A stretch of DNA of 64,000 nt, taken from positions 1-64,000 of the forward strand of contig JABJEK010000038.1 of assembly GCA_018702955.1 (NCBI GenBank). The letters run 5' to 3'. Shown here piece after piece: positions 1-64,000 of the stretch. The first letter of the stretch is position 1; the number at the start of each line of letters is the position of its first letter. The DNA comes from Rhodospirillaceae bacterium (GTDB lineage Bacteria > Pseudomonadota > Alphaproteobacteria > UBA6615). The notes under the pieces are model-generated. The model did not search any database. It had not been told where the DNA came from and saw nothing but the letters and a program-made list of their open reading frames with translations. Both the position numbers and the translations under genes were made by a program.

Positions 1-279
1 CTGCAGCCCGCCGAGCACACCGCGAACCTTCACGATCTGGCCCCAGGCCTGGTTCCACTCGATCTCGTAGTTGCCGGTGGCAGCGAGACGCTTGTCGATC
101 TCGGGGATGTAATAGTCGATGAATTCCTTCACCCAAAGTGACTTGGGCGAATAACCATCGATTGCGGCGACCTTGATGGTCTCTGCGGCATTCGCCGCAC
201 CCGCATGCGCCATCGTCGCGACGATAGCACCGGCGCTGACGGCGCCGAGTTTTTTGAGGAATGACTTGGATTTGATCAT
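1..279 (-). CDS. TRAP transporter substrate-binding protein (DctP family), N-terminal part, truncated by window edge
   Basis: The reading frame opens at an ATG at 279 and runs off the left edge, giving 93 residues. It begins with a basic stretch and a hydrophobic Sec-type signal (about residues 1-31, Ala-rich, ending near ANAAE). The mature part has TIKVAAIDGYSPKSLWVKEF and a WNQAWGQIVKVRGVL segment typical of DctP-type periplasmic receptors for organic acids. It is divergent from the GntR gene at 481, with a paired operator between them, so that regulator probably controls this transporter. The permease genes, if in the same operon, lie outside the window. It differs clearly in sequence from the DctP pair at 7.6-10 kb, so it belongs to another TRAP system. 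The ligand cannot be told. Confidence 0.85.
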   Translation of the reverse strand, partial: MIKSKSFLKKLGAVSAGAIVATMAHAGAANAAETIKVAAIDGYSPKSLWVKEFIDYYIPEIDKRLAATGNYEIEWNQAWGQIVKVRGVLGGLQ

Positions 280-384
280 CGTGTTCTCCCAGGGCCTCGC
301 CCTATTCAAGATTGCTTATCTTTGTTTTTTTGGTACGCGCTTTTGTTAAACGGATAGAACCGATTTTCGGTGTCCGGAGTCAAT

Positions 385-427
385 AATATTCGAATATTTT
401 TCTTCCACTGAAATATTTTCGAATATA
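385..427. promoter_or_regulatory. Paired TTCGAA-centred operator between TRAP receptor gene and GntR gene
   Basis: A perfect 14-bp palindrome, AATATTCGAATATT, spans 385-398. A second, less perfect copy (TATTTTCGAATATA) covers 414-427. The two TTCGAA cores are centred at 391.5 and 420.5, so they are 29 bp apart. The pair lies in the 201-bp gap between the divergent TRAP receptor start (279) and the GntR start (481), which fits autoregulation plus control of the transporter. The same arrangement with the same spacing is found at 23046-23086. The identity of the bound regulator is inferred from adjacency only. Confidence 0.6.
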
Positions 428-480
428 GGGTCTACGACTATCGGATGAGGACTCCCCTCCTGTACCCCGAAATTGGAACC

Positions 481-1203
481 ATGATGGCCGTCAAGAAAAC
501 CAGCAAACGCGATAGCCGCGCAGGCGGACCGACCATCGCGACATCGGTCTATGACCAGCTGCGGGACGATATCATCAAGGGTGCCATCGAACCGGGACAC
601 CGCCTGGGAACGGATCAGCTGCGCGGTCGATACGATGTCGGTATCAGCCCGGTGCGTGAAGCGCTTAACCGGCTTTTAGCTGAAAAGCTCGTCTGCTTTG
701 AAGATCAGAAGGGGTTTCACGTCGCGGGTATAGGTGAGGAAGATCTCTACGATCTCATTCGCATGCGATGCTGGGCGGAGGAGACCGCCCTGCGCGAATC
801 GATGGCCAACGCGACGCCGGAATGGGAAGAGTCGATCGTGCTGGCTTATCACCGCCTGTCACGTACGCCCCGTTCGGCCCAATCCGAAAAGTTCGAGTTC
901 AATCCGGAATGGGAAGTGCTGCACCTTGTATTTCATACGGCATTTCTTGCGAACTGCGGCTCGCCTCGCCTGCTGGCACATTGCGAGCTGCTGGCCGACC
1001 AGTCGAAACGCTATCGCCAGCTCGCCGCGTCGATCAGCTTCCCCGCCCGGTCCGAGGGTGATGAACACAAGACCCTCATGGACAAAGCGCTCTCGGGCGA
1101 TGTGGAGGCCGCCGTCGAAGCCCACCACGCCCATTTGCGCAAGACCATGGAAATTATCATCCACTCCGGACTATCGCTTCCGGCCGGAAAAATCGCCGTC
1201 TAG
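481..1203 (+). CDS. GntR family transcriptional regulator (FCD-type ligand domain)
   Basis: About 240 residues: an N-terminal winged helix-turn-helix followed by an all-helical effector domain. The first includes SVYDQLRDDIIKGAIEPG and ISPVREALNRL, the classic GntR signature. The second has RMRCWAEETALRESM, a pattern like the FCD subfamily, which usually senses carboxylic acids. Starts at 445, 481 or 484 are possible. I prefer 481 because 445 would leave almost no leader after the operator, but none has a good ribosome site. Its divergent position to a TRAP receptor gene suggests control of organic-acid uptake. The effector is unknown. Confidence 0.88.
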   Translation: MMAVKKTSKRDSRAGGPTIATSVYDQLRDDIIKGAIEPGHRLGTDQLRGRYDVGISPVREALNRLLAEKLVCFEDQKGFHVAGIGEEDLYDLIRMRCWAEETALRESMANATPEWEESIVLAYHRLSRTPRSAQSEKFEFNPEWEVLHLVFHTAFLANCGSPRLLAHCELLADQSKRYRQLAASISFPARSEGDEHKTLMDKALSGDVEAAVEAHHAHLRKTMEIIIHSGLSLPAGKIAV

Positions 1204-1355
1204 GCGGAAACAATCATCCGTTCTTACGTAGGTGCGAAAAATAAACCTGTTCGTATACCGGCAGGGAACACGCGCCTTTGCCGATACTAACGGCCGCACT
1301 GTGCTAGATTCTCCGCGAATCCCGACCAACGGGATCGTGCCTGAAGGGGGAAACC

Positions 1356-2501
1356 ATGAAGCGCAGCACCGACAGAATTATTACGACACACACCGGCAGT
1401 TTGCCGCGCCCACAGGACGTGGTCGATTTCCTGCTGGCCGAGGAAACCAACCCGGGCGGCGGCGGTGCTGACATGGATGCCGCTGTCGCGCGCGCGGTCG
1501 AAGGCGTTGTTGCCAAACAGGTCGCGGCGGGTCTCGACGTCATCAACGATGGGGAACAGGGCCGTGCGGACTATACGATCCATGTGAAGGACCGCCTCAC
1601 CGGCTATGACGGCCCCAACCAACCCAAGCCGTCCGGTGCCGACAAAGAGGAATTTCCCGAGCTCGCACAGATGCTCGCTCCCTTCCTGACGCCGCTCACA
1701 CATCGCCCGGCCTGCTCCGGCCCGGTCGCGTGGCAGGATTGGGACGCCGCACAGGCCGATATTGACCGGGCTGCGAGTGTCGTCGGTACCGCCGGTGCGG
1801 AGGAAGCCTTCATGACATCGCCCTCCCCGGGGCAAATTTCACGCTTCCTGCCCAACCTCTATTACGGCTCGGAAGAGGAGTACATCTTCGCCCTGGCCGA
1901 TGTGATGCGGCGCGAATATGAAGCCATCGTCGACGCCGGCCTGATCCTGCAACTCGATTGCCCGGACCTGGCACTCAGCCGCCACACGATCTTCAAACAT
2001 CTCAGCCTCGAGGACTTCCGCAAGGAAATCTCGATGCATGTGGATGCGCTCAACCATGCGGTGGCGAACATCCCCGCCGACAAGGTCCGGATGCATCTCT
2101 GCTGGGCCAGCACCATGGGCCCGCATCACGAGGATGTCCCGTTGATCGATATCGTGGATATCGTTCTCGGCGCCAAGCCGATGGCGTTCTCGTTCCCCGG
2201 CGCTAATCCCCGTCATGAGCATGAGTGGAAGATATGGCGTGACGTCAAACTGCCCGACGGCAAGGTGATTATCCCCGGGGTCATCGACACGACATCAAAT
2301 TTCGTCGAGCACCCGGAACTGGTCTCGGATCGGATCCAGAATTACGCGAGCGTCGTGGGCCGGGAGAATGTGATGGTCGGCGGCGATTGCGGGTTCGGCA
2401 CATTTGCCGGACGCGTCCAGGTGGACCGTAATATCGTCTGGATGAAGTTCGCCTCGATGACCGAGGGCGCGCGGATGGCGTCGGAGCAGCTCTGGCCCTA
2501 G
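1356..2501 (+). CDS. MetE-like (cobalamin-independent methionine synthase C-terminal domain) methyltransferase
   Basis: 381 residues, matching only the catalytic C-terminal half of MetE, which is about 750 residues in full-length enzymes. It starts with the family's THTGSLPRP motif near residue 11. The zinc-site residues are visible: His247 and Cys249 in HLCWAS, and Cys345 in GGDCGFGTF. A glutamate in the HEHEW segment near 288 may complete the site. Such stand-alone proteins use a zinc-activated thiol as methyl or alkyl acceptor. Relatives include methionine synthases acting with other methyl donors and epoxyalkane:coenzyme M transferase, so the substrate is open. The start is set by AAGGGGGAAACC just upstream. 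No folate or met genes adjoin it, which argues for a catabolic or demethylating role (inference). Confidence 0.85.
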   Translation: MKRSTDRIITTHTGSLPRPQDVVDFLLAEETNPGGGGADMDAAVARAVEGVVAKQVAAGLDVINDGEQGRADYTIHVKDRLTGYDGPNQPKPSGADKEEFPELAQMLAPFLTPLTHRPACSGPVAWQDWDAAQADIDRAASVVGTAGAEEAFMTSPSPGQISRFLPNLYYGSEEEYIFALADVMRREYEAIVDAGLILQLDCPDLALSRHTIFKHLSLEDFRKEISMHVDALNHAVANIPADKVRMHLCWASTMGPHHEDVPLIDIVDIVLGAKPMAFSFPGANPRHEHEWKIWRDVKLPDGKVIIPGVIDTTSNFVEHPELVSDRIQNYASVVGRENVMVGGDCGFGTFAGRVQVDRNIVWMKFASMTEGARMASEQLWP

Positions 2502-2514
2502 GCCTACCAAGCGC

Positions 2515-3132
2515 CTATTGCAGCGGGATCACGACGTGCTCGGCATAACCGGGCCGTTCCTGCAGCCGTTCATACCAGGCCCGCAGATGGGGGCGTTCGG
2601 GCCGCGCGATATCCATTTCGTACCAGCGGTAAACAACGCCCCCGATGGGAATGTCGCCCATGGTCAATTGATCGCCAGCAACAAACCGACGATCCGCGAG
2701 TGCGTCATCCAGTATGGCACTGGCTTCGCCGGCCGCCTTGATTCCCTGATCGATCATCTCGCGATTCTGCTGATCGGGTGGCGTGCGGATAAGTTGGTGG
2801 AAGACCGGCCGCAACGCGGCCCAGAAGGTGGTCGTTTGCCAGTCCATCCACCGATCCGCATCCGCACGGACATGCGGGTCTTCCGGCCACAACGTGCCGC
2901 GACCGTGTTTCTCGGCGAGGTAGCGAAGGCACGCATTCGATTCCCACAGGATGAACCCGTCATCATCGATGGTCGGCACAACCCGGTTCGGGTTCATCGA
3001 GAGATAGTCCTCGGTAAACCCGAATTTGCCAGCCATGTCCGGCCGCGAATAGGCCACGCCCATTTCGGCGCAGCCCCATAGCAGCTTCTGTACGTTGGAC
3101 GATGTGTGACGGCCCCAGATCGTGAGCGACAT
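2515..3132 (-). CDS. Glutathione S-transferase family protein
   Basis: 205 residues with the two-domain GST layout. The thioredoxin-fold N-terminal domain has the candidate catalytic serines at 11-12 (GRHTSSNVQK), the cis-proline at 53 (RVVPTID) and the glutathione-gamma-glutamyl-binding ES pair at 64-65 (WESNACLRYLAEKH). The helical C-terminal domain follows (about 90-200). It probably conjugates or transfers glutathione in the cytoplasm; the co-substrate is unknown. It is convergent with the MetE-like gene, the two stops lying 13 bp apart, and is upstream-flanked by the OsmC gene on the same strand, 29 bp away, so OsmC and GST are likely co-transcribed as a thiol or peroxide detoxification pair. 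A GGGAGC ribosome site precedes the ATG. Confidence 0.9.
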   Translation of the reverse strand: MSLTIWGRHTSSNVQKLLWGCAEMGVAYSRPDMAGKFGFTEDYLSMNPNRVVPTIDDDGFILWESNACLRYLAEKHGRGTLWPEDPHVRADADRWMDWQTTTFWAALRPVFHQLIRTPPDQQNREMIDQGIKAAGEASAILDDALADRRFVAGDQLTMGDIPIGGVVYRWYEMDIARPERPHLRAWYERLQERPGYAEHVVIPLQ

Positions 3133-3161
3133 GCCCTGCTCCCGTTTGTTGACGCTAAAAT

Positions 3162-3626
3162 CTAGTCAACGATGTTCCACTTCTCGATGACGTTGGTCCC
3201 CGCCGCCTGAAAGACCCGCGATACCGGGCAAAAGATCGGAAGCATTTCCTGCATTTCCTTGAGCTGCTCGGCGCTCGCATCCGTCTTGGCGGTGATCGTC
3301 AGCGTGATCTCCGGAAACGGTACCTCAATTTCCTCGGCCAGGACCACGCCGCGACGATCAAAAATCACATCGGCGTCGATGCTGATCAGTTCGAAATTCA
3401 GCTTCTTGTGCTCCGCGATGCGGATCGTGACGTTGTTCGTGCACCCAATGAGGGCTGAAATCATTGTCTCGGTGGGCGATGCTGCGACATTCGTCCCGTT
3501 CCGCTCCAACGGTTCATCGGTCGTCACCGAAACATCGCGCACCGTGATGTCAGTGCGTGAGTGCGACGTGGACACACCGTGCATTGTATAAATCGCCGGT
3601 TTGACCGTAATTTTGCCTTCAGCCAT
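3162..3626 (-). CDS. OsmC/Ohr family protein
   Basis: 154 residues. The two redox cysteines of the OsmC fold are present, Cys62 in SALIGCTNNV and Cys133 in PIFCPVSRVF. Proteins of this family reduce organic hydroperoxides through these thiols, usually as tight homodimers in the cytoplasm. The sequence is nearer the general OsmC/YhfA branch than the Ohr branch, which would carry a different context around the second cysteine. AGGAGTACCCA sets the ATG at 3626. It is the first gene of a likely two-gene unit with the GST downstream. The exact substrate is not evident. Confidence 0.88.
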   Translation of the reverse strand: MAEGKITVKPAIYTMHGVSTSHSRTDITVRDVSVTTDEPLERNGTNVAASPTETMISALIGCTNNVTIRIAEHKKLNFELISIDADVIFDRRGVVLAEEIEVPFPEITLTITAKTDASAEQLKEMQEMLPIFCPVSRVFQAAGTNVIEKWNIVD

Positions 3627-3780
3627 TGGGTACTCCTAAGTGAAATCAAAAATGTAAGGGTGTTAAATAGGGATGCATGCACCGTTCGCATAGACGTGCT
3701 GTATGCTGTTGTTTAGAAAACATCTGTGCCGAGCCGACAATGAAGCTCGGACAAACAAATTCGACCTGGGGAGACGCAGC

Positions 3781-4635
3781 TTGAAACCCGCACCATTTGC
3801 CTATGTCCGCGCCGAGAACTTCGATCAGGTCTTTGACCTGCTCGACGAGCATGGTGACGACGCGCGCATCCTGGCAGGCGGCCAAAGCCTCATGGCCACC
3901 CTGAACATGCGCCTCTCGGCACCCGAAATTCTGATCGACATCAATCACATCGATGGATTGTCGGACATCACAAGCGACGGCACGACGTTGCGCATCGGCG
4001 CACTGGCCCGCCATTCTCAGGTACTCGAATCAGCCGACGTCGCCAGGATGGCACCGCTCATCGCCCAGGCGATGCCGCATGTGGCCCACCAGGCCATTCG
4101 CAATCGGGGAACCTTCGGCGGATCGATCGCCTTTGCGGACCCGGCTGCCGAGCTGCCGGCTGTCAGCCGGGCGATTAACGCCAGGATGATCCTGCAAGGC
4201 CGTGATGGCACGCGGAGCGTCGAGGCCAACGACTTCTTCCTCGGCCTGTTCGAGACCGCCATGCAGCCGAGTGAGATCCTCGTCGCCGTCGAGGTCCCCG
4301 GTATTGCCGACGGCGAGCGGACGGCGTTCCTGGAACTCGCCCGCCGAAGCGGCGACTACGCGATCGTCGGGATTGGCGTACAGGGTCGCCTCGACAGCGG
4401 CACATTCTCCGATATGCGCATCGTGTTTCTCGGTGCCGGAGACCGCCCCATTCTCGCAAGCGCGGCTTGCGACGCATTGAACGGCAATCCACATAATGAC
4501 GAGACGGTCGCGGCTGCGCAGTCAGCTCTCGACGCCGATCTCGACCCGATGGCGGACCTCAATGGCCCGCCCGAAATGAAAATGCACCTGGCGCGCGTGC
4601 TCACGAAACGCGCCCTCACCGCATTCGCGGCTTAG
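3781..4635 (+). CDS. Molybdenum hydroxylase FAD-binding medium subunit (CoxM/XdhB-like)
   Basis: 284 residues, the usual size for the flavin subunit of xanthine dehydrogenase/CO dehydrogenase-type enzymes. The two FAD pyrophosphate motifs are present: AGGQSLM (32-38) and RNRGTFGGSIAFADP (107-121). It passes electrons from the 2Fe-2S subunit to an acceptor. The start is a TTG at 3781 preceded by GGGGAG; upstream in-frame ATG codons lack such a site and would add residues foreign to the family. The small iron-sulfur subunit follows 13 bp downstream, but no large molybdopterin subunit adjoins. The only large subunit in this window is at 54186. Confidence 0.9.
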   Translation: MKPAPFAYVRAENFDQVFDLLDEHGDDARILAGGQSLMATLNMRLSAPEILIDINHIDGLSDITSDGTTLRIGALARHSQVLESADVARMAPLIAQAMPHVAHQAIRNRGTFGGSIAFADPAAELPAVSRAINARMILQGRDGTRSVEANDFFLGLFETAMQPSEILVAVEVPGIADGERTAFLELARRSGDYAIVGIGVQGRLDSGTFSDMRIVFLGAGDRPILASAACDALNGNPHNDETVAAAQSALDADLDPMADLNGPPEMKMHLARVLTKRALTAFAA

Positions 4636-4648
4636 GGGAACGACGAAA

Positions 4649-5125
4649 ATGGATCAGAACGTCGACATCACATTGAAGGTGAATGGCCAATCGGTGACCC
4701 GACGGGTCCCCGCGCGGACCAATCTGGTGGACTTCGTGCGCTACGAGCTCGAACTCACGGGAAGCCATGTGGGTTGCGAACATGGTGTGTGTGGCGCCTG
4801 CACGATCCGGGTCGATGGCCAGATCGTCCGCGGTTGCCTGATGCTGGCAGCACAGGCCGACGGAGCCGAGGTCGAGACCATCGAAGGGTTGTCCGATGAT
4901 GGTTCCATTTCGGACCTGCAGCAGGCCTTTCACGAGCGCAACGCCGTCCAGTGCGGCTTCTGCACGCCGGGCATGTTGCTGACGGCCGAAGAACTTCTGC
5001 AAAAGAACCCATCGCCGTCGCGCGAGGATATCCGCGAATTCATCTCCGGCAATTACTGCCGTTGCACCGGATATCAGGCCATCGTCGACGCGATCGAGCG
5101 GGTTGCGAACGAGCGCAACGCCTAG
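4649..5125 (+). CDS. Molybdenum hydroxylase 2Fe-2S small subunit (CoxS/XdhC-like)
   Basis: 158 residues with two [2Fe-2S] clusters. The plant-ferredoxin-like N-terminal cluster is bound by Cys43, Cys48, Cys51 and Cys63 (CEHGVCGACTIRVDG). The helical C-terminal cluster is bound by Cys102, Cys105, Cys137 and Cys139 (CGFCTPGM and CRCTGYQ). It relays electrons from the Mo site in the large subunit to FAD in the medium subunit. It is in one operon with the medium subunit. After its stop, a bidirectional terminator hairpin follows and then a convergent gene, so this operon ends without a large subunit. All eight ligands are intact, so it looks functional. Confidence 0.93.
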   Translation: MDQNVDITLKVNGQSVTRRVPARTNLVDFVRYELELTGSHVGCEHGVCGACTIRVDGQIVRGCLMLAAQADGAEVETIEGLSDDGSISDLQQAFHERNAVQCGFCTPGMLLTAEELLQKNPSPSREDIREFISGNYCRCTGYQAIVDAIERVANERNA

Positions 5126-5183
5126 CGGCCTCGGACGCCTGCCGGTGGGATAGCTCCCACCCAAACACAGCCTCAGAAAAGAA

Positions 5184-5220
5184 AACGGCGGCGCTCCGAA
5201 AGGAACGCCGCCGTTATTCT
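5184..5220. terminator. Bidirectional hairpin terminator between the 2Fe-2S subunit and dctM genes
   Basis: AACGGCGGCG (5184-5193) pairs with CGCCGCCGTT (5206-5215) around a short loop. On the minus strand the stem is followed by TTTTCTTTTC, a strong U tract for dctM. On the plus strand the tail is a weaker ATTCTATAT. The position between two convergent stops fits. Confidence 0.8.
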
Positions 5221-5235
5221 ATATCGCTGATCAGA

Positions 5236-6588
5236 CTAGTTTCCTCTGAAACTGATCCCGATCTGATGATTGAAGTTGATATCCGTACTCCAGCTGATCG
5301 GCTCGGTCGCCAATTCAGGGAATATCCAGACCATCGCCAGAACGAAGAGCATCAGTATCCAGTACGGGATTGAACCCGCAAAAATCTCGGATAACTGCAC
5401 CGTATTATCCGGCACAGCGCCCTTCACCGCATAGACCAACAACCCGACAGGTGGGGTCAGGAGACCGGCTTCAATCGCCAGAATACCCATGATCGCGAAG
5501 GCATATTCGTTGTAGCCGAAATTCTGTGCAATCGGCCAGAAGATGGGCACGGTCAGCAGGATGATCGAACCTGAATCCAACAGCGTCCCGAGGATCAGCC
5601 AGATCACGATCATGATGAAGATGGCAATATTCGGGTCGATGCCCGCACCGCCGACCGTGTCCTGGATCAGATTGACGATGCCACCGGTTGTCAGCAACCG
5701 GGCATACATCTGCGCCGTCAGCAGCAGGAACAGGATCGGTGCGATAACCTTACCGGAATCGATAATGGCCTCGCGAATGCCATCCCATTTGACGCCCTTG
5801 ATCAACGCCAGAATCAGCCCGAACAAGGCACCCAGCGCGGCCGCCTCGGATGGTGTGGCGAAACCGGCCCAGATGCTGCCGAGCACGGCAAAGATCAGGA
5901 AGATGACACCACCACCACTGATCATTTCCTGACCGGTGAGCTTCTCGTTGGAGAGATCGACGTTCGGGGCAACTTCGGGCTTCAGGATCGCCGTGCCCGA
6001 GCTGTAGAAGGCCATCAACAGTGCGAGGAAAATACCCGGCAGGATGCCCGCGAGGAACAGGAAGCCGATCGAGATCTCGGTCACAATGCCCCAGATGATC
6101 AGCAGCACACTCGGTGGGATCAACATGCCAAGGCACGCACTGCCCGCGACCGAACCCAGCGCGTATTTGCGGCTGTAGCCGGCGGTAATCATTTCCGGAT
6201 AGGCCAGACGGGAGAAAGCAGCGGCTGAAGCGAGGCTGGTTCCGGTCACGGCGGCGAAAATAGCGTTGCCCGCCACGGTCGCGACGGCAAGCCGGCCCGG
6301 AATGCGCTTCAACCCGAAATTCATCACCCGGTACAGATCGCCCGCAGAGCCAGATCGGCTGACGAACTCGCCCATCAAGACGAATAGCGGAATAACGGCG
6401 AATACAAAGTTTCGCAGTGCGAAGAATGATGTACTGCCGATCTGTCCCGAGGCCATCTCGTACGTGCCGAACATCAGCCATGTCCCGACAAGCGCGGTGA
6501 CACCCAAAGATATTCCGATGTGAACACCGACCACCACGGCGATGATCAGCAAGATCAGCATCAATATGACAGCTGTTGTCGGATCCAT
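5236..6588 (-). CDS. dctM: TRAP transporter large permease subunit (DctM)
   Basis: 450 residues, almost wholly hydrophobic, with the 12 or so membrane helices of the DctM/ion transporter superfamily. It moves the ligand across the inner membrane using the sodium or proton gradient. The start is the ATG at 6588 (MDPTTAVILML), preceded by AGGGGACG. An open frame continues upstream to 6774 but this extension is basic, Cys-rich and overlaps dctQ, so I reject it. The C-terminal part has TPPVGLLVYAVKG, a family-typical loop. dctQ lies 73 bp upstream on the same strand. Two binding-protein genes lie divergently at 7626 and 8909. Confidence 0.93.
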   Translation of the reverse strand: MDPTTAVILMLILLIIAVVVGVHIGISLGVTALVGTWLMFGTYEMASGQIGSTSFFALRNFVFAVIPLFVLMGEFVSRSGSAGDLYRVMNFGLKRIPGRLAVATVAGNAIFAAVTGTSLASAAAFSRLAYPEMITAGYSRKYALGSVAGSACLGMLIPPSVLLIIWGIVTEISIGFLFLAGILPGIFLALLMAFYSSGTAILKPEVAPNVDLSNEKLTGQEMISGGGVIFLIFAVLGSIWAGFATPSEAAALGALFGLILALIKGVKWDGIREAIIDSGKVIAPILFLLLTAQMYARLLTTGGIVNLIQDTVGGAGIDPNIAIFIMIVIWLILGTLLDSGSIILLTVPIFWPIAQNFGYNEYAFAIMGILAIEAGLLTPPVGLLVYAVKGAVPDNTVQLSEIFAGSIPYWILMLFVLAMVWIFPELATEPISWSTDINFNHQIGISFRGN

Positions 6589-6661
6589 TTTTTTCGTCCC
6601 CTTGTCCCGTTTGATCATTTGCCCGGTTACGTCCGGGCGGACGGGTTGTTGTTCTAAAAGC

Positions 6662-7198
6662 TTAGATTTGTGAGCCCGACACGCCTTCGACTGAGCCTTC
6701 TTCTTCATCCGTGATCGGCTCCGTGCCGAACACGAAATGCCAGAGCAAAACCGCATAGACGAACATCGACACAATCGCGAAAACGATAATCAGCGAACGC
6801 ACCGGGTAAATCGGCACCCGGATGGAGCCCTCGCCCTCGCGCTCATCGACCTCCCAGCCGATGATCATGTCTTCCCAGCCACCAACCGCGACCGACCAGA
6901 AGAACCAGATGCCGAGAATCGCAACGAAAATGTCGATCAGCCGGCGACCGATGTTGGGCAGGTTCTGATATACAACGGTCGTGCGCAGGTGAGCCCCGCG
7001 ATAGATCGTGTAGGGCAACTGCAGGAACAGAATCGACACCATCGAGTTGGCAACGATCTCAATGGTTCCATCAAACGGCGCGTTAAAGAACGTCCGGCCG
7101 GTGATATCCCACAGGATAAGAAATGCGAGGGCCATCGCCCAGAATGCTGCGACGGTACTGCAAACACGCGTAACGGTGTTTACGACGTTATCAACCAT
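6662..7198 (-). CDS. dctQ: TRAP transporter small permease subunit (DctQ)
   Basis: 178 residues with four hydrophobic membrane segments (roughly 15-40, 50-72, 90-112, 135-160), the standard DctQ plan. It partners DctM and stabilises the transporter. WGLGW-like conservation is low, as is usual in this subunit, so the call rests on topology, length and position directly before dctM. AGGGAG precedes the ATG. A strong hairpin stands immediately upstream of that ribosome site (7214-7233), which may influence expression. Confidence 0.88.
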   Translation of the reverse strand: MVDNVVNTVTRVCSTVAAFWAMALAFLILWDITGRTFFNAPFDGTIEIVANSMVSILFLQLPYTIYRGAHLRTTVVYQNLPNIGRRLIDIFVAILGIWFFWSVAVGGWEDMIIGWEVDEREGEGSIRVPIYPVRSLIIVFAIVSMFVYAVLLWHFVFGTEPITDEEEGSVEGVSGSQI

Positions 7199-7625
7199 GT
7201 ACTGGCTCCCTGTCCGCCTGTGAACTCAGGCGGTATTTTTGTCCGACTCGCAGGTCCTCCCAAACGAGCACTGCGCGAAGTTACCAGACTGAAACCCTAT
7301 GTAAACTCAACGTTCGCGCTTGAGCGCCTTTTTTTTGCCCCGCCGATGCGCGAATTCATCAAACAACCGTGATGGTTCCGCCACAATCCGACAGCAACGT
7401 TGAATCTGACGTCATGCGCTGTGCGTGCTGGCGTCTTTCGCAGTGCCGTCGGGAGGGCGGCACGGGTGCCTTTCGGCGGCGCAATGAAAGCGCGATAACC
7501 GCTAGCTTTTGTTACCGATTCCTGCTTTGTTGTGCTCCGACTTATGCGATTACCAGCACATTCCGTTACCGCTGAAACTCGCAGACGTTGTGCACAACAA
7601 ATAAATGTTTAAAGGGAGACGATCA
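7199..7625. other. Gene-free divergent region between dctQ and the first dctP
   Basis: This 427-bp gap separates the divergent transporter halves. Besides the hairpin at 7214-7233 it holds short open frames (for example 7369-7575) with no recognisable protein, ribosome site or conserved composition. It ends with the AAGGGAG ribosome site of the first dctP. I could not identify a convincing operator or sigma-factor match. It must contain promoters for both directions. Confidence 0.6.
7214..7240. promoter_or_regulatory. Leader hairpin before dctQ, with terminator-like form on the plus strand
   Basis: CCGCCTG (7214-7220) pairs perfectly with CAGGCGG (7227-7233) around a six-base loop. In the dctQ direction the stem sits just upstream of the AGGGAG ribosome site. 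In the other direction it is followed by TATTTTTG, which has the form of an intrinsic terminator. Whether it acts in the dctQ leader or ends a small plus-strand transcript cannot be settled here. Confidence 0.5.
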
Positions 7626-8711
7626 GTGAAAGCACGTAAGCATCTTGCAACTGTTGCTGCTGCTGGTGTGATGGCCGTTGCGGCAACCGCGACGACGACA
7701 TCCGCAGTAGCAGACAGCTTCACGCTGCGCATTGCCGCGGGCCATCCTTCGGCACCGCTCGCCAGTGTGAACCAACTCAACAAGACCTTCGTTCCGAACG
7801 TGACCAAGCGCGTCGCGGCGGAGACCGACCATAAGGTTCGGTTCATCGAGGGATACGGCGGCACGATCGCCAACCTCTTCGAGGTTCTGGAATCCACCCA
7901 GAAGGGTCTCGTCGACATCGGCGCGATGTGCTCGTGCTTCGAGCCGACGAAGTTGTTCGTCCACAACATGAACTACTTCAACCCGTTCATCTCGGGCGAT
8001 CCGAAGATCATGGGTCCGACCTCGCGTCAGATCCACAAGGAGTTCGACTACTTCTACAAGGTCTTCTCCGACAACTATAACCAGACCTATATCGCCAACG
8101 GTGCGTTCGACGATTACGGCCTGGGTACGAAGTTCCCCTGGACCAAGATGGAAGAGCTCAAGGGTGTGAAGATCGGTGCCGCTGGCCCGAACCTTCCCTG
8201 GCTCGACTATGCTGGTGCCGCGAAGGTTCAGACCAACCTGAACGAAGTCTACAACGCGCTGCAGTCCGGTGTGTTCTCGGGCGTCGTGATTTTCCCGGCG
8301 CCGTATTTCGGCTTCAAGTTTGGCGAAGTCGCGAAGTACTACACGACCATGGGCTGGGGTTCGGTTGTCGCCTACCCGGTGACCGTCAACAACGACACAT
8401 GGGCGAAGCTGCCTGATTCCGTGAAGAAGATCATCATGGAAGAGACCGACGTCTACAACGTGGCCGTTGAAGACGAAGGCGTTCGGAAATTCTCCTCCGC
8501 GCTTGCCAACCTCAAGAAGCAGGGCGTCACGGTTCGTGACCTCGGCGACGAAGAGCGTGGCAAGATGGCTCGTGTGATCGAGCCGTGGGTGAACCAGAAG
8601 GCCGAAGAGTATGAGGCCAAAGGTTTCCCGGGTAAGGCAACCTTCAAACGCCTGATGGCACTGGCAATCGAGAACGGCGCCAAGCCGGTTCACCAGTACA
8701 ACATCAAGTAA
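7626..8711 (+). CDS. dctP: TRAP transporter substrate-binding protein, copy 1
   Basis: 361 residues with a Sec signal peptide (about 1-30, basic start then Ala-rich core, cleavage near SAVADSF). The mature protein is a DctP-type periplasmic receptor; the conserved ligand-pocket region includes KGVKIGAAGPNLPWLDYAGA and NEVYNALQSGVF. The start is a GTG at 7626 with AAGGGAG eight bases upstream; the ATG at 7605 lacks one. It is closely similar along its full length to the next gene, and both carry the odd MCSCFEPTKLFVHN segment with a Cys-Ser-Cys. The receptor presumably delivers to DctQM encoded divergently. Ligand unknown. An intrinsic terminator follows. Confidence 0.92.
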   Translation: MKARKHLATVAAAGVMAVAATATTTSAVADSFTLRIAAGHPSAPLASVNQLNKTFVPNVTKRVAAETDHKVRFIEGYGGTIANLFEVLESTQKGLVDIGAMCSCFEPTKLFVHNMNYFNPFISGDPKIMGPTSRQIHKEFDYFYKVFSDNYNQTYIANGAFDDYGLGTKFPWTKMEELKGVKIGAAGPNLPWLDYAGAAKVQTNLNEVYNALQSGVFSGVVIFPAPYFGFKFGEVAKYYTTMGWGSVVAYPVTVNNDTWAKLPDSVKKIIMEETDVYNVAVEDEGVRKFSSALANLKKQGVTVRDLGDEERGKMARVIEPWVNQKAEEYEAKGFPGKATFKRLMALAIENGAKPVHQYNIK

Positions 8712-8732
8712 AATCGATTACATCGATTTGCG

Positions 8733-8765
8733 AAAGGGCGGCCTCCGGGTCGCCCTTTTTCTTTG
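8733..8765 (+). terminator. Intrinsic terminator after first dctP
   Basis: AAAGGGCG (8733-8740) pairs with CGCCCTTT (8751-8758), followed by TTTTTCTTTG. It lies 21 bases after the stop of the first receptor gene, so the second receptor probably has its own promoter or depends on readthrough. Confidence 0.85.
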
Positions 8766-8908
8766 TCGGCTAACACCACCTGCAAGTCCCTTCCCCTCAA
8801 GCCCAATTCGATCCACACTGACGGCATTGCGTATGAGCACGTTCCACTTGCGTTCCAGTATGTGCCCAACCGGGCTTCAATAACGGAAACGATCAGGGGG
8901 AAATCCCA

Positions 8909-9994
8909 ATGCAATTCTCATCTCAAATAGTCCGTACTGCCCTTTTCGCGGGCACAGTCACCTTCGGCATGGCCACTTTTCAGGCACCTTCCGTAGCAGA
9001 CAGCTTTACGATGCGGATCGCCGCCGGCCATCCGGCAGCGCCGCTGTCACAAGTCAATCAGCTGCAGAAAACATTCGTCCCGAACGTGACCAAGCGCGTC
9101 GCTGCCGAGACCGAGCACAAGATCAGATTCATCGAAGGGTATGGCGGGACCATCGCCAATCTGTTCGAAGTGCTGGAATCCACCCAGAAAGGCCTGGTTG
9201 ATTTCGGATCGATGTGTTCGTGCTTCGAGCCGACCAAGCTCTTTGTGCACAACATCAACTACTTTACGCCGTTCGTGTCAGGCGACCCGAAGATCATGGG
9301 ACCGGCGACCCGCCAGCTTCACGACGAATTCGACTATTTCTCGAAGACCTTCGATCGCTACAACCAGACATTCCTCGGCGGTGGTGCCGTCGATGATTAC
9401 GGGTTGGGCACCACCTTCGCATGGTCGAAAATGTCGGACCTGAAGGGCGTCAAGATCGGTGCCGCGGGTCCAAACCTGCCCTGGCTCGACTTCGCCGGCG
9501 CGGCAAAGGTCCAGACCAATCTGAATGAGGTCTATAACGCTCTGCAATCTGGCGTCTATGACGGCATCGTCATCTTCCCCGCTCCCTATTTCGGGTTCAA
9601 GTTCGGCGAAGTCGCCAAGTTCTACACGACCATGGGATGGGGCTCTGTTACGGCCTATCCGCTGGCCGTGAACAAGGACAGCTGGGCCAAACTGCCGGCG
9701 AATGTGAAAAAAATCATTCAGGAAGAAATTCCGGTTTATGAAGCCGCCATCGAGGAAGAAAGCACGATCAAATATGTGACGGCCCTCAAGAAGCTCAAGG
9801 AACAAGGGGTCACTGTGCAGGATCTCGATCCGGCCGTACGGCGGGAAATGGCGCAAGCCATCGAACCGTGGGTCAACCAGAAGGCACAGGAGTATGAAGA
9901 TGCTGGCGTGCCCGGTAAGGCCACGTTCCGCCGGCTGATCGAACTCGCAATCGCCAACGGCGCCAAGCCGGTCCACAAATACACGATCAACTAA
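8909..9994 (+). CDS. dctP: TRAP transporter substrate-binding protein, copy 2
   Basis: 361 residues, the same length as copy 1 and collinear with it from the signal-peptide junction (VADSFTMRIAAGHP) to the C-terminus (NGAKPVHKYTIN). Differences cluster in the C-terminal 100 residues and around residue 150. It has its own Sec signal. An AGGGGGAAATCCC ribosome site precedes the ATG. It is a tandem duplicate sharing one divergently encoded permease pair. The two copies may widen the ligand range. An intrinsic terminator follows its stop. Confidence 0.92.
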   Translation: MQFSSQIVRTALFAGTVTFGMATFQAPSVADSFTMRIAAGHPAAPLSQVNQLQKTFVPNVTKRVAAETEHKIRFIEGYGGTIANLFEVLESTQKGLVDFGSMCSCFEPTKLFVHNINYFTPFVSGDPKIMGPATRQLHDEFDYFSKTFDRYNQTFLGGGAVDDYGLGTTFAWSKMSDLKGVKIGAAGPNLPWLDFAGAAKVQTNLNEVYNALQSGVYDGIVIFPAPYFGFKFGEVAKFYTTMGWGSVTAYPLAVNKDSWAKLPANVKKIIQEEIPVYEAAIEEESTIKYVTALKKLKEQGVTVQDLDPAVRREMAQAIEPWVNQKAQEYEDAGVPGKATFRRLIELAIANGAKPVHKYTIN

Positions 9995-10017
9995 AAGTCG
10001 ATCTCATCGAAAACGGA

Positions 10018-10045
10018 AAGGGCGGCCCAAAGGCCGCCCTTCTCT
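10018..10045. terminator. Bidirectional terminator between second dctP and the HisD-like gene
   Basis: AGGGCGGCC (10019-10027) pairs with GGCCGCCCT (10032-10040) with a four-base loop. The plus-strand tail is TCTCTG; the minus-strand tail is TTTCCGTTTTC. It separates two convergent genes. Confidence 0.8.
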
Positions 10046-10064
10046 GTTCGGCTCGTCGCTGGCT

Positions 10065-11378
10065 CTACTCGGCAGCGTCAGTTGCCCCGATACCGATATT
10101 CCGGCCGGCGTAGCGGCGCAGGCGCAGATCGGCCTGTTCCTTGTGACCCCAGAAGCGCTCAACCTCGCACAGTCGCGAACAATAGTCGCCGACCAGCGCA
10201 CTCGCCTCTTCCGTGACTTGCTGATAGGTGCAGGTCTTCATGAACTTGCCGACCCACAGGCCGCCGGTGTAGCGAGCCGCACCCTTCGTCGGCAGCGTGT
10301 GGTTCGTGCCGATGACCTTGTCGCCATAGGCCACATTGGTCTCGGGCCCGATGAACAGCGCACCGAAGTTGGTCATGTTGTCGAGGAACCAGCGCGGGTC
10401 TTCGGTCAGGATCTCGACATGCTCATAGGCGAGACGGTCCGCCTCGATCCGCATCTCCTCGCGGTCGCCGCACAGGATGATCTGGCCGTAATCGCGCCAC
10501 GCCACGGACGCCACGTCCGCCGTCGGCAATATCTTCAACTGGCGCTCGATCTCCGCCGGAATGGCCTCGGCCAGTTCCCGCGACGTCGTGATCACGGCCG
10601 CCGGTGAGTTCGGGCCGTGTTCGGCCTGACCGAGCAGATCGACCACCACCATTTCGACGTCGGCGGTGTCGTCGGCAATCACGAGCACTTCCGTGGGGCC
10701 GGCAAACAGATCGATCCCCACCTTGCCGTAGAGCTGGCGCTTGGCCTCCGCAACATACGCATTGCCTGGTCCGACCAGCATGTCGCAGGGCGAGATCGTC
10801 TCGGTGCCGATGCCCATCGCCGCCACAGCCTGCACACCACCAAGACAGTAAATCTCATCTGCCCCGGCGAAATGCATCGCCGCGATCGTCGCCGCGTGCG
10901 GGCCACCTTCGTTCGGCGGCGTGCAGGCGATCACCCGCGGCACGCCGGCGACCTTGGCCGTCACGATCGACATATGGGCCGACGCGACCATCGGGTAGCG
11001 GCCGCCCGGCACGTAGCAACCAACGCTGTTCACGGGAATATTCTTGTGGCCCAGGGTCACGCCCGGAAGCGTTTCGACTTCGACATCCTTCATGGAATCA
11101 CGCTGTATCTGCGCGAAGTTGCGGACCTGGGTCTGCGCAAACTTGATGTCCTCAATCGTCTGCTCGGGCAGAGAATCGACGAGTTCCTTCACCTGCGCAT
11201 CGGACAGACGGAAACTGTCGGGCGTCCACTTGTCGAACTTCTCCGACAGCTCGCGCAGGGCCGCGTCGCCGCGGGATTTCACGTCGCCGAGAATCCCCTC
11301 AACAATCCCACGAACCTTGATATCGGCTTCGTCGGTCGCGTCGGCGTCCATCCCCTGCTTCAGGAACTCGATGGCCAT
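10065..11378 (-). CDS. Histidinol dehydrogenase family enzyme, probably catabolic (sulfopropanediol-dehydrogenase-like)
   Basis: 437 residues, the length of HisD. The HisD active site is fully kept: presumed zinc ligands Gln251 and His254 (GQAEHGPNS), Asp353 ([10 protein letters not shown]) and His412 (WGHKEQ), and the base pair Glu319-His320 ([11 protein letters not shown]). The enzyme should oxidise an alcohol in two NAD-dependent steps to an acid. No his genes are near, and the neighbours are a TRAP system and cyclase-type hydrolases. The distinctive [14 protein letters not shown] stretch after the Asp/His site reminds me of HpsN-type dihydroxypropanesulfonate dehydrogenases rather than true HisD, but I cannot verify this by alignment. 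The gene follows the cyclase gene at 11481 on the same strand, with a weak hairpin between. Confidence 0.85.
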
Positions 11379-11424
11379 GTCACTTTTCCTCGTATGGGTG
11401 TGTATTTCGCAGTGTCTTAAAACA

Positions 11425-11458
11425 GAGCGGGCGGCACCGACAACCCCGGCACCGCCCG
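11425..11458 (-). terminator. Weak intergenic hairpin between cyclase and HisD-like genes
   Basis: CGGGCGG (11428-11434) pairs with CCGCCCG (11452-11458), and the stem can be extended imperfectly. On the minus strand it is followed by CTCTGTTTTAAG, a poor U tract. It may attenuate rather than end transcription into the HisD-like gene. Confidence 0.45.
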
Positions 11459-11480
11459 ATCCGAATATTGTCCGCAGATG

Positions 11481-12464
11481 CTACTTGATGGCCTGCGGAT
11501 TGATCGGTGAGCCGACACCCCTGGTGATCGGCAGCGGCGGCGCGACGAACATGAACTCATACACCTTGTCGGCGTCACAGTCGTTCGCCAGGTCCTTGAG
11601 ATAGAATATCTCGCCCATGGTGATGCCGATCTGCGGGATCACGATCCAGTGCCAGGGCTGGAACACATCGTCGGTCTCGTTCGGGATGACTTCGCAGCCC
11701 CAGGTATCGGCGCAGATCGCGGCGATTTCCATGTCGTGCATCCAGTCACAGGTGTGGAAAGACACGCCCGGCGCATCGCCGCCCGCATATCCGCCCCACT
11801 CACCCGCCGCCAGGCAGCGTTCCATATGGCCGGTGCGGTAGATCACGAAGTCGCCGCGCCTGATCTCGACACCCTGCGCCTTGGCGCACGCATCGAGATC
11901 GTCGGCATCGATCGCCGTACCATCTTCCAGAGAATCGACACCGGCCCAACGCGCGATGTCGAGCAGCACACCGCGGCCGACCATCTTATTGCGCATCTTG
12001 TGGATCGCGTTTTTCTCCGCACCGTTGGCCCCGACCAGCGTTGCGTCGTAGCCGTTCCACATCTTGTCGCTATTGAAGACGTGGCCGAGTGCGTCCCACT
12101 GGGTGCCGCATTGCAGCGGCAGCGACACGGCGTCATCGGCGTACTGGCTCGGGTATTTCTTTCCAGGCACCGTTTGTTTGCCCTGAACGGCATCGGTGCC
12201 GGTGGCCAGCATGGTGTGGATCGGGTTCCAGCGGCCGCCGAACAAACCATTCTGAGGGCCGTCACCGTCGAAGTTCAGGCCCAGCGCAAAGACCTCGCCC
12301 CGCTTGACCAACTGGGCTGCCGCCTTGCGCTCCTCATCGCCCACATAGTTGATCGTGCCCCACTCATCGTCGGGCCCCCATTTGCCCCAGTTCTTGTTGC
12401 GCTCGGACTTCTCCTTGATGGTGTCCATGTCCATCTGGAATTTCGGATCGTCGTAACGATGCAT
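11481..12464 (-). CDS. Cyclase family metal-dependent hydrolase (PF04199-like), copy 1
   Basis: 327 residues of the cyclase/kynurenine-formamidase/isatin-hydrolase fold. These enzymes open amide or lactone-type bonds with Mn or Zn. The canonical metal motif HxGTHxDxxxH appears here as Gln118-x-Gly-Thr-Gln122-x-Asp124-xxx-His128 (LQCGTQWDALGHVF), so two His ligands are glutamine. A second typical block is GDFVIYRTGHMERC. No signal peptide, so cytoplasmic. It is paralogous to the next gene upstream (12599) over nearly the whole length. The ribosome site is GGGGGAGACC. The substrate is unknown; cyclisable amides or lactones are likely. Confidence 0.88.
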   Translation of the reverse strand: MHRYDDPKFQMDMDTIKEKSERNKNWGKWGPDDEWGTINYVGDEERKAAAQLVKRGEVFALGLNFDGDGPQNGLFGGRWNPIHTMLATGTDAVQGKQTVPGKKYPSQYADDAVSLPLQCGTQWDALGHVFNSDKMWNGYDATLVGANGAEKNAIHKMRNKMVGRGVLLDIARWAGVDSLEDGTAIDADDLDACAKAQGVEIRRGDFVIYRTGHMERCLAAGEWGGYAGGDAPGVSFHTCDWMHDMEIAAICADTWGCEVIPNETDDVFQPWHWIVIPQIGITMGEIFYLKDLANDCDADKVYEFMFVAPPLPITRGVGSPINPQAIK

Positions 12465-12543
12465 CTCAGGTCTCCCCCGTAAATCTCGGTTGCGCCCGCC
12501 TCGTGCGGGCGGATTTTATTATAATGGAACTATAGCAAAACAA

Positions 12544-12574
12544 AGGGGCCACGCTCCAATGGAACGTGACCCCT
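12544..12574 (-). terminator. Intrinsic terminator after the second cyclase gene
   Basis: A 10-bp stem with one mismatch (12544-12553 with 12565-12574: AGGGGCCACG and CGTGACCCCT) extended by TCC/GGA. The minus-strand tail is TTTGTTTT. It would end transcription of the gene at 12599 before the cyclase at 11481. Confidence 0.75.
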
Positions 12575-12598
12575 AAAACTGCATAACTGCCGTCAAAT

Positions 12599-13633
12599 TT
12601 ACTTGATGGCCTGCGGGTTGATCGGTGAACCCGTGCCGCGGGTGATCACCAGCGGCGGGGCGCAGAGGAAGAACTCATAGACGCCGTCCTCGGCGCAGTC
12701 TTCAACCAGCTCGCGCAGATACCAGATCTCGCCGTGAACGATGCCGATATGCGGGATCGTTACCCAATGCCAGGGCTGATTGAGACCCGGGACACTCTTG
12801 TTGGGGCGCACTTCGATGCCCCAGGTGTCCGAGCAGATGCCGGAGATCTGTTTCTCGTGGATCCAGTCAACGGTCTCGAAACCAAGGCCCGGCGCGTCGC
12901 CGCCGCCGTAACCGCCCCATTCGCCCTTATCCAGGCAATCCGCCATCTGGCCGGTGTTGAAGATCACGAAGTCACCGCGGCGCACTTCGACGCCCTGCTT
13001 CTTCGCAGTGGCTTCGAGGTCCTTGATGGTGATCTCATAGCCGTCCGCGAGGCGTTTCTTTCCCTTGTAGCGGGCGACGTCGAGCAACACGCCACGACCG
13101 ACCATCTTGTCGGCAAATTTCTCGATGCCGTTCTTGTGGGCGCCACGCACGTCGACGAGCGTCGCGTCATAGCCGTTCCACATCTTGTCGTCGGTGAAGA
13201 CATGGGAGAGCGCGTCCCACTGGGTCGCGGCCTGGGTCGGCAGATTGATGGCATCATCGGCGTAACGCATGCCGGCGAGCGGCTCCTGAATGCCCTGGAC
13301 CGCATCCGTGCCGGTGGCGAGCATCTGATGCATCGGGTTCCAGCGGCCGCCGAACAACCCGTTCTGCGGGCCGTTCTCGTCAAGGTTCAGACCGAGGCGG
13401 AACACCTTGCCCTTCTGAATCAGCTTGGCGGCGTTGGCGATGTCTTCCGGGGTGATGTAGTTGAGAACACCGAGCTCGTCGTTCTTGCCCCACTTGCCCC
13501 AGTTGCTCAGCTCCTTGCACTTGCGCATCACGTCCGCTTTGGTGAGCAGCTTCTTGCCCTTGCGGGCCGCGCTCTTTTTCGCGGCTGGTTTCTTTTTAGC
13601 GGCTGGTTTGCGTGCAGTTGCTTTCTTGGCCAT
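12599..13633 (-). CDS. Cyclase family metal-dependent hydrolase, copy 2, with lysine-rich histone-H1-like N-terminal tail
   Basis: 344 residues. Residues 1-28 contain 11 lysines and 2 arginines among Ala and Pro (KKATARKPAAKKK), resembling bacterial histone-H1-like tails. Residues from about 40 onward align with copy 1. The metal motif is Gln134-AAT-Gln138-x-Asp140-xxx-His144 (TQAATQWDALSHVF), again with Gln for the usual His. GRGVLLDVAR and GDFVIFNTGQMADC are shared blocks. The ATG at 13633 is followed directly by the basic tail, and an AAGGACAT site precedes it; an internal start would lie at Met36 (13528), so the tail depends on the first ATG being used. Same likely chemistry as copy 1. 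Confidence 0.87.
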   Translation of the reverse strand: MAKKATARKPAAKKKPAAKKSAARKGKKLLTKADVMRKCKELSNWGKWGKNDELGVLNYITPEDIANAAKLIQKGKVFRLGLNLDENGPQNGLFGGRWNPMHQMLATGTDAVQGIQEPLAGMRYADDAINLPTQAATQWDALSHVFTDDKMWNGYDATLVDVRGAHKNGIEKFADKMVGRGVLLDVARYKGKKRLADGYEITIKDLEATAKKQGVEVRRGDFVIFNTGQMADCLDKGEWGGYGGGDAPGLGFETVDWIHEKQISGICSDTWGIEVRPNKSVPGLNQPWHWVTIPHIGIVHGEIWYLRELVEDCAEDGVYEFFLCAPPLVITRGTGSPINPQAIK

Positions 13634-13781
13634 GTCCTTGCCTCGCCTTTGTCTAATCTCAAAATTGATCTGCTTTGCCGGTCTTACGTCCGGCTTCGGG
13701 CTCGGTTATGGTCGCACCAAAATCGGATTGCAAGCATGCAATCCGCCGGGTTTGACCACATTGTGACAGGGAAAGAACGAG

Positions 13782-14561
13782 ATGAGCGCTGTTGAAGCAG
13801 AAGACAATAAATCACCATCGCTACGACTTGATGGTCTGGTTGCCGTGGTCTCCGGCGCTGGTCGTGGCCTGGGGCGTGGCATCGCGCTGGCGCTCGCCGA
13901 CGCCGGGGCCGAACTCGTGCTGGTCAGCCGCACCCAGAGCGATCTCGACGAGGTTGCCGAACGCATCACCGAGGCCGGCGGCACCGCGCGCACTGTTGTA
14001 TGCGACGTGACCGATGCCGCACAGGTAACCGAACGAATCGAGAGCCTCGAGCGGATCGACATCCTGATGAACAACGCGGGTGCCAACATCCCCGAACCGT
14101 TCGTCGATGTGACCGAGGAGCATCTCGACTTCCTCCTCAACATCAACGTGAAGTCCATGTTCCTGGTGGCCCAGGCGGCCGCACGGCGCATGCTCGCGAA
14201 TGGCCGCGGTGGCTCGATCATTCACATGTCGTCACAGATGGGACATGTCGGATCGCCCAACCGCACCAACTATTGCGCAACCAAACATGCCGTCGAAGGC
14301 ATGAGCAAGGCGATTGCGGCCGAGCTCGCACCCCAGAACATCCGCAGCAATTGCATCGGCCCGACCTTCATCGAGACACCGATGACGAAGCCGATGTTCG
14401 AGAATCCGGAATTCAGGGAGTTCGTGATGGACCGCATCCTGATGGGGCGGCTCGGCAAGATATCCGACGTCACGGGGTCCGTCATATTCCTCGCCTCGCC
14501 CGCCTCGGAGTTGATCACCGGCGCCAGCTTAACCATTGATGGCGGCTGGACCGTGGTCTAA
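13782..14561 (+). CDS. SDR family NAD(P)-dependent oxidoreductase
   Basis: 259 residues of a classical short-chain dehydrogenase. The cofactor motif is SGAGRGLGRGIA (about 25-36), NNAG is present, and the catalytic residues are the Ser in HMSSQMG and Tyr-xxx-Lys in NYCATK. The C-terminus GASLTIDGGWTVV is typical of FabG-like members. Residues 1-16 are an extra acidic lead. GGGAAAGAACGAG precedes the ATG. The gene starts a plus-strand group with the deiodinase-like gene. It is divergent from the lysine-tailed cyclase. The substrate cannot be told from sequence. Confidence 0.9.
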   Translation: MSAVEAEDNKSPSLRLDGLVAVVSGAGRGLGRGIALALADAGAELVLVSRTQSDLDEVAERITEAGGTARTVVCDVTDAAQVTERIESLERIDILMNNAGANIPEPFVDVTEEHLDFLLNINVKSMFLVAQAAARRMLANGRGGSIIHMSSQMGHVGSPNRTNYCATKHAVEGMSKAIAAELAPQNIRSNCIGPTFIETPMTKPMFENPEFREFVMDRILMGRLGKISDVTGSVIFLASPASELITGASLTIDGGWTVV

Positions 14562-14702
14562 AGTCCGGCTTTCAGCCAGAAAGCCGCATTGTTGTGCACG
14601 TTTTCACGCTTCTGTTGCTACCGAACCGGCCCTTTATGCTGTAATATTCGCGCAACCCAATGACTTGGACTTCCCGATGAAGTCCCCAAGGAGAGCGAAC
14701 CG

Positions 14703-15428
14703 ATGGGCGCACCCGCACGCGACGACACATACAATTACTCGCGCTTTAAGATGAGCAATTACGAGCTCGGCTACTTCCCCGGCCCGAAGGCCGGCGAAGA
14801 GGTGAACTTCGACTACACGTTGACGGACCTCGACGGAAACGAGGTCAAGCTTGCCGACTACAAGGGCAAGTGGCTCGTCATCGAGTCCGGCAGCCTCACC
14901 TGCCCGATGTACGTCAAGAACGTGAAGCCATATGCCAAGCTGAAGGAAAAATATCCCGACGTTGAATGGTTGGTCGTCTATGTCCGTGAAGCGCATCCGG
15001 GCGAGAAAGCCAAGCAGGCGGTCTCGATGGACGAGAAGATCGAATACGCCAAGCGCAACCGCGACGACTACAAGGAAGAGCGCAAGATCATCGTCGATGA
15101 CGTTGCCGGAAAATGGCATCACGAGTGGGGCCTTCTGCCCAACACCGTGTATGTGATTAATCCCGACGGACAAGTCATCTACCGCGCCGACTGGTCATTC
15201 GCGCATCTCGTTGAGCGCGCGCTGGAAAACCGCGACACGATCAACACCAACGAGCATGTCGCGATCATCGGCGCAGCCCCCTGGATCACCATTCCCGTGA
15301 CCCTCAAAGGCGGTTGGGTAGCGCTCTATGACATCCTGATCATCTTCCCCAAGGTCTATTACATGCATTTCAAGCTGGATATTCAGACCTGGTGGGCAAA
15401 GCGCAAGGCACGCAAACAGGCCGCATAA
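14703..15428 (+). CDS. Thioredoxin-fold redoxin related to iodothyronine deiodinases (cysteine form)
   Basis: 241 residues with no signal peptide. A single catalytic-type cysteine, Cys67, lies in ESGSLTCPMYVKNV, where vertebrate deiodinases have GSCT-Sec-PPF. Downstream, WLVVYVREAHPG (90-100) matches the deiodinase hallmark LVYIxEAHPSDGW, and NTVYVINPDGQVIYRADWS matches the last strands of the fold. A C-terminal segment (about 195-225) is hydrophobic and could contact the membrane. A second resolving Cys in a CxxC is absent. It could be a peroxiredoxin-like reductase or a dehalogenase; function not established. AAGGAGAGCG precedes the ATG and a strong terminator follows the stop. Confidence 0.8.
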   Translation: MGAPARDDTYNYSRFKMSNYELGYFPGPKAGEEVNFDYTLTDLDGNEVKLADYKGKWLVIESGSLTCPMYVKNVKPYAKLKEKYPDVEWLVVYVREAHPGEKAKQAVSMDEKIEYAKRNRDDYKEERKIIVDDVAGKWHHEWGLLPNTVYVINPDGQVIYRADWSFAHLVERALENRDTINTNEHVAIIGAAPWITIPVTLKGGWVALYDILIIFPKVYYMHFKLDIQTWWAKRKARKQAA

Positions 15429-15457
15429 GCCGACGCAAACACTGCCTCCGAGTTCAG

Positions 15458-15498
15458 AAAGGCCGGGCGCCCCCAATGCGGGCCCCGGCCTTTTTTTA
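15458..15498 (+). terminator. Strong intrinsic terminator after the deiodinase-like gene
   Basis: AAAGGCCGGG (15458-15467) pairs with CCCGGCCTTT (15484-15493), followed by a run of T. It lies between convergent genes. Confidence 0.9.
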
Positions 15499-15499
15499 T

Positions 15500-16804
15500 T
15501 CAAGTAATCAGAATTGCCCGGAAATCATTCACATTGGTGCGGGTCGGTCCTGTGACCACCAGATCATCAATCGCCGAAAACAGGCCGTAGGCGTCATTTC
15601 GCGCCAATGTCTCAGCGGCCTCGAAACCCACTGCACACGCCCGGTCGAGCGTGTCCGGCGTGACCAGCACCCCGGCGTTGTCCTCCACGCCATCGATGCC
15701 GTCCGTGTCGCACGCGATCGCATGAATTCCCGTCGCACCCGAAAGCGCGTGTGCGAGCCCGAGCGCATACTCGGCATTACGCCCGCCGCGGCCGTCGCCG
15801 GTCACGGTCACGGTCGTCTCGCCCCCCGACAGGATGACGAGCGGTAACTCCCCGGCGCGTTCCTTCTGAAGCCGGAGTGCTAGCGCCGCGTGCTGCGCGC
15901 CCACGTCCCGCGCCTCACCCTCCAGGTCTGCACCCAACGAAACAACAGCACATCCTGCTTCGTGTGCGGCCATCTCCGTTGCAGCCAGCATGTCGGACGG
16001 CCGCGAGACGATCACATTCTCCACATAGGCGAACAGCGGATCGTCGGGTTTCGGCGTCTCCCCGGCCGGACTGTTCAACAAGGTTGTTACCGAGGCCGGC
16101 GCGTCGATACGATATCGCGTCAGAATCTCGAGCGCCTCATGGCGTGTGGTCGGATCAGGAACCGTCGGCCCCGAGGCGATGACCGAAGGATCGTCGCCGG
16201 GAACATCCGAGATCATCAAACTAAGCACGCGCGCCGGTGCTGCGCTGCGGGCGAGACGACCACCCTTTATCGCGGAGATGTGCTTGCGCACGCAGTTCAT
16301 CTCGCCGATCGGGGCACCGCTGCGCAGTAACGCACGGGTCACGGCGGCCTTCTCATCCGCGCTGATGCCATCGGCCGGTGCCGCGAGGAGCGCCGATCCG
16401 CCGCCGGAAATCAGGCAGAGCAGCAGGTCGTCCGACGTGAGACCCGAGGCCAATGCCTGAATACGTCGTGCCGCATCCGCACCGGCCGCGTCCGGCACCG
16501 GGTGCGCCGCCTCGATGATTTCAATGCTGTCACAGTCGGCACCATGCCCGTAGCGGGTCACCACCAGCCCTTCCAGGCGGTCGCGCCATCCTTGCTTATC
16601 CGCCTGGCGCTCGACGGCCAGCGCCATGGCTGCCGACGCCTTGCCCGCACCGACGACGACGATACGACCGGTCACAGCGGGGGACGGAAGCGATGGTGGC
16701 ACGCACGTCATCGGATCTGCTGCGGCAACCGCCGACGAAAACAAGCCGCGCAGAAACTCCGGCGCGAGGATTGTCCCTGCATCATTTGTTATGGATTTGC
16801 TCAC
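15500..16804 (-). CDS. Glycerate 2-kinase (type II, MOFRL family)
   Basis: 434 residues with the N-terminal DUF4147 domain (VVVGAGKASAAMA near 47-59; SGGGSALLAAP near 135) and the C-terminal MOFRL domain (LSGGETTVTVTGDGRGGRN). It phosphorylates D-glycerate to 2-phosphoglycerate with ATP, linking glyoxylate, tartronate, serine-cycle or hydroxypyruvate routes to glycolysis. The start is GTG at 16804 with AAGGGG upstream; the overlapping ATG is out of frame. It stands alone on the minus strand. A tartronate-semialdehyde reductase partner is not adjacent, although beta-hydroxyacid dehydrogenase genes occur at 18676 and 63710. Confidence 0.92.
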   Translation of the reverse strand: MSKSITNDAGTILAPEFLRGLFSSAVAAADPMTCVPPSLPSPAVTGRIVVVGAGKASAAMALAVERQADKQGWRDRLEGLVVTRYGHGADCDSIEIIEAAHPVPDAAGADAARRIQALASGLTSDDLLLCLISGGGSALLAAPADGISADEKAAVTRALLRSGAPIGEMNCVRKHISAIKGGRLARSAAPARVLSLMISDVPGDDPSVIASGPTVPDPTTRHEALEILTRYRIDAPASVTTLLNSPAGETPKPDDPLFAYVENVIVSRPSDMLAATEMAAHEAGCAVVSLGADLEGEARDVGAQHAALALRLQKERAGELPLVILSGGETTVTVTGDGRGGRNAEYALGLAHALSGATGIHAIACDTDGIDGVEDNAGVLVTPDTLDRACAVGFEAAETLARNDAYGLFSAIDDLVVTGPTRTNVNDFRAILIT

Positions 16805-17026
16805 ATGTGCCCCTTGCGATCGCCTGTCAGCCCGATATTATCCTGCGCGAAGCCTACCGGCGGCCAAATAAGAAACATAACCGCACACTCGCCGTAGTAG
16901 GGATTCCGAAAGAACCAGCGCCTCTTCGAGGCCGCGGGCGACGCCCGTGGTCGCAATGTGCCAATTCATTCGGCAGCCCTCAAACAATAAGAAAATGTAA
17001 CAACCAACATATGAAGGAGCGGAATC

Positions 17027-18238
17027 ATGCAAGGAGCCGATACGGCTTGGATTCTGACCTCGACGGCGCTGGTTTTGTTTATGACCCTACCCGGTCTCGC
17101 ACTGTTCTATGCGGGCCTCGTACGGTCGCAAAACGTGCTGTCGGTTCTCATGAACTGTTTCGCCATCGCGGCGACGGTTTCCATTCTCTGGTTCGCGGTC
17201 GGCTATTCGATCGCCTTCGGTGACGGCAACGCCTGGTGGGGCGGGCTCGGAAAGTCATTCCTCTCCGGGGTCGGCGTCGACAGCCTTGTGGGGACAATTC
17301 CCGAAAATCTGTTCTTCATGTTCCAGATGACATTCGCGATCATCACACCGGCACTGATTGTCGGTGCCTATCCCGAACGCATTCACTTCTCCTTCGTGAT
17401 CGCCTTCTCTCTCATCTGGGTCGTCATCGTCTATGCCCCGGTCGTGCACTGGGTCTGGGGCGGCGGGTTCCTCGCCCAGATGGGCTTGCTCGATTTCGCC
17501 GGCGGTGTCGTGGTCCATGTGACCGCGGGGGTGTCCGCGCTGGTTCTGGCGATGATGCTCGGGCCGCGTCGCGGTTTCCCGAAAGAAGTTCAACCTCCCC
17601 ATAGCCCCGGCCTCACCATGATCGGTGCCGCCATGTTGTGGGTCGGCTGGTTTGGCTTCAATGCCGGCTCGGCCCTCGCCGCGGACGGTGTGGCAAGTAT
17701 GGCCATGACGGTGACGCATATTTCGGCCGCGGCCGGCGCCATCGCCTGGTCGGTGATGGAGTTGATCCGATATCGCAAGGCCAGTCTCGTGGGCGCGGTC
17801 ACCGGTATGGTCGCCGGCCTCGCCACGATCACACCGGCCTCGGGCTCTGTCGGCCCGGTCGGGGGCCTCGTCCTCGGCCTTGCCGGTGGCGTTGTCTGCT
17901 ACATGGTCACGCAACTCATAAAGCAGCGGTTCAAGATCGACGATTCCCTCGACGTTTTCGCGGTCCATGGTGTCGGCGGCATGCTGGGTACAATGCTAAC
18001 GGCGGTATTCGTGTCCGTGGCGCTCGGTGGTAACGGTCTTGCCGAAGGCATGACGATCGGCAGCCAGCTCGGCGTGCAAGCGCTCGGCATCGTCATCGTG
18101 GCCATCTGGTCCGGCGTCCTCACAGCCATTATCGTCATGGTACTGAAGATGTTCCTGACGTTCCGGGTGGACGAGGAAACCGAACTCCAGGGCCTCGATC
18201 TGGCACTGCATGGGGAGCGCGGCTACCACAATATGTAG
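17027..18238 (+). CDS. amtB: Ammonium transporter Amt
   Basis: 403 residues with 11 predicted membrane helices. The twin-histidine channel residues are seen in VVHVTAGVSALV and AVHGVGGMLG; the outer binding site and phenylalanine gate regions (FYAGLVRSQNVLS, FQMTFAIITPALI) are kept. No cleavable signal peptide is evident, as in many alphaproteobacterial Amt. The C-terminal tail ends LDLALHGERGY, the GlnK-interacting motif. GAAGGAG precedes the ATG. It forms an operon with glnK, in the unusual order amtB first. Expression is probably nitrogen-controlled, but I could not find a clear -24/-12 promoter upstream. Confidence 0.96.
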   Translation: MQGADTAWILTSTALVLFMTLPGLALFYAGLVRSQNVLSVLMNCFAIAATVSILWFAVGYSIAFGDGNAWWGGLGKSFLSGVGVDSLVGTIPENLFFMFQMTFAIITPALIVGAYPERIHFSFVIAFSLIWVVIVYAPVVHWVWGGGFLAQMGLLDFAGGVVVHVTAGVSALVLAMMLGPRRGFPKEVQPPHSPGLTMIGAAMLWVGWFGFNAGSALAADGVASMAMTVTHISAAAGAIAWSVMELIRYRKASLVGAVTGMVAGLATITPASGSVGPVGGLVLGLAGGVVCYMVTQLIKQRFKIDDSLDVFAVHGVGGMLGTMLTAVFVSVALGGNGLAEGMTIGSQLGVQALGIVIVAIWSGVLTAIIVMVLKMFLTFRVDEETELQGLDLALHGERGYHNM

Positions 18239-18658
<420 letters not shown>

Positions 18659-18675
18659 GACGACGACGTCCCGAA

Positions 18676-19575
18676 CTACAGTTCGCCCAGCCCCGCGCGC
18701 GCTTCGAGAAGCTTTATGGCTGCGGTGAGGTTTTCCTTGCCGTAGCCGGCTTCCACCGAGTCCTGGAACCTCTGGAGCATGGCAGTTCCAAAGGCCATCG
18801 GCACCCCGGCAACGGCACCCGCATCACAGATCAGCTTCGAATCCTTGACCATCTGTTCGGTGGTGAACAACGCCGAGAAGTCACGCGCCTTCAGCGGCGC
18901 GACGTTGTACTGAATATAGGGTGATGCGGCCGCACTCACCCCGATGACATCGATCATCTGCTCCCAATCGAGGCCACCTTTCCGACCAAGTGTGAGGGCC
19001 TCCGCGAGAATGGCAGCGGTGGACCCGACCAACAGGTTTATCACCAGCTTCAGATAACGGGCCTGATCATCCGCACCGAGATAGATTTGCTCCGCGCTCA
19101 TCGCGGCAAACAGGTTCGCACACTTGTCAGCTGCGTCCTTCGGACCCGACACCATGATCGTCAGTTTGCCCGCTTCCGCCAGGACGGTGCTGCCGGACAC
19201 GGGTGCCCGCAAATATTCAATACCGGCCGCCGTCGCCGCGGCAGCCACTTCCGCTGAAACTTCCGGCGAGACCGTACTCATATCGACATAAATGGTGCCC
19301 GGCGCGAGGTTTGCGATGATCCCCTCGTCGCCGATGGTAATGGCCCTGAGCACGGCGTCGTTCGGGATCATCGAGACGACGATATCGGCGTCCACAGTGG
19401 CGTCGTGATTGGAACTGGCCGCGCGGGCTCCTGTCGCGACGACCGCTTCGGCATTGGCGGCGACAGGGTCATGGACAGCGAGTGTGGCCCCGGCACCGGT
19501 CAAGCGGCGGCTCATGGGCCCTCCCATCTTGCCGGCACCGATCCAACCGACTTTCATTCCGTCCAGGCTCATCAC
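18676..19575 (-). CDS. Beta-hydroxyacid dehydrogenase, 3-hydroxyisobutyrate dehydrogenase family
   Basis: 299 residues. The Rossmann motif GWIGAGKMGGPMSRRL opens the protein (about 9-24), followed by the NAD-binding domain, and the all-helical C-terminal domain carries the catalytic Lys in YLKLVINLLVG. The APVSGSTVLAEAGKL block binds substrate. Family members oxidise 3-hydroxyisobutyrate, 2-hydroxy-3-oxopropionate (tartronate semialdehyde) or related acids. Given a glycerate kinase 1.9 kb away, tartronate semialdehyde reduction is possible but unproven. It is divergent from an IclR gene, whose twin operator-like repeats lie between. Several Met codons crowd the start (19575, 19572, 19557). 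Confidence 0.9.
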   Translation of the reverse strand: MMSLDGMKVGWIGAGKMGGPMSRRLTGAGATLAVHDPVAANAEAVVATGARAASSNHDATVDADIVVSMIPNDAVLRAITIGDEGIIANLAPGTIYVDMSTVSPEVSAEVAAAATAAGIEYLRAPVSGSTVLAEAGKLTIMVSGPKDAADKCANLFAAMSAEQIYLGADDQARYLKLVINLLVGSTAAILAEALTLGRKGGLDWEQMIDVIGVSAAASPYIQYNVAPLKARDFSALFTTEQMVKDSKLICDAGAVAGVPMAFGTAMLQRFQDSVEAGYGKENLTAAIKLLEARAGLGEL

Positions 19576-19695
19576 GTTTACTCCTCCACTGAATACAAAC
19601 TGGCGCTGATACTAGCGCAATCGCTGTCGACAGCAGCCCCCTCGGCGACGACACCCTCGAAAAACTCAGGACCAGACTGGACATTGCACAACGAT

Positions 19696-19729
19696 GTTCA
19701 TACATCGAACTATTGTTCGCTCATTGAAC
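19696..19729. promoter_or_regulatory. Tandem GTTC-N7-GAAC repeats upstream of IclR gene
   Basis: Two 15-bp inverted repeats, GTTCATACATCGAAC (19696-19710) and GTTCGCTCATTGAAC (19715-19729), lie 19 bp centre to centre in the divergent gap. IclR regulators of the PcaU/PobR group bind tandem GTTCG-type repeats, so autoregulation by the adjacent IclR protein is likely. Confidence 0.6.
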
Positions 19730-19755
19730 TTTGTGGTTTGCCGGGAGACGCACCA

Positions 19756-20526
19756 ATGGCCACGTCACGCGAAGGTTCGGAATTCGTACAGTCACTGCAA
19801 CGCGGGCTCGCCGTCATTCAGGCGTTCGGTGCCGAGCGACCGGACATGACCATTAGTGAGGTCGCGGAGGCCACCGGCACGACACGCGCAACGGCGCGGC
19901 GCTTCCTGCTGACCCTCGAATCACTCGGTCACATCCAGTCCAACGGTCGAAGGTTTTCCCTGACACCGCACGTGCTCGGTCTGGGTTACGCCTATCTGTC
20001 GTCACTCGAATGGTGGCAGATCGCACAACCACATATGGAAACGGCCGTCCATGAGTTGCAGGAATCATGCTCCGCGGCCGTTCTCGACGGCCAGGAGGTG
20101 ATCTATGTCGCGCGCGTCTCGGCAACGCGGATCATGTCGATCAATCTTGGCATCGGTACCCGTCTGCCTGCCTATGTGACATCGCTTGGGCGGGTGTTGC
20201 TGGCCCATCAGTCACCGGAATATCTCGACCGGTATCTGGCCGACCTGACACCGCAGCAATTCACCGAACGCACGAAAACGAACCGCGCCGAATTGCGCGA
20301 AGCACTCGATACGGTGCGGCTCAAGGGCTACGCGCTGGTTGACCAGGAACTCGAAACCGGGCTCCGCTCCCTCTCCGTTCCCATCCTCGACCGCAACGGC
20401 CGCATCCTGGCGGCCCTGAATGTCGGCACCCACGCCGCGCGCACGCGGCTCGACGATATGACGTCACGTTTCCTGCCGGTGCTCCACGACGCATCCCGGA
20501 AGATCACCGCTCAACTGCCGCGCTGA
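19756..20526 (+). CDS. IclR family transcriptional regulator (PcaR/PobR-like branch)
   Basis: 256 residues. The N-terminal winged helix has EFVQSLQRGLAVIQAFG and ISEVAEATGTTRATARRFLLTLESLG, strongly like the PcaR/PcaU/PobR subgroup that senses aromatic acids. The C-terminal GAF-like effector domain has RLPAYVTSLGRVLLA and LETGLRSLSVPILDRNG. An in-frame extension to 19405 is rejected because GGGAGACG precedes the ATG at 19756. It is divergent from the dehydrogenase at 18676 and has paired repeats in its promoter. Its ligand is unknown; protocatechuate-pathway genes are not obvious here, although PcaD-like hydrolases occur at 51.5-53.1 kb. Confidence 0.9.
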   Translation: MATSREGSEFVQSLQRGLAVIQAFGAERPDMTISEVAEATGTTRATARRFLLTLESLGHIQSNGRRFSLTPHVLGLGYAYLSSLEWWQIAQPHMETAVHELQESCSAAVLDGQEVIYVARVSATRIMSINLGIGTRLPAYVTSLGRVLLAHQSPEYLDRYLADLTPQQFTERTKTNRAELREALDTVRLKGYALVDQELETGLRSLSVPILDRNGRILAALNVGTHAARTRLDDMTSRFLPVLHDASRKITAQLPR

Positions 20527-20530
20527 ACGC

Positions 20531-20561
20531 AAAACGGCGACGCTCACGCGCCGCCGTTTCA
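20531..20561. terminator. Hairpin between convergent IclR and nitroreductase genes
   Basis: AAACGGCG (20532-20539) pairs with CGCCGTTT (20552-20559). U tracts are short on both strands, but the position between convergent stops supports a bidirectional terminator. Confidence 0.6.
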
Positions 20562-20579
20562 AATGGAAATGACCTCCCG

Positions 20580-21233
20580 CTACAGGACGTCACAGACCTC
20601 GTCGAAACCGTAACGATACATGCGCGGCCCCTTGATCCCCGAGACGTCGCCATAGCCGATGTTGCACAGGAAGATCGACTTCACGGGCGTGTCCTTGAAG
20701 AACTCCGCGTCGACCGCCTCGGCATCGAAACCGCCCATCGCGCCGGCATCAAGGCCGATCGCGCGCAACGCCATGATGAAGTAGGCGCCCTGCAAAACGG
20801 CCTGGGTACGCCCAAATCCGTCCGCGAGCTTCTCGTTTCCTTCGAAGCGCTTGGGCATCGCTTCGTTGAACGGATTGAACTTCGGGAAGTCCTCAAAGAA
20901 CGTGTTGTCGTAGGCGATGATCGCCGTCACCGGGGCTTCCATCGTCTTCTCCCGATTCCGCTCGTTGACCGCCGGTCCAAGCCGTTCCTTGGCCTCCTTC
21001 GAACGCACGAATACAACCCGCATCGGCTGGGTGTTGGCACTCGTCGGACCCATGCGGGTCAGGTCAAAGGCTTCACGCAACTGGTCATCGCTGACGTCGC
21101 GGTCCTGCCACCAGTTGTGATTGCGGGCCTTGAGGAACAACAGGTCCCTCGAATTTCCGTCGAGCGCCTGAATCCGGGTCCGGCATTCCTCGATCTCGGC
21201 CTGGGCCGCGGCGAGAGCTTCTTCAACTGACAT
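20580..21233 (-). CDS. Nitroreductase family protein, RutE-like (malonic semialdehyde reductase type)
   Basis: 217 residues of the FMN-dependent nitroreductase fold. The blocks DLTRMGPTSANTQPMRVVFVRS, MEAPVTAIIAYD and GAYFIMALRAIGLDAGAMGGFD correspond closely to RutE, which reduces malonic semialdehyde to 3-hydroxypropionate in pyrimidine breakdown. No other rut genes are near, so it may act on another aldehyde or quinone. An N-terminal helical segment of about 30 residues precedes the usual start of the fold. It is divergent from the CoA-transferase gene with a 223-bp gap that shows nothing I can identify. Confidence 0.86.
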   Translation of the reverse strand: MSVEEALAAAQAEIEECRTRIQALDGNSRDLLFLKARNHNWWQDRDVSDDQLREAFDLTRMGPTSANTQPMRVVFVRSKEAKERLGPAVNERNREKTMEAPVTAIIAYDNTFFEDFPKFNPFNEAMPKRFEGNEKLADGFGRTQAVLQGAYFIMALRAIGLDAGAMGGFDAEAVDAEFFKDTPVKSIFLCNIGYGDVSGIKGPRMYRYGFDEVCDVL

Positions 21234-21456
21234 TATTCTTCCCCTGTTTTTCGTCGGCTACGCGGGCGCATCGCCGAACCATGTCCTCGGTTGATGACTA
21301 CATGTGAGACGCGGCCATCAATGTCAATTCGCATCAAACCCGGGTTCGCTGACCGAACGCATCCCCCGGCGTTGAGCGTGCCGTCCGAATGCATTATTGA
21401 GGCTGTTCGAGACCAATCTTGGCCCCTCGCGCAGAAGGGCACATCTGGAGCAAATC

Positions 21457-22683
21457 ATGTCCGAATCCGTTGGCGCCCTTTCCGGCATAACCGTCCTCGA
21501 CTTAACGCGCGTTCTCGCCGGCCCCTACTGCACCCAGATGCTCGGTGACCTGGGCGCCGACGTCATCAAGATCGAGCGCCCCGGCGCCGGCGACGACACA
21601 AGGCGTTTCGCACCGCCGTTCATGGCGGGCCCCGATGGCGAGGATTCGTCCGAGAGCGCCTACTTCATGAGCGCCAACCGCAACAAACGCTCCGTCGAAG
21701 TCGACCTCACCAGCGAGACCGGTCAGGCACTCGTGCGCGAGCTTGCGATGAAGGCGGATGTCATCGTCGAGAACTTCAAGACCGGAAACCTGGCCAAATA
21801 CGGACTTGGGTATGACGATCTCAAGGATGCAAACCCCAAGCTGGTCTATTGCTCGATCACCGGGTTCGGGCAGACCGGACCCTACGCCGCGCGCCCCGGC
21901 TACGACTTTTTGATTCAAGGCATGGGCGGGATCATGTCCATCACCGGCGAGGCCGATGGCGAGCCCCAGAAGGTCGGCGTACCCATCGCCGACATCATGT
22001 CGGGCATGTTCGCCGCCGTCGCCATTAACGCCGCCCTGCGACACGCAGCGGTAACCGGCCAGGGCCAGTATATCGACATCGGTATGCTCGACACCCAGGT
22101 CGCATGGCTGGTGAACCAGGGCATGAATTTCCTGCATTCCGGACAGGCCGAGCGCCTGGGCAATGCCCATCCCAACATCGTTCCCTATCAGGTGTTCGAG
22201 ACCGCGGACGGCCACATCGTGGTCGCGGTCGGCAATGACAACCAGTTCCGAACCTTCGCCGGCATTCTCGGCGAACCCGAGCTGGCCGATCAGCCCTTGT
22301 TCGCGACCAATGATTCACGCGTGCGCAACCGCGACGAGGTCGTGGCCCACCTCCAGGCGATCATGAAAACCCAGTCTTCGAAACACTGGCTCACCGAACT
22401 GGAGGCCAACAAGATCGGCTGCGGGCCGATCAACACGCTCGATCAGGTCTTCGAGGATCCCCACGTCAAGGCACGCGAGATGGTCGTGAACGTGCCCCAC
22501 CCGCTGGCCGGACCGGACGGCGCGCAGCTGATCGCGAGCCCGTTGAAGCTGTCCGGGACACCCGTCGCATATCGCCATCACCCGCCTCTCCTCGGTCAGC
22601 ACACGGACGAGGTCCTGCGCGATGTGCTGGGCTACGACGACGACCGAATTGCCACGCTTCGCGACGACGGCGCGATCGGCTGA
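21457..22683 (+). CDS. CaiB/BaiF family (class III) CoA transferase
   Basis: 408 residues. The N-terminal block LSGITVLDLTRVLAGPYCTQMLGDLGADVIKIERP is diagnostic, and the catalytic Asp of class III transferases is in GMLDTQVAWL. It moves CoA from a donor thioester to a carboxylic acid by a mixed-anhydride mechanism. The chosen ATG (21457) has CTGGAG upstream and begins exactly where family homology starts. The Rieske gene follows with a five-base gap, so the two are co-translated. Substrate specificity cannot be inferred. Confidence 0.92.
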   Translation: MSESVGALSGITVLDLTRVLAGPYCTQMLGDLGADVIKIERPGAGDDTRRFAPPFMAGPDGEDSSESAYFMSANRNKRSVEVDLTSETGQALVRELAMKADVIVENFKTGNLAKYGLGYDDLKDANPKLVYCSITGFGQTGPYAARPGYDFLIQGMGGIMSITGEADGEPQKVGVPIADIMSGMFAAVAINAALRHAAVTGQGQYIDIGMLDTQVAWLVNQGMNFLHSGQAERLGNAHPNIVPYQVFETADGHIVVAVGNDNQFRTFAGILGEPELADQPLFATNDSRVRNRDEVVAHLQAIMKTQSSKHWLTELEANKIGCGPINTLDQVFEDPHVKAREMVVNVPHPLAGPDGAQLIASPLKLSGTPVAYRHHPPLLGQHTDEVLRDVLGYDDDRIATLRDDGAIG

Positions 22684-22688
22684 CCGGC

Positions 22689-23036
22689 ATGGCCGATGAG
22701 CACATCTGCGCGGCCGATGACATCGGCGAGATGGAGGCGCGCGGCTATGTGGGCCGCGTCGACGGCATGCAGCGGAACATCTTCGCCGTGCGTCAGGACG
22801 GTGCGCTGCATCTGTACCTGAACAGATGCCCCCATGCCGGTGCCTTGCTCGATCACATCCAGGGCCAGTTCTTCACACCGGACGGCGGCTTCCTGCGCTG
22901 CGGCATGCATGGCGCGATCTTCCGGATCGAAAGCGGTGAATGCATCGACGGGCCTTGCGAGGGTGCGAAACTGACGCCGTTGGCCTTCGAGGAACGCGCG
23001 GGCGAAATTTACCTCACGGGCACGACCGCAGAGTGA
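22689..23036 (+). CDS. Rieske [2Fe-2S] ferredoxin-type protein
   Basis: 115 residues. The Rieske ligands are Cys47-x-His49 (NRCPHAG) and Cys71-xx-His74 (RCGMHGA). There is no signal sequence or membrane helix, so it is a soluble electron carrier or the small component of an oxygenase, like NirD or naphthalene-dioxygenase ferredoxins. Five bases separate it from the CoA-transferase stop. No oxygenase or reductase gene is adjacent, so its redox partner must be elsewhere. The two LLM monooxygenases at 28-30.5 kb are flavin-dependent and would not need it. Confidence 0.9.
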   Translation: MADEHICAADDIGEMEARGYVGRVDGMQRNIFAVRQDGALHLYLNRCPHAGALLDHIQGQFFTPDGGFLRCGMHGAIFRIESGECIDGPCEGAKLTPLAFEERAGEIYLTGTTAE

Positions 23037-23045
23037 AACTTCCTA

Positions 23046-23086
23046 TTTTCGAATTTTTGTTCAGATGACACAGATATTCGAAAATT
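23046..23086. promoter_or_regulatory. Paired TTCGAA-centred operator upstream of metallophosphoesterase
   Basis: Two TTCGAA cores, in TATTTTCGAATTTT and ATATTCGAAAATT, are centred at 23050.5 and 23079.5, again 29 bp apart. Read on the minus strand the pair closely matches the 385-427 pair, including shared TTCGAATAT in the first box. It lies about 120 bp before the ATG at 23203. The same regulator probably binds both places. Confidence 0.6.
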
Positions 23087-23202
23087 GTACAAATCACGGG
23101 AACAACTCACCGGCTGGCCGTGCATCACGACGCGTGCCCTAGCCGTGTTATGATCCAGTCAACGCCGCCGGTAACGTGCGGCTAGGGGAAAAGGAGACAC
23201 CC

Positions 23203-23964
23203 ATGAAATTTGTTCTTTATGCGGATATCCATGCGCAGATTCCGCAGATGGAAGCCGTTCTCGAAGCCGTCGACAAGGAAAATGCCGACAAGGAAATTCT
23301 GATCGGCGATCTGATCATGCTCGGCCCGCAACCCGCCGAGGTGGTTGATCACTTCATGAATGTCCGTCAGAATGTCGACATCCTGATCGGCAATCTGGAC
23401 ATGTGGGTGGTCGACAAGTTCTGGGAGACCAAGACGCCGAAGAACATCTATCACGAGTGGATGCTCGACATGGCCCGCCTCACCCGCGAGCGCATGACCC
23501 AGGAGCAGCTCGACTGGCTGAACAAGTTGCCGTTCGCGATGACCTACACCCCCGAGCATAACCATAATTTCCATGTGTTCCACGCGACACCGGACGAGAT
23601 CGGCGATGAAGACGCCCTTCCGCCACGCCTCACCGACGACGAGATGTGGGAAAAGATCGGCGACGTCGACGCGGACGTAATGTCCTTCGGCCATATTCAT
23701 GGTGGCTATGTCCGTCAGGTCCGCGACAAGACCCTCGTTTGCGCCGCCGCGGTCGGCATGAGCTGGGACGGCGATCCGCGCCCGTCCTATGCAACGGTCG
23801 AGTATCTCGGCGACGGCAAATGGGATTGTCAGACCAAGCGTGTCGATGGTGATTTCGAAGAGCAGGCGAAGCTCAACGAAAATTGCTGGATCCCCCATGG
23901 CGATCGTATCGCCAAGATGATCCGGACGGGCTACTTCTGGAACCCCGACCATATGCCTCACTAG
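23203..23964 (+). CDS. Metallophosphoesterase (calcineurin-like, YfcE/DevR-type)
   Basis: 253 residues with the dinuclear metal motifs in order: Asp8-x-His10 (YADIHAQ), Gly-Asp36 (LIGDLIMLG), Gly-Asn64-x-Asp66 (IGNLDMW, Leu where many have His), and GHIHGG near 175. The class hydrolyses phosphomonoesters or phosphodiesters in the cytoplasm. The absence of His in the third motif is common in the YfcE/DevR group. AAAAGGAGA precedes the ATG. Its promoter carries the same two-box operator as the GntR/TRAP region 22.7 kb upstream. The methyltransferase gene follows after 25 bases and is probably in the same operon. Confidence 0.9.
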   Translation: MKFVLYADIHAQIPQMEAVLEAVDKENADKEILIGDLIMLGPQPAEVVDHFMNVRQNVDILIGNLDMWVVDKFWETKTPKNIYHEWMLDMARLTRERMTQEQLDWLNKLPFAMTYTPEHNHNFHVFHATPDEIGDEDALPPRLTDDEMWEKIGDVDADVMSFGHIHGGYVRQVRDKTLVCAAAVGMSWDGDPRPSYATVEYLGDGKWDCQTKRVDGDFEEQAKLNENCWIPHGDRIAKMIRTGYFWNPDHMPH

Positions 23965-23989
23965 GCCGCTCCGCGTCCGGAGTGTCGCT

Positions 23990-24721
23990 ATGACACACAC
24001 ACCTGACCCAACCCCTTGGGAGGCTCAGGCCAAGGCCTTGATCCGCCGTCGCTATGCGCAGCTAGCGACGGCGGACTCGTTTCACGCGGACGCGCGCGAC
24101 AAGGCACGCGCCGCCGGCGTTCCGCTGGCGTGGTTCGACGCCCTGCCGCCGCGCATTGCCGGTGTATTTTCCGGCTGCGGCTGGCCGGCCGGCACCCTGA
24201 AAAATTGGAACCACGCCATTGTGGTCGACCTGGGTTGCGGCGGCGGCCTCGACACGCGCTTTGCCGCAGAGCAATTACCCGCCGACAGCGATGTGATCGC
24301 CCTCGATCTCACGCCCGAGTTGCTGGCCCGTGTCCATGACACCGTCTCGGGCATCAACGGTGCGAATGTCCGGACACTCGCGGCTGACATGGAGCGTCTC
24401 CCGCTCGCGGATGGTGTCGTGGATGTCGTGATCGCCAACGCGTCGCTCAATCTCGCAACGGACAAGGCCGCGGCCTTCACGGAGATCGCGCGCATTCTCT
24501 GCCCCGGCGGCTGCCTGCACGCCGCTGATCTCATCCGCAGCGGGCCTTTGCCAGCCGAAATCCTGGCGGACCCCATGGCGATGGCCAGCTCGCTCGGCGG
24601 TGTTGTGGAAGAAGCGGAGTTTCGGGCGTTGCTGGCACGCGCGGGGTTTTCAGAAATCGAGTTCACCGGCCACCGGCCCTTCGGGCCGGTCTTCGCGGTC
24701 GATATCAGCGCGCGAAAATAG
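23990..24721 (+). CDS. SAM-dependent methyltransferase, ArsM-like but lacking an arsenic-binding cysteine
   Basis: 243 residues of the class I methyltransferase fold, SAM motif VVDLGCGGGLDTRFA (78-92). Its layout follows arsenite methyltransferase: SGCGWP (Cys63) corresponds to the GCGNP Cys of ArsM, and IANASLNLATDKAAAF corresponds to ISNCVINLSxDK, with Ala151 in place of the Cys. Without that thiol, arsenite methylation is unlikely. It may methylate another soft nucleophile or a small molecule. It is 25 bases downstream of the phosphoesterase gene. The convergent IclR stop lies 20 bases beyond its own stop. Confidence 0.85.
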   Translation: MTHTPDPTPWEAQAKALIRRRYAQLATADSFHADARDKARAAGVPLAWFDALPPRIAGVFSGCGWPAGTLKNWNHAIVVDLGCGGGLDTRFAAEQLPADSDVIALDLTPELLARVHDTVSGINGANVRTLAADMERLPLADGVVDVVIANASLNLATDKAAAFTEIARILCPGGCLHAADLIRSGPLPAEILADPMAMASSLGGVVEEAEFRALLARAGFSEIEFTGHRPFGPVFAVDISARK

Positions 24722-24741
24722 CCGCGCGAACAACGCCGGCA

Positions 24742-25512
24742 CTAGGTGTCCGCGCCCTGTTTCGCGACCTGAGCGACGATCTCGTTCGCGACATTCTGCA
24801 ACAAGACGCCAACGCGCTCGATCTTCGAATCATCGAGGCGCGCACGCGGGCCGCTCACCGCCAAGGCGCAGGCCGCACGCCCAAGAGGGTTGAGGACGGG
24901 TGCCGATACCGAGCGAATACCCGGTGAGCCCTCCTCATCATTGATCGAATAGCCGCGTTTCTTGATGTTCGTGAGGTCGCGCAGAAGGGATTCGACATCG
25001 GTAATCGTCTTGCCCGTATAGGCGCTCAAACGCGTATTCTTGTAGCTCGCGCGGACTTCATTGACCGGCCTGACCGACAGCAGCGCCTTGCCGAGGCTTG
25101 TCGCATGGGCATCGAAATAGGTGCCGATCTGGACGTCGGAGCGGTGCGCCCGCTCGGTGGAGACCCGGTCGGCAATAAACACCTGGATGCCTTCGAGGAA
25201 ACCAAGCGCGATCGTCTCGTCGACCTCGTGCGCCAGGGTCACAAGATACGGGTGCGCGTGATGGGTGATCCGCGCAACCATGTTCGACCGGTTTCCGAAC
25301 AGATGCGAGTTGTAACCGATCCAATAGCGGCGATCCTCGCCCTTGTAGGCATATCCCATGCCGCAGAGCACCTCGAGAAGCCGATGTGCGGTCGCCCGAT
25401 GCAGGCCCGTCGCCCGCGCCACGTCGGACACGGCCCGCCCCTTGGTGCTGTCACCCAGATACTCAAGAATTTGAAACCCGCGCTCGAGCGACTGGTTCTT
25501 GTAAGTGGCCAT
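24742..25512 (-). CDS. IclR family transcriptional regulator
   Basis: 256 residues: N-terminal helix-turn-helix (NQSLERGFQILEYLG; VSDVARATGLHRATAHRLLEVL) and C-terminal effector-binding domain (TYFDAHATSLGKALLS; GIRSVSAPVLNPLG). The ATG at 25512 is chosen because GGGGACG precedes it and homology begins there; the frame is open to 25545. Two Gfo/Idh/MocA dehydrogenase genes lie upstream on the same strand, so it may regulate sugar or polyol catabolism by them. A TGTCT-N9-AGACA inverted repeat at 25581-25599 is a candidate operator. Confidence 0.9.
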   Translation of the reverse strand: MATYKNQSLERGFQILEYLGDSTKGRAVSDVARATGLHRATAHRLLEVLCGMGYAYKGEDRRYWIGYNSHLFGNRSNMVARITHHAHPYLVTLAHEVDETIALGFLEGIQVFIADRVSTERAHRSDVQIGTYFDAHATSLGKALLSVRPVNEVRASYKNTRLSAYTGKTITDVESLLRDLTNIKKRGYSINDEEGSPGIRSVSAPVLNPLGRAACALAVSGPRARLDDSKIERVGVLLQNVANEIVAQVAKQGADT

Positions 25513-25580
25513 ACTTTCGTCCCCGTACCCCGGCCTGACAATCATGCGGCGGTTAGTTGTCGAATGTCAGATAACGAAGC

Positions 25581-25599
25581 TGTCTTGAAATATGAGACA
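25581..25599. promoter_or_regulatory. Inverted repeat TGTCT-N9-AGACA upstream of IclR gene
   Basis: TGTCT (25581-25585) and AGACA (25595-25599) flank TTGAAATATG-type AT-rich sequence. It is 70-90 bp before the IclR start, in the 132-bp gap after the Gfo/Idh gene. Probably an autoregulatory operator; this is inference from position and symmetry. Confidence 0.4.
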
Positions 25600-25644
25600 A
25601 AATCGACCGGGTTTCCAGTCGTCGGCGTCGTAACTTCTGCGCGC

Positions 25645-26679
25645 CTACCGCCGCACCGACAAGTCGACCGGCTCGCCGGTCTCGGCCGACAGATCGGCCG
25701 CCATCGTCACATCCATCACCAGACGCGCCTCGCGGGCGTTCGCCAGCACCGGCCGGTCGAGGGCGACGGCATCGATGAAGTGGTTTGTCTCGCTGACCAT
25801 CGCACCGGCAAAGACATGATCAACCGGCTCCCCGGGCATCGATGACAGCGGATAGCGTATGCCGTGTTCGGTCGTGTTGATGCTGATTTCACGGTGGGTA
25901 TCATCGACAGTCAGGGCGCCTTCGGTGCCGACGATCTCGATCCAGCTCTGTGAATATTGCGGATAACCAAGCGGCAGAACCCAGCCCGACCCGGCCGTGA
26001 TCGTGGTGCCGTCATCCATCGTCACCATGATCCACTGGTGGTCCGGCGTATCACTCACCTTGCTGAACAACTTGCCGGATTGCTGCGAATATACCTTCAC
26101 GGGCAGACGCGGCTGCAAACACCAGAGCAGGAAGTCGATCGAATGCGTGCCGCCCATGGCTGCCGGCGACATCCGGGATCGGCCTTTGATCTTGGCGCCG
26201 ATCTCGCGCGTGATGTTTCGGCTCACCAGGCAAGTCACGGGTTCGCCAATCCCGCCGGCCTTGATGGCCTTGTTGATATAGGCGTATTTCGGATCGAACC
26301 GGCGCGTGTAGCCGATTGCCAGCTTGAGGTTGCCGGCATCACACAATGCGATGGCCTCATCCGCCTCCTCCGGCGTCGGCGCCAAAGGCTTCTCGATCAA
26401 CACATGCTTGCCGGCCTCCAGCGTGGCGCGAACGATTGGAAAGCGTTGGGATTCCGGGGTCGACGCGATGATCACCGCGTCGATCTGCGGGCTCGACACC
26501 AACTCTTTCCAATCCTCGGTGACCCGGACCGCGTCCGTCTCGGCCGCAATTTCGGCCGCGCGCGCGGGATTGATTTCGGCCACGTGCAGTTCATCGACGA
26601 GCGGATGTACCGCGCACGCATTGGCCCGGATACCGCCGACCCACCCGGCGCCGATCACGCCGACATTGATCCGGTTCAT
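25645..26679 (-). CDS. Gfo/Idh/MocA family oxidoreductase, copy 1
   Basis: 344 residues. N-terminal Rossmann domain with VGVIGAGWVGGIRANA and the EKPLAPT motif whose Lys takes part in catalysis (near residue 95). The C-terminal alpha/beta domain forms the substrate pocket, with THSIDFLLW supplying the His of the active site. These NAD(P)-dependent enzymes oxidise or reduce sugars, inositols or sugar acids. It follows the second Gfo/Idh gene by 37 bases and precedes an IclR gene, suggesting an operon. The pair may catalyse sequential steps on a polyol. Confidence 0.9.
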   Translation of the reverse strand: MNRINVGVIGAGWVGGIRANACAVHPLVDELHVAEINPARAAEIAAETDAVRVTEDWKELVSSPQIDAVIIASTPESQRFPIVRATLEAGKHVLIEKPLAPTPEEADEAIALCDAGNLKLAIGYTRRFDPKYAYINKAIKAGGIGEPVTCLVSRNITREIGAKIKGRSRMSPAAMGGTHSIDFLLWCLQPRLPVKVYSQQSGKLFSKVSDTPDHQWIMVTMDDGTTITAGSGWVLPLGYPQYSQSWIEIVGTEGALTVDDTHREISINTTEHGIRYPLSSMPGEPVDHVFAGAMVSETNHFIDAVALDRPVLANAREARLVMDVTMAADLSAETGEPVDLSVRR

Positions 26680-26716
26680 CGCAAATACTCCGCGCTCATG
26701 TCTGTCCCGCCCGCGC

Positions 26717-27793
26717 TCAGTCCGGCAGCGCGACGGATTCGCCGGTGCGCGCGGCCTCTTCGATCGCCAGGGTCACCGCCAGGGTACGTCGCGCATCTCG
26801 CGGGGTGGTGTGCGGGCTCGGCCGGCCGGTCATCAGGTGATCGAGCCACGACCGGGTCTCGCTGGCCACGGCACCCCAATAATCCCCCACCGCGAAATCC
26901 GCTGCCGAGGTGGTCTGCATGAACATCATGTTGATGTTGTGATCGGGCACATAGCTGTGCGGCGCGCCGCGATCGGTGAACAGCAGGCTGTCCTTGTTGT
27001 CGGCGTCCAGCAGGATCACACCCTCATCGCCGATGATCTCGAAACGGGAACTCTGGCCGACCGTCGGATAGGTTGCGGGCAGGACATAGCTGACACCAAG
27101 ATTGACGACCGCGCCGTTCTCGAAGGTGATGATCGCCCAGGTCACGTCGGACGCCTTGTGTCCCATCGCCTTAAACACCTTCGACTGGGCACGGGCCACC
27201 ACTTCGACGGGGCGGATACCCTCGAGGAACCAGCACGCCATATCCACATAATAGGTCAGCACATCGTTCACCGGCGTGGCATCCGGCGCGCGCTCGAGGA
27301 TTTGCAGCAGCTGCGCGCGCGTATTGTAGACCCGGGACTGAATGCCCAGCACTTCGCCCACGCGGCCCTGCAGCAATTGCTCCTTCGCCAGCATCCATCG
27401 CCGGTCGTGGCGGCGCGAATAGCCGATCCGAAGCTCCGACCCCGTGCGGTCCGCCGCCTCGATAATGGCGTCGGCATCCTCGAGGGTCAGCGCGATCGGC
27501 TTCTCGACGAAGACCGCCTTCCCCGCCTCCAGGGCCTGGATTACCGCCTCGCGATGGTCATGCTCGGGGGTGGAAATAAACACCGCCCCGACGCGATCGT
27601 CGGTGATGGCCGCCAGGTTGTCGGTGGTGACGAGGTCCGCCCCCGTTCGCTGCGCCAGCACATCGGCCTGTTTCCGGCTCTTGTCGGAAAGCGCCAGAAA
27701 CCCGACGCCGGGGTGGGTAGAAGACAGGTTGGCCCGCAACGAACCAATGCGCCCGCAACCTATAACCGCCACACCGAGTGCGTCTTGCTGCAT
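26717..27793 (-). CDS. Gfo/Idh/MocA family oxidoreductase, copy 2
   Basis: 358 residues. Rossmann motif LGVAVIGCGRIGSLRANL and VEKPIALT active-site segment. The C-terminal domain contains NDVLTYYVDMACWFLEG, with Asp-His-type residues replaced relative to copy 1, so the substrate may differ. The start at 27793 has GGGGGAGA upstream; the frame is open to 27826. It is the first gene of a likely three-gene operon with copy 1 and IclR. Inositol-dehydrogenase-like in overall pattern, but no inositol operon is nearby. Confidence 0.9.
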   Translation of the reverse strand: MQQDALGVAVIGCGRIGSLRANLSSTHPGVGFLALSDKSRKQADVLAQRTGADLVTTDNLAAITDDRVGAVFISTPEHDHREAVIQALEAGKAVFVEKPIALTLEDADAIIEAADRTGSELRIGYSRRHDRRWMLAKEQLLQGRVGEVLGIQSRVYNTRAQLLQILERAPDATPVNDVLTYYVDMACWFLEGIRPVEVVARAQSKVFKAMGHKASDVTWAIITFENGAVVNLGVSYVLPATYPTVGQSSRFEIIGDEGVILLDADNKDSLLFTDRGAPHSYVPDHNINMMFMQTTSAADFAVGDYWGAVASETRSWLDHLMTGRPSPHTTPRDARRTLAVTLAIEEAARTGESVALPD

Positions 27794-27861
27794 GCCCACA
27801 GTCTCCCCCAAAAACCGGACCCTCACGTTCGCACCGGCCCGCGATACCGGTCAACGCCCGG

Positions 27862-27892
27862 AAATGAAAAGGCCGCCCCGATGGGGCGGCCC
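27862..27892 (-). terminator. Intrinsic terminator after the first LLM monooxygenase gene
   Basis: GGCCGCCCC (27871-27879) and GGGGCGGCC (27883-27891) form a perfect stem. On the minus strand it is followed by TTTTCATTT. It ends the 27918-29153 gene. Confidence 0.88.
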
Positions 27893-27917
27893 AATCAATC
27901 GCAATGTCGCGAATTCT

Positions 27918-29153
27918 TTATTCGGCTGCCGCCGACACAGGCTCGAAATCGGGAACCTCGAGCTCAGGCAGGATCTCGTTCATGAACAGCTGAAGCTCTT
28001 CCAGCATGTCTTCCTTGGGCTGCTGCGCCCAATGCCAGATCAACGTGATGTACTCACACGGTGCCTGGTCAAAGATCTTCTTCCAGCCCGCGACACATTC
28101 ATCGACAGTGCCACCGATGAAGAGCTGGGAATCCTTCATGCCCTGCACCAGTTCACTGTCGTCGCCCTGCGGGAATTGCGGGAAGAACGGACCGTAGAAG
28201 TTCTTGTAGATGTCGAGATCATACTCACGCAGCTTGCGATCGAAATCCTCCGACGTCTTGGTGACGTGCGGCCAGCGCACGAGGTTCTGGTTCTGACCGA
28301 GTTGAACATTGAACCCGGCTTCGTTCGCGACCTTCTGGTAGTAGCGTGTCATCTCGATCACGCCCTTGTCCGGCATGAAGTAGGTCGGGATGAAACCGTT
28401 GCGTGCGCAATAATCGATCGATGCCTGGCTCTTCGACGCCGCGATGAACACCGGCGGATGCGGCTTCTGATAGGGCTTCGGTACCACGCAGACGCGCTGG
28501 ACGCTGCCGTCCGGGCCGATTTCACCTTCGGCACCGGCATCGCGGGCGATTTCCCAGGCCGGATAACCCTCGACACCCGTCTCGTACGGATACGGCGCCT
28601 CGTAGAACTCGCCCTTCACCCGAACCGTCTCCTGGGTCCAGGCCTCGATCACCATGTTGACCCGTTCCTCGAAGATCTGCCGGTTTCGTTCGTCGGCATC
28701 GCTGCCGTCCGACACCGTGGCAGGAGAGTCCGACCACTGGCCCATCACATTGGCCCAGCGCGACTGGTAGCCGCGGGCGAAACCGACGAAGTATTTGCCC
28801 TTCGTCAGATGATCGAGGATCGCCGTCTCTTCGGCGACACGCAGCGGATCATGGGTCGCGGCGACATAGCCCAGCGCGCCCACATGGGCGTTCTCCACAA
28901 GGCTCGCCCAATAGGCGTTCAGGATGCCCGGGTTGGGGCCGACCTCGTAGCCTTCGGAATGGAAGTGATGCTCGATGGTGCCGAGGCCCCACACACCCAT
29001 CTTGTCCGCGGCCTTAACGATGTCGGTCCATTCGTGGACGATGCGGTGATACATCTCGTTGTCATTGCCGAGCGGGCGCTTGGCCTTGCGGTCTTCCTCG
29101 CCGTCGGATGGGAACATCGGATAGAGCTGAACAATTACCTTGGGTTTAGCCAT
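27918..29153 (-). CDS. LLM class flavin-dependent oxidoreductase, copy 1
   Basis: 411 residues of the bacterial-luciferase-like TIM-barrel fold. The blocks WGLGTIEHHFHSEGYEVGPNP (N-terminal barrel), YFVGFARGYQSRW, and VVPKPYQKPHPPVFIAA are typical of the alkanal-monooxygenase branch. It would use reduced flavin and oxygen to oxidise an organic substrate, with the flavin supplied by a separate reductase. Start at 29153 by homology with copy 2 (MAKPKVIVQLYPMFPSDGEE). It is paralogous to the 29339 gene over its whole length. A separate terminator follows each copy, so each is its own unit. Confidence 0.91.
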   Translation of the reverse strand: MAKPKVIVQLYPMFPSDGEEDRKAKRPLGNDNEMYHRIVHEWTDIVKAADKMGVWGLGTIEHHFHSEGYEVGPNPGILNAYWASLVENAHVGALGYVAATHDPLRVAEETAILDHLTKGKYFVGFARGYQSRWANVMGQWSDSPATVSDGSDADERNRQIFEERVNMVIEAWTQETVRVKGEFYEAPYPYETGVEGYPAWEIARDAGAEGEIGPDGSVQRVCVVPKPYQKPHPPVFIAASKSQASIDYCARNGFIPTYFMPDKGVIEMTRYYQKVANEAGFNVQLGQNQNLVRWPHVTKTSEDFDRKLREYDLDIYKNFYGPFFPQFPQGDDSELVQGMKDSQLFIGGTVDECVAGWKKIFDQAPCEYITLIWHWAQQPKEDMLEELQLFMNEILPELEVPDFEPVSAAAE

Positions 29154-29279
29154 TTGGAGCACCTGTAAGAATGATTCAAAGACGCATTCGCGCGAAGTGA
29201 GGCGCGACCCTAACCATTCGCGCTTGTCTCGACCAATAATAGGAAACAATAACTTCTATACAGAATATCTATATGAAAA

Positions 29280-29306
29280 CCCCGCCGCTGAATACCAGCG
29301 ACGGGG
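29280..29306 (-). terminator. Intrinsic terminator after the second LLM monooxygenase gene
   Basis: CCCCGCCGCTG (29280-29290) and CAGCGACGGGG (29296-29306) form a stem with one mismatch and a five-base loop. The minus-strand tail is TTTTCAT. Confidence 0.85.
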
Positions 29307-29338
29307 CTTGATACGCGCCTTGTATCGGCGAGAAGAGT

Positions 29339-30580
29339 TTACTCTGCGGCCACAGCCGGGATCGGCTCAAAATCCGGAATTTCGAGTTCCGGCAGCACCT
29401 TGTCCATGAACAGCTGCAATTCCTCCATCATCACTTCCTTGGGCACCTGGGCCCAGTGCCAGATCAGCGTGATGTATTCGGAGGGCACCTGATCGAAGAG
29501 TTCTTTCCACTGTCGGATCGATTCCTCGACGGTCCCACCAATGAAGATGCCGGACTCCTCCATGCTCGACAGATACTCGGATTCATCCGCACTCTGCGGG
29601 AATTGCGGGAAAAACGGCCCGTAGAAGTTCTTGTAGATATCCAGATCATAGTCACGCAGCCGCTGGAGATACTCCTCGCGCGTTTTCGTGATATGCGGCC
29701 AGCGCACGATGTTCTGGTTCTGGCCGAGCGCGTAGTCGACCCCGTGCTTCGCGCCTTCCTCGACATACAGATTGGCCATCTCGACGAAGCTCAGCGTGTG
29801 CATGAAATAGGTCGGAATGAACCGGTTCCGGGCACAAAACTGAATCGATTCCGGGCTCTTTGACGCCGCCACCATGACCGGCGGATGCGGCCTCTGGTAG
29901 GGCTTCGGTACCACGCAAACCCGGCGTATGTTGCCCTGCTCGTCGACTTCGCCTATGGCGCCGGCCTCACGGGTGATTTCCCGGGCCGGGTAGTTCTGAA
30001 CCCCCGTATCCTTGGGAAAAGGCGCCTTGTAATGATCGCCGTCGAACTCGATCGATTCCTGCGTCCAGGCCGCGATCACCTGCTCGACACGTTCCTCGAA
30101 GACCTTGCGGTTGAAGTGATCGGCCTCGCTCTTGTCCGAAACCGTCGCCTCCGCGCCCGAGAACTGGCCCAGGATATTCGTCCAGCGCGCCTGGTAGCCG
30201 CGGGCAAAACCGACGAAGAACTTACCGTCGCACATGTGATCGATGATCGCGGTTTCCTCGGCCACCCGGATCGGATCCTGGGTCGCCACGACGTAACCGA
30301 GCGCGCCGATATTGGCGTTCTTCACCAGGGTGGACCAGCGCGCGTTCAACACACCGGGATTGGGACCGACTTCGTAGCCTTCCGAATGAAGGTGATGCTC
30401 GATCGTGCCGAGCCCCCAAACCCCCATCTCGTCGGCCTCGACGACCACCTCGTCCCATTCGTGCAGGATCTTGTTGTACATCTCGGAATTGTTTCCCAGA
30501 GGGCGCTGAGCCTTGCGGCCCTCCTCACCATCCGACGGGAACATTGGATACAGCTGCAGAATTACTTTCGGTAACGCCAT
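29339..30580 (-). CDS. LLM class flavin-dependent oxidoreductase, copy 2
   Basis: 413 residues, collinear with copy 1 (IEHHLHSEGYEVGPNPG, FFVGFARGYQARW, CVVPKPYQRPHPPVMVAAS). The barrel and C-terminal ends (ELQLFMDKVLPELEIPDFEP) are both complete, so both copies look active. GAGGGAAA precedes the ATG at 30580. It is divergent from a LysR gene at 30730, the classic layout for LysR control. The substrate could be an alkanal, alkanesulfonate or long-chain compound, but no discriminating motif is visible. Confidence 0.91.
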   Translation of the reverse strand: MALPKVILQLYPMFPSDGEEGRKAQRPLGNNSEMYNKILHEWDEVVVEADEMGVWGLGTIEHHLHSEGYEVGPNPGVLNARWSTLVKNANIGALGYVVATQDPIRVAEETAIIDHMCDGKFFVGFARGYQARWTNILGQFSGAEATVSDKSEADHFNRKVFEERVEQVIAAWTQESIEFDGDHYKAPFPKDTGVQNYPAREITREAGAIGEVDEQGNIRRVCVVPKPYQRPHPPVMVAASKSPESIQFCARNRFIPTYFMHTLSFVEMANLYVEEGAKHGVDYALGQNQNIVRWPHITKTREEYLQRLRDYDLDIYKNFYGPFFPQFPQSADESEYLSSMEESGIFIGGTVEESIRQWKELFDQVPSEYITLIWHWAQVPKEVMMEELQLFMDKVLPELEIPDFEPIPAVAAE

Positions 30581-30729
30581 TTGAATTTCCCTCATCCCAT
30601 AATTGACCAAGAACCAACCGCACCAATGCGATGGCCACCTGAACGACGAGAGAAACCCTAAAAATTTTATGGGATATGCGCTAATAGTAAGGTTCGATAC
30701 TTTTTATAGCTTCCGAATATAGGGCAGCC

Positions 30730-31656
30730 ATGGACCTTCGCCAGATTCGTTCCTTCGTCGCGGCCTACGAAGAAGGCAGCATCAATCGCGCGGCGAATCG
30801 TCTGAACACCGCACAACCGAGCCTCAGCGTGCAGTTACGTAGTCTCGAAGAATCCCTCGGCGTGAGCCTTTTTGAAAGGCACCCGCGCGGCGTACGCGCA
30901 ACGCCGGAAGGCAACCGTTTCTATGAGCACTGCCTGGGTATTCTGGGGAGTGTCGAAAATGCCGAACAGGATATGCACGACTGGTCCCACGGTGATTCGG
31001 GTTCTCTCCACATCGGCCTGATCCCGACAGTCACCAAAGGCGCGCTACCGCACATCCTGCCCGATTTTACGGCCGACCTGCCCAACGTACAGATACGTGT
31101 CGTCGAGGCGTTTAGCGGCACGCTGACCGATTGGGTGGTCGACGGCCAGCTCGACTTCGCGGTCGTCACACGTCCGGCCAGCCAGACCGGCCTGGAAATG
31201 CGGGTGCTGTCGACCGAACAACTGGCGCTGGTATCGGGGCCGCGCAGCAGTTTCGAACATCTTCGGCCCGTCAAACTGCACGAGTTGCCCCCGATCAAAC
31301 TCGTCATGCCCTCCCCGCAACACAGCCTGCGCAGCATGCTCGAGCAGTACATCCAACTGGGGAACATATCGGTCGAAAACCTGATCGAAATGGATGGCCT
31401 CTTCGGCGAGCTGGATTTCATTCGCAACTCGGACTGGTCGGCAATTCTCCCCATCTCGACCGTGATCGCCGACCTTGGAAAGGGAGAATTGGTCGTCAAT
31501 CCGATTGTCGAACCGCTCACGACCTTCGAGTTTTTCCTGGTGCATCAGACCCGCCACCCCCTGCGCCAACCCGCGCGCGAACTCGTGGGACGCCTGGAAT
31601 CCACCCTGCAAGGGAATGCCGCCGCGTGGCGGAAGCTGACGGATTCCGATGCCTAA
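30730..31656 (+). CDS. LysR family transcriptional regulator, copy 1
   Basis: 308 residues. The N-terminal helix-turn-helix (MDLRQIRSFVAAYEEGSINRAANRLNTAQPSLSVQLRSLEE, read in overlapping parts) is standard, with a two-lobed periplasmic-binding-protein-like effector domain from about 90. It is divergent from the LLM monooxygenase gene at 29339 and probably controls it. The next gene is a closely related LysR. The 150-bp divergent gap is AT-rich near the start (30661-30720) but I could not define a T-N11-A box with confidence. Confidence 0.9.
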   Translation: MDLRQIRSFVAAYEEGSINRAANRLNTAQPSLSVQLRSLEESLGVSLFERHPRGVRATPEGNRFYEHCLGILGSVENAEQDMHDWSHGDSGSLHIGLIPTVTKGALPHILPDFTADLPNVQIRVVEAFSGTLTDWVVDGQLDFAVVTRPASQTGLEMRVLSTEQLALVSGPRSSFEHLRPVKLHELPPIKLVMPSPQHSLRSMLEQYIQLGNISVENLIEMDGLFGELDFIRNSDWSAILPISTVIADLGKGELVVNPIVEPLTTFEFFLVHQTRHPLRQPARELVGRLESTLQGNAAAWRKLTDSDA

Positions 31657-31728
31657 CTCGTACCGGCCGGCACTTGGGCACCATAAAGGCTTGTTATAGC
31701 TGCAGCGCCTCGCCAAGCTGTTTGAGTT

Positions 31729-32652
31729 ATGGATTTCCGTCAGCTTGAACAGTTCGTCGCCGTTTACGAGGAAGGCAGCTTCTCGCGCGCCGCACGGCGT
31801 GCGAACTGCACCCAGCCCGGGCTTTCCGTGCAGATCCGGAACCTCGAAAACGAGCTGGGTGTATCTCTTTTCACCCGCAACCGGCGCGGTGTGCAGCCGA
31901 CCGTCGCGGGCAAACGCCTGTATGCCCGCGGGCTTTCGATCCTCAACTCGGTGGCCGACACCGAGATGGCGGTCCGAGAGCTGGCGGGCAACGTCACGGG
32001 CGCGATCACGGCCGGCACCGTCCCGTCGGTCTCTCGCAGCGCACTGCCCGCAGCACTCTCGCGGTTCACCGAAGCCTATCCCGATGTGGAACTGACCCTC
32101 GACGAGGCCTATGGCGGCACCCTGACCGAACGCGTGGCCGCAGGAGAGCTGGATTTCGCCGTGGTGACCAGTGCTGTAAAACACGAAGGCATAGAGGTAA
32201 CGTTGCTCGCCGAGCATGAACTGGCACTCGTTTCAGGCCCGGGATCCGGACTTCGGCCCTTCGAACGGATCCGGTTGCAGGATTTGCCGCCCCTGCGCCT
32301 GGTCCTCCCGACCCAACGCCATGCGATCCGGCGCATGATCGACAGCCAGATCGCGCGCGCCGAACTGACCGTGGACGCGATGATCGAATCCGACGGCCTC
32401 AACACCACGCTCGAGTATATTCGCCATTCCGGATGGTCCACGCTGACTGCGGTAGCCTCGGTCATCGACGCAGCGGATACCGGCGCGCTGATCATTAATC
32501 CGATCGTGCGTCCCAAGGCGCCCGTGGAGTATTATCTGGTGCGCCAGACGCGGCGGCCGCTGACCGGCGCGGCGGCGCGTTTCGTAGACCTGTTGCGCGA
32601 GGAACTCGCCGCGATCATGGGGCGTTGGAAAGAATTGTCGAACAATAAATAG
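31729..32652 (+). CDS. LysR family transcriptional regulator, copy 2
   Basis: 307 residues, same design as copy 1 (MDFRQLEQFVAVYEEGSF, RRANCTQPGLSVQIRNLE). The effector domains share GTLTERVAAGELDFAVVTS-like segments with copy 1. It is followed after 33 bases by an SDR gene and then a TauE/SafE permease, so it may head or control that operon. It has no obvious ribosome site; the gap to copy 1 is 72 bp. It probably arose by duplication of its neighbour. Confidence 0.9.
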   Translation: MDFRQLEQFVAVYEEGSFSRAARRANCTQPGLSVQIRNLENELGVSLFTRNRRGVQPTVAGKRLYARGLSILNSVADTEMAVRELAGNVTGAITAGTVPSVSRSALPAALSRFTEAYPDVELTLDEAYGGTLTERVAAGELDFAVVTSAVKHEGIEVTLLAEHELALVSGPGSGLRPFERIRLQDLPPLRLVLPTQRHAIRRMIDSQIARAELTVDAMIESDGLNTTLEYIRHSGWSTLTAVASVIDAADTGALIINPIVRPKAPVEYYLVRQTRRPLTGAAARFVDLLREELAAIMGRWKELSNNK

Positions 32653-32685
32653 TGTTTATAATTAGTAATTTAGGGGATTAACTTC

Positions 32686-33462
32686 ATGTCGAACGGAATC
32701 GACGCCCAGCGGGTAATTGTAACCGCCGGCGGCTCGGGCATCGGTCGCGCAATCGTCGACCGTTTCGTGGCCGGCGGCGCGCGGGTGCACACCTGCGACG
32801 TACAGCAAGAACTCCTCGATGGCGTCATTGCCAGCGATGACCGTATAAGCGGCAGCCTCGCCGACGTGGGAGAGCCGAAAGACGTCGAGGAAATGGTCGC
32901 CGCCGCAGTCGAGGTGATGGGCGGGATCGACGTGCTGGTGAACAATGCCGGTATCGGCGGCCCACGTGCAGCACTCGAAGACATCTCCTACGCCGATTGG
33001 GACCGCACGATCGGGGTCAATTTGAACGGCATGTTCTACTGCATCAAGAACGTCGCCCCCCACATGAAGGCCCAGAAATCAGGCTGTATCGTCAACATCT
33101 CGACCGCGTCGGCCAAGGTGGCCCTGCCCATGCGCTCGCCCTATGTGGCGTCGAAGGTCGGCGTGCTGGGGCTGTCCCACACCGTGGCGCGCGAATACGG
33201 CCCGTTTGGTATCCGCTGCAACACGATCCTGCCGGGCTTGATCGACAACGCGCGCGGCCGGGGGATCGTCGCCAACCAAGCCGCCGAGCGCGGCATCTCC
33301 GTCGAAGAGCGCGAGGCGGAGTTCCTCGAATTCATCTCGCTCAAATGCTGGATCGACCCCACGGAAGTCGGCGATCTCGCGGTGTTCCTGGCATCCGACG
33401 CCGGCCGGCACATCACCGGCCAGGAAATCGGCATGGACGGCAACGTCGAGTGGGAAATTTAG
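32686..33462 (+). CDS. SDR family oxidoreductase
   Basis: 258 residues. TAGGSGIGRAIVDRF cofactor motif, NNAGIGG, and active-site Tyr-xxx-Lys in SPYVASK. The position 13 residues before this Tyr is Thr (NISTASA), where most SDRs have Ser; Thr is tolerated in some families. The C-terminus has GQEIGMDGNVEWEI. AGGGGATT lies upstream of the ATG. It is co-directional with LysR-2 and the TauE/SafE gene 21 bases downstream. Confidence 0.9.
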   Translation: MSNGIDAQRVIVTAGGSGIGRAIVDRFVAGGARVHTCDVQQELLDGVIASDDRISGSLADVGEPKDVEEMVAAAVEVMGGIDVLVNNAGIGGPRAALEDISYADWDRTIGVNLNGMFYCIKNVAPHMKAQKSGCIVNISTASAKVALPMRSPYVASKVGVLGLSHTVAREYGPFGIRCNTILPGLIDNARGRGIVANQAAERGISVEEREAEFLEFISLKCWIDPTEVGDLAVFLASDAGRHITGQEIGMDGNVEWEI

Positions 33463-33483
33463 GGCCGAAGGCCCAACACCAAC

Positions 33484-34239
33484 ATGCCCCTGCTTGATTT
33501 AACCCCGTTCCAGTATGCCTTCGCGTTTTTCGCCCTCTTCCTGGGCGGCGCGGTGAAAGGCACGGTCGGGCTGGGCATGAAGATCGTGGTGCTGGGCCTG
33601 CTGGCGACCATCGTCGAGCTGCCCGTGGCGATCGCGATCATCATTCTGCCGGCCGTCACCACCAACATCTGGCAGGTGTTCGGCGGCCCGCCACTTCGCG
33701 AGACCCTGCGGCGCACCTGGAGCCTGTTCGTGATGGTCTGCGTCGGCGTGTGGTTCGGCACCGAGATTCTCGCCGCCTCGAACCCCGCACATCTGGCCGT
33801 CCTTCTGGGCATTCTGCTGATCATCTATGCCGCCTACGCGCTGTTCACGCCGCGCATTCCGTCGCCCGGGCGCCACGAGACGTGGATGTCGCCGGTCATC
33901 GGCGGAATTACGGGGATTGTCGGGGGCATGACCGGGTCCGACGTCATGCCCGGCGTACCCTATATGCAGGCGATCGGGCTCTCGCGCGACATGCTGATCC
34001 AGGCGATGGGAATCCTGTTCCTGCTCGGCTCCACGATGATCGCGATCTCCTTCACCTACCGGGGACTCCTGACGGCCGAAATCGGCGTCGCGTCGGCGCT
34101 TGGGTCACTGCCCACGCTCGGCGGCTACTATCTGGGTGCCAAGGTCCGCAGCCGCATCCCCGAGGCGCAGTTCCGCAAACTGCTGCTGGCCGCGCTTTTC
34201 CTGCTGGGTATCTACATCGTGATGACCAACCTGACCTGA
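33484..34239 (+). CDS. TauE/SafE family sulfite/organic anion exporter permease
   Basis: 251 residues with about eight hydrophobic helices and the duplicated Gly-rich motif of the family (GGAVKGTVGLGMKIV near 18 and GGITGIVGGMTGSD near 140). Members export sulfite, sulfoacetate or other anions, mostly in sulfonate metabolism. The start codon overlaps closely with the SDR stop (21-base gap), so they are one operon. If the adjacent SDR and monooxygenases act on sulfonates, exporting sulfite would fit; this is inference. Confidence 0.9.
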   Translation: MPLLDLTPFQYAFAFFALFLGGAVKGTVGLGMKIVVLGLLATIVELPVAIAIIILPAVTTNIWQVFGGPPLRETLRRTWSLFVMVCVGVWFGTEILAASNPAHLAVLLGILLIIYAAYALFTPRIPSPGRHETWMSPVIGGITGIVGGMTGSDVMPGVPYMQAIGLSRDMLIQAMGILFLLGSTMIAISFTYRGLLTAEIGVASALGSLPTLGGYYLGAKVRSRIPEAQFRKLLLAALFLLGIYIVMTNLT

Positions 34240-34280
34240 AGCTGCGCTTCGGAATTGCGTTTGGGATCGGAATCACTATA

Positions 34281-34300
34281 TTTAACCAAATGGTTTAATA
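34281..34300. promoter_or_regulatory. Palindrome with AACCA-N2-TGGTT core before the DUF899 gene
   Basis: The core AACCAAATGGTT (34285-34296) sits in a longer near-palindrome, ATTTAACCAAATGGTTTAAT, only 15-30 bases before the ATG at 34315. It overlaps the likely transcription start, so it would suit a repressor. A very similar core occurs at 61496-61507. Confidence 0.5.
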
Positions 34301-34314
34301 TAGAGGAACAGCCG

Positions 34315-35010
34315 ATGGCTCACCTGCATGACGACAGGTTTCCGAACGAAACCGACGACTACCGCGCCGCCCGCGACACCCTGCTGACGGCGGAAATGGA
34401 GCTTCGCGCGAAGGTCGAGGAGGTCGCCGCGTTGCGGCGTGCCCTGCCGCTCGGTGGCGCGTTGAAAGAGGATTACCTGCTGTCGGAAGGCCCGGCGGAC
34501 CTGTCCACGGACGACGCCGAGGTCCAGACGCGCTTCTCGACGCTGTTCGCACCCGGCAAGGACACACTGATCGTGTATTCGTTCATGTACCCGGAAGGCG
34601 GCAATCCCTGCCCCGCCTGCACGTCGCTGATCGATGGTCTCGACGGCCTGGCGCCACATGTCACCGATCGGGTGAACTTCGCCGTCTTCGCCAAGACGCC
34701 GATCAACGTGTTCCGCGACTGGGCGCGTGCGCGCGGCTGGCGGAACGTCCGCCTCCTGTCGACCAACGCCACCAGCTACAACAGCGACTACGTGACCGAA
34801 CGCGATGGTGAGAGCCAGATCCCGATCATCAACGTCTTCAGGCGTACCCCGGATGGTATTTTCCATAGCTGGGGCTCGGAGCTGTTCTACGCGCCGGCCG
34901 CCGAAGGCCAGCACCCCCGTCACGCCGATATGATTTGGCCGGTCTGGAACCTGCTCGATATGACACCCGAGGGGCGCGACGGCTGGTTCCCCCGGAATTC
35001 CTACGACTGA
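34315..35010 (+). CDS. DUF899 family thioredoxin-like protein
   Basis: 231 residues. The protein has an N-terminal helical arm (ATAEMELRAKVEEVAALRR-like, about 20-45) and a thioredoxin-like fold with the pair Cys98-xx-Cys101 in GNPCPACTSL. The end region SELFYAPAAEGQHPRHAD and WPVWNLLDMTPEGRDGW is characteristic of DUF899. Function unknown, presumably a thiol redox role. AGAGGA precedes the ATG. An AACCA-N2-TGGTT palindrome covers its promoter. Two GFA genes follow on the same strand. Confidence 0.85.
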   Translation: MAHLHDDRFPNETDDYRAARDTLLTAEMELRAKVEEVAALRRALPLGGALKEDYLLSEGPADLSTDDAEVQTRFSTLFAPGKDTLIVYSFMYPEGGNPCPACTSLIDGLDGLAPHVTDRVNFAVFAKTPINVFRDWARARGWRNVRLLSTNATSYNSDYVTERDGESQIPIINVFRRTPDGIFHSWGSELFYAPAAEGQHPRHADMIWPVWNLLDMTPEGRDGWFPRNSYD

Positions 35011-35032
35011 TCGCGCGAAGAGGAGATTGAAG

Positions 35033-35452
35033 ATGAGCCACAAGATCAAAGGCGGCTGTCAGTGCGGGGCGGTGCGTTACAGCACCGACGCCGAACCCAT
35101 GGTCACGTTCAACTGCCACTGCACCCACTGCCAGCAGGCGAGCGGCGCGCCCTTCACGACCGCGGTCGCGGTGCAACGGGAAAACATGACCATCTCGGGT
35201 GACGTGATTGAACACACCCAGACATCCGATCTCGGGACCCTCGTCCACCGCTTCTCCTGTGCCAAGTGCGGCGCCTATGTCTATGGAATCAGTGATGGTT
35301 TCGGCGCGACCGCCGTCAACGCCGTGACCCTGGACGACGCCAGTTGGGTCGAGCCGCAGATGGAGGTTTATGTCTCCAGCGCCCAACCATGGACACATAT
35401 GGACCCCGCACTGCCGAAATTTGATAAACTGCCGCCGATGGAAGAAAGCTGA
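35033..35452 (+). CDS. GFA family protein (glutathione-dependent formaldehyde-activating/CENP-V fold), copy 1
   Basis: 139 residues. Zinc-binding cysteines of the GFA fold are present: Cys9-x-Cys11 (GGCQCGAVRY), Cys28-x-Cys30-xx-Cys33 (NCHCTHCQQ) and a CAKCGAY pair near 80. The family includes Gfa, which speeds S-hydroxymethylglutathione formation, but most members are uncharacterised. AGGAG precedes the ATG at 35033; the TTG at 35027 is less likely. It is 22 bases after the DUF899 stop. Confidence 0.9.
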   Translation: MSHKIKGGCQCGAVRYSTDAEPMVTFNCHCTHCQQASGAPFTTAVAVQRENMTISGDVIEHTQTSDLGTLVHRFSCAKCGAYVYGISDGFGATAVNAVTLDDASWVEPQMEVYVSSAQPWTHMDPALPKFDKLPPMEES

Positions 35453-35461
35453 GGATTTCCC

Positions 35462-35878
35462 ATGTCAAAGAAGATCGAAGGCGGCTGCCTGTGTGGCGCC
35501 GTTCGTTACGAGAGCGACGCCGAGCCGCTGTTCGCGGTGAACTGCCACTGTCGCCATTGCCAGATGACCAGCGGCAGCACGCATATCCCCGGGATCGGGC
35601 TGCCCGCGGCAGCGTTCTCCCACACCGGGGATGTCACCTGGTACAAAATCCAGAACGACCGCGGCGGCCAGTCGATGCGCGCCTTCTGCCCCACCTGCGG
35701 GACCCCGATCATGGGTCAGATCGAGGGTGAGGAAATCCTGTTTCTGCACGTGATCACGCTGGACGACCCGGGCGGGTTCGCCCCGCAGATGGATATCTTC
35801 GAATCCAGCGCCCAGCCCTGGGACCGGTTCGACGATACCCTCCCGCGGTTCGCCAAAATGCCGCCGATGGGCGAATAA
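35462..35878 (+). CDS. GFA family protein, copy 2
   Basis: 138 residues, paralogous to copy 1 with a nine-base gap between them. It keeps GGCLCGAVRYES, NCHCRHCQM and FCPTCGTPIM, so all zinc cysteines are intact. The end MDIFESSAQPWDRFDDTLPRF parallels copy 1. The tandem pair could form a heterodimer or have differing ligands. It is the last plus-strand gene before the convergent SDR gene, with GATA-core repeats between them. Confidence 0.9.
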   Translation: MSKKIEGGCLCGAVRYESDAEPLFAVNCHCRHCQMTSGSTHIPGIGLPAAAFSHTGDVTWYKIQNDRGGQSMRAFCPTCGTPIMGQIEGEEILFLHVITLDDPGGFAPQMDIFESSAQPWDRFDDTLPRFAKMPPMGE

Positions 35879-35886
35879 CGGCTCCT

Positions 35887-35929
35887 AATTTATCAACTGA
35901 TAAATTACTAATTTATCCAGCGATAAATA
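35887..35929. repeat. Two tandem TTTATC-N4-GATAAA inverted repeats between convergent genes
   Basis: A 20-bp inverted repeat, AATTTATCAACTGATAAATT, spans 35887-35906 with perfect arms. A second, less perfect copy spans 35910-35929. Their centres are 23 bp apart. The second copy covers the last codons of the SDR gene. They have neither GC-rich stems nor a typical U tract, so they look more like a protein-binding site than a terminator, although the convergent position is odd for one. Confidence 0.65.
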
Positions 35930-36686
35930 AGCCGGCCGCAAACCCCTCATCGAGGGTGAAGTTGGCGCCGTAGATCGGATTGCCGGTCTTCGGCGACGCC
36001 AGGAACAGCGCCGCATTGGCCATCTCTTCTGTCGAGGAATATGTCCGGCCCGACGGGGTCAGCATTTCCATGAAGTCGAGCACCGGTTTGAGCTCCGGAT
36101 CGGTGCGGATGTCCTCGTTCATCGGGCTCGCGGTGTTGCCCGGCGAGATCGAGTTCACATGGATGCCCGAGCGCGACAGCTCGACGGCCATGCACTTGGT
36201 CAGCATGATGATCCCGGCCTTGGTCGCGCAGTACATGCCGTAGGACGGCAGCGCCACCAGGCCCGCGACCGACGCCATGTTGATGATGTTGCCGCGTTTG
36301 CGCGACACCATGTGCGGCGACACCGCGTTGATCATGTTCCACTGGCCCTTGAGGTTGATATCGACCATGCGGTTCATATCGACCGGCTTCGTGTCACCCG
36401 CGGGTGTCGGGTAGAAGACGCCCGCCGCGTTCACCAGAATATCGATCTTGCCGTGATTTTTCAGAACCTTCGCCACGGTGGCCTCGGCATCCTTGGGCTT
36501 GGTCACGTCACAGACATAGCCCTTCGACTTGCGCTTGAGCTCCTTGGCGACCTTGTTGGCCTTGCGGATGTTCGAGCTGGCGATCACGGCACAGGTCGCG
36601 CCCTCCGATGCGAACTTGCGTGCGATCGCCTCGCCGATGCCCGACGAGCCACCGCTGATCAGTGCCACCTTGTTTCTGAGTTCCAT
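35913..36686 (-). CDS. SDR family oxidoreductase, last gene of hyu operon
   Basis: 257 residues, a classical SDR with ISGGSSGIGEAIARKF, NAAGVF and active-site Ser (NMASVAG) with Tyr-xxx-Lys (GMYCATK). It ends with NPIYGANFTLDEGFAAG. It is paralogous to the gene 30 bases upstream (36717), sharing the unusual NAAGVFYPT and GNTASPMNE segments. AAGGGAAA precedes the ATG. It is the sixth and last gene of the minus-strand hyuA operon and probably reduces or oxidises a hydroxyl/keto product of the hydantoinase-type reaction. Confidence 0.9.
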   Translation of the reverse strand: MELRNKVALISGGSSGIGEAIARKFASEGATCAVIASSNIRKANKVAKELKRKSKGYVCDVTKPKDAEATVAKVLKNHGKIDILVNAAGVFYPTPAGDTKPVDMNRMVDINLKGQWNMINAVSPHMVSRKRGNIINMASVAGLVALPSYGMYCATKAGIIMLTKCMAVELSRSGIHVNSISPGNTASPMNEDIRTDPELKPVLDFMEMLTPSGRTYSSTEEMANAALFLASPKTGNPIYGANFTLDEGFAAGLFIAG

Positions 36687-36716
36687 GGTCTTTCCCTTCG
36701 CTCTGCTTGTCCGTGA

Positions 36717-37475
36717 TCAATATCCGGCCGAAACGCCTTCATCCATGAGCAACATCGCGCCGTGCGCGGCCCGTGCATCGTCGGAGCACAGGAACAGGAT
36801 CGTGCCCGCCATCTCGCGCGGGTCGGCGAACGGCCTGTTGCTCAACGTCTTTTCCTTGATGGTCTCGTAAATCTCCGCGTACTCGGCCTCGGTGCGCACA
36901 TTCTCGTTCATCGGGGTCGCGGTGTTGCCGGGTGCCAGGCAGTTCACGTTGATATCGTGGGGTGCGAGGGCTGCCGCGAGCGAGCGGGTCATGTTGATGA
37001 CCCCCGCCTTCACGGCGGAATAGACGATGTAGTTGCTGCGCCCGGCTGTCCCGGCCGCCGAGCCGAGATTGACGATCTTGCCGCCGCCGGAGGGGATCAT
37101 CTGCTGCGCCACGGCGTTGCACATGAAGAAGCAGCCCTTGAGGTTGGCGTCACACATCTCGTCGAACATGGACTCATCGGTCTCGCCGATCCGGGTCGGG
37201 TAAAAGACCCCGGCCGCGTTCACCAGCACATCGATCCGGCCGAACCGGGCCATGACGTCCGCCACCAGCTTGTCGACCTGGGCGACGTCGCCGACGTCGC
37301 ACGCGAACGGCTTGGCATTCCCCCCGCATCGATCGACGGTCGCCTGCGCGCGATCCAGAGACGAACTCGCCACCACGGCGACCTGCGCGCCCTCTTCGGC
37401 GAAACGCACGCAAGTTTCGGCACCAATTCCCGACGAACCACCCGTTACCAGCGCTACCTTGCCTTCAAACCGCAT
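36717..37475 (-). CDS. SDR family oxidoreductase, fifth gene of hyu operon
   Basis: 252 residues; TGGSSGIGAETCVRF, NAAGVFYPT, and Ser (NLGSAAG) with Tyr-xxx-Lys (YSAVKAG). I choose the start at 37475 because GGGG lies about eight bases upstream; an ATG at 37481 would be too near. An open frame continues to 37574 through the serine-hydrolase stop and is spurious. The preceding stop lies 17 bases away. It is clearly homologous to the last operon gene, so the operon ends in a tandem SDR pair. Confidence 0.89.
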   Translation of the reverse strand: MRFEGKVALVTGGSSGIGAETCVRFAEEGAQVAVVASSSLDRAQATVDRCGGNAKPFACDVGDVAQVDKLVADVMARFGRIDVLVNAAGVFYPTRIGETDESMFDEMCDANLKGCFFMCNAVAQQMIPSGGGKIVNLGSAAGTAGRSNYIVYSAVKAGVINMTRSLAAALAPHDINVNCLAPGNTATPMNENVRTEAEYAEIYETIKEKTLSNRPFADPREMAGTILFLCSDDARAAHGAMLLMDEGVSAGY

Positions 37476-37492
37476 GCTCATTCCCCAAAAGC

Positions 37493-38644
37493 TCAAATCG
37501 CCGCGTAAGCAGCATCGATCAGCGGCCCGCCGAACGGGCCGGTGTTGGCGATCGGCGCCATCCGGTTGCCACAATAGCTGAACCCGAGACCGCGATCAGG
37601 GTCACCGAAACCAATCGCCCCGCCGATTCCCGTGTGTCCGAAATTCTTGCGCCGTCCGCCGAATGGAAACGCGTCACACGACAACATGAACCCGCAGCCG
37701 AACCGGAACGGCCGGTTGGTCATCCGGTCCATATCGTCCCAGTGCTCGCTGATCGCGTCGGCAATCAGCTCTTTCGACAGAAGCTGCCGGCCGTCGATCG
37801 TGCCGTCACCGGCAAGCCCGCTGTAGAGCTTTGCGATGGCACGCGCGTTGCCATGACCGTTGGCCGACGCGAACGAGCCGCGGACCCAGCCTTCTGAATT
37901 GAAGTCTTCGTCGCGCGGCATGGGATTCCATGCCCGTGTCAGGGGCGATTCTGCGTCCCCCTTGATGCCGTCACGCGACGGCGTGCCGGGCGTTTCCACG
38001 AAGTCGGCGCGCCGGGCCGCCTCGGCGTCGTTGAGACCGATGTGATAGTCGATGCCAAAGGGATCGGCGATGTCCTCGCGCCAGACATCACCGACACCCC
38101 GTCCGGTCACGTGACGGATGAGGCCATGCAGAAGTGGTCCGTAGGTAAACGAGTGATAGGACCCGGCCGTGCCTGGCTCCCACTCCGGGGTCGCGTCTTC
38201 GAGCGCGCGTTCGACCGGATAGTCATCCCACAACGAGCCTGCGGGCGCACCATCGGCAAAGATCACGCCCGACTGATGGGAAATCAGGGTCCGGACCGTC
38301 ATCGTCTCCTTGCCGTTTTTTCCGAATTCCGGCCAATAGGTGGCAACCTTCTCTTCCAGATCGACCATTCCGGTGCCGACGAGCCGGAGCAGCGCGATCG
38401 CGGCACAGGCCTTGGTGACCGACATCATGCAAGTGATGGTGTCCGCCTCCCATGGCCGGGTCCGCGCCGCGTCCCGGTAGCCACCCCACAGATCGACCAC
38501 GGCCTCGCCGTCTATGCAGACGGAAACACATGCGCCGAGTTCATCACCACAAACCGGATCGCCCTCGTTCATGTTGCGCCGAAACGCGTCCTCAACGGCC
38601 GCAAACTTCGGGTCGCAGTGACCCGAAACAGGAATATCACTCAT
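37493..38644 (-). CDS. Serine hydrolase of the beta-lactamase/EstB family
   Basis: 383 residues. The catalytic Ser75-x-x-Lys78 motif is in MMSVTKAC, a Tyr motif in SYHSFTYGPLLHG and a HTG-type third motif in FGHTGIGGAIGFGD near 340. Such enzymes are esterases, amidases or carboxypeptidases rather than true beta-lactamases. No signal peptide is seen, so it is probably cytoplasmic. Its start codon overlaps the hyuB2 stop (ATGA at 38641-38644), so they are translationally coupled. A fused upstream frame to 39427 is antisense noise. In this operon it could hydrolyse an amide intermediate. Confidence 0.9.
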   Translation of the reverse strand: MSDIPVSGHCDPKFAAVEDAFRRNMNEGDPVCGDELGACVSVCIDGEAVVDLWGGYRDAARTRPWEADTITCMMSVTKACAAIALLRLVGTGMVDLEEKVATYWPEFGKNGKETMTVRTLISHQSGVIFADGAPAGSLWDDYPVERALEDATPEWEPGTAGSYHSFTYGPLLHGLIRHVTGRGVGDVWREDIADPFGIDYHIGLNDAEAARRADFVETPGTPSRDGIKGDAESPLTRAWNPMPRDEDFNSEGWVRGSFASANGHGNARAIAKLYSGLAGDGTIDGRQLLSKELIADAISEHWDDMDRMTNRPFRFGCGFMLSCDAFPFGGRRKNFGHTGIGGAIGFGDPDRGLGFSYCGNRMAPIANTGPFGGPLIDAAYAAI

Positions 38645-40428
38645 GATGTTGCCTCCGCTCGCAAATCGTCCGTTTCCTTGCTCAACAGGGCACCATCCTC
38701 GGCCAGTGCAACGCCGTACACCTCGCGAGCGCGGTCCCGGCTGACGAAGCCCTCCGCCACCTGGTAACGCACAAGCTCCGGATCGCGCTCCGCAGGCGGC
38801 CCGAAGCCGCCCCCGCCGCATGATCGCGACACGATCATCTCGCCGGCGTCCAGATGGACCTGGCCGACGCGCGGCACTTCTTCTTCCGCGCCATTCGCCG
38901 TCAGCTTTTCCTGGCCCGCATTTGCACCGCCGAGCCCGCCGTTGACCCCCTTGGGCCCGTTGATCGTGCCGTCCGAATTGTAGATCAGGGACATGGTTCC
39001 AACCCGCGGGCCGTAGACCGCGAAACCCTGGGGCGCGCCACAGGTCCGACCTGCACCCTCGGTGTCGGGGATGAACCCGCGGGCATGGACATAGATCGGC
39101 AGACGCAGTTCGTCGAGCTCGACGGAATCCAGGAAACACATGCCGGCATTGCCGACATGGCCGATGGTCCACCAGGCGTCTGTTTTCGCGGACGCCGCAC
39201 CGTTCGTGCGACCCAGGAACACCTGGTTGATATACGGCTTGCCGGTTTCGGGGTTCACCCCCGACACCACCGCCGCGGCCGGCGGGCTCGAGGCGCCACA
39301 TTCGGCAAGTCCGATATCTTCCGAAATCTTGGCCATCGAGGCCTGGACCGAGTTGGAAACACGGTCGGCGACGTTCGTGGTCGCGGCCGAACAGCTGGTG
39401 GGATGCCTGGGGATACCGACGACGCAATCGTCACGCAAATCCACATCGATCCGACGGAACGCACCGGCGTTCTTGGGCACCGTATGGTCGATCGAATTGA
39501 ACACGCCGACCATCGCGGCGGTCCGCGAGCAACCCTCGGACAGGTTAAGGCCGCAGGGCATCGCGTCGGGATTGTCACGCAGATCGACCCGCACACGCGC
39601 CGCCTCGGGATCGACGGCAACGGTCACGTTGATCTTGACCCCTTCCTCCGGCGTGCCCGGTATCGGGTCGTGGGTACTGGAATGAGATGCACTACCGGCC
39701 GGAAGCTCGCGCAAAGCCGACACCATGCGCGCCTCGGAATAGTCGAAAAACTGCCCGGCGAAGGCGTCGAGCCGATCCCAGCCGACATCTTCTCCCAGGG
39801 CCATGAGCTCACGTTCGCCGATCCGCGCCGCGCCGATCATGGCCAGATAGTCCCCCCACCATTGACCGGGCACCCGGATCCGCATCTGGCACATGCGCAC
39901 GATGTCGTCGATGTTCTGATAGTCGCGTTGAATCTGGACCGCGGGAAAAATCAGTGCGCCTTCCTCATAAACATCGCGTGCCCGCGCGTGATAGGTGGTC
40001 GGAATCGAGTTGCCGATGTCCGCCTGATGGGCCTTTGCGGCAAGCGTAAAACGATGAACACCGGCGTCGTCCAGGACAGGCACCAGGATCGTGTGATCGG
40101 CGGGATGCGAACACCCATGATAAGGCGAATTGTGCAGGAAGGCGTCGCCGCGCTTCAGGTCCGGGTGCACCTCGCACATCCAGGCCGCCATGATATCCGG
40201 GCCCGACAACACATGGATCGGCAGGCTCTCGGTCGCGGTGAGTAACTCATGGTCCGCGGTCACGATGCAGCAGGAGAAATCCCGGGCCATGTTGAGGACG
40301 CCGGAACGGCCGGTTCGCAGCAGGGTGTTGGCCATCTTCTTGACGATGCCGTCGAGCCGGTTCGACAACAGCGCAAGCTGGACCCCGTCGAACGATTCTC
40401 CATCCGTGGCTTCGCCGACCCTATCCAT
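38641..40428 (-). CDS. hyuB: Hydantoinase B/oxoprolinase family protein, copy 2
   Basis: 595 residues. Typical HyuB blocks: NTLLRTGRSGVLNMARDFSCC, RGDAFLHNSPYHGCSHPADHT (positions within about 85-115) and GCSRTAAMVGVFNSID. HyuB carries the hydrolytic or carboxylating site that works with the ATP-binding HyuA in hydantoinases, 5-oxoprolinases and acetophenone-carboxylase relatives. Its ATG overlaps the stop of the upstream hyuB copy. The two copies share most conserved blocks, differing near the N-terminal 15 residues and the C-terminal third. It seems intact, so the operon offers two B subunits per A gene. Confidence 0.93.
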   Translation of the reverse strand: MDRVGEATDGESFDGVQLALLSNRLDGIVKKMANTLLRTGRSGVLNMARDFSCCIVTADHELLTATESLPIHVLSGPDIMAAWMCEVHPDLKRGDAFLHNSPYHGCSHPADHTILVPVLDDAGVHRFTLAAKAHQADIGNSIPTTYHARARDVYEEGALIFPAVQIQRDYQNIDDIVRMCQMRIRVPGQWWGDYLAMIGAARIGERELMALGEDVGWDRLDAFAGQFFDYSEARMVSALRELPAGSASHSSTHDPIPGTPEEGVKINVTVAVDPEAARVRVDLRDNPDAMPCGLNLSEGCSRTAAMVGVFNSIDHTVPKNAGAFRRIDVDLRDDCVVGIPRHPTSCSAATTNVADRVSNSVQASMAKISEDIGLAECGASSPPAAAVVSGVNPETGKPYINQVFLGRTNGAASAKTDAWWTIGHVGNAGMCFLDSVELDELRLPIYVHARGFIPDTEGAGRTCGAPQGFAVYGPRVGTMSLIYNSDGTINGPKGVNGGLGGANAGQEKLTANGAEEEVPRVGQVHLDAGEMIVSRSCGGGGFGPPAERDPELVRYQVAEGFVSRDRAREVYGVALAEDGALLSKETDDLRAEATS

Positions 40429-42191
40429 CAGGCGGTCATTTCAGTGCGCAGTTTCGTCGTCGCGGCGGCATCAACTTTGCCCACCGCATCCAGAACCACG
40501 CCATAGACGCTGCGCGCGCGCTCGGCCGAGACATAATCCTCAAGCACATCGCGCGCGACCGACTCTGGATCACGCTCGGTCGGCGTGCCGTAACCGCCCC
40601 CGCCGCAAGACTGGGAGCTGATCAATTCGCCGGCGACTAGGGTCACCACGGCGCAGTTCGGCAAGTCTTCTCGTTCGTTGTTGCGGGTGATCTTGTACTG
40701 ACCGGATACCGACCCGCCGAGGCCGCCGCGAACACCCTTGGGGCCGTTGATGCCGCCGTCGCTGACATAGGCGATATCGAGGTTACCGACGCGGGGTCCG
40801 AATTCGGTGTAGGCGGAACGGGCACCACAAAACTGTCCCGCGCCTTCCGTGTCCGGCGCGAAGGTGCGCGTCTTGACGAAGATCGGCTGACGGAGCTCGT
40901 CGAGCTCGATGGAATCCTGATAGCAAAGCCCGCCATTGCCGACATGGCAGATCGACTGCCAGCAGTCGGCCTCCGGCGCGCCCGCGCCCCCGGTGAGCCC
41001 GAGGAACACCTGGTTCACGAAGGGCTGTCCGGTCTCGTCATTCATTCCCGACACCACACCGACGGCCGGCGGAATGATCGCGCCGCATTCAGCAAGCCCG
41101 AAGCCATCGGCAATTTCCGCGATTGCGGCCTGGGTCGGATTGGCAACCCGGTCGGCAATATTGGTCGTGGCGGCAGAACATGACGTCGGATGCTTCGGAA
41201 TGCCGCAGACTGAATCCTCTCGCAACAAAACTTTGATGCGCCGGAACGAGCCCGCGTTTTTGGGCACCGAATGATCGATCGAATTGAACACACCAACCAT
41301 CGCCGCCGTGCGCGCGCAGGCCTCCGATAGGTTCAGACCGCAGGGCTGGGCATCGGGGTTGTCCATCAGATCAACGGTGACTTCACCGCCGTCGGGATCG
41401 ATCGTCACCGTGCTGGTGATCATGATCCCCTCTTCCGGTGTCCCGGGGATCGCGTCATGGGTCGAGGTGCGGGTGGCGGACCCGGCCGGCAACTGTCGGA
41501 TCGCCCCGACCATGCGCTCCTCCGAATAGTCGAACCATTGCTCGTTGAACGCCTCGAGCGTGTCCCAACCGACTTCGCGTCCGAGCGCAAGCAACTCGCG
41601 CTCGCCGATCCGGGCTGCGCCGATCATCGCCAGATAGTCACCCCACCACTGATCGGGCACACGGATTCGCATGCGGCACATCCGCACGATGTCCATGTTG
41701 TGCTCGTAATTTTCCTGCACCTTCACCGCAGGAAAGATCAGCGCGCCTTCCTCGTATACGTCGCGCGCCGTGCCGTGGTAAGTGGTCGGGATCGAGTTTC
41801 CGATATCCGCCTGATGGGCCTTTGCGGCCATGGTGTACCGGTGAATGCCGTCATCATCGATGACGGGTATCAGGATCGTGTGATCCGCCGGATGGGAACA
41901 GCCGTGATAGGGCGAATTGTGCAGGAACGCGTCCCCCCGTTTCAGGTCGGGGTGATATTCCTTCATCGTCGCGGCCATCATGTCCGGCCCCGAAAGAACG
42001 TGGATCGGCAGGCTCTCGGCCACGGCCGCGAGCTTGTCGTCGGCGGTCAGAATGCAGCAGGAAAAATCGCGCGCGATGTTGAGCACACCGGAACGCCCCG
42101 TGCGCATCAACGTGTTGCCCATTTTTCGCGAGATACCCTCGAGCCGATTGGACAGGAGTGCGAGTTTTACGCCATCAATTTTGTCAGCCAT
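40428..42191 (-). CDS. hyuB: Hydantoinase B/oxoprolinase family protein, copy 1
   Basis: 587 residues. Blocks match copy 2: KMGNTLMRTGRSGVLNIARD, GDAFLHNSPYHGCSHPADHT, EACARTAAMVGVFNSIDHS. Its ATG is preceded by AGGAGCGACAG, and the start lies 13 bases downstream of the hyuA stop; its own stop overlaps the next ATG. This copy is the likely primary partner of HyuA by position. Both copies have the invariant His-containing NSPYHGCSHPADHT motif, expected to bind metal. Confidence 0.93.
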   Translation of the reverse strand: MADKIDGVKLALLSNRLEGISRKMGNTLMRTGRSGVLNIARDFSCCILTADDKLAAVAESLPIHVLSGPDMMAATMKEYHPDLKRGDAFLHNSPYHGCSHPADHTILIPVIDDDGIHRYTMAAKAHQADIGNSIPTTYHGTARDVYEEGALIFPAVKVQENYEHNMDIVRMCRMRIRVPDQWWGDYLAMIGAARIGERELLALGREVGWDTLEAFNEQWFDYSEERMVGAIRQLPAGSATRTSTHDAIPGTPEEGIMITSTVTIDPDGGEVTVDLMDNPDAQPCGLNLSEACARTAAMVGVFNSIDHSVPKNAGSFRRIKVLLREDSVCGIPKHPTSCSAATTNIADRVANPTQAAIAEIADGFGLAECGAIIPPAVGVVSGMNDETGQPFVNQVFLGLTGGAGAPEADCWQSICHVGNGGLCYQDSIELDELRQPIFVKTRTFAPDTEGAGQFCGARSAYTEFGPRVGNLDIAYVSDGGINGPKGVRGGLGGSVSGQYKITRNNEREDLPNCAVVTLVAGELISSQSCGGGGYGTPTERDPESVARDVLEDYVSAERARSVYGVVLDAVGKVDAAATTKLRTEMTA

Positions 42192-42203
42192 CTGTCGCTC
42201 CTC

Positions 42204-44288
42204 CTATTTCGCCGCCGGGGCGACGCCGGGAACGATCGAAACGCTTCCCGATTCCCTCCGCTCTGCCGTCGCACCGGGATCAACCACCACTGTCGTGAAC
42301 GGCGATTCTATGATCGCCGGCCCGGGTAGCGTCTCGCCGGCCTTCATCGCCTCGAACCTGCGGACCGTCGCATCCACATACCCGGTTTCCGCAAAATACA
42401 CCTTGCGCGTACCGTCAGCTGACGCGGCCTCTTCTGCCGCTGCGAGCGAACCGCTTTCGGTTTCCTTCAGCAGGCATTTGACCGATGCGGTCCAGCCCAC
42501 GACTTCGATGCTCGATTCCGGGTCGTTGATCGCGAAGATATCCTCGTGAACCTTGTGGAATTCCTCGACGAGAGCTGCCACGTCGGCATCGCTTTCGAAC
42601 CGGGGGGACGCGAGCGGCACCTCGATCTCCCAGACCTGTTCGGGATAGCGCGCCTCGGCGAAAAACTCGATCGTCTGGCTGATCGAACCCGCACCCGGGC
42701 CATTGATGAACGCGTTACACCTGGCTTCGAGCCCATCAAGAATTTGATTGACGCCCGCGGCGTCAAAAGCCTCCGACGTGGCAAAGAATGTCCGGGTGTA
42801 TTGCGAATGAAGATCGGACATCATCGCACCGGCCGCACTCAGCGCGGCACCCACTTCCGGGATCACCACGCGCTCACTGCCGAGACGCCGACCGATTGCC
42901 GTCGAGTTCAATCCGGCCGCACCGCCGCCGCCGATCAAAATCGCGTCGCGTGGGTCGATGCCCTGATTGACGGTGATGTCGACGATGGCCTGCACCATGT
43001 TCTCGGTCGCGATCGCGATGATCGCCGCGGCCGCATCCTCAAGCCCGATCCCCATGGGCTTCGCGACATCGCGTTCAATCGCGCCACGCGCGGCCTCGAG
43101 GTCGAGGCCCATCGATCCGCCGAGAAAGAACTCGGGATCGAGATAGCCGAGTACGAGCGAGGCGTCGGTCACGGTCGGCTTGTCGCCCCCCTGCCCGTAG
43201 CAGGAAGGCCCGGGCACCGCGCCCGCACTCTGTGGCCCGACATGCAGCATGCCGCCGTCATCGACCCAGGCGATGGAGCCACCCCCGGCACCAATTGATT
43301 TCACATCCACTGACGGAAAGCCGGTCATATGCCCGCGATAGGGTTGGCCGATCCATGTCTCACGGGTCCAGGGAATGCGTCCGCGGCGCACCAGACTGAC
43401 GTCATAGGTCGTGCCGCCCGTATCGGCGATGACCGCCGTGTCCGAGCCTTCGTCCTCGCGGGCAAAATAGCGCCCGGACACCGGCGCCATCGACGGCCCG
43501 GAATTGATCAGATGGATCGGGTGTTCGGCGACATCGACCGCGTCCATCATGCCGCCCTGGGACGTGACGATCAGCACGCGTCCGCCGAAACCGGCATCCG
43601 AAAGGCGGCCAGTCAGATTGTGCATATACGCACTCATCAACGGCTTGAGCGACGCGTCGATGGCCGCCGAGGACGCACGCCGATACTCACGCAGAGAAGG
43701 ATTCAGTACATGGGAAAGCGTGTAGGGAACACCCGGCAAATGCTGCTCGATCAACTCACCGACCCGGTCCTCATGGGCGGAATTGATGATCGACCACAAC
43801 AGGCAGACCGCGACCGCTTCGACGTCTTTCGACTTGAGCTCTTTGAGGATTTCCACCACCCGACCTTCATCGAGCGGTGCCATTTCGGATGCATCCGACA
43901 GAATGCGACCCGGCACTTCATATGACAGCGCGCGCGGCAAATAGGGCTGCGGATAGGGAACCGTGAAATTGAACGGCTCCATGCGCCCGCCTTCGCGGAA
44001 CACGAGGATATCGCGATGGCCCTCGGTGGTCAGGAATGCTGTTTTGGCAGTGTTCCCGGTCACGATCGCATTGATCGCGTGGGTCGTGCCGTGAATGAAC
44101 AGGTCGCCCTTTGCGAGGAGCGCATCCAGACCAAGACCAAAATCGTCGGCGGCGAGTTTCAAACTGTCCAGGACACCGTTGATCGGATCTCCCGGCGTGG
44201 TTGAGGCCTTGTACATATGAAGACCGTTGTCATCGTCCTCAACAATCAGGTCGGTAAATGTTCCGCCCGTATCGACAGCAAACCGCAT
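42204..44288 (-). CDS. hyuA: Hydantoinase A/oxoprolinase family protein
   Basis: 694 residues, ASKHA-type ATPase fold. The phosphate-1 loop is VDTGGTFTDLIV at the N-terminus, and the second phosphate loop is ADTGGTTYDVSLVRRG. GGGGAAGLNSTAIGRRLG near 455-475 is the adenosine region. HyuA phosphorylates the cyclic amide or an enol substrate so that HyuB can act. The start at 44288 follows AAGAGGG; the frame upstream to 44339 has no such site. It is the first gene of a six-gene operon and diverges from a tetR gene, whose operator lies in the gap. Substrate unknown. Confidence 0.92.
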   Translation of the reverse strand: MRFAVDTGGTFTDLIVEDDDNGLHMYKASTTPGDPINGVLDSLKLAADDFGLGLDALLAKGDLFIHGTTHAINAIVTGNTAKTAFLTTEGHRDILVFREGGRMEPFNFTVPYPQPYLPRALSYEVPGRILSDASEMAPLDEGRVVEILKELKSKDVEAVAVCLLWSIINSAHEDRVGELIEQHLPGVPYTLSHVLNPSLREYRRASSAAIDASLKPLMSAYMHNLTGRLSDAGFGGRVLIVTSQGGMMDAVDVAEHPIHLINSGPSMAPVSGRYFAREDEGSDTAVIADTGGTTYDVSLVRRGRIPWTRETWIGQPYRGHMTGFPSVDVKSIGAGGGSIAWVDDGGMLHVGPQSAGAVPGPSCYGQGGDKPTVTDASLVLGYLDPEFFLGGSMGLDLEAARGAIERDVAKPMGIGLEDAAAAIIAIATENMVQAIVDITVNQGIDPRDAILIGGGGAAGLNSTAIGRRLGSERVVIPEVGAALSAAGAMMSDLHSQYTRTFFATSEAFDAAGVNQILDGLEARCNAFINGPGAGSISQTIEFFAEARYPEQVWEIEVPLASPRFESDADVAALVEEFHKVHEDIFAINDPESSIEVVGWTASVKCLLKETESGSLAAAEEAASADGTRKVYFAETGYVDATVRRFEAMKAGETLPGPAIIESPFTTVVVDPGATAERRESGSVSIVPGVAPAAK

Positions 44289-44396
44289 CGTAGCCCTCTT
44301 CCCCACGGTGCCTTTAGTGCATGCACGTGCGTCCGGCACCGTAGGACGCCCGCATCAGGGTGTCAGATTAACAGGCGGTTTGCAGCACAACCAAGT

Positions 44397-44418
44397 TTAA
44401 TTAATGGCCATTAAGTAA
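44397..44418. promoter_or_regulatory. 22-bp near-perfect palindrome, probable TetR operator
   Basis: The core TTAATGGCCATTAA (44401-44414) is a perfect palindrome; extended arms reach 44397 and 44418 with one mismatched pair. It is in the 159-bp gap between hyuA and tetR, 30 bp before tetR. This is the usual size and place for an operator that represses both the regulator and the operon. Confidence 0.75.
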
Positions 44419-44447
44419 CTATACTCGTCGCCAACGGAGGTGGCCGA

Positions 44448-45080
44448 ATGGCCCAAGTGCGAAAACGTTCACGCAGTGCCGGCGAGACCAAGGCCTTGAT
44501 CATCCAGGAGGCTGCCAAATTGTTTGCGTCGCGCGGTTATGAGCGAACCAGCCTGGGGGCGATCGCGAGCGCGATCGGCATCAGCGCACCCGCGCTCTAC
44601 TATCATTTCGATTCCAAGGACGAGATTCTATACGCGACGCTGGAGAACACCCTGGTTCAATTGAACCTGATGTCCGCGGAAGGGGTCACGGCGGCCGGCC
44701 CCTCGCCCGTCGCGCAGTTGCGAAGCTTCGTGCGCGCCCATGTCCAGCACGACGTCGGCAATGTGGACATCATGCCGATGCTCAATGCCGGCCTCTATAA
44801 CGTCGACCAGCTCATCGGCGGGCTTCCGGCGACCCGGCGGCGCAAGCTCATACAGATGCAACGCAGTTTTCTCGACAGGCTCAGGGAAATACTCAACACG
44901 GGCAAGAAGGATGGTGTGTTTGCGTTCGAGAACACCACCACCACCGCATTCGCGATCATTGGTATCGTCGATTTCGCCGTCTACTGGTTCCGCACCGAAG
45001 GCGCACTTACGGTCGAGGACCTGGCCGACCAGTATGGCGATCTTGCAGTCCGTATGGCTGGTGCCGCGCGTGTCTCCTGA
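44448..45080 (+). CDS. TetR/AcrR family transcriptional regulator
   Basis: 210 residues. The helix-turn-helix (KALIIQEAAKLFASRGYERT and ISAPALYYHFDSKDEILY) occupies about 15-60, followed by the helical ligand domain. The presence of the YYHF motif is typical of the FadR/KstR2-like branch of TetR. Divergent from hyuA, with a palindromic operator between, so it most probably represses the hyu operon until an inducer arrives. GGAGG precedes the ATG with about six bases spacing. Confidence 0.92.
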   Translation: MAQVRKRSRSAGETKALIIQEAAKLFASRGYERTSLGAIASAIGISAPALYYHFDSKDEILYATLENTLVQLNLMSAEGVTAAGPSPVAQLRSFVRAHVQHDVGNVDIMPMLNAGLYNVDQLIGGLPATRRRKLIQMQRSFLDRLREILNTGKKDGVFAFENTTTTAFAIIGIVDFAVYWFRTEGALTVEDLADQYGDLAVRMAGAARVS

Positions 45081-45083
45081 CGC

Positions 45084-45872
45084 CTAGGCGTCAATGAAAC
45101 CGAGAACAGATTCGACGAACGCATCCTTGGCCTGAATTTGCGGGCAATGGCCGCAATCGGGAATCTCGACCAAGGTCGCACCGGCGATGCCCTGATGCAG
45201 GGCATAGGACATGGCCGGCGGTGTCGTGGCGTCGTCCAATCCAATCATCACCATTGTCTCGTTCGCGATCCCGCCGATCTCATCAGCCATTTCCACATTT
45301 GCCAAGGCGCGCGCCGTCGCAGCGAAAGCCGCCGGGTTGGCTGTTGCGAGGGCGGACTTGCGCTCGGCGATCACGTCGGGATTGGCATCGATATAGGGTT
45401 GCGGGAACATGCGCAGGATCGCCGCATCAAGGACGGCGTCCATACCGTCCGCTTCCACCTTTTCCGCGAGAATATGCAGCGGCTTCTTCGCCGCTTCGGG
45501 AAACCCCGGACCCGTGTCGGCGAGGATCAGTTTGCCGAAGCGATCACCATGGTGAATGCCGAGCGCCACACACATGAAACCACCCGCGCCGTTGCCCAGC
45601 ACGGACGTATCTTCCGGCAGACCGGCGGCATCCATCACCCCGGCAAGAAAGTCGGCGAATTCACGCACATCGGGATTTGCATTGGCCAACGGCGGCGTGG
45701 CGCCATAACCCGGCAGATTGGGCACCGTGACCCGGTGGTTCGCCGCCAGCTCAGGCAATGCCCGGTCGAACGCCGTGCGTTCGGCGAGCAATGAATGAAC
45801 CAACAAAAGGTCAGGCCCTTCTCCGGCCTGAATGACATCAGCGTTCGCCACGTCCAGTTGACGTACGTCCAT
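45084..45872 (-). CDS. Alpha/beta hydrolase fold protein lacking the serine nucleophile
   Basis: 262 residues. The overall fold resembles 3-oxoadipate enol-lactonase (LLLVHSLLAERTAF oxyanion segment, VPNLPGYGATPP). At the nucleophile elbow, expected G-x-S-x-G, it reads Gly93-Asn94-Gly95-Ala96-Gly97 (VLGNGAGGF), so Ser is replaced by Gly. Acid (GLDDATTPP) and His (DCGHCPQ) are still present. It may be a non-hydrolytic member or a cofactor-free enzyme using His only. GGGGGAAG precedes the ATG at 45872. It follows the XRE-cupin gene by 38 bases, suggesting one operon. Confidence 0.86.
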   Translation of the reverse strand: MDVRQLDVANADVIQAGEGPDLLLVHSLLAERTAFDRALPELAANHRVTVPNLPGYGATPPLANANPDVREFADFLAGVMDAAGLPEDTSVLGNGAGGFMCVALGIHHGDRFGKLILADTGPGFPEAAKKPLHILAEKVEADGMDAVLDAAILRMFPQPYIDANPDVIAERKSALATANPAAFAATARALANVEMADEIGGIANETMVMIGLDDATTPPAMSYALHQGIAGATLVEIPDCGHCPQIQAKDAFVESVLGFIDA

Positions 45873-45910
45873 AAAACTTCCCCCAAAAATTTCTTGATTG
45901 TTGTCGTCGG

Positions 45911-46564
45911 TCAGCAATCCTGGTTCAGAATCGCCTCGGCCATCGAAGCGCCGTCTTCCTGGCCAACCGGTGAAGGGCCGAGCCAGACCATAAGGATATC
46001 GGCATCCTTGCCATCCAGCGCGACCAGGGTGTGGGCCATCGTGCTATCGAGATAGGCGCTGTCCCCCTTGTCCAGGCGCACCGGGCTGTAATGCTCGGTA
46101 TGCACTTCGATGGCACCGTTCAGCACAAAGAAAAATTCCTCGCCGGAGTGACTAACCATGCCGTCGAGGGGGCTGGGTTCATCGGCCTTGACCCGTTCGA
46201 TCAGCGGCGTCATGCGCTTGCGCCGCAGCTCGGAGCACAACGCGTACATATCGTATTTCGGCGTCGACCGAAAAACCGTGTCCGACTTGCGACTGAAGGT
46301 CATGCGTGCCGAAACATTTCCCTCATCTTCCTTCAGCGTCACCAGATCGCCGAGCGAGATCTGCAGGCCCTCGGCCAGGCGCATCAGGTTTGCAAAGGTC
46401 GGCGAGACCTGGTCATTTTCGATTTTCGACAGGGCGGAAATGGACAAGCCCGTCGCCTCCGAAACTTCGGCCAGAGTGTTGCCTTGTGCTTTTCGAAGTG
46501 CACGCACCTTGGTTCCGAGCGTCGGCCCGTTGACCGATCCGTGTTCGGTCCGCAAATCGTCCAT
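45911..46564 (-). CDS. XRE family regulator with C-terminal cupin domain
   Basis: 217 residues. Lambda-repressor-type helix-turn-helix about 15-70 (LGTKVRALRKAQGNTLAEVS; LSISALSKIENDQVSPT) and a cupin domain about 125-205 (SHSGEEFFFVLNGAIEVHTE; LDKGDSAYLDSTMAHTL). Proteins of this PuuR/SutR-like family sense small ligands and usually control adjacent catabolic or transport genes. It is divergent from an ABC importer operon starting at 46872 and upstream of the nucleophile-less hydrolase. A direct repeat of ACGTCACAAC lies in the gap. Confidence 0.92.
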   Translation of the reverse strand: MDDLRTEHGSVNGPTLGTKVRALRKAQGNTLAEVSEATGLSISALSKIENDQVSPTFANLMRLAEGLQISLGDLVTLKEDEGNVSARMTFSRKSDTVFRSTPKYDMYALCSELRRKRMTPLIERVKADEPSPLDGMVSHSGEEFFFVLNGAIEVHTEHYSPVRLDKGDSAYLDSTMAHTLVALDGKDADILMVWLGPSPVGQEDGASMAEAILNQDC

Positions 46565-46871
46565 GCCACTTCTCCCGCTATTCCTGCGCTCACCTAACAG
46601 CGCGACTCGTCACGTCACAACCACCAGGACGTCACAACTGTCGGGTCAAAACGTTCAGGCCACGCCGCTATGCCGAATCAAACGGCCATCACAAAAACGC
46701 ATACCACAGCTAAAACCCCTCTAATTCGGTGTATTTTCGTAGTTTAAGAAAACTTTTCCTATAAGACAAAAGTGGTGTAACGTTTTGCCTAGGTCGTCGC
46801 AGATGAGCGACCGTCAAAAACTTGCCTAGCGCATACAAATTCATTCGGCAGGAACTGGGAGGAAGTGAACT
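46565..46871. other. Divergent control region between XRE-cupin gene and ABC importer operon
   Basis: A 307-bp gap. Near the XRE gene it holds ACGTCACAAC twice (46612-46621 and 46629-46638), 17 bp apart as direct repeats. The ABC side (46720-46790) is AT-rich with TTTAAGAAAACTTTTCC, which may hold the importer promoter, and ends with the GGGAGGAAG ribosome site. No other structure is evident. Confidence 0.5.
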
Positions 46872-48332
46872 ATGAAAATCGGTAAGACAGAATTGACGCG
46901 TCGTGACGCGCTCAAAACCGGCGCAGCCGCTGCGGCAGTTGGTGCTGCCAGCACGGGGATGGCCGGCAAAGCCTTCGCCGGCTCGGAAGAAAATGCCGTC
47001 ATCGCGGCTGCAAAGAAAGCTGTACCGGGCGGTCAGGATATTACTGGCATCATCTGGTCGAACTACCAGGTCGCCCTTTCCGGCCCGTCCAAGGAATTCG
47101 GTGACGCGACCGGGATCGACCTGAAGAAAATCCAGGACATCTCGACGTTCGAAATTCCGCAGCGTGCGATGGCCGAAGCGCTTTCGAAATCGCCCGAGTT
47201 CGATATCTTCCACGTTGACTCGAACATGATCCCGTCGCTGGCTTCTGCCGGCCTTCTGGAGCCGCTGGACCAGTATCTCGATGCCGCCGGCGTCAAGATC
47301 AACGCGGTCGGCAACTTCGGCGAGTTCATGACCTACAAGGGCAAGACCTACGGCGTTCCGACGGACGGCAACGTGCATGTCCAGTTCATCCGTAAGGACC
47401 TGTTCGAGGATCCCGACGAGCGTAAGGCCTTCGCCGACAAGCACGGCCGCGAGATGACCTGGCCGGAGACGTGGGAAGAAGAGCTTGAGCTCATGAACTT
47501 CTTCACCCGCCCGGAAGACAATCTCTGGGGTTCGGCGAACCTGCGTGATCGTGGTTCCTCCCTCGCTTGGTGGTACATGTACCTCTACAGCGCCGGCGGG
47601 TTCCCGTTCACCGAAGACCTCGAGCCGAACATCGACAACGACGCCGGTGAGTACGCCGTGCAGACGTACCTCAACGTCAAGTCCGCGTCACATCCCGAAG
47701 CTGCTGGTTGGGGTACCCCGCAGATGATCCCGCGGATCATCAACGGCAACGCCTTCTCCTGCCAGTATTGGGACGGCATCATTGCCCTGGCCGAGAACCC
47801 CGACAAGTCGAAGACCGCCGGTAAGTGGTCCTACGGCCCGGTTCCGGGTTCGAAGTTTAGCGGCAAGCTGATCAAGCGTTCGATCTCGACACCGATCGTG
47901 TCGATGCTGGTGAACCGCCACAGCCCGCGTAAAGAAGCCGCTGGGTATTTCGCGGCCTACATGGCAACGGCAGACAACAGCGCGCGGATCGTTGGTGACC
48001 GGGTGAACACATTCCACGATCCGTGGCATGTCGAACACTTCAAGGAAGGCTCACTGCCGGCGAAGACCTATACGCCGGGCGGCATGGCCGCGATCGAGCA
48101 AAATCTGCAGATCACGACCCCGCCGATCTACCTGACCGGCCTGCTCGAGTTCGAGACCGAACTCAAGCGGAACCTCTCGGAAGCCTATGCCGGTGACAAG
48201 ACGGCCAAGCAGGTCAACAAGGACACGACCGATGCCTGGGCCCGTTCGGTCCGCCGTATTGGCAAGCGTCGTCTGAAGGAAGAGTTCGCCACCTACAAGG
48301 CGCTGCTTCCGACCATCGACCTTCCGACCTGA
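46872..48332 (+). CDS. ABC transporter extracellular solute-binding protein (carbohydrate type, family 1), Tat signal
   Basis: 486 residues. The N-terminus has a Tat signal with twin arginines at 10-11 (TELTRRDALKTG), a hydrophobic Ala stretch and a cleavage site near KAFAG. The mature protein is of the maltose-binding/family 1 type, with a conserved NVHVQFIRKDLFEDP segment and a region of WxDGIIALAE. Its Tat export suggests folding before secretion. It is the first gene of a complete importer with two permeases and an ATPase. Ligand not predictable; sugar alcohols, glycerol phosphates or carbohydrates are likely. Confidence 0.92.
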   Translation: MKIGKTELTRRDALKTGAAAAAVGAASTGMAGKAFAGSEENAVIAAAKKAVPGGQDITGIIWSNYQVALSGPSKEFGDATGIDLKKIQDISTFEIPQRAMAEALSKSPEFDIFHVDSNMIPSLASAGLLEPLDQYLDAAGVKINAVGNFGEFMTYKGKTYGVPTDGNVHVQFIRKDLFEDPDERKAFADKHGREMTWPETWEEELELMNFFTRPEDNLWGSANLRDRGSSLAWWYMYLYSAGGFPFTEDLEPNIDNDAGEYAVQTYLNVKSASHPEAAGWGTPQMIPRIINGNAFSCQYWDGIIALAENPDKSKTAGKWSYGPVPGSKFSGKLIKRSISTPIVSMLVNRHSPRKEAAGYFAAYMATADNSARIVGDRVNTFHDPWHVEHFKEGSLPAKTYTPGGMAAIEQNLQITTPPIYLTGLLEFETELKRNLSEAYAGDKTAKQVNKDTTDAWARSVRRIGKRRLKEEFATYKALLPTIDLPT

Positions 48333-48371
48333 TCGACGGCAGGCAGTATTGCCTGTGCTCTCGTGACATAG

Positions 48372-48398
48372 CCCCGGGGCGCCCATCGCGCCCCGGGG
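48372..48398 (+). promoter_or_regulatory. Perfect GC hairpin between solute-binding and permease genes
   Basis: CCCCGGGGCG (48372-48381) pairs with CGCCCCGGGG (48389-48398) around a seven-base loop. There is no U tract. It lies in the 85-base gap after the binding-protein gene. Such stems often stabilise the 5' binding-protein mRNA and lower permease expression. Confidence 0.6.
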
Positions 48399-48417
48399 TC
48401 GTCGAGGTTTCCAAGAC

Positions 48418-49419
48418 ATGACCGCTGACGCGACCATTAACACCACACCTGCGCCCGGCTCCAAACGGGAACGCACCCGTGCCCAGGGCATTCGCCGATT
48501 CAAATGGGCCGTGCTGACCCCCTTCCTGGCGCTGATGTTGTTCATCCTGATGCCGGCGTTTGTTCTGCAGGGTTATTTCTCGTTTTTCGCCTTCTCGATT
48601 TTCGACGCGGGCGACAACACGGGCTTTTCATCCTATTTTGAGGCATCAGAATGGGTCGGGCTCGACCTCTGGGCCGATGCCCTCAGTGACGACAAGTTTG
48701 GTTTTGCGATTATCCGCTCGCTGCTGTTCGCCACCGGCGTGACAGTTGGCTGTTTCATCCTCGGATTTATGCTGGCGCTGCTGATGTATCGCCCGTTCCG
48801 TGGCCAGGGCGTCTATTACATCTTCTTCATTCTGCCGATGCTGACGGTGCCGATCGTGATCGCCTACACCGGCGAGATGATCCTGTACCAAAACGGACCC
48901 CTGAACGACATCCTCAGCATTCTCACGCAGACGCGCGTTGAGGCGCAGTTCCTGTACAAACAGGAAGTGGCGCTCACGAGTATCGCCCTCCTGGAGATAT
49001 GGAACTGGACCCCGTTCAGCTTCATCATCATGATGGCCGGACTCGCGTCTCTGCCCAAGGAACCGCAGGAAGCAGCACAAATTCTGGGTGCCAACAAGTG
49101 GCGTATCTTCTGGGAGGTCCAGGTTCCCCTGCTCCGCCCGGTGATCCTGCTGGCGCTGATCCTGCGTTTCCTGGAATCAATGGCCGAGTTCCCCAAGACC
49201 TGGGGACTGCTCCAGGGCGGCCCCGGCTCGGCAACAGAGACCGTTCCGGTCTACATCTTCATAAACGCGTGGCAGTTCTTCGATATCTCTTATGGCGCGG
49301 TGCTGTCCTATCTCATCCTGTTCATGATGGCCGCAATTGTGATGTCGGCGATCTGGCTGTTGCGTCGCGAGAAGAAGAGCCTCGACGCCATGTATGATTC
49401 GAAGCCTCAGGAAGGTTGA
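48418..49419 (+). CDS. ABC transporter permease, carbohydrate type (MalF-like)
   Basis: 333 residues with six membrane helices. The EAA loop for contact with the ATPase is SLPKEPQEAAQILGANKWRI near 210-230. It has a cytoplasmic N-terminal stretch of about 30 basic residues. It is downstream of the binding protein by 85 bases and overlaps the next gene region closely, forming the first of a permease pair. No clear ribosome site; AGGTTTCC is the nearest. Confidence 0.92.
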   Translation: MTADATINTTPAPGSKRERTRAQGIRRFKWAVLTPFLALMLFILMPAFVLQGYFSFFAFSIFDAGDNTGFSSYFEASEWVGLDLWADALSDDKFGFAIIRSLLFATGVTVGCFILGFMLALLMYRPFRGQGVYYIFFILPMLTVPIVIAYTGEMILYQNGPLNDILSILTQTRVEAQFLYKQEVALTSIALLEIWNWTPFSFIIMMAGLASLPKEPQEAAQILGANKWRIFWEVQVPLLRPVILLALILRFLESMAEFPKTWGLLQGGPGSATETVPVYIFINAWQFFDISYGAVLSYLILFMMAAIVMSAIWLLRREKKSLDAMYDSKPQEG

Positions 49420-49429
49420 GGAACGCCCC

Positions 49430-50329
49430 ATGTCCATGACGAAATCACAACGGCGCCACGCCTTTTCCGCCTTCCGTTACTTTGTCCTGACGATCTGGTT
49501 GCTGATTGTCGCCTTCCCGATTTTCTGGATGGTTTCCACCTCGTTCAAGCCGGATCGCGAATGGTTCGCCTGGCCGCCGGTCTATATTTCCGAGAACGCG
49601 ACCCTGCAGAACTATCTCACGGTCTGGGCCGACGTCAGCGAATATGCCACCGACGAAACGGGCAAGCTCGAGACCTATACCCAGTCGCTCCAGCGGCCGT
49701 GGGAGGCGCTGGGCAACAGCGCCCTGATCTCGGTCATCTCGACGACGCTCACGGTGTTGTTCGGATCCGTTCTCGCCTACGGGGTTTCGAGATACGGGAT
49801 ATTATCCGAAGGGCGAATGTTCCAATTACTCATGCTCCGCATGGTGCCTCCAATAGTGCTCATCGCGCCCATATCAATCTGGTACAGCGCACTGGGGTTG
49901 CTCGATTCGATAACAGGTTTGGTCATGTTGTATTTTTTGACCACACTGCCCTACGCCGTCTGGATGTCGAAAAGCTTCATCGACGAAGTCCCGCGCGAAA
50001 TGGAACAGGCGGCCGAAATTCTCGGGGCCAGCCGCATGCGGACGATCTGGGAAGTGGTCTTGCCATTGGTTCGATCGGGCCTGGTGGCGACCTTCCTGTT
50101 CATCCTGATTTTGACCTGGAGCGAGTATCTGCTTGCCCTGCTCCTGTCGAAGACCGAGGTGGTCACGCTTCCGGTCGAATTGTCGAAGTATCAAGGTTCG
50201 ACGGAAGGCCGCGTCTACGGACGCCAGGCGGCCCTCTCCGTTGGCATCACTCTGCCACTCATCGTGGTGGGTCTCATGATCCGCAAACATCTTGCGCGTG
50301 GATTTAGTTTTGGAATGGTGAGGAGGTAG
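49430..50329 (+). CDS. ABC transporter permease, carbohydrate type (MalG-like)
   Basis: 299 residues, six membrane helices. The EAA loop is PREMEQAAEILGASRMRTIW near 190-208. A long periplasmic loop (about 45-95) follows the first helix, as in the MalG class. The start at 49430 is chosen for GAGGAACGCC upstream; the frame begins earlier at 49394 inside the first permease. It pairs with the 48418 product in the membrane. Confidence 0.91.
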   Translation: MSMTKSQRRHAFSAFRYFVLTIWLLIVAFPIFWMVSTSFKPDREWFAWPPVYISENATLQNYLTVWADVSEYATDETGKLETYTQSLQRPWEALGNSALISVISTTLTVLFGSVLAYGVSRYGILSEGRMFQLLMLRMVPPIVLIAPISIWYSALGLLDSITGLVMLYFLTTLPYAVWMSKSFIDEVPREMEQAAEILGASRMRTIWEVVLPLVRSGLVATFLFILILTWSEYLLALLLSKTEVVTLPVELSKYQGSTEGRVYGRQAALSVGITLPLIVVGLMIRKHLARGFSFGMVRR

Positions 50330-50335
50330 CGAGCC

Positions 50336-51412
50336 GTGTCACGTATTGAACTCGTCAACCTACGCAAGGAATACGGCAACGTCGTTGCCGTCAACAGTAT
50401 GGATCTGACAATCGAGGACGGTGAGTTCATCGTTTTCGTCGGACCATCGGGCTGCGGCAAGACAACCACATTGCGGATGATCGCAGGTTTCGAAGACCCG
50501 ACCGCCGGAGATATTCGGATCAACGGCGAAGTGGTCAACGAAAAGGAACCGGGCGACCGGGATCTGGGCATGGTGTTCCAGAGCCACGCGCTGTTTCCGC
50601 ACAAGAATGTTGCCGATAATATCGCCTTCGGCCTGCGGATGAAGAAGGTTCCGAAGGACGAACAGGCGCGAAAGGTCCAGGAAGTCTCGGAACTCGTCCG
50701 GATCACGCACCTGCTCGGGAAGATGCCCGCGCAATGTTCGGGTGGTGAGTCCCAGCGCATCGCGCTGGCGCGCACCCTGGTGACCGAGCCATCCAACTTC
50801 CTGCTCGACGAACCGCTCTCCAGTCTCGACGCCAAGCTGCGCCGCGAACTGCGCGCGGAATGCGACCGGCTGCATGACGAATTGCAGAAAACCTTCGTCT
50901 ACGTCACTCATGATCAGGAGGAGGCGATGACGCTGGCCGACCGGATCGTGGTGATGAACCAGGGCAAGATCGTGCAGATGGGTTCGCCCATGGAAATCTA
51001 CAGCAACCCGGTTTCCTATTTCGTCGCGGACTTCTTCGGCAACCCGGCCATGAACCTGGTCGAGGGTGAATTCGTCGCGGGTGCGAACGGCCTCGAATTC
51101 CACTCCTCGCAGTTCAACATTCCGCTACCCGGGAAGTTCAAGGACGCCACACCGGGCAAAGGCTCCCTGGGCATTCGCCCGGAGAACGTGACCATCGGCG
51201 AGACCGGCGGCGGCGCCTCCATCAATAGCGAAATCGAGTTGGTCGAGCCGCTGGGCAAGGACACCTTGCTCTATTTCGGTACCGATGCGGACCGGCCTTT
51301 CGTGGCCGTTGTCGAGGGCACACAAGAAGTGAAACGTCATGCGAATGTCGATGTCGGGTTCCCCGACGACGCGATCTTCCTGTTCGACGCCAACGGCGAC
51401 CGTATTCGCTGA
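50336..51412 (+). CDS. ABC transporter ATP-binding protein (UgpC/MalK-like)
   Basis: 358 residues. Walker A GPSGCGKTTTLRMIAG (38-53), Q loop MVFQSHALFPHKN, and Walker B NFLLDEPLSSLDAKL are present. The signature motif reads CSGGES rather than the usual LSGGQ. The C-terminal TOBE domain (about 250-355; GSLGIRPENVTIG) matches sugar-importer ATPases. The start is GTG at 50336 with AGGAGG upstream. It closes the four-gene importer operon, followed by a terminator. The signature deviation is worth noting but Gly-Gly is kept. Confidence 0.92.
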   Translation: MSRIELVNLRKEYGNVVAVNSMDLTIEDGEFIVFVGPSGCGKTTTLRMIAGFEDPTAGDIRINGEVVNEKEPGDRDLGMVFQSHALFPHKNVADNIAFGLRMKKVPKDEQARKVQEVSELVRITHLLGKMPAQCSGGESQRIALARTLVTEPSNFLLDEPLSSLDAKLRRELRAECDRLHDELQKTFVYVTHDQEEAMTLADRIVVMNQGKIVQMGSPMEIYSNPVSYFVADFFGNPAMNLVEGEFVAGANGLEFHSSQFNIPLPGKFKDATPGKGSLGIRPENVTIGETGGGASINSEIELVEPLGKDTLLYFGTDADRPFVAVVEGTQEVKRHANVDVGFPDDAIFLFDANGDRIR

Positions 51413-51438
51413 TAGGCTTCACGGCCGATGCAAAACTG

Positions 51439-51475
51439 AAAACGCCGCGCGCCGTACTGGTTCGTGGCGTTTTTA
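51439..51475 (+). terminator. Intrinsic terminator after the ABC importer operon
   Basis: AAAACGCC (51439-51446) pairs with GGCGTTTT (51466-51473), followed by further T residues. It lies 26 bases after the ATPase stop and 17 bases before the next ATG, so it may attenuate rather than fully block expression of the hydrolases. Confidence 0.75.
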
Positions 51476-51491
51476 TTGAGGAGACACAATC

Positions 51492-52292
51492 ATGCCGATC
51501 GTCAACACCGGACGCTTTGACATCAACTACATCGAGGAAGGTGACGGCGAACCCGTTATCCTGATTCACGGGCTGGCCGGTGATCACACCGCCTGGCTGC
51601 CGCAGGTCGCAGCACTCAAGGACCGTTACCGGGTCATCGCGTTCGACAATCCGGGTTCGGGTGACAGCTCCCTCGTCTCGGAGCCCGCCGGCACAGCGGA
51701 CCTCGCCGACGCGACCCTGGGCCTGATGGACCAGCTCGGAATCGACGCAGCACAGATCATCGGACGCTCCATGGGCGGTGCGGTGGCACAGCATATGGCG
51801 CTGAAGGCCCCCGACCGGGTTCGCTCAATGGCGATGGCCGCTTCGTTTGCACGCCTCGACCCGCTGGGTGCCCAGGTCATCCGAAACCTGCAGCAATTGC
51901 TGGAATGGCGCCCGAGCTGGGCCGAATGGGCGCCCCACGCCGTCTATCTGTTCGTGGCGCCTTCATTCTTCAATACCAATCCTGAACTCATCGCGAAGAT
52001 CACCGCATTGGTCAGTGGCGAGGATCGCGACATGGTCTCCTATGATCACCTCGCGACGGCCTGCATCGAGCATGATGCGCTCGACCGCCTGTCGGAGATT
52101 CAAACGCCGACCCTGGTGATGGGTGGACGTTACGACCCGATCTGCTCGATGACCGCGCAGAACTGGATGATGGACAAACTCCCCAACGCCGAGTTCATGT
52201 TGTTTGAGGAATCCAGCCACTTCTTCCTGATGGAAGAAGCCGCGAAAGCCATGGCCACCATCGAAGGCTGGCTCGCGAAGAACGCCGCATAA
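51492..52292 (+). CDS. Alpha/beta hydrolase (3-oxoadipate enol-lactonase-like), copy 1
   Basis: 266 residues. Oxyanion segment VILIHGLAGDHTAW, nucleophile elbow IIGRSMGGAVAQ with Ser93, acid in GGRYDPICSM and His in ESSHFFLMEE. PcaD/BphD-like pattern. The substrate could be a lactone, ester or C-C diketone. GAGGAGACA precedes the ATG. It is a tandem copy with the next gene. Both follow the importer, so they may process its cargo. Confidence 0.91.
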   Translation: MPIVNTGRFDINYIEEGDGEPVILIHGLAGDHTAWLPQVAALKDRYRVIAFDNPGSGDSSLVSEPAGTADLADATLGLMDQLGIDAAQIIGRSMGGAVAQHMALKAPDRVRSMAMAASFARLDPLGAQVIRNLQQLLEWRPSWAEWAPHAVYLFVAPSFFNTNPELIAKITALVSGEDRDMVSYDHLATACIEHDALDRLSEIQTPTLVMGGRYDPICSMTAQNWMMDKLPNAEFMLFEESSHFFLMEEAAKAMATIEGWLAKNAA

Positions 52293-52314
52293 CCCAAGAA
52301 AGAGGACTTCAGCG

Positions 52315-53115
52315 ATGCCAATCGTCAATTGCGGCCGTTTCGACGTGAACTATGTCGAGGACGGCGACGGCTTCCCCATTGTGCTCATTCACGGACTGGC
52401 CGGCGACCATACGGCATGGCTGCCACAGATCGCGGCCTTCAAGGATCGCTACCGTGTCATCGCGATGGACAATCCCGGGTCGGGTGAAAGCTCTCCGGTC
52501 GATACGCCGTGCACGACCGAGGAACTGGCCGACACCATGATCGCGCTGATGGACAATCTCGGGGTGGACAAGGCGCATGTCGTTGGTCGTTCGCTGGGTG
52601 GGTTGATCGGGCAGCACATGATGTTGCGCGCGCCTGACCGCATTCAATCGATGGTCCTCGCCGCATCCACCCCGGCCGTGGACCCGATCGGCAAGCGTAT
52701 CCTGGAAAACATGCGTGAAGTCCTGGAGTGGCGCGACAACTGGGCCGACTGGGCCCGCCACTCGGCCCATGTGTTCGTCTCACCGGCCTTCTACAACGAC
52801 AACCCCGAGGCGATGGCGCGCATCGAAGCATTGGTCGGGAACGAGGCACGCAGCAAGGTCTCCTATGTGAACCTCAACCACACGGCGCTTACCCATGACA
52901 CCAGCGGCAGACTAGGTGAAATTGCATGCCCGACACTGATCATGGCCGGACGGCAGGATCCGATCTGCTCCATGCAGGGAACAGACCAGTTGTCGGCGGG
53001 AATCGCCGGTAGCGAGACGGTCATCTTCGAGAAATCGAGCCACTTCTTCCTGATGGAGGAAGCGGAGAAATCGATGCAGACGCTGACAGACTGGTTCGCG
53101 AAACAAACGCCGTAA
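52315..53115 (+). CDS. Alpha/beta hydrolase (3-oxoadipate enol-lactonase-like), copy 2
   Basis: 266 residues, the same length as copy 1 and collinear (PIVNCGRFDVNYVEDGDG, VVGRSLGGLIGQ with Ser93, AGRQDPICSM, KSSHFFLMEE). The two differ mainly in the lid region (about 125-175), which shapes the substrate pocket, so they may differ in specificity. AAAGAGGA precedes the ATG, 22 bases after copy 1. The convergent aminotransferase stop is five bases away. Confidence 0.91.
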   Translation: MPIVNCGRFDVNYVEDGDGFPIVLIHGLAGDHTAWLPQIAAFKDRYRVIAMDNPGSGESSPVDTPCTTEELADTMIALMDNLGVDKAHVVGRSLGGLIGQHMMLRAPDRIQSMVLAASTPAVDPIGKRILENMREVLEWRDNWADWARHSAHVFVSPAFYNDNPEAMARIEALVGNEARSKVSYVNLNHTALTHDTSGRLGEIACPTLIMAGRQDPICSMQGTDQLSAGIAGSETVIFEKSSHFFLMEEAEKSMQTLTDWFAKQTP

Positions 53116-53119
53116 GGGA

Positions 53120-54067
53120 TCAGAGCCGCGGCGCGTCCTCGACCGGATAGCGCGCATATTGTTCGACCCAGTCGAAGCCGACATACTCGACATAGGCATC
53201 CATCAGCTGCCGGGTGACGGGTCCCGGCACGGCGCCGTCGCCAAACACGCGCCCGCTGACGCTGCGGCACGGGCAGATGCAGAAACTCGTTGAGGAAATG
53301 AACGCCTCGTCCGCGTTATAGGCATCGTAGAGGTCGAAATCCTTTTCCTCGCACGGGATGCCGATCTTCCCCGCAAGCTCCATGACCGTCTGCCGGCTGA
53401 TCCCCGGCAACACATAGCGTTCCTGCGGCGTGTAGAGCCGTCCTTCTGAAACGAAGAACACGTTGCTGCCCCGTCCCTCCGCGACATTGCCGTTATGGTC
53501 CAGCATCAACGCATAGGCCTCGGGATTCTGCGCCGAGACTTCCTCGTCGGCCATGATCAGGTTCAGATAGTTGTGGGTCTTGGCCCGCGGGCTCAGCATG
53601 TCCGGCGCGGTGCGGCGAACCGATGACACGATCATATCGATCCCGTCGCGATAGACCTTGGCGCGTGTGGACAGCGGCAACGGCAGGCATTCGACAATCA
53701 CCGTGGGTCCGACATAGTCCGGCCAGGCGGAGCGTTCGTTCGGATCGACGATCCCGCGGGTAATCCGTTGCGAGACCCAAAGGTCTTCATCTGCCGCAAT
53801 CGTGGGCAGGTTTCGGCGCACGACTTCCTCCGTGACCGCCGCCATCTCATCCAGCGACATGCCGGGATCGATCCCGATGTAGCGCAGAGAGCGGTACAGG
53901 CGCTCCAGATGTTCGCGCAGCTTGAATATCTCATGGCCAAAGGTGCGGGTCGTATCGAACACCGCATCGCCATACTTCACCCCACGATCGCGGAACGGAA
54001 TCCGCGCCTCGTTCTCGGGAATGTAGTCACCATTCAAAAAGACGGTGCGCTGGTTTGGTATCGACAC
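53120..54067 (-). CDS. Aminotransferase class IV (fold type IV PLP enzyme)
   Basis: 315 residues. The PLP-binding lysine is Lys163 in SPRAKTHNYLNLIMAD, and the phosphate-binding segments are AEGRGSNVFFV and STSFCICPC. The pattern resembles branched-chain or D-amino-acid aminotransferases; the R-selective amine-transaminase motif could not be confirmed. It should transfer amino groups between amino acid and keto acid in the cytoplasm. It is divergent from the molybdenum hydroxylase large-subunit gene. An antisense frame of 722 codons extends across it but has no homology. Confidence 0.89.
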   Translation of the reverse strand: MSIPNQRTVFLNGDYIPENEARIPFRDRGVKYGDAVFDTTRTFGHEIFKLREHLERLYRSLRYIGIDPGMSLDEMAAVTEEVVRRNLPTIAADEDLWVSQRITRGIVDPNERSAWPDYVGPTVIVECLPLPLSTRAKVYRDGIDMIVSSVRRTAPDMLSPRAKTHNYLNLIMADEEVSAQNPEAYALMLDHNGNVAEGRGSNVFFVSEGRLYTPQERYVLPGISRQTVMELAGKIGIPCEEKDFDLYDAYNADEAFISSTSFCICPCRSVSGRVFGDGAVPGPVTRQLMDAYVEYVGFDWVEQYARYPVEDAPRL

Positions 54068-54185
54068 GGTATTTCCCCCAATAAAAGGCTCTTATTCGGC
54101 CAATCGCGGCGCATTGAGTGTCGCACAACCGACCCGTTCGTTTCATAATATCCCGAATAAGGACATACAGGCAGGGGGGAAGAAA

Positions 54186-56525
54186 ATGACCAAATACGGT
54201 GTTGGACAACCGGTGCGGCGCACCGAAGACCCGCGACTTCTGACGGGCCGCGGCAAATTCAACGACGACCTGCCCCGTGACGGTGAGGCCATGAGCTTCG
54301 TGCTCCGCTCGCCACATGCCCATGCCGACATCCGATCCATCGACACCAGCGCCGCGAAGGCCATGCCTGGCGTACTCGCTGTTCTCACCGGCCAAGACCT
54401 CGCCGACGACGGGATCGGCGGTTTCCCCGGACCGCCGCCGTTCTTTGCATCCCTGACGAAGCCCGACGGATCGCCCCTGGCCTATCCGCCGCAATACGCC
54501 CTGACGTCGGACCGGGCGCGCTATGTCGGTGATCCGGTCGCGTTCGTCGTTGCCGAGACCCTCGAGCAGGCGCGCGACGCATCGGAGGCCATCGACGTCG
54601 ACTATGCCCCCCTTCCCGCCGTCGTCGGGACAGACGACGCAATGAACGACGGGGTCGTCCAGCTCTGGGACGATGTCCCGAAGAACTTCCTGTTCCAGGC
54701 TCAGATCGGCGATGCGGACGAAACAGACAAGGCCTTTGAAGCTGCGGACCACGTGTCCTCGGTCCGCCTCGTTAACCAGCGCATTGTGCAGAACTCCATG
54801 GAAGTTCGCGGTGCAATCGGGAGCTACGACGCCGATAGCGGTCGTTACACCGTCTACACCTCGAACCAGAACCGGCACATGCTGCGCGACTGGATCGCGA
54901 ATTCGTTCCTCAAATGCGACCCTGCGAATGTAAGGGTGCTGGTGGACGATGTCGGTGGCGGTTTCGGCATGAAGACCCACCCCTATCCCGAACAGGTTCT
55001 CGTGCTCGTTGCGGCCAAACGGATCGGACGGACCGTGCGGTGGATCAGCGACCGCACGGAAGCCTTCCTGAGCGATCTCCACGGCCGCGATCATATTTCG
55101 GATTGCGAGCTGGCCATGGACAAGGACGGCAAGTTCCTGGCGGTCCGCGTGAAAACTGTCGCCAATATCGGCGCCTACTCCTGTTCCGCCGGGGTATCGG
55201 TCCCGACCCAGATCGGGCCCAAGATCCTCACCAGCGTCTATGACGTCCCGCTCGCGGACGTCGAAGTGAAATGCGTCGTCACCAACACCGCTCCCGTCGG
55301 CCCTTATCGCGGTGCGGGCCGTCCAGAAGCGATCTATGTGATGGAGCGGCTGGTGGATGTCGCCGCCCATGACCTCGGAATCGACCCGCTGGAGATCCGG
55401 CGGCGCAACCTGATCGCCAATGATCGTTTCCCTTACACCAACGCCGTCGGCACGACCTACGACAGCGGCGCGTTCGAGGAGAATATGGACCTCGTCGCCC
55501 AGATGGCGGACTGGGGAACCCACGAAGCGCGCCGGGCGGATGCCCGCAAACGCGGCAAACTCAGCGGCATCGCGGTCAGCCAGTATCTGGAGACGACGGC
55601 CGGCAACCCGACGGAAAGCGCCGAGGTGGAAGTCGCCGACGAGCAGGTGATCGTCCGGGTCGGCACGCAACCGATGGGCCAGGGTCATGACACATCGTTC
55701 ATGCAGCTCGTCTCCGAAAAGCTCGGCGTCGAGTTCGAACAGGTTCTGATCGATACCAGCGACAGCGACAACCTGCCCAGCGGGGGCGGCAGCCACGGCT
55801 CGCGCACCAGCCATATCGGCAGTGTCGCAACGCTGAATTCCAGCGACGAGGTCATCTCCAAGGGCATCCTGATCGCATCGGAAATGCTCGAGACCGCGGC
55901 CGTGGACATCGAATTCAAGGAGGGTGAATTCCGCGTTGCCGGCACGGACCGCGCGGTCACCCTGTTTGACGTCGCCAAACATGCCCGCACATCCACGGAC
56001 CTTCCCGAAGAATTGCAAGGCGCACTCAGCGGCACGGATACCCACACGATCGAAAACTGGAGCTACCCCAACGGCTGCCACATCTGCGAGCTCGAAATCG
56101 ACGAGGACACCGGCGTCATCGACATCGTCCGCTATTGCGCAATCGACGATGTGGGCAAGGTGATCAACCCGATGCTCGTCGCCGGCCAGGTACATGGCGG
56201 GGTCGCCCAGGGCGTCGGCCAGGCTATCCTGGAGAACACCTTCTATGACCCGCAGAACGGCCAGATGATCACCAGTTCGTTCATGGACTACACCATGCCC
56301 CGCGCCGACGACCTGCCGATGATCGAGCTCGACACCAACGAGGTGCCCTGCACGACGAACATTCTGGGAGTTAAAGGTGCCGGCGAAGCCGGTGCACTCG
56401 TCGCACCGCCGGTCGTCATCGCCGCAATTGCCAACGCGTTAAGGGAGTTCGACGTGTCGCATATCGACATGCCGGCAACGCCCGAGCGGATTTGGGAACT
56501 GATGCAGGGGAAGAAAGCCGCCTAG
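54186..56525 (+). CDS. Molybdenum hydroxylase large (molybdopterin-binding) subunit, CoxL/XdhB family, form-II-like
   Basis: 779 residues, the normal size. The family landmarks are VGRRTEDPRLLTGRGKF-like N-terminus (QPVRRTEDPRLLTGRGKF), the GGGFGMKTHPYPEQ cofactor loop, and the catalytic Glu in KGAGEAGALVAPP. The active-site loop is VGPYRGAGRPEA, resembling the AYRGAGR of form II rather than AYXCSFR of CO dehydrogenases, so CO oxidation is unlikely. GGGGGGAAG precedes the ATG at 54186; the frame to 54045 is spurious. No FAD or FeS subunit is near; the only medium and small subunits are at 3781 and 4649. Confidence 0.93.
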   Translation: MTKYGVGQPVRRTEDPRLLTGRGKFNDDLPRDGEAMSFVLRSPHAHADIRSIDTSAAKAMPGVLAVLTGQDLADDGIGGFPGPPPFFASLTKPDGSPLAYPPQYALTSDRARYVGDPVAFVVAETLEQARDASEAIDVDYAPLPAVVGTDDAMNDGVVQLWDDVPKNFLFQAQIGDADETDKAFEAADHVSSVRLVNQRIVQNSMEVRGAIGSYDADSGRYTVYTSNQNRHMLRDWIANSFLKCDPANVRVLVDDVGGGFGMKTHPYPEQVLVLVAAKRIGRTVRWISDRTEAFLSDLHGRDHISDCELAMDKDGKFLAVRVKTVANIGAYSCSAGVSVPTQIGPKILTSVYDVPLADVEVKCVVTNTAPVGPYRGAGRPEAIYVMERLVDVAAHDLGIDPLEIRRRNLIANDRFPYTNAVGTTYDSGAFEENMDLVAQMADWGTHEARRADARKRGKLSGIAVSQYLETTAGNPTESAEVEVADEQVIVRVGTQPMGQGHDTSFMQLVSEKLGVEFEQVLIDTSDSDNLPSGGGSHGSRTSHIGSVATLNSSDEVISKGILIASEMLETAAVDIEFKEGEFRVAGTDRAVTLFDVAKHARTSTDLPEELQGALSGTDTHTIENWSYPNGCHICELEIDEDTGVIDIVRYCAIDDVGKVINPMLVAGQVHGGVAQGVGQAILENTFYDPQNGQMITSSFMDYTMPRADDLPMIELDTNEVPCTTNILGVKGAGEAGALVAPPVVIAAIANALREFDVSHIDMPATPERIWELMQGKKAA

Positions 56526-56546
56526 GGCGGCGCCTACGCCGGGTGT

Positions 56547-57278
56547 TCAGGCACCCAGATAGTAGCTCTTCACCATGTCGTTTTCGCGCAAATCCGTTGC
56601 GTCCTTACTGGCGAACGCGATCTCGCCATGGACGATGATGTAGCCCCTGTCGGCGATGCGGATGGCCTGATTGAAATTCTGCTCGGCCATCAGGATCGTG
56701 AGACCCCGGCTTTCACCCAATTCGCCAATTTTTGTGATCATCTGACTGACCAGGATCGGGGCCAGGCCAACCGACGGCTCATCGACCAGAAGGAGCCTCG
56801 GATCGCTCATCAATGCGCGTCCGACGGCCAGCATCTGCTGTTCACCGCCACTCATGCTGCCGGCCAGCTGTGTTTTCCGCTCGGCCAACCGGGGGAATAG
56901 CGTGAAAGCATAATCGAGATTGGTCGCAAGTGTGGCACGAGCCGCCTGCCGGTACGCCCCGAGTGTAAGGTTTTCCTCGACGGTCAAATCCGGAAACAAC
57001 CGACGACCTTCGGGAACCTGGGCGACACCAGCTTCGACGATTTCCTGCGGGCTCGCCTCCGTCAGATCGACAACGGTGCCGTCATCCTCGTGCAACTCAA
57101 TGGAGCCCGCGCTCGGCTTGATCAGGCCCGAGACACAGCGCATCAGCGTCGACTTGCCGTTGCCGTTGGTGCCCAGCAACGCGACGGTCTGTCCGTTCGG
57201 GACGTCGATCGACACGTTGTTCAGAACGGTGACCGCGCCGTAGCCGGCATTCAGGTCCTTGATAACAAGCTCAACCAT
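56547..57278 (-). CDS. livF: Branched-chain amino acid-type ABC transporter ATP-binding protein LivF
   Basis: 243 residues. Walker A LLGTNGNGKSTLMRCVSG, signature MSGGEQQMLAVGRAL, Walker B RLLLVDEPSVGLAP. It is the shorter, LivF-type ATPase. The ATG overlaps the livG stop by eight bases (57271-57278). It is the last gene of the five-gene liv operon. The convergent large-subunit gene ends 21 bases beyond its stop. Confidence 0.94.
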   Translation of the reverse strand: MVELVIKDLNAGYGAVTVLNNVSIDVPNGQTVALLGTNGNGKSTLMRCVSGLIKPSAGSIELHEDDGTVVDLTEASPQEIVEAGVAQVPEGRRLFPDLTVEENLTLGAYRQAARATLATNLDYAFTLFPRLAERKTQLAGSMSGGEQQMLAVGRALMSDPRLLLVDEPSVGLAPILVSQMITKIGELGESRGLTILMAEQNFNQAIRIADRGYIIVHGEIAFASKDATDLRENDMVKSYYLGA

Positions 57279-58008
57279 CGTCGTCGCTTCCCAGATACGC
57301 CCGCTCGACGTCCTTGTTTTTTACGATTTCATCAGGGGTTCCCTCGGCAATCAACTGACCCGCATCGAGGCAGATGATCCTTTGAGAGAAACGCATCACG
57401 GCGCGCATGATGTGCTCGATCATAATGATCGTGATCCCGCGCTCGTTCATCTTGAACAGGATATCGATGACTTCGTCGACCTCCTGCCCGGTCAGACCCG
57501 CCATGGCCTCATCCGAAATCAACAGTTTCGGCTTGGCCGCCATCGCCCGCGCCAACTCAAGCTTGCGCAGTTCGATCTGAGTCAAATCCAGGGTCGTATC
57601 ATTGGCCTTCTCGGCCATCCCCATGGTCTCGAGGATTTCCATGGCCTCGGCGCGATCATCGACTTTCTCGCCGCGATGGTGCCCCACGAACTCTGCCGGA
57701 ATCATCAGATTTTCGATCACGGTCATCGTGTGAAAAGGCCGCGGGATCTGGAAACTGCGGGCAATACCGGCCCCGGTGCGTTTGTGCGGCTTGAGGTTTG
57801 TCACATCCTTGCCGTCGAAGATGATCTTGCCTTCCTCGTTGCGCAGCAACCCGGAAACACAATTGATCATCGTCGTCTTGCCGGACCCGTTGGGGCCGAT
57901 CAGCCCGAACCGTTCACCCTGGCTCACATGGGTCGTGACGTTCGACAACGCGGTGAAACCACCGAAATGCTTCGAGACGCCATCTACTTTCAGAAGCGCT
58001 TCACTCAT
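57271..58008 (-). CDS. livG: Branched-chain amino acid-type ABC transporter ATP-binding protein LivG
   Basis: 245 residues. Walker A GLIGPNGSGKTTMINCVSG and the LivG-type insertion RSFQIPRPFHTMTVIENLM are present. The signature is degenerate: LTQIELRKLELARAM where LSYGQQRRLEIARAL is normal, with Walker B LLISDEAMAGL. This deviation also occurs in some alphaproteobacterial LivG proteins as I recall. Its start overlaps the livM stop (58005-58008). Probably functional, since LivF supplies the canonical signature. Confidence 0.93.
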   Translation of the reverse strand: MSEALLKVDGVSKHFGGFTALSNVTTHVSQGERFGLIGPNGSGKTTMINCVSGLLRNEEGKIIFDGKDVTNLKPHKRTGAGIARSFQIPRPFHTMTVIENLMIPAEFVGHHRGEKVDDRAEAMEILETMGMAEKANDTTLDLTQIELRKLELARAMAAKPKLLISDEAMAGLTGQEVDEVIDILFKMNERGITIIMIEHIMRAVMRFSQRIICLDAGQLIAEGTPDEIVKNKDVERAYLGSDDDG

Positions 58009-58985
58009 CGGGCTGACCCCTTACGTGATTTCCTGAACCAGCCGATTATTCCCTCCGGCGCTATGATCACGAAGACCACAAGGACCACGCCGACGATCAG
58101 CAAGTTCAGTTCAGACTGAATCCAGAGCGAAGACACCTGCTGCGCGGTTCCCAGCAGCAACGCGCCAATCACCGGGCCGGCCCAACTGACCGTGCCACCG
58201 ATCATCGGCATCGCGATCGCGTTAATCGCATATTCGAGATTGAACGCCGAGAGCGGATCAATAAATGTGAGATAACTCGCGAGCGGCGCACCCGCGACCC
58301 CCATCATGCCCCCGCTGATGGCCGTTGCAATCAGCTTGAGGCGCATCGTGGGAACACCCATGCATTCGGCTGCTTCCTCGCTGTCCTTGATCGCATTCAG
58401 GCCACGCCCGAGCTTGCTGTTTTCGATATAGCGCGAGATCCAGACACAGATGATCGCGACTGTCCCCATAAGGAAAAACAGGAATTCCTTGTAGTTGCCG
58501 AATATCCCTTCCTTGCGATCGACGATCAGCTCACCCAAGAGTTCCGGCTTGCGCTTCGGCAGGATCGACGTTCCTGCCGCGCCGCCGACATAGTCCCAAT
58601 GGGCGACGATGGTCTCGAGGATGATCGCGAGCGCCAGGGTCGCAATGGCGAAATACACGCCGCGCAGACGAAGGGTCAGATAGCCGGTCGCAAGCCCCAG
58701 GAGACCGGCGATGATGCCACCCGCGATCATCTGCTCAACCAGCCCAACATCCAGGAAGTTGATCAATGCGACAGCTGTATAGGCACCCGTGGCCAGGAAA
58801 CCGGCACTGCCGAAATTCACATAGCCGCCGTATCCACCCAGGACATTCCAGGCGATCGCCATGACCATGTATTGCAAGATCACGAAGCCGATGAAGAAGT
58901 AGAACTGGTTGCCCACAATCTGGGTCAGGGCAAACAGGCCGACTATCAGCAGCAAGCAGATAATTTCGAACTTGTACTTCATCAA
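58005..58985 (-). CDS. livM: Branched-chain amino acid-type ABC transporter permease LivM
   Basis: 326 residues with about nine membrane helices. GGYGGYVNFGSAGFLATGAY (about 50-70) and the EAA-like NSKLGRGLNAIKDSEEAAEC are the LivM hallmarks, along with VGGTVSWAGPVIGALLL-like segment. Stop and start overlaps on both sides (ATGA type with livG; 58982-58985 with livH) indicate translational coupling. Start at 58985 or 58982. Confidence 0.94.
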   Translation of the reverse strand: MMKYKFEIICLLLIVGLFALTQIVGNQFYFFIGFVILQYMVMAIAWNVLGGYGGYVNFGSAGFLATGAYTAVALINFLDVGLVEQMIAGGIIAGLLGLATGYLTLRLRGVYFAIATLALAIILETIVAHWDYVGGAAGTSILPKRKPELLGELIVDRKEGIFGNYKEFLFFLMGTVAIICVWISRYIENSKLGRGLNAIKDSEEAAECMGVPTMRLKLIATAISGGMMGVAGAPLASYLTFIDPLSAFNLEYAINAIAMPMIGGTVSWAGPVIGALLLGTAQQVSSLWIQSELNLLIVGVVLVVFVIIAPEGIIGWFRKSRKGSAR

Positions 58986-59887
58986 TGCGCTCCCGCCGTC
59001 TTGCCGAACAACCCTTCAGGTCGAAAGGCCAACACAGCAAGCAGAATGCCGAACGAAACGGCAGGGGCCCAGGACGGACCGAAGAAGGTGGCCACGATGC
59101 TTTCGGCGACACCGATGATCACGGCAGCGAGAAGTGTCCCACTGATCGAGCCCAGCCCCCCCAGCACGACAATGGCAAAGACATTACCCAGATAGAGCCG
59201 CCCGAGGGACGGTTCGATCGGCAGCACGATAATCATCAACGCGCCGCCCACACCTGCCGTCGCAACACCCATTGCAAAGGCGATGCGCTTCACCCGGATC
59301 GGGTCCACACCCATGAGGCGCAGGGCCATCATGTCCTGCGCGACAGCACGAACCGCGCGGCCGAAGAATGTCTTTGTGAGATAGGCGCGGATCGCCAGGG
59401 TCGCGATCGACGCAACCACGAAGGCCACGAGCAACCGGAACGGGATCGCGACATCGATCTCTTCACCGATAATGATGTTCCACGATTCGCCAATATAAGG
59501 TGCTTCGACGAGGCGATGATCGACGCCGAATTGAATGACCAGGCCCACTTCGATGATGAAGAGCAGGCCGAAGAAGAACGCCAGGCCGCGCAGAGACTCC
59601 GCGCCCGACTTCTCGAAGACGTTGTAATAGACCTGATAAATCAGCCAGCCGAGAATGAAAAAGAATGGCGTTGCAATGACTCCCGCCAGGATCGGATCGA
59701 TCCCGAGAGTGGAATTGAGCAAAAATGCAATGAATGCGCCCAGAACAAGCATCGTGGGATGAGCGATGTTCACCACGTCGAGCAAGCCGAACGTGATGGA
59801 CAACCCAATCGCCAGAGCGGCGTAAAAGCCGCCGAGAAGGATGCCGATCACCAGCGCGTTGAGCAGGAGATCAATAAACACAGCCAT
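58982..59887 (-). CDS. livH: Branched-chain amino acid-type ABC transporter permease LivH
   Basis: 301 residues with eight or so membrane helices. LGGFYAALAIGLSITFGLLDV, RAVRAVAQDMMALRLMGVD and VLGGLGSISGTLLAAVIIG are family segments. It heads the translationally coupled run livH-M-G-F and follows livK by 83 bases with an attenuator-like hairpin between them. ATG start at 59887. The substrate class (branched-chain amino acids, amides or urea) depends on the binding protein. Confidence 0.94.
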   Translation of the reverse strand: MAVFIDLLLNALVIGILLGGFYAALAIGLSITFGLLDVVNIAHPTMLVLGAFIAFLLNSTLGIDPILAGVIATPFFFILGWLIYQVYYNVFEKSGAESLRGLAFFFGLLFIIEVGLVIQFGVDHRLVEAPYIGESWNIIIGEEIDVAIPFRLLVAFVVASIATLAIRAYLTKTFFGRAVRAVAQDMMALRLMGVDPIRVKRIAFAMGVATAGVGGALMIIVLPIEPSLGRLYLGNVFAIVVLGGLGSISGTLLAAVIIGVAESIVATFFGPSWAPAVSFGILLAVLAFRPEGLFGKTAGAH

Positions 59888-59921
59888 GGCAGAACTCCAC
59901 GCCCGGACCGGGCGTCAGAAT

Positions 59922-59961
59922 GAAAAAGGAGGCGGCGGCACCCGATGGAGTGCCGCCGTCC
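59922..59961 (-). terminator. Hairpin with U tract between livK and livH
   Basis: 59931-59940 pairs with 59951-59960 over ten base pairs with one G-T. On the minus strand it is followed by TCCTTTTTC. It probably ends most transcripts after livK, giving more binding protein than membrane components. Confidence 0.7.
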
Positions 59962-59970
59962 TATTAGGCG

Positions 59971-61254
59971 TTATTTACGCAGTGAACCAAACGTCTGGAG
60001 GTCACCCGTCTTGATATCACCCGGCAGCAGGATTTTCCGCGTACCCGGCTGGGCGAACTGGCTCAGATCGTTGTTCTTGATGTCCTGATACTGAACAACA
60101 AGCGTACGCGACTGGTCCCACTCACCGTTCGGACCGAACTTCACATCGCCCACAACCGTGGTGAACTTGGTCTTGGCGATATATGCCGCGATCGCGTCCT
60201 GATCGAGCGAACCAACAGCGTTCACAGCCTGGCCGAGAATGTCGACATAGGCATAGGACCAGGGCACCAGATAGTAACCAAGCGCATCAACCTTGAGGCT
60301 GTCCGCCTTCACCTTGGCCTGATAACGCGCGATCAGATCGCCCGCACCCGGATACAGATCCATGGTGGGTTCCGGCACGAAGAAGTCATAGTTCGAGATG
60401 CCATTGAGCATCGGGCCGAGGCCCGCCATGAGGCCCGAGAACTGCAGACCGACCATGCCGCCACCGACAGCTTTCGCATCGGTACCGACTTCGGCAAGCG
60501 CCCGCACGAGCCCGGCCGAACCGTTCGGGTAGGATGCGATATAGATCACATCGGGCTTCTTGGCGTTCGCCGCACGCAGAATTGGCGTGAAGTCAGCCGT
60601 CTTCGGGTTGTAGTTCTGCTCATAGACGATTTCGAGGCCCATCTTCTCGGCATTCGTCACAGCACCCTTCTTCAGGTTCTGCGCAAATTCCGCATCAGCC
60701 GCGATCACAGCGATCGTCTTGGGCTTGAGGCTCTCGACAGCTTCGAACCAGTACTGGGAGAAGCCGACAGCCGGATTGGGACCGGCGGGCAGGATCTGGA
60801 AATATTTCTCGTATTTCCACTTCGAATTGTTGTCCATGCCGAACAGGCCCATGAACACCATTTCGCGTTCGATCGCGATCGGCATCGCCGGGGCGATCAG
60901 GTTGGTGCCGTAACCGCTGACGATCAGGTCGACCTTGTCGATATCGATAAGCTTCGAATAGATGCCGGGGACATTCTTCGGGTTGGTCTGATCATCATAG
61001 AAGACGAGTTCGACCGGACGCCCGATAAGGCCACCCTTCTTGTTGATGTCTTCGGCCCAGATCTGCATGGCGAGCAGCGACTGCTGTCCACCACCGGCCA
61101 ATGCACCGGTCAGCGCCATGCTGAAGCCGATCTTGATCGGATCCTTGTTTTGCGCCTGCGCGGTGGTCGCGAACGACCCCGACAGAACGACGGACGCCGC
61201 GAACAGGCCAGCAACCAGCCATACGCGCACTCTGTTTGTGAGATTTCGGGTCAT
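59971..61254 (-). CDS. livK: ABC transporter substrate-binding protein, branched-chain amino acid type (LivK-like)
   Basis: 427 residues with a Sec signal peptide (about 1-35, cleavage near AQAQNKD). Mature protein begins KIGFSMALTGALAGGGQQS, which fits Leu/Ile/Val- or amide-binding receptors. ALAEVGTDAKAVGGGMVGLQ and the C-terminal PNGEWDQSRTLVVQYQDI segment are kept. The start at 61254 follows GGGAGGG. It opens the liv operon. The binding pocket cannot be read confidently, so the ligand could be an aliphatic amide, urea, or aromatic acid. Confidence 0.92.
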   Translation of the reverse strand: MTRNLTNRVRVWLVAGLFAASVVLSGSFATTAQAQNKDPIKIGFSMALTGALAGGGQQSLLAMQIWAEDINKKGGLIGRPVELVFYDDQTNPKNVPGIYSKLIDIDKVDLIVSGYGTNLIAPAMPIAIEREMVFMGLFGMDNNSKWKYEKYFQILPAGPNPAVGFSQYWFEAVESLKPKTIAVIAADAEFAQNLKKGAVTNAEKMGLEIVYEQNYNPKTADFTPILRAANAKKPDVIYIASYPNGSAGLVRALAEVGTDAKAVGGGMVGLQFSGLMAGLGPMLNGISNYDFFVPEPTMDLYPGAGDLIARYQAKVKADSLKVDALGYYLVPWSYAYVDILGQAVNAVGSLDQDAIAAYIAKTKFTTVVGDVKFGPNGEWDQSRTLVVQYQDIKNNDLSQFAQPGTRKILLPGDIKTGDLQTFGSLRK

Positions 61255-61286
61255 GTGCACCCTCCCTAGGTGTTCACGTTTCACAC

Positions 61287-61308
61287 AGATTCACGAACCC
61301 GTGAATCT
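61287..61308. promoter_or_regulatory. Inverted repeat AGATTCACG-N4-CGTGAATCT upstream of livK
   Basis: Nine-base arms are perfect (61287-61295 and 61300-61308). It lies 33-54 bp before the livK ATG, where a repressor would block the promoter or leader. As an RNA it could also fold as a leader hairpin, so protein-binding is likely but not certain. Confidence 0.6.
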
Positions 61309-61417
61309 TGGTAAGAACACATCGAGATCCGAACCCGCTTATTTCAGACTCTTTTTTCCGGCCTGATTCAAAAACTCAAAACTTGTTTCGTGAGCTGGGA
61401 TCCATGTTCTCTCGATG

Positions 61418-61435
61418 ACTCACTTTTTCGTGAGT
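61418..61435. promoter_or_regulatory. Inverted repeat ACTCAC-N6-GTGAGT
   Basis: Six-base arms, perfect, with TTTTTC between. It shares the CGTGA core with the repeat at 61287, so the same regulator could bind both, 130 bp apart. Confidence 0.45.
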
Positions 61436-61474
61436 TCCCTAGATTCATAACAGTCCAATCAACAGAGGCACAAG

Positions 61475-61489
61475 TGTGATTTGGTCACA
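61475..61489. promoter_or_regulatory. Inverted repeat TGTGA-N5-TCACA
   Basis: Perfect five-base arms. It resembles a CRP/FNR-family site but with N5 rather than N6, so a canonical CRP site is unlikely. It lies 130 bp before the SDR gene. Confidence 0.4.
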
Positions 61490-61494
61490 TGGTA

Positions 61495-61508
61495 AAACCA
61501 ACTGGTTT
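61495..61508. promoter_or_regulatory. Palindrome AAACCA-N2-TGGTTT, also seen before DUF899 gene
   Basis: Perfect 14-bp palindrome. The 12-bp core AACCA-N2-TGGTT is the same as that at 34285-34296, in the promoter of the DUF899 gene. It is about 110 bp before the SDR start at 61616. Confidence 0.5.
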
Positions 61509-61615
61509 CACCGGCTCTCAATTGCAACGGATCAGTATGGTTGCGATAGCAAGTGCCAACTCTGTAGCTTGCACCCAGAAACAAACGAACAATACGGCGC
61601 GTGGGGGAAATGAGC

Positions 61616-62482
61616 ATGTCTGAGTATGATTTGAACGGTCGCGTGGTGATCATGACCGGAGCCGGCCGAGGTTTGGGTAAGGCCATGACCGAAGCCCTGA
61701 CCGAGGCCGGCGCCAATGTCGTTGCCGCCGCACATATCGACAACGACTTCCCCGAACTGGAAGCCGCCTGTGCGGATAACCCCGGCAAGATCCATTGCGT
61801 CACCGCCGATATTCGAGAATCCGAAGACTGTGACCGTATCGTCGCGGAAGGCCTGGATGCGTTTGGGGCGATCCACGGGCTGGTGAACAATGCCGGCCTG
61901 ACGTTCACCTATATCTGGCCGGATGGACATAAGCGCCCGGAGTGGGAAGCGACCGGCGAGATGCCGAAATTCTACGAGGCCAGCGACGAGGTCGTCCAGA
62001 ATGTGATGAACGCGAATTTCGTTGGCGGCGACAAGCTTGCCCGCCGGGTCGCGCCGCTGATGATCGAGCAGGGTTGGGGCCGGATCATCAATGTCACCAC
62101 CATGTATCGGACCATGACCAAACAGGGCTCGTCGCCCTACGGGCCGTCCAAGGCCGCGCTCGAATGCGCCACGGAGATCTGGCACAAGGATCTTGAGGGC
62201 ACGGGCGTCACCGTCAACATTCTCAATCCCGGTGCCGGTGCCGCCACGCCCGGCATGTCCGATGAAATGAAGGCACGCAGCGAGGCGATGGCGGTCCCGA
62301 ACCTGATCGAGGCGGACCTGATGAAGGCGCCGATCGTCTGGCTGATCTCCGACGTGACGGATGGGATCAGCGGTATGCGGTATGACGCCAAGCCCTGGGA
62401 TCCGAACAACCCCGCCGCCGATGAAGCCGAACGGATTGGTGCGCAGGCCGGCGTCCTGCTCTATTCGATGCCCGACTATTAG
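61616..62482 (+). CDS. SDR family oxidoreductase
   Basis: 288 residues, slightly longer than typical because of inserts after NNAG (near 90-125) and at the C-terminus. TGAGRGLGKAMTEAL motif, NNAGLTF, and Tyr-xxx-Lys in YGPSKAA. The residue 13 before Tyr is Thr instead of Ser. The ATG at 61616 is preferred: GGGGGAAA lies about seven bases upstream, whereas the GTG at 61601 and ATG at 61610 would be too close to it. The MFS gene begins 21 bases after its stop, forming a two-gene operon. Confidence 0.88.
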   Translation: MSEYDLNGRVVIMTGAGRGLGKAMTEALTEAGANVVAAAHIDNDFPELEAACADNPGKIHCVTADIRESEDCDRIVAEGLDAFGAIHGLVNNAGLTFTYIWPDGHKRPEWEATGEMPKFYEASDEVVQNVMNANFVGGDKLARRVAPLMIEQGWGRIINVTTMYRTMTKQGSSPYGPSKAALECATEIWHKDLEGTGVTVNILNPGAGAATPGMSDEMKARSEAMAVPNLIEADLMKAPIVWLISDVTDGISGMRYDAKPWDPNNPAADEAERIGAQAGVLLYSMPDY

Positions 62483-62502
62483 ACCCGACGGACCATCAAT
62501 CC

Positions 62503-63705
62503 ATGAGTGAACGCGCCGCCTATGTCGGCCCGACGATCCTGCTCACCCTGATTCAGGCGATGATCTCGTGGGCGGTGTTCGCGCCGCCCGTACTCGCCAA
62601 GCAGGCATTACCGGAGATGGGGCTCGATCCGGCCTGGATCGGGCTACAGCCAACGATCCTGTTCACCGCCGCGATGTTCAGCGGGATGATGTCTGCGGGA
62701 CTGGTCGCGCGGTTCAATCCAATGCGCGCGTCGCAGGCCATGGTCCTGTTGTGCGCACTTGGAAGCGCGTGCATCGCCACCGGCAATCTTGCCCTGGTCG
62801 CACTCGGCAGCGCGCTGATCGGGGCCGGCCTTGGCCCCGCGACACCTGCGAGTTCCCATATCCTGTCGCGAACAACGCCGCGCCATCTGCAGCCGCTGGT
62901 CTTTTCGATCAAGCAAACGGGCGTCCCCATCGGCGGCGCAATGGCCGGATTCCTCGCCCCTCCCCTGATGCTGCTATGGGATTGGCAGACCGCGATGCTG
63001 GTCGTGGCGATGGCCTGCCTGATCACAGCCGTGATTGTCGAAATCTGGTCACGTGGATACGCACAGCATGCTGACGCATCGATCCGGGTGAAACTCGAAC
63101 TGATCGGCCCGGTACGGCTCGTCCTGCAGAGCCCCATCCTGCGCTGGATGCTTGCGGGTTGCGTGCCGCTGGTCATCGCGCAATACGCCCTCACAACATT
63201 TATCGTGCTCTATCTGCAAGAGGATATCGGGCTGTCCGTGGTGACCGCCGGTGCGATACTCGCCGTGGCCCAGGCGAGCGGCGGCGCCGGCCGGATAATC
63301 TTCGGCGCCATTGCATCCAGATATCTGAGCCCGTTGACCACGCTCCTGGCGCTGGCGCTTCTGGGCTCTCTGGCCGCCTTCCTGACAGCATCCTTCACCG
63401 CGTCGTGGCCCCTCGCGCTGATCTATGGCGTGGGTGTGATTTTCGGTGCCGGTGCGGCCGGCTGGAACGGTGTTTACCTGGCCGAAGCCGCACGTCGCGC
63501 GCCCGGTGGCGAGGTCAGCCGAACCACAGGTGCCATCGGCTTTATCATCTTCGGCGCGGTCGTGATCGGCCCGGCCGTCTTCGGCGCGGTCGTCGCGACA
63601 CTGTCGTTCGAGATGGCCTATACGGGGATCGGTTTTCTCGTGCTCACGAGCGTCTTTTCGTTCCTGCGAACGATGAAGCATATCCGCAGCGACGCAAACG
63701 GCTAG
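62503..63705 (+). CDS. Major facilitator superfamily transporter
   Basis: 400 residues with 12 hydrophobic helices in two homologous halves and a central cytoplasmic loop near 185-210. GLVARFNPMRASQAM matches the MFS loop 2-3 pattern loosely, and RIIFGAIASRYLSP lies in the corresponding position of the second half. It probably imports or exports an organic acid linked to the SDR. No ribosome site is strong. A five-base gap separates its stop from the convergent last gene. Confidence 0.9.
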   Translation: MSERAAYVGPTILLTLIQAMISWAVFAPPVLAKQALPEMGLDPAWIGLQPTILFTAAMFSGMMSAGLVARFNPMRASQAMVLLCALGSACIATGNLALVALGSALIGAGLGPATPASSHILSRTTPRHLQPLVFSIKQTGVPIGGAMAGFLAPPLMLLWDWQTAMLVVAMACLITAVIVEIWSRGYAQHADASIRVKLELIGPVRLVLQSPILRWMLAGCVPLVIAQYALTTFIVLYLQEDIGLSVVTAGAILAVAQASGGAGRIIFGAIASRYLSPLTTLLALALLGSLAAFLTASFTASWPLALIYGVGVIFGAGAAGWNGVYLAEAARRAPGGEVSRTTGAIGFIIFGAVVIGPAVFGAVVATLSFEMAYTGIGFLVLTSVFSFLRTMKHIRSDANG

Positions 63706-63709
63706 CGGA

Positions 63710-64000
63710 TCAGTCCGTCACTTCGTTGTCGGCTTCAAGTGCTTCAAAGATGATCGCCAGTTCCTTGTCGAGCAGTCCCATTTCCGCGACCTTGTCGTAA
63801 TAGTCCCGGGTGATGGTGGAGACCGGGGCCGGCACGCCCAGGGCCCGCGCATGATCGACGATGTAGTGCGTGTCCTTGAGTACCAGCCGCGCCGGCGCGG
63901 TCGGCGGATCCCATTTGCGCTCGGCCATCAGGGGACCGCGCAGCTCGAACTGGGTCGAGGTCGCGACGCTCGGTTTCACCACGTCGATGATCTGCTGCGG
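63710..64000 (-). CDS. Beta-hydroxyacid dehydrogenase (3-hydroxyisobutyrate dehydrogenase family), C-terminal part, cut by window edge
   Basis: The frame is open to the right edge, giving the last 96 residues. They match the helical C-terminal domain: WDPPTAPARLVLKDTHYIVDHARALGVPAPV is the conserved substrate-binding and dimer region. The N-terminal NAD-binding domain and catalytic Lys are outside the window. The GTG at 63982 is only an internal codon. It is related to the gene at 18676 but not a close copy. Confidence 0.85.
   Translation of the reverse strand, partial: PQQIIDVVKPSVATSTQFELRGPLMAERKWDPPTAPARLVLKDTHYIVDHARALGVPAPVSTITRDYYDKVAEMGLLDKELAIIFEALEADNEVTD

Follow-up and report, generated by a model that had tools for sequence, protein, structure and literature searches.

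Genes and paired boxes between dctP and gntR

The window, by which we mean the whole stretch of DNA analysed (64,000 nucleotides), opens at the first base of its contig (C122), so that the TRAP receptor gene found there is cut and only its start is present. A divergent gene for a GntR/FCD regulator follows, and the DNA between the two carries a pair of TTCGAA boxes together with likely promoter elements. Box positions at successive 29-bp steps are called rungs I to III below, of which II and III carry the boxes in the window.

1-279, minus strand: first part of dctP, the gene for a TRAP solute receptor, assigned by synteny and 97% identity to L068:8055-9155 (Pfam DctP)
354-359, minus strand: likely TRAP -10 element, TTCTAT, 18 bp from the -35 element; ATAGAA/ATAAAA conserved across genera
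378-383, minus strand: likely TRAP -35 element, TTGACT; kept in 15 genomes, in many of them as TTGACA
386-426: the putative operator as a whole, an inverted repeat with 17-nt arms (386-402 and 410-426), 88% complementary in a repeat search
389-394: box of rung II, TTCGAA, 5 bp upstream of the TRAP -35 element; identical in G002 and G006
418-423: box of rung III, TTCGAA, starting 29 bp from rung II and abutting the likely gntR -10 element
484-1203, plus strand: gntR, gene for a CsiR-like GntR/FCD regulator (Pfam GntR, 4.3e-16; FCD, 5.5e-15)

In G006, G011, G012 and other genomes the whole dctPQM operon is present and transcribed divergently from gntR. The regulator scores above the cut-off for both of its domains (GntR, 58.8 bits with a cut-off of 27; FCD, 56.3 bits with a cut-off of 24.3). 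Its nearest curated model is that of CsiR (NCBIfam NF008576), at 128 bits and short of the 218-bit cut-off; the csiD/lhgO glutarate neighbourhood is absent, and gntR is instead flanked by TRAP dctPQM and other catabolic genes. Ortholog alignment indicates that the true start of gntR is probably ATG 481 or 484 and not 445. Ahead of the DNA-binding domain lies an N-terminal stretch, RDSRAGGPTIAT (window 490-540), which is conserved in the window's own genus (g1) and largely so in genus g6. Polysaccharide-deacetylase-like and FAA-hydrolase-like genes occur near the gntR region in G006 (L068:3411-6070), and seemingly the same pair was recognised by sequence reading in the distant G375 (L092, divergent genes), a hint of a shared pathway. 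Elsewhere in the window (5236-11378), genes for another TRAP transporter, with two paralogous receptors, adjoin a gene of the histidinol-dehydrogenase family. Genes of this family can be sulfopropanediol dehydrogenases, and a sulfonate role for the second locus is possible.

As the first-pass annotation had described, a palindrome, AATATTCGAATATT (385-398), encloses the first TTCGAA box and a second such box lies 29 bp away in a divergent promoter (389-423 in all). The starts of the boxes are 29 bp apart, which leaves 23 bp between them. Single TTCGAA boxes are not enriched in the window (27 found, 21 expected); pairs with a gap of 17-29 number three, where shuffles predict 0.05. Two of the three are the sites treated here and the third (47148-47188) has a different spacing and falls inside a gene (46872-48332). 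We ran the genome-wide pattern search that had been proposed and found the exact TTCGAA-N23-TTCGAA three times in the whole 3.37-Mb genome, at the two reported sites and within the coding sequence of a GC-rich gene, apparently for tryptophanyl-tRNA synthetase; the many pairs in coding DNA that would have spoken against an operator were looked for genome-wide and not found. With any gap of 8-38 there are eight TTCGAA pairs in the genome, and both of the AT-rich intergenic ones have the N23 spacing. A genome scan allowing two mismatches was dropped as too unspecific (111 matches vs 30 for the reversed control).

Conservation and promoter register of the pair

Among 24 genomes of the family scanned, 11 have a gntR ortholog (at least 52% identity) and 13 do not. 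A 29-bp-spaced pair is present at the gntR promoter in all 11 of the former and there in none of the latter, comparative support for the earlier proposal that the GntR protein is the probable binder. Two members of the window's genus, G002 and G006, retain TTCGAA-N23-TTCGAA at this promoter, where genera g6, g7 and g9 have TTCCAA-N23-TTGGAA instead. Among the 24 genomes scanned, seven contain a single copy of this second form and G014 contains two, all of them at gntR (the second G014 copy is on contig C324, which carries a gntR fragment), and its reversed control gave no match in the same scan. G004, which is 79% complete and has no gntR ortholog, carries the phosphoesterase copy only, and in G001 the single pair encloses a GC-rich spacer and lies on a different contig from a gntR remnant. 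That remnant, in a genome of the same genus (L085, contig C110, about 8307-8525), is a 73-aa match to the gntR tail, with a stop; the site has neither a divergent TRAP operon nor an operator, but the remainder of the cluster, including the methionine-synthase-like gene downstream, is retained.

The letters of the two boxes change jointly, from CG to CC/GG, and the pair stays its own reverse complement, which argues that the main pair is a single inverted repeat. The boxes and spacing of the earlier description were right, but its two independent palindromes are better read as one such repeat; likewise the TTCGAA letters are present, but what is conserved is the fixed 29-bp step more than these letters. 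Judged across genera, this inverted repeat measures about 35 bp, and the palindromic TTCGAA box appears in it as the local variant of g1. Within three g1 genomes, 33 of the 35 box-to-box columns of the gntR operator are invariant; five g6 genomes have invariant columns at 12/12 box positions, 7/23 spacer positions and 5/50 positions of the right flank. That two AT-rich intergenic regions came to share short palindromes by chance can be dismissed: TTCGAA by itself is common, but each site is conserved in three to four genomes against diverged flanks, and in sister genera both boxes have changed together.

With the letters TTCGAA or TTCCAA/TTGGAA, the boxes do not match the T-GT-N-AC-A consensus of FCD operators, a dissimilarity already remarked on for TTCGAA and borne out here. 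This consensus is common in the FCD subfamily and not universal, with NanR and BioR as known exceptions. The recognition helix is identical between g1 and g6, although the boxes differ, which counts against binding by GntR. A D/Q versus T difference in helix 2 between the two genera was considered as the cause of the box change and set aside, the alignment to the FadR contact positions being ambiguous.

A generic sigma-70 promoter scan returned no site above threshold in either operator region, so the promoter elements were assigned from their conservation. In each of the 15 genomes examined, 5-6 bp separate rung II from the TRAP -35 element downstream of it, and rung I sits between the TRAP -35 and -10 elements. 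Rungs II and III are occupied in g1 and g6. In g7 and g9 the occupied rungs are I and II, with rung III degenerate, and I and II are also occupied in f104, another family with a similar dctP neighbour (TTCGAC and TTCGAT/ATCGAA). Because the boxes are AT-rich and adjoin -35 and -10 elements, they might be thought part of the core promoter or structural features such as UP elements or curved DNA. We regard this as very improbable, since the letters switch in both boxes together with symmetry and exact spacing kept, the occupied rungs differ between genera relative to the promoter, and in the scanned genomes the TTCCAA/TTGGAA pair is confined to gntR.

The same register bears on the direction of control. 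The position of rung I suits repression of the TRAP operon, and rung III, where it abuts the likely gntR -10 element in g1 and g6, suits autorepression. A GntR protein that represses itself and activates the TRAP operon from a site upstream of its -35 element is less likely but a serious alternative, given that in g1 and g6 the operator stops 5 bp short of the TRAP -35 element, on its upstream side, a position used by activators; against it, g7, g9 and f104 have one box between the TRAP -35 and -10 elements, which fits repression, and CsiR of E. coli and of P. putida are repressors (PMC6265302, PMC6667623).

A second pair before phosphoesterase-methyltransferase genes

The first-pass annotation had also placed the same pair, identically spaced, 22.7 kb away, and we recovered it at 23048-23082, at a distance of 22.66 kb, in front of the following genes.

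23048-23053: left box of the putative phosphoesterase operator, TTCGAA; kept in G002, G004 and G006
23077-23082: right box, TTCGAA, 29 bp from the left box
23085-23092: TTGTACAA, a palindrome of classical GntR type, its centre 9 bp from that of the right box
23203-23964, plus strand: calcineurin-like phosphoesterase gene (Pfam Metallophos_2, 3.4e-11)
23990-24721, plus strand: class I methyltransferase gene, nearest to arsenite methyltransferase models and below their cut-offs
24742-25545: IclR gene, adjoining the methyltransferase gene

This pair too forms an imperfect inverted repeat, with 16-nt arms (23045-23060 and 23070-23085) that are 88% complementary, and its inner part is unlike that of the gntR operator. 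Within the genus, the phosphoesterase gene was found in four genomes, and each of them keeps the pair, with 30 of 35 columns invariant as compared with 77 of 129 in the remaining intergenic DNA. The adjacent TTGTACAA is kept in three of these four genomes and the fourth has TTGTACAC. The suggestion that one regulator controls both the TRAP and the phosphoesterase genes is therefore likely to hold within the genus, where the copy is conserved in 4/4 genomes, but does not extend outside it.

The neighbourhood of the second pair raises another candidate, namely that a different regulator such as the IclR protein binds the boxes and gntR is merely one of its targets. IclR proteins can use long bipartite sites, and the iclR gene adjoins the phosphoesterase genes in g1 genomes and in G012. 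We nonetheless hold this to be unlikely. G012 has both IclR and the phosphoesterase genes without a pair before them, yet has one at its gntR, and homologs in other families retain the 29-bp step at gntR itself.

The 29-bp step in other families and the predicted operator

Upstream of CsiR-like homologs of 43-54% identity in three other families we found the 29-bp step with other cores, sometimes as three boxes. Four genomes of f104 have boxes of GTCGAA/ATCGAA type and the same TRAP neighbour, and upstream of a 43% homolog in f61 there are three copies of ATCGAT in 29-bp steps, the last of them at the start codon. In f171, group A (20 genomes, about 48% identity) has a central AATTTATANATTT flanked by TATA boxes, which in L099 lie exactly 29 bp on each side, and some members have a degenerate first box (TTACAYAAA); group B (10 genomes) has the cores GTAC, TATA and GTAC at 28 and 29 bp. 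A ring-cleavage-dioxygenase-like gene is divergent to gntR in several of the f171 members read (L099, L127-L155; many of the genomes are of 7-9 Mb). Some homologs carry TGTACA, and GTAC is the classical GntR core, suggesting that each box is the site of one GntR dimer. The homologs that share the step score 122-157 bits to the CsiR model (NF008576), which is their nearest curated model as well.

Among 61 homolog upstream regions, TCGA-TCGA at a spacing of 29 occurs in eight, which come from three clades, and the next-best spacing occurs in four. Spacing 29 alone is common to three of four clade representatives, with a chance of 0.0035 by block shuffles for a core chosen after seeing the data. 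A general autocorrelation peaks at or near 29 and less strongly at 31 and 27. An inverted 8-mer test also peaks near 29, though its value at 31 is the higher one. Both measures are noisy, as AT-rich palindromes slide. No clear 29-bp pair was seen upstream of the f174 homologs (40-47% identity), nor a convincing one upstream of several other homologs of 37-45% identity. In f174 (L102-L109), several genomes have, upstream of gntR, a pair of conserved elements that contain GTAC and are separated by about 56 bp, near twice 28.

From these comparisons we consider that the pair in all probability serves as operator for the CsiR-like GntR/FCD regulator encoded beside it, which would bind it cooperatively with one dimer per box and thereby control both its own gene and the TRAP operon. 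A single GntR dimer of known type (FadR) covers about 17-20 bp, so that an operator of about 35 bp would need two dimers or a tetramer. If one dimer sat on each box and the two were held together, binding would depend on a constant distance between the boxes of 29 bp, or about 2.75 helical turns. On 386-426 such a complex would cover the gntR core promoter, giving autorepression, and would sit just upstream of the TRAP -35 element; a ligand, probably the TRAP substrate or its product, would free it from the operator. In g1 only, the same operator before the phosphoesterase-methyltransferase genes would add these to the regulon. Whether a clade of CsiR-like GntR/FCD regulators reads DNA chiefly through a 29-bp ruler is an even call; on that reading the box letters (TCGA, TCCA/TGGA, TATA, GTAC) would drift, the step and the -35 register would stay fixed, and rewiring would consist in the occupied pair moving by one rung.

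Parts of this arrangement have counterparts in known systems. CsiR (GlaR), a GntR/FCD repressor of glutarate use in E. coli and P. putida (PMC6265302, PMC6667623), is the nearest curated model both to this GntR and to the homologs with the 29-bp step, and in P. putida it gives two protected regions and four complexes (PMC6667623). However, the scores here are below cut-off, the targets are others, and the E. coli boxes, TTGTN5TTTT and ATGTN5TTTT (PMC6265302), are 19 bp apart instead of 29, their sites in E. coli K-12 starting at L156:2390 and 2409 by sequence reading. BusR, a tetrameric GntR-type repressor with a bipartite motif separated by 22 bp (PMC8517857), likewise uses a fixed spacing of two short motifs as a ruler, but it has RCK_C domains and a coiled-coil ruler, is not of FCD type and has a 22-bp gap. 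The GntR/FCD repressor NanR, whose (GGTATA)3 operator consists of three close repeats bound cooperatively, is comparable as a box array bound by cooperating dimers, which an N-terminal extension links on DNA when adjacent (PMC8012715); unlike the present boxes, its repeats are close-packed and not 29 bp apart. A further parallel in layout is found in the FadR-type GntR divergons, for which a survey describes paired sites at a constant distance in the middle of the shared divergent regulator-operon region, read as cooperative control (PMC4494728). Such a constant distance, of 29 bp, is found here in 11/11 family genomes and four f104 genomes. That survey aligned TnGT-N-ACnA palindromes, in contrast to the boxes here; TTCGAA and TTGGAA boxes are absent from its main text, and no 29-bp ladder was seen in the sections consulted (PMC4494728).

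No paper on a GntR protein with TTCGAA was found, nor a 29-bp ladder with drifting boxes in the literature searched, which is no proof of its being undescribed. What the comparison adds is support for the regulator as owner of the site, the inverted-repeat reading and a fixed 29-bp ladder in a clade of regulators resembling CsiR. The operator, and hence the regulon, of an uncharacterised alphaproteobacterial GntR group is predicted from spacing and not from letters, and ordinary motif searches would miss operators defined in this way. Across these genomes the letters of the boxes and the rungs in use vary naturally and the ruler is constant, which also gives a means of testing how GntR proteins with near-identical recognition helices shift their specificity.

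Follow-up and report, generated by a model that had tools for sequence, protein, structure and literature searches.

The window, a 64,000-nucleotide stretch of a contig from a Rhodospirillaceae bacterium, carries on its forward strand, at positions 14703–15428, an open reading frame of 241 codons, the product of which has a single cysteine, C67 (TGC codon at 14901–14903). An AAGGAG ribosome-binding site, read from the sequence, lies on the same strand at 14688–14693, 9 nt upstream of the ATG. Downstream, a GC-rich hairpin followed by a T run (15456–15495, forward strand) is a likely intrinsic terminator; the region 15448–15508 folds with −33.4 kcal/mol (z −5.5), the convergent gene at 15500–16804 ends next to this structure, and a consensus terminator scanner did not list it. 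Scanning of 14500–15560 found no sigma-70-like promoter, and the hairpin that follows the upstream SDR gene (14566–14586) corresponds to shuffle expectation (one found against a mean of 1.2). The coding sequence is supported by the reading frame, by the Pfam match described below, by relatives at 25 loci and by codon-based dN/dS values of 0.050, 0.042 and 0.045 against the orthologues L003, L004 and L010, respectively. Ratios of 0.04–0.05 indicate a real protein gene under strong purifying selection. Further upstream, the stretch 8909–14561 encodes a TRAP substrate-binding protein, a histidinol-dehydrogenase-family protein, two cyclase-family proteins and the SDR, a block conserved in close relatives and with the look of a catabolic cluster.

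Two segments of the protein, GSLTCP (residues 63–68) and VYVREAHPG (residues 92–100), had been taken in a sequence-only reading as hallmarks of iodothyronine deiodinases, the textbook selenoenzymes of thyroid biology. Both are present, and the Pfam model T4_deiodinase (PF00837) matched the protein at 35.1 bits (E 1.1e-8, cut-off 27), outscoring AhpC-TSA, which was also above its cut-off (28.8 bits against 26); Redoxin (22.8 bits) fell under its cut-off of 26.6. Among 26 aligned rows of relatives, matches at E ≤ 0.001 were found for T4_deiodinase in all 26, the window protein included, for AhpC-TSA in 23, for Redoxin in 21 and for GSHPx in 11, the window protein not being one of these 11. Glutathione peroxidases are characterised by a Cys/Sec-Gln-Trp-Asn tetrad. 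The best NCBIfam match was NF038285 (deiodinase_rel) over residues 21–162, at 58.9 bits and so below the cut-off of 250; this model has 347 positions. A search of the PDB with the 26-row profile placed DIO3 (51.3 bits, 8.4e-13) and DIO2 (43.5 bits, 2.1e-10) at the top, the next match being a glutathione peroxidase (27.7 bits, 1.4e-5). The outcome that would have spoken against the sequence-only reading, a better match to AhpC/TSA or SCO proteins with no deiodinase features, did not occur.

DIO2 and DIO3 also lead the structural matches of both predicted models of the protein. The first model, built from 26 rows of the short-loop group defined below (pLDDT 78), superposed best on DIO2 (Z 16.5, rmsd 2.6, 154 residues aligned) and then on DIO3 (15.7, 3.6, 154), the latter tied with a putative disulfide isomerase (15.4, 2.2, 143) that stood 1.1 below DIO2. 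The second model, built from 43 rows, 8 of them long-loop (pLDDT 89 overall), gave DIO2 (9h48) as the top match with a Z of 16.5 (rmsd 2.4, 155 aligned), then DIO3 (4tr3) at 15.4 (3.5, 154) and ResA 1.0 lower at 14.4 (1.7, 130); because long-loop rows were used, this model may lean towards the deiodinases. The Pfam score, together with the GSxT[U/C] and Tyr-x-x-Glu-Ala-His residues described next, places the protein in the deiodinase family broadly defined (PF00837).

According to passages of PMC11592359 and PMC7506546, Sec170 of DIO3 is surrounded by a catalytic and hydrogen-bonding network of Ser167, Thr169, Tyr197, Glu200, His202 and His219, and the hormone pocket of DIO2 and DIO3 involves the DGW loop, Trp207, Phe258 and Arg275. 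The aligned DIO stretches stop short of the substrate clamp, which is Arg275 in DIO3 and Lys241 in DIO2. Six of the seven published network positions are kept in the window protein (S64, T66, C67 for Sec, Y93, E96 and H98). C67 aligns with Sec170 of DIO3, a residue that is Cys in the mutants used for crystallisation, and the Y93-V-R-E-A-H-P-G100 hallmark (14979–15002, forward strand) provides, by alignment, the equivalents of Tyr197, Glu200 and His202. The seventh position, His219 in DIO3, is Ala106 in this sublineage; counted by eye, it is occupied in the short-loop rows by His (17 of 32), Ala (14 of 32, window included) or Pro (1 of 32). Phe258 of DIO3 corresponds to P146. This cis-Pro site holds Pro in 32 of 32 short-loop and 16 of 16 bacterial long-loop rows, and Phe in both DIO rows. 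C67, E96, A97, H98 and P99 are invariant in the 26 aligned rows, and in a set of 35 short-loop and 8 long-loop rows (43 in all) the same holds for S64, T66, C67, Y93, E96, A97, H98, D132 and P146; T66 is replaced by Ser in three long-loop proteins (L087, L088 and L090), all outside the 43-row set.

For the comparison of relatives, 38 of 58 loci entered the extraction and 20 did not; L029, L046 and L093 were dropped for want of a motif match, although L029 scores 93 bits. Near relatives, picked by eye, were omitted from the tree (9 of 27 first-set and 5 of 35 second-set rows). The unrooted tree comprises 50 rows, namely 32 of group B (short-loop, the window protein included), 16 bacterial rows of group A (long-loop) and the mouse enzymes DIO2 and DIO3. 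The branch splitting B from A, DIO2 and DIO3 has a support of 100/97, and the mouse enzymes group with the long-loop bacterial rows, not with B; group A without the DIO rows is weak (86/26). Among the long branches for which the program gave a warning of mutual joining are L043, L027, L028 and DIO2. The B split was kept, with an SH-aLRT of 95, in a quick second tree of 43 rows, from which 7 long or distant rows of the 50 had been removed.

The spacing between H98 and K112 is 13 in all 32 B rows, as opposed to 25–33 in all 16 A rows, 22 in mouse DIO3 and 25 in mouse DIO2. In the window protein it corresponds to residues 99–111 (14997–15035, forward strand), at the site of the deiodinase DGW Omega-loop; the loop starts with PGEK, and the Omega-loop (D-insertion) is missing. 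E61, R95, G100, R127, H139 and W164 are specific to B, each invariant in 32 of 32 rows. The C-terminal tail is also longer in B (68–116 residues against 35–46 in A, the fused protein L033 excepted), and 28 of the 32 B rows carry a GG..AL.D-type C-terminal motif, the exceptions being L021 (AGWIAVWD instead), L043, L044 and L045. The end of this extension, missing from the long-loop group, is predicted in the window protein to form a long helix (residues 205–240; 15315–15422, forward strand; pLDDT of 71–94 per ten-residue block in the second model), which may hold a partner or membrane surface. The best 19-residue Kyte–Doolittle mean of the tail is 1.56 (1.14–1.79 in relatives), the usual transmembrane line being 1.6. 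By eye, no hydrophobic stretch of the kind that anchors deiodinases at the N terminus is present in the first 35 residues, and the protein, judged in the same way, is probably cytosolic.

The window protein thus shares with DIO2 and DIO3 (PF00837; 9h48 and 4tr3) the thioredoxin fold, the GSxT[U/C]P site and the Tyr-x-x-Glu-Ala-His network, but differs from them in having no DGW Omega-loop and no His219 equivalent, Pro for Phe at the cis-Pro site, Cys for Sec, a C-terminal extension and a separate branch. As far as alignment and tree can tell, it falls outside the deiodinases proper and belongs to the short-loop lineage. The sequence-only description of a deiodinase relative with Cys for Sec therefore holds for the relationship and for the Cys at the Sec position, but a place on the deiodinase branch proper is contradicted by the missing loop, cis-site Phe and His219 equivalent and by the grouping of the mouse enzymes with other bacteria.

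PF00837 was matched at E ≤ 0.001 in 20 of 385 Alphaproteobacteria genomes sampled, in 10 of 398 genomes sampled from the phylum (a sample overlapping that of the class) and in 20 of 24 genomes of the window's own family. Of the 35 proteins extracted, 14 have an in-frame TGA as the catalytic codon, 12 of them in A (where 12 of 16 rows are Sec-coding) and two in B. The latter, L044 and L045, are the only Sec rows among the extracted relatives to have the window protein's short loop, and read GSFTUPYC, that is, UxxC. The long-loop Sec rows, unlike the window protein, read UPPF and mostly have EAHPxDGW-like loops. The motif of the deiodinase-like selenoprotein is given as UxxC in the available text of two reviews (PMC13188914 and PMC9312934); here, the 12 long-loop Sec rows (L030–L038 and L048–L050) read UPPF, and UPYC was seen only in the short-loop L044 and L045.

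Of 25 genomes searched for SelB, 21 gave a score above cut-off (2 of 14 in the control panel), among them every one of the 11 that have TGA forms and each of the 10 examined from the window's family; the copies extracted from genomes of this family carry Cys, despite SelB in all 10. No TGA form was found in the four genomes with SelB under cut-off (G154, G252, G294 and G086), of which G154 and G086 gave no motif match in the extraction. A tRNA-Sec was above cut-off in 13 of 15 genomes (5 of 14 controls), just above it (49 bits) in G294 and G086, both of which are without selB above cut-off. The window's own genome has selB above cut-off with a selA-like ORF adjoining it (by eye) and, on the same contig, a tRNA-Sec of 71 bits; ARAGORN found no tRNA on the selB stretch (L078), outside which this tRNA-Sec lies. 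Cys was therefore not forced by missing machinery, and its origin through host loss of the selenium machinery is ruled out by selB, the selA-like ORF and the 71-bit tRNA-Sec. Both copies of the protein keep Cys in a host with genes for Sec incorporation. The earlier wording 'Cys in place of Sec' is correct as to the residue at the Sec site, but the direction of change that it implies is not shown by the tree, which is unrooted and does not order the Cys and Sec states.

The position of the long-loop Sec genes relative to the selenium machinery varies. At L079, L080, L081 and L082, from 4 of the 11 genomes with TGA forms, selB, a selA-like ORF (by eye) and tRNA-Sec are all found no more than about 3.5 kb from such a gene, as if the deiodinase-like gene belonged to a sel locus. 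In G194 and G287 about 13 kb of a shared contig separates the Sec gene from selB, and in the other 5 genomes the two are on different contigs.

The second copy in the window's own genome (L001) is on a different contig, is 41% identical and has an extra Cys in YRCNW; YRC[DN]W or a near form occurs in 11 of the 32 B rows, and the C-terminal motif is common to both paralogues. In several genomes the second copy adjoins an alpha/beta hydrolase gene and an ORF taken for a transporter by eye. As to the copy in the window, close relatives have kept synteny for the upstream SDR, the cyclase-like pair, HisD, the TRAP genes and an ammonium transporter/P-II pair. We rejected an operon partner among the SDR, cyclase, HisD and TRAP genes because of intervening genes after the SDR in several loci (for example L006, L013 and L015). 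The available DNA of L011, L014, L018–L021, L023–L025 and L027, several of which are short contigs, did not show the block of HisD, both cyclases and the syntenic SDR; lone distant SDR, HIBADH or DctP matches occur at loci without the block. An HIBADH-like neighbour, from a common dehydrogenase family, is repeated in L024, L025, L044 and L045. Among the loci compared, no neighbour was recurrent enough to name a pathway. An anti-phage role was discarded, PADLOC giving no match. In Bacteriovorax (L027:5553–7612), the short-loop gene overlaps both an upstream gene for a MarR-family regulator and a downstream gene for a PF03601 (Cons_hypoth698) protein, which suggests translational coupling.

We propose that the window protein would function as a one-cysteine thioredoxin-fold thiol enzyme of a short-loop lineage that stands beside the iodothyronine deiodinases. 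The S64/T66/Y93/E96/H98 network would hold C67 as a reactive thiolate and relay a proton, and C67 could attack a soft electrophile (a hydroperoxide, a sulfenyl or disulfide sulphur, or a polarised halogen), forming a sulfenyl-type adduct that an outside low-molecular thiol, plausibly glutathione, would resolve. In DIO1, as the available text of PMC9141512 describes, the active residue bonds Cys124 at −2 and glutathione then reduces the product. The −2 position is L65 in the window protein, and the residues from C67 on are C-P-M-Y, so that there is no CxxC, as had been read from the sequence; with L65 at −2 and no other Cys, an outside thiol, which the sequence-only reading also held probable, would be needed for the C67 adduct. 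The window's own genome has a gene (307 bits) of the GCS2 family, to which glutamate-cysteine ligases belong, and this makes glutathione plausible in this role. The missing hormone loop together with the cis-Pro makes a hormone-like substrate unlikely. We lean towards a 1-Cys thiol enzyme catalysing peroxide or other thiol-dependent reduction, with regeneration by an outside thiol, over thyroid-hormone-type deiodination, and rank peroxide or related thiol reduction before small-molecule dehalogenation. Against this proposal stand I60 at the Pro place of PxxxTxxC, a neighbourhood with no widely conserved gene for peroxide stress, Ala106 at the His219 site, the Ser for T66 of L087, L088 and L090, and the small margin of DIO3 over other thiol proteins in the fold comparison (a tie in the first model).

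The same matches could come from an ordinary AhpC/TSA peroxiredoxin, TlpA/ResA or SCO protein with a chance likeness to deiodinases. The window protein has in common with the one-Cys AhpC/TSA peroxiredoxins (PF00578) the thioredoxin fold, a single reactive Cys, the cis-Pro and a Pfam match above cut-off (28.8 against 26 bits, with 23 of 26 rows matching), and thiol-disulfide oxidoreductase structures are close behind DIO in fold. We nevertheless regard this explanation as very improbable, as deiodinase models or chains come top in Pfam, in NCBIfam (there under cut-off) and in the PDB, and as the EAH and S-x-T-C residues do not vary across the 43 rows drawn from the two lineages. The peroxiredoxin active-site motif PxxxTxxC is incomplete, I60-E-S-G-S64-L-T-C67 having Ser at −3 but lacking the Pro expected at −7 (all 32 B rows carry I, V, L or M at position 60), and the EAH network is a further difference from these enzymes. 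SCO proteins are marked by CxxxC and TlpA/ResA by CxxC; with one Cys in the whole protein, neither motif is present.

Reductive dehalogenation of a small iodinated or brominated compound, with C67 taking the halogen, E96 and H98 giving the proton and the short loop fitting a smaller substrate, seems to us unlikely. It would account for the retention of the proposed deiodinase proton-relay residues, except His219, and several relatives are, by their record titles, from marine samples (TaraRedSea, MarineAlpha and ALOHA; one title has Baikal), organohalogens being common in the sea. However, the DGW loop and Phe258 of the hormone pocket are missing, no organohalogen-metabolism gene was recognised among the typed neighbours, and replacement of Sec by Cys cuts DIO activity about 1000-fold, according to portions of PMC11592359. 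A thiol partner or transfer protein (for disulfide exchange, S-thiolation, or sulphur or selenium transfer) working with the two-Cys paralogue would fit the second Cys of that paralogue, the C-terminal motif found in both and the UPYC of the same-lineage Sec relatives, but the paralogues are on separate contigs, the window protein has no CxxC and no partner is known, making this quite improbable. A broader and rather doubtful proposal is that the short-loop lineage, with the deiodinase core but not its hormone loop, forms a distinct family for thiol-based removal of halogen or peroxide from a small metabolite, with one-Cys and two-Cys duplicates and with Cys retained despite Sec-capable hosts.

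Cys- and Sec-containing bacterial deiodinase-like proteins were reported from the Sargasso Sea in 2005 (PMC1088965, as far as its accessible text goes); they belong to the same Pfam family in both forms, and short-loop Cys members may already be inside that alignment. The family is listed in portions of a 2022 and a 2026 review (PMC9312934 and PMC13188914), and the absence of an agreed function for bacterial members, stated earlier from the sequence, agrees with the accessible text of PMC1088965 and of PMC13188914, which counts the family among proteins with largely uncharacterised functions. The review PMC10779653, from its available part, concerns mammalian deiodinases. In the openly licensed literature we recognised no description of the short-loop lineage and no activity measured for a bacterial member. 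This lineage separates parts of the deiodinase, in that most of the proposed proton relay is kept and the hormone loop is missing, and the window protein offers a Cys-based protein for asking what the deiodinase core does alone. Its Sec-capable host, with Cys in both copies, is a natural case for studying the choice between Sec and Cys.

At L033:1090–2124, on the reverse strand, a Sec-type deiodinase-like protein is fused to a C-terminal alkyl-sulfatase C-terminal domain (47.8 bits); such domains are sterol-carrier-like, a hint of a lipid-like substrate for this protein. Cys-containing deiodinase-like proteins from another family, f188 (L087, L088 and L090), have an N-terminal part that is hydrophobic by eye and recalls the membrane anchor of animal deiodinases.
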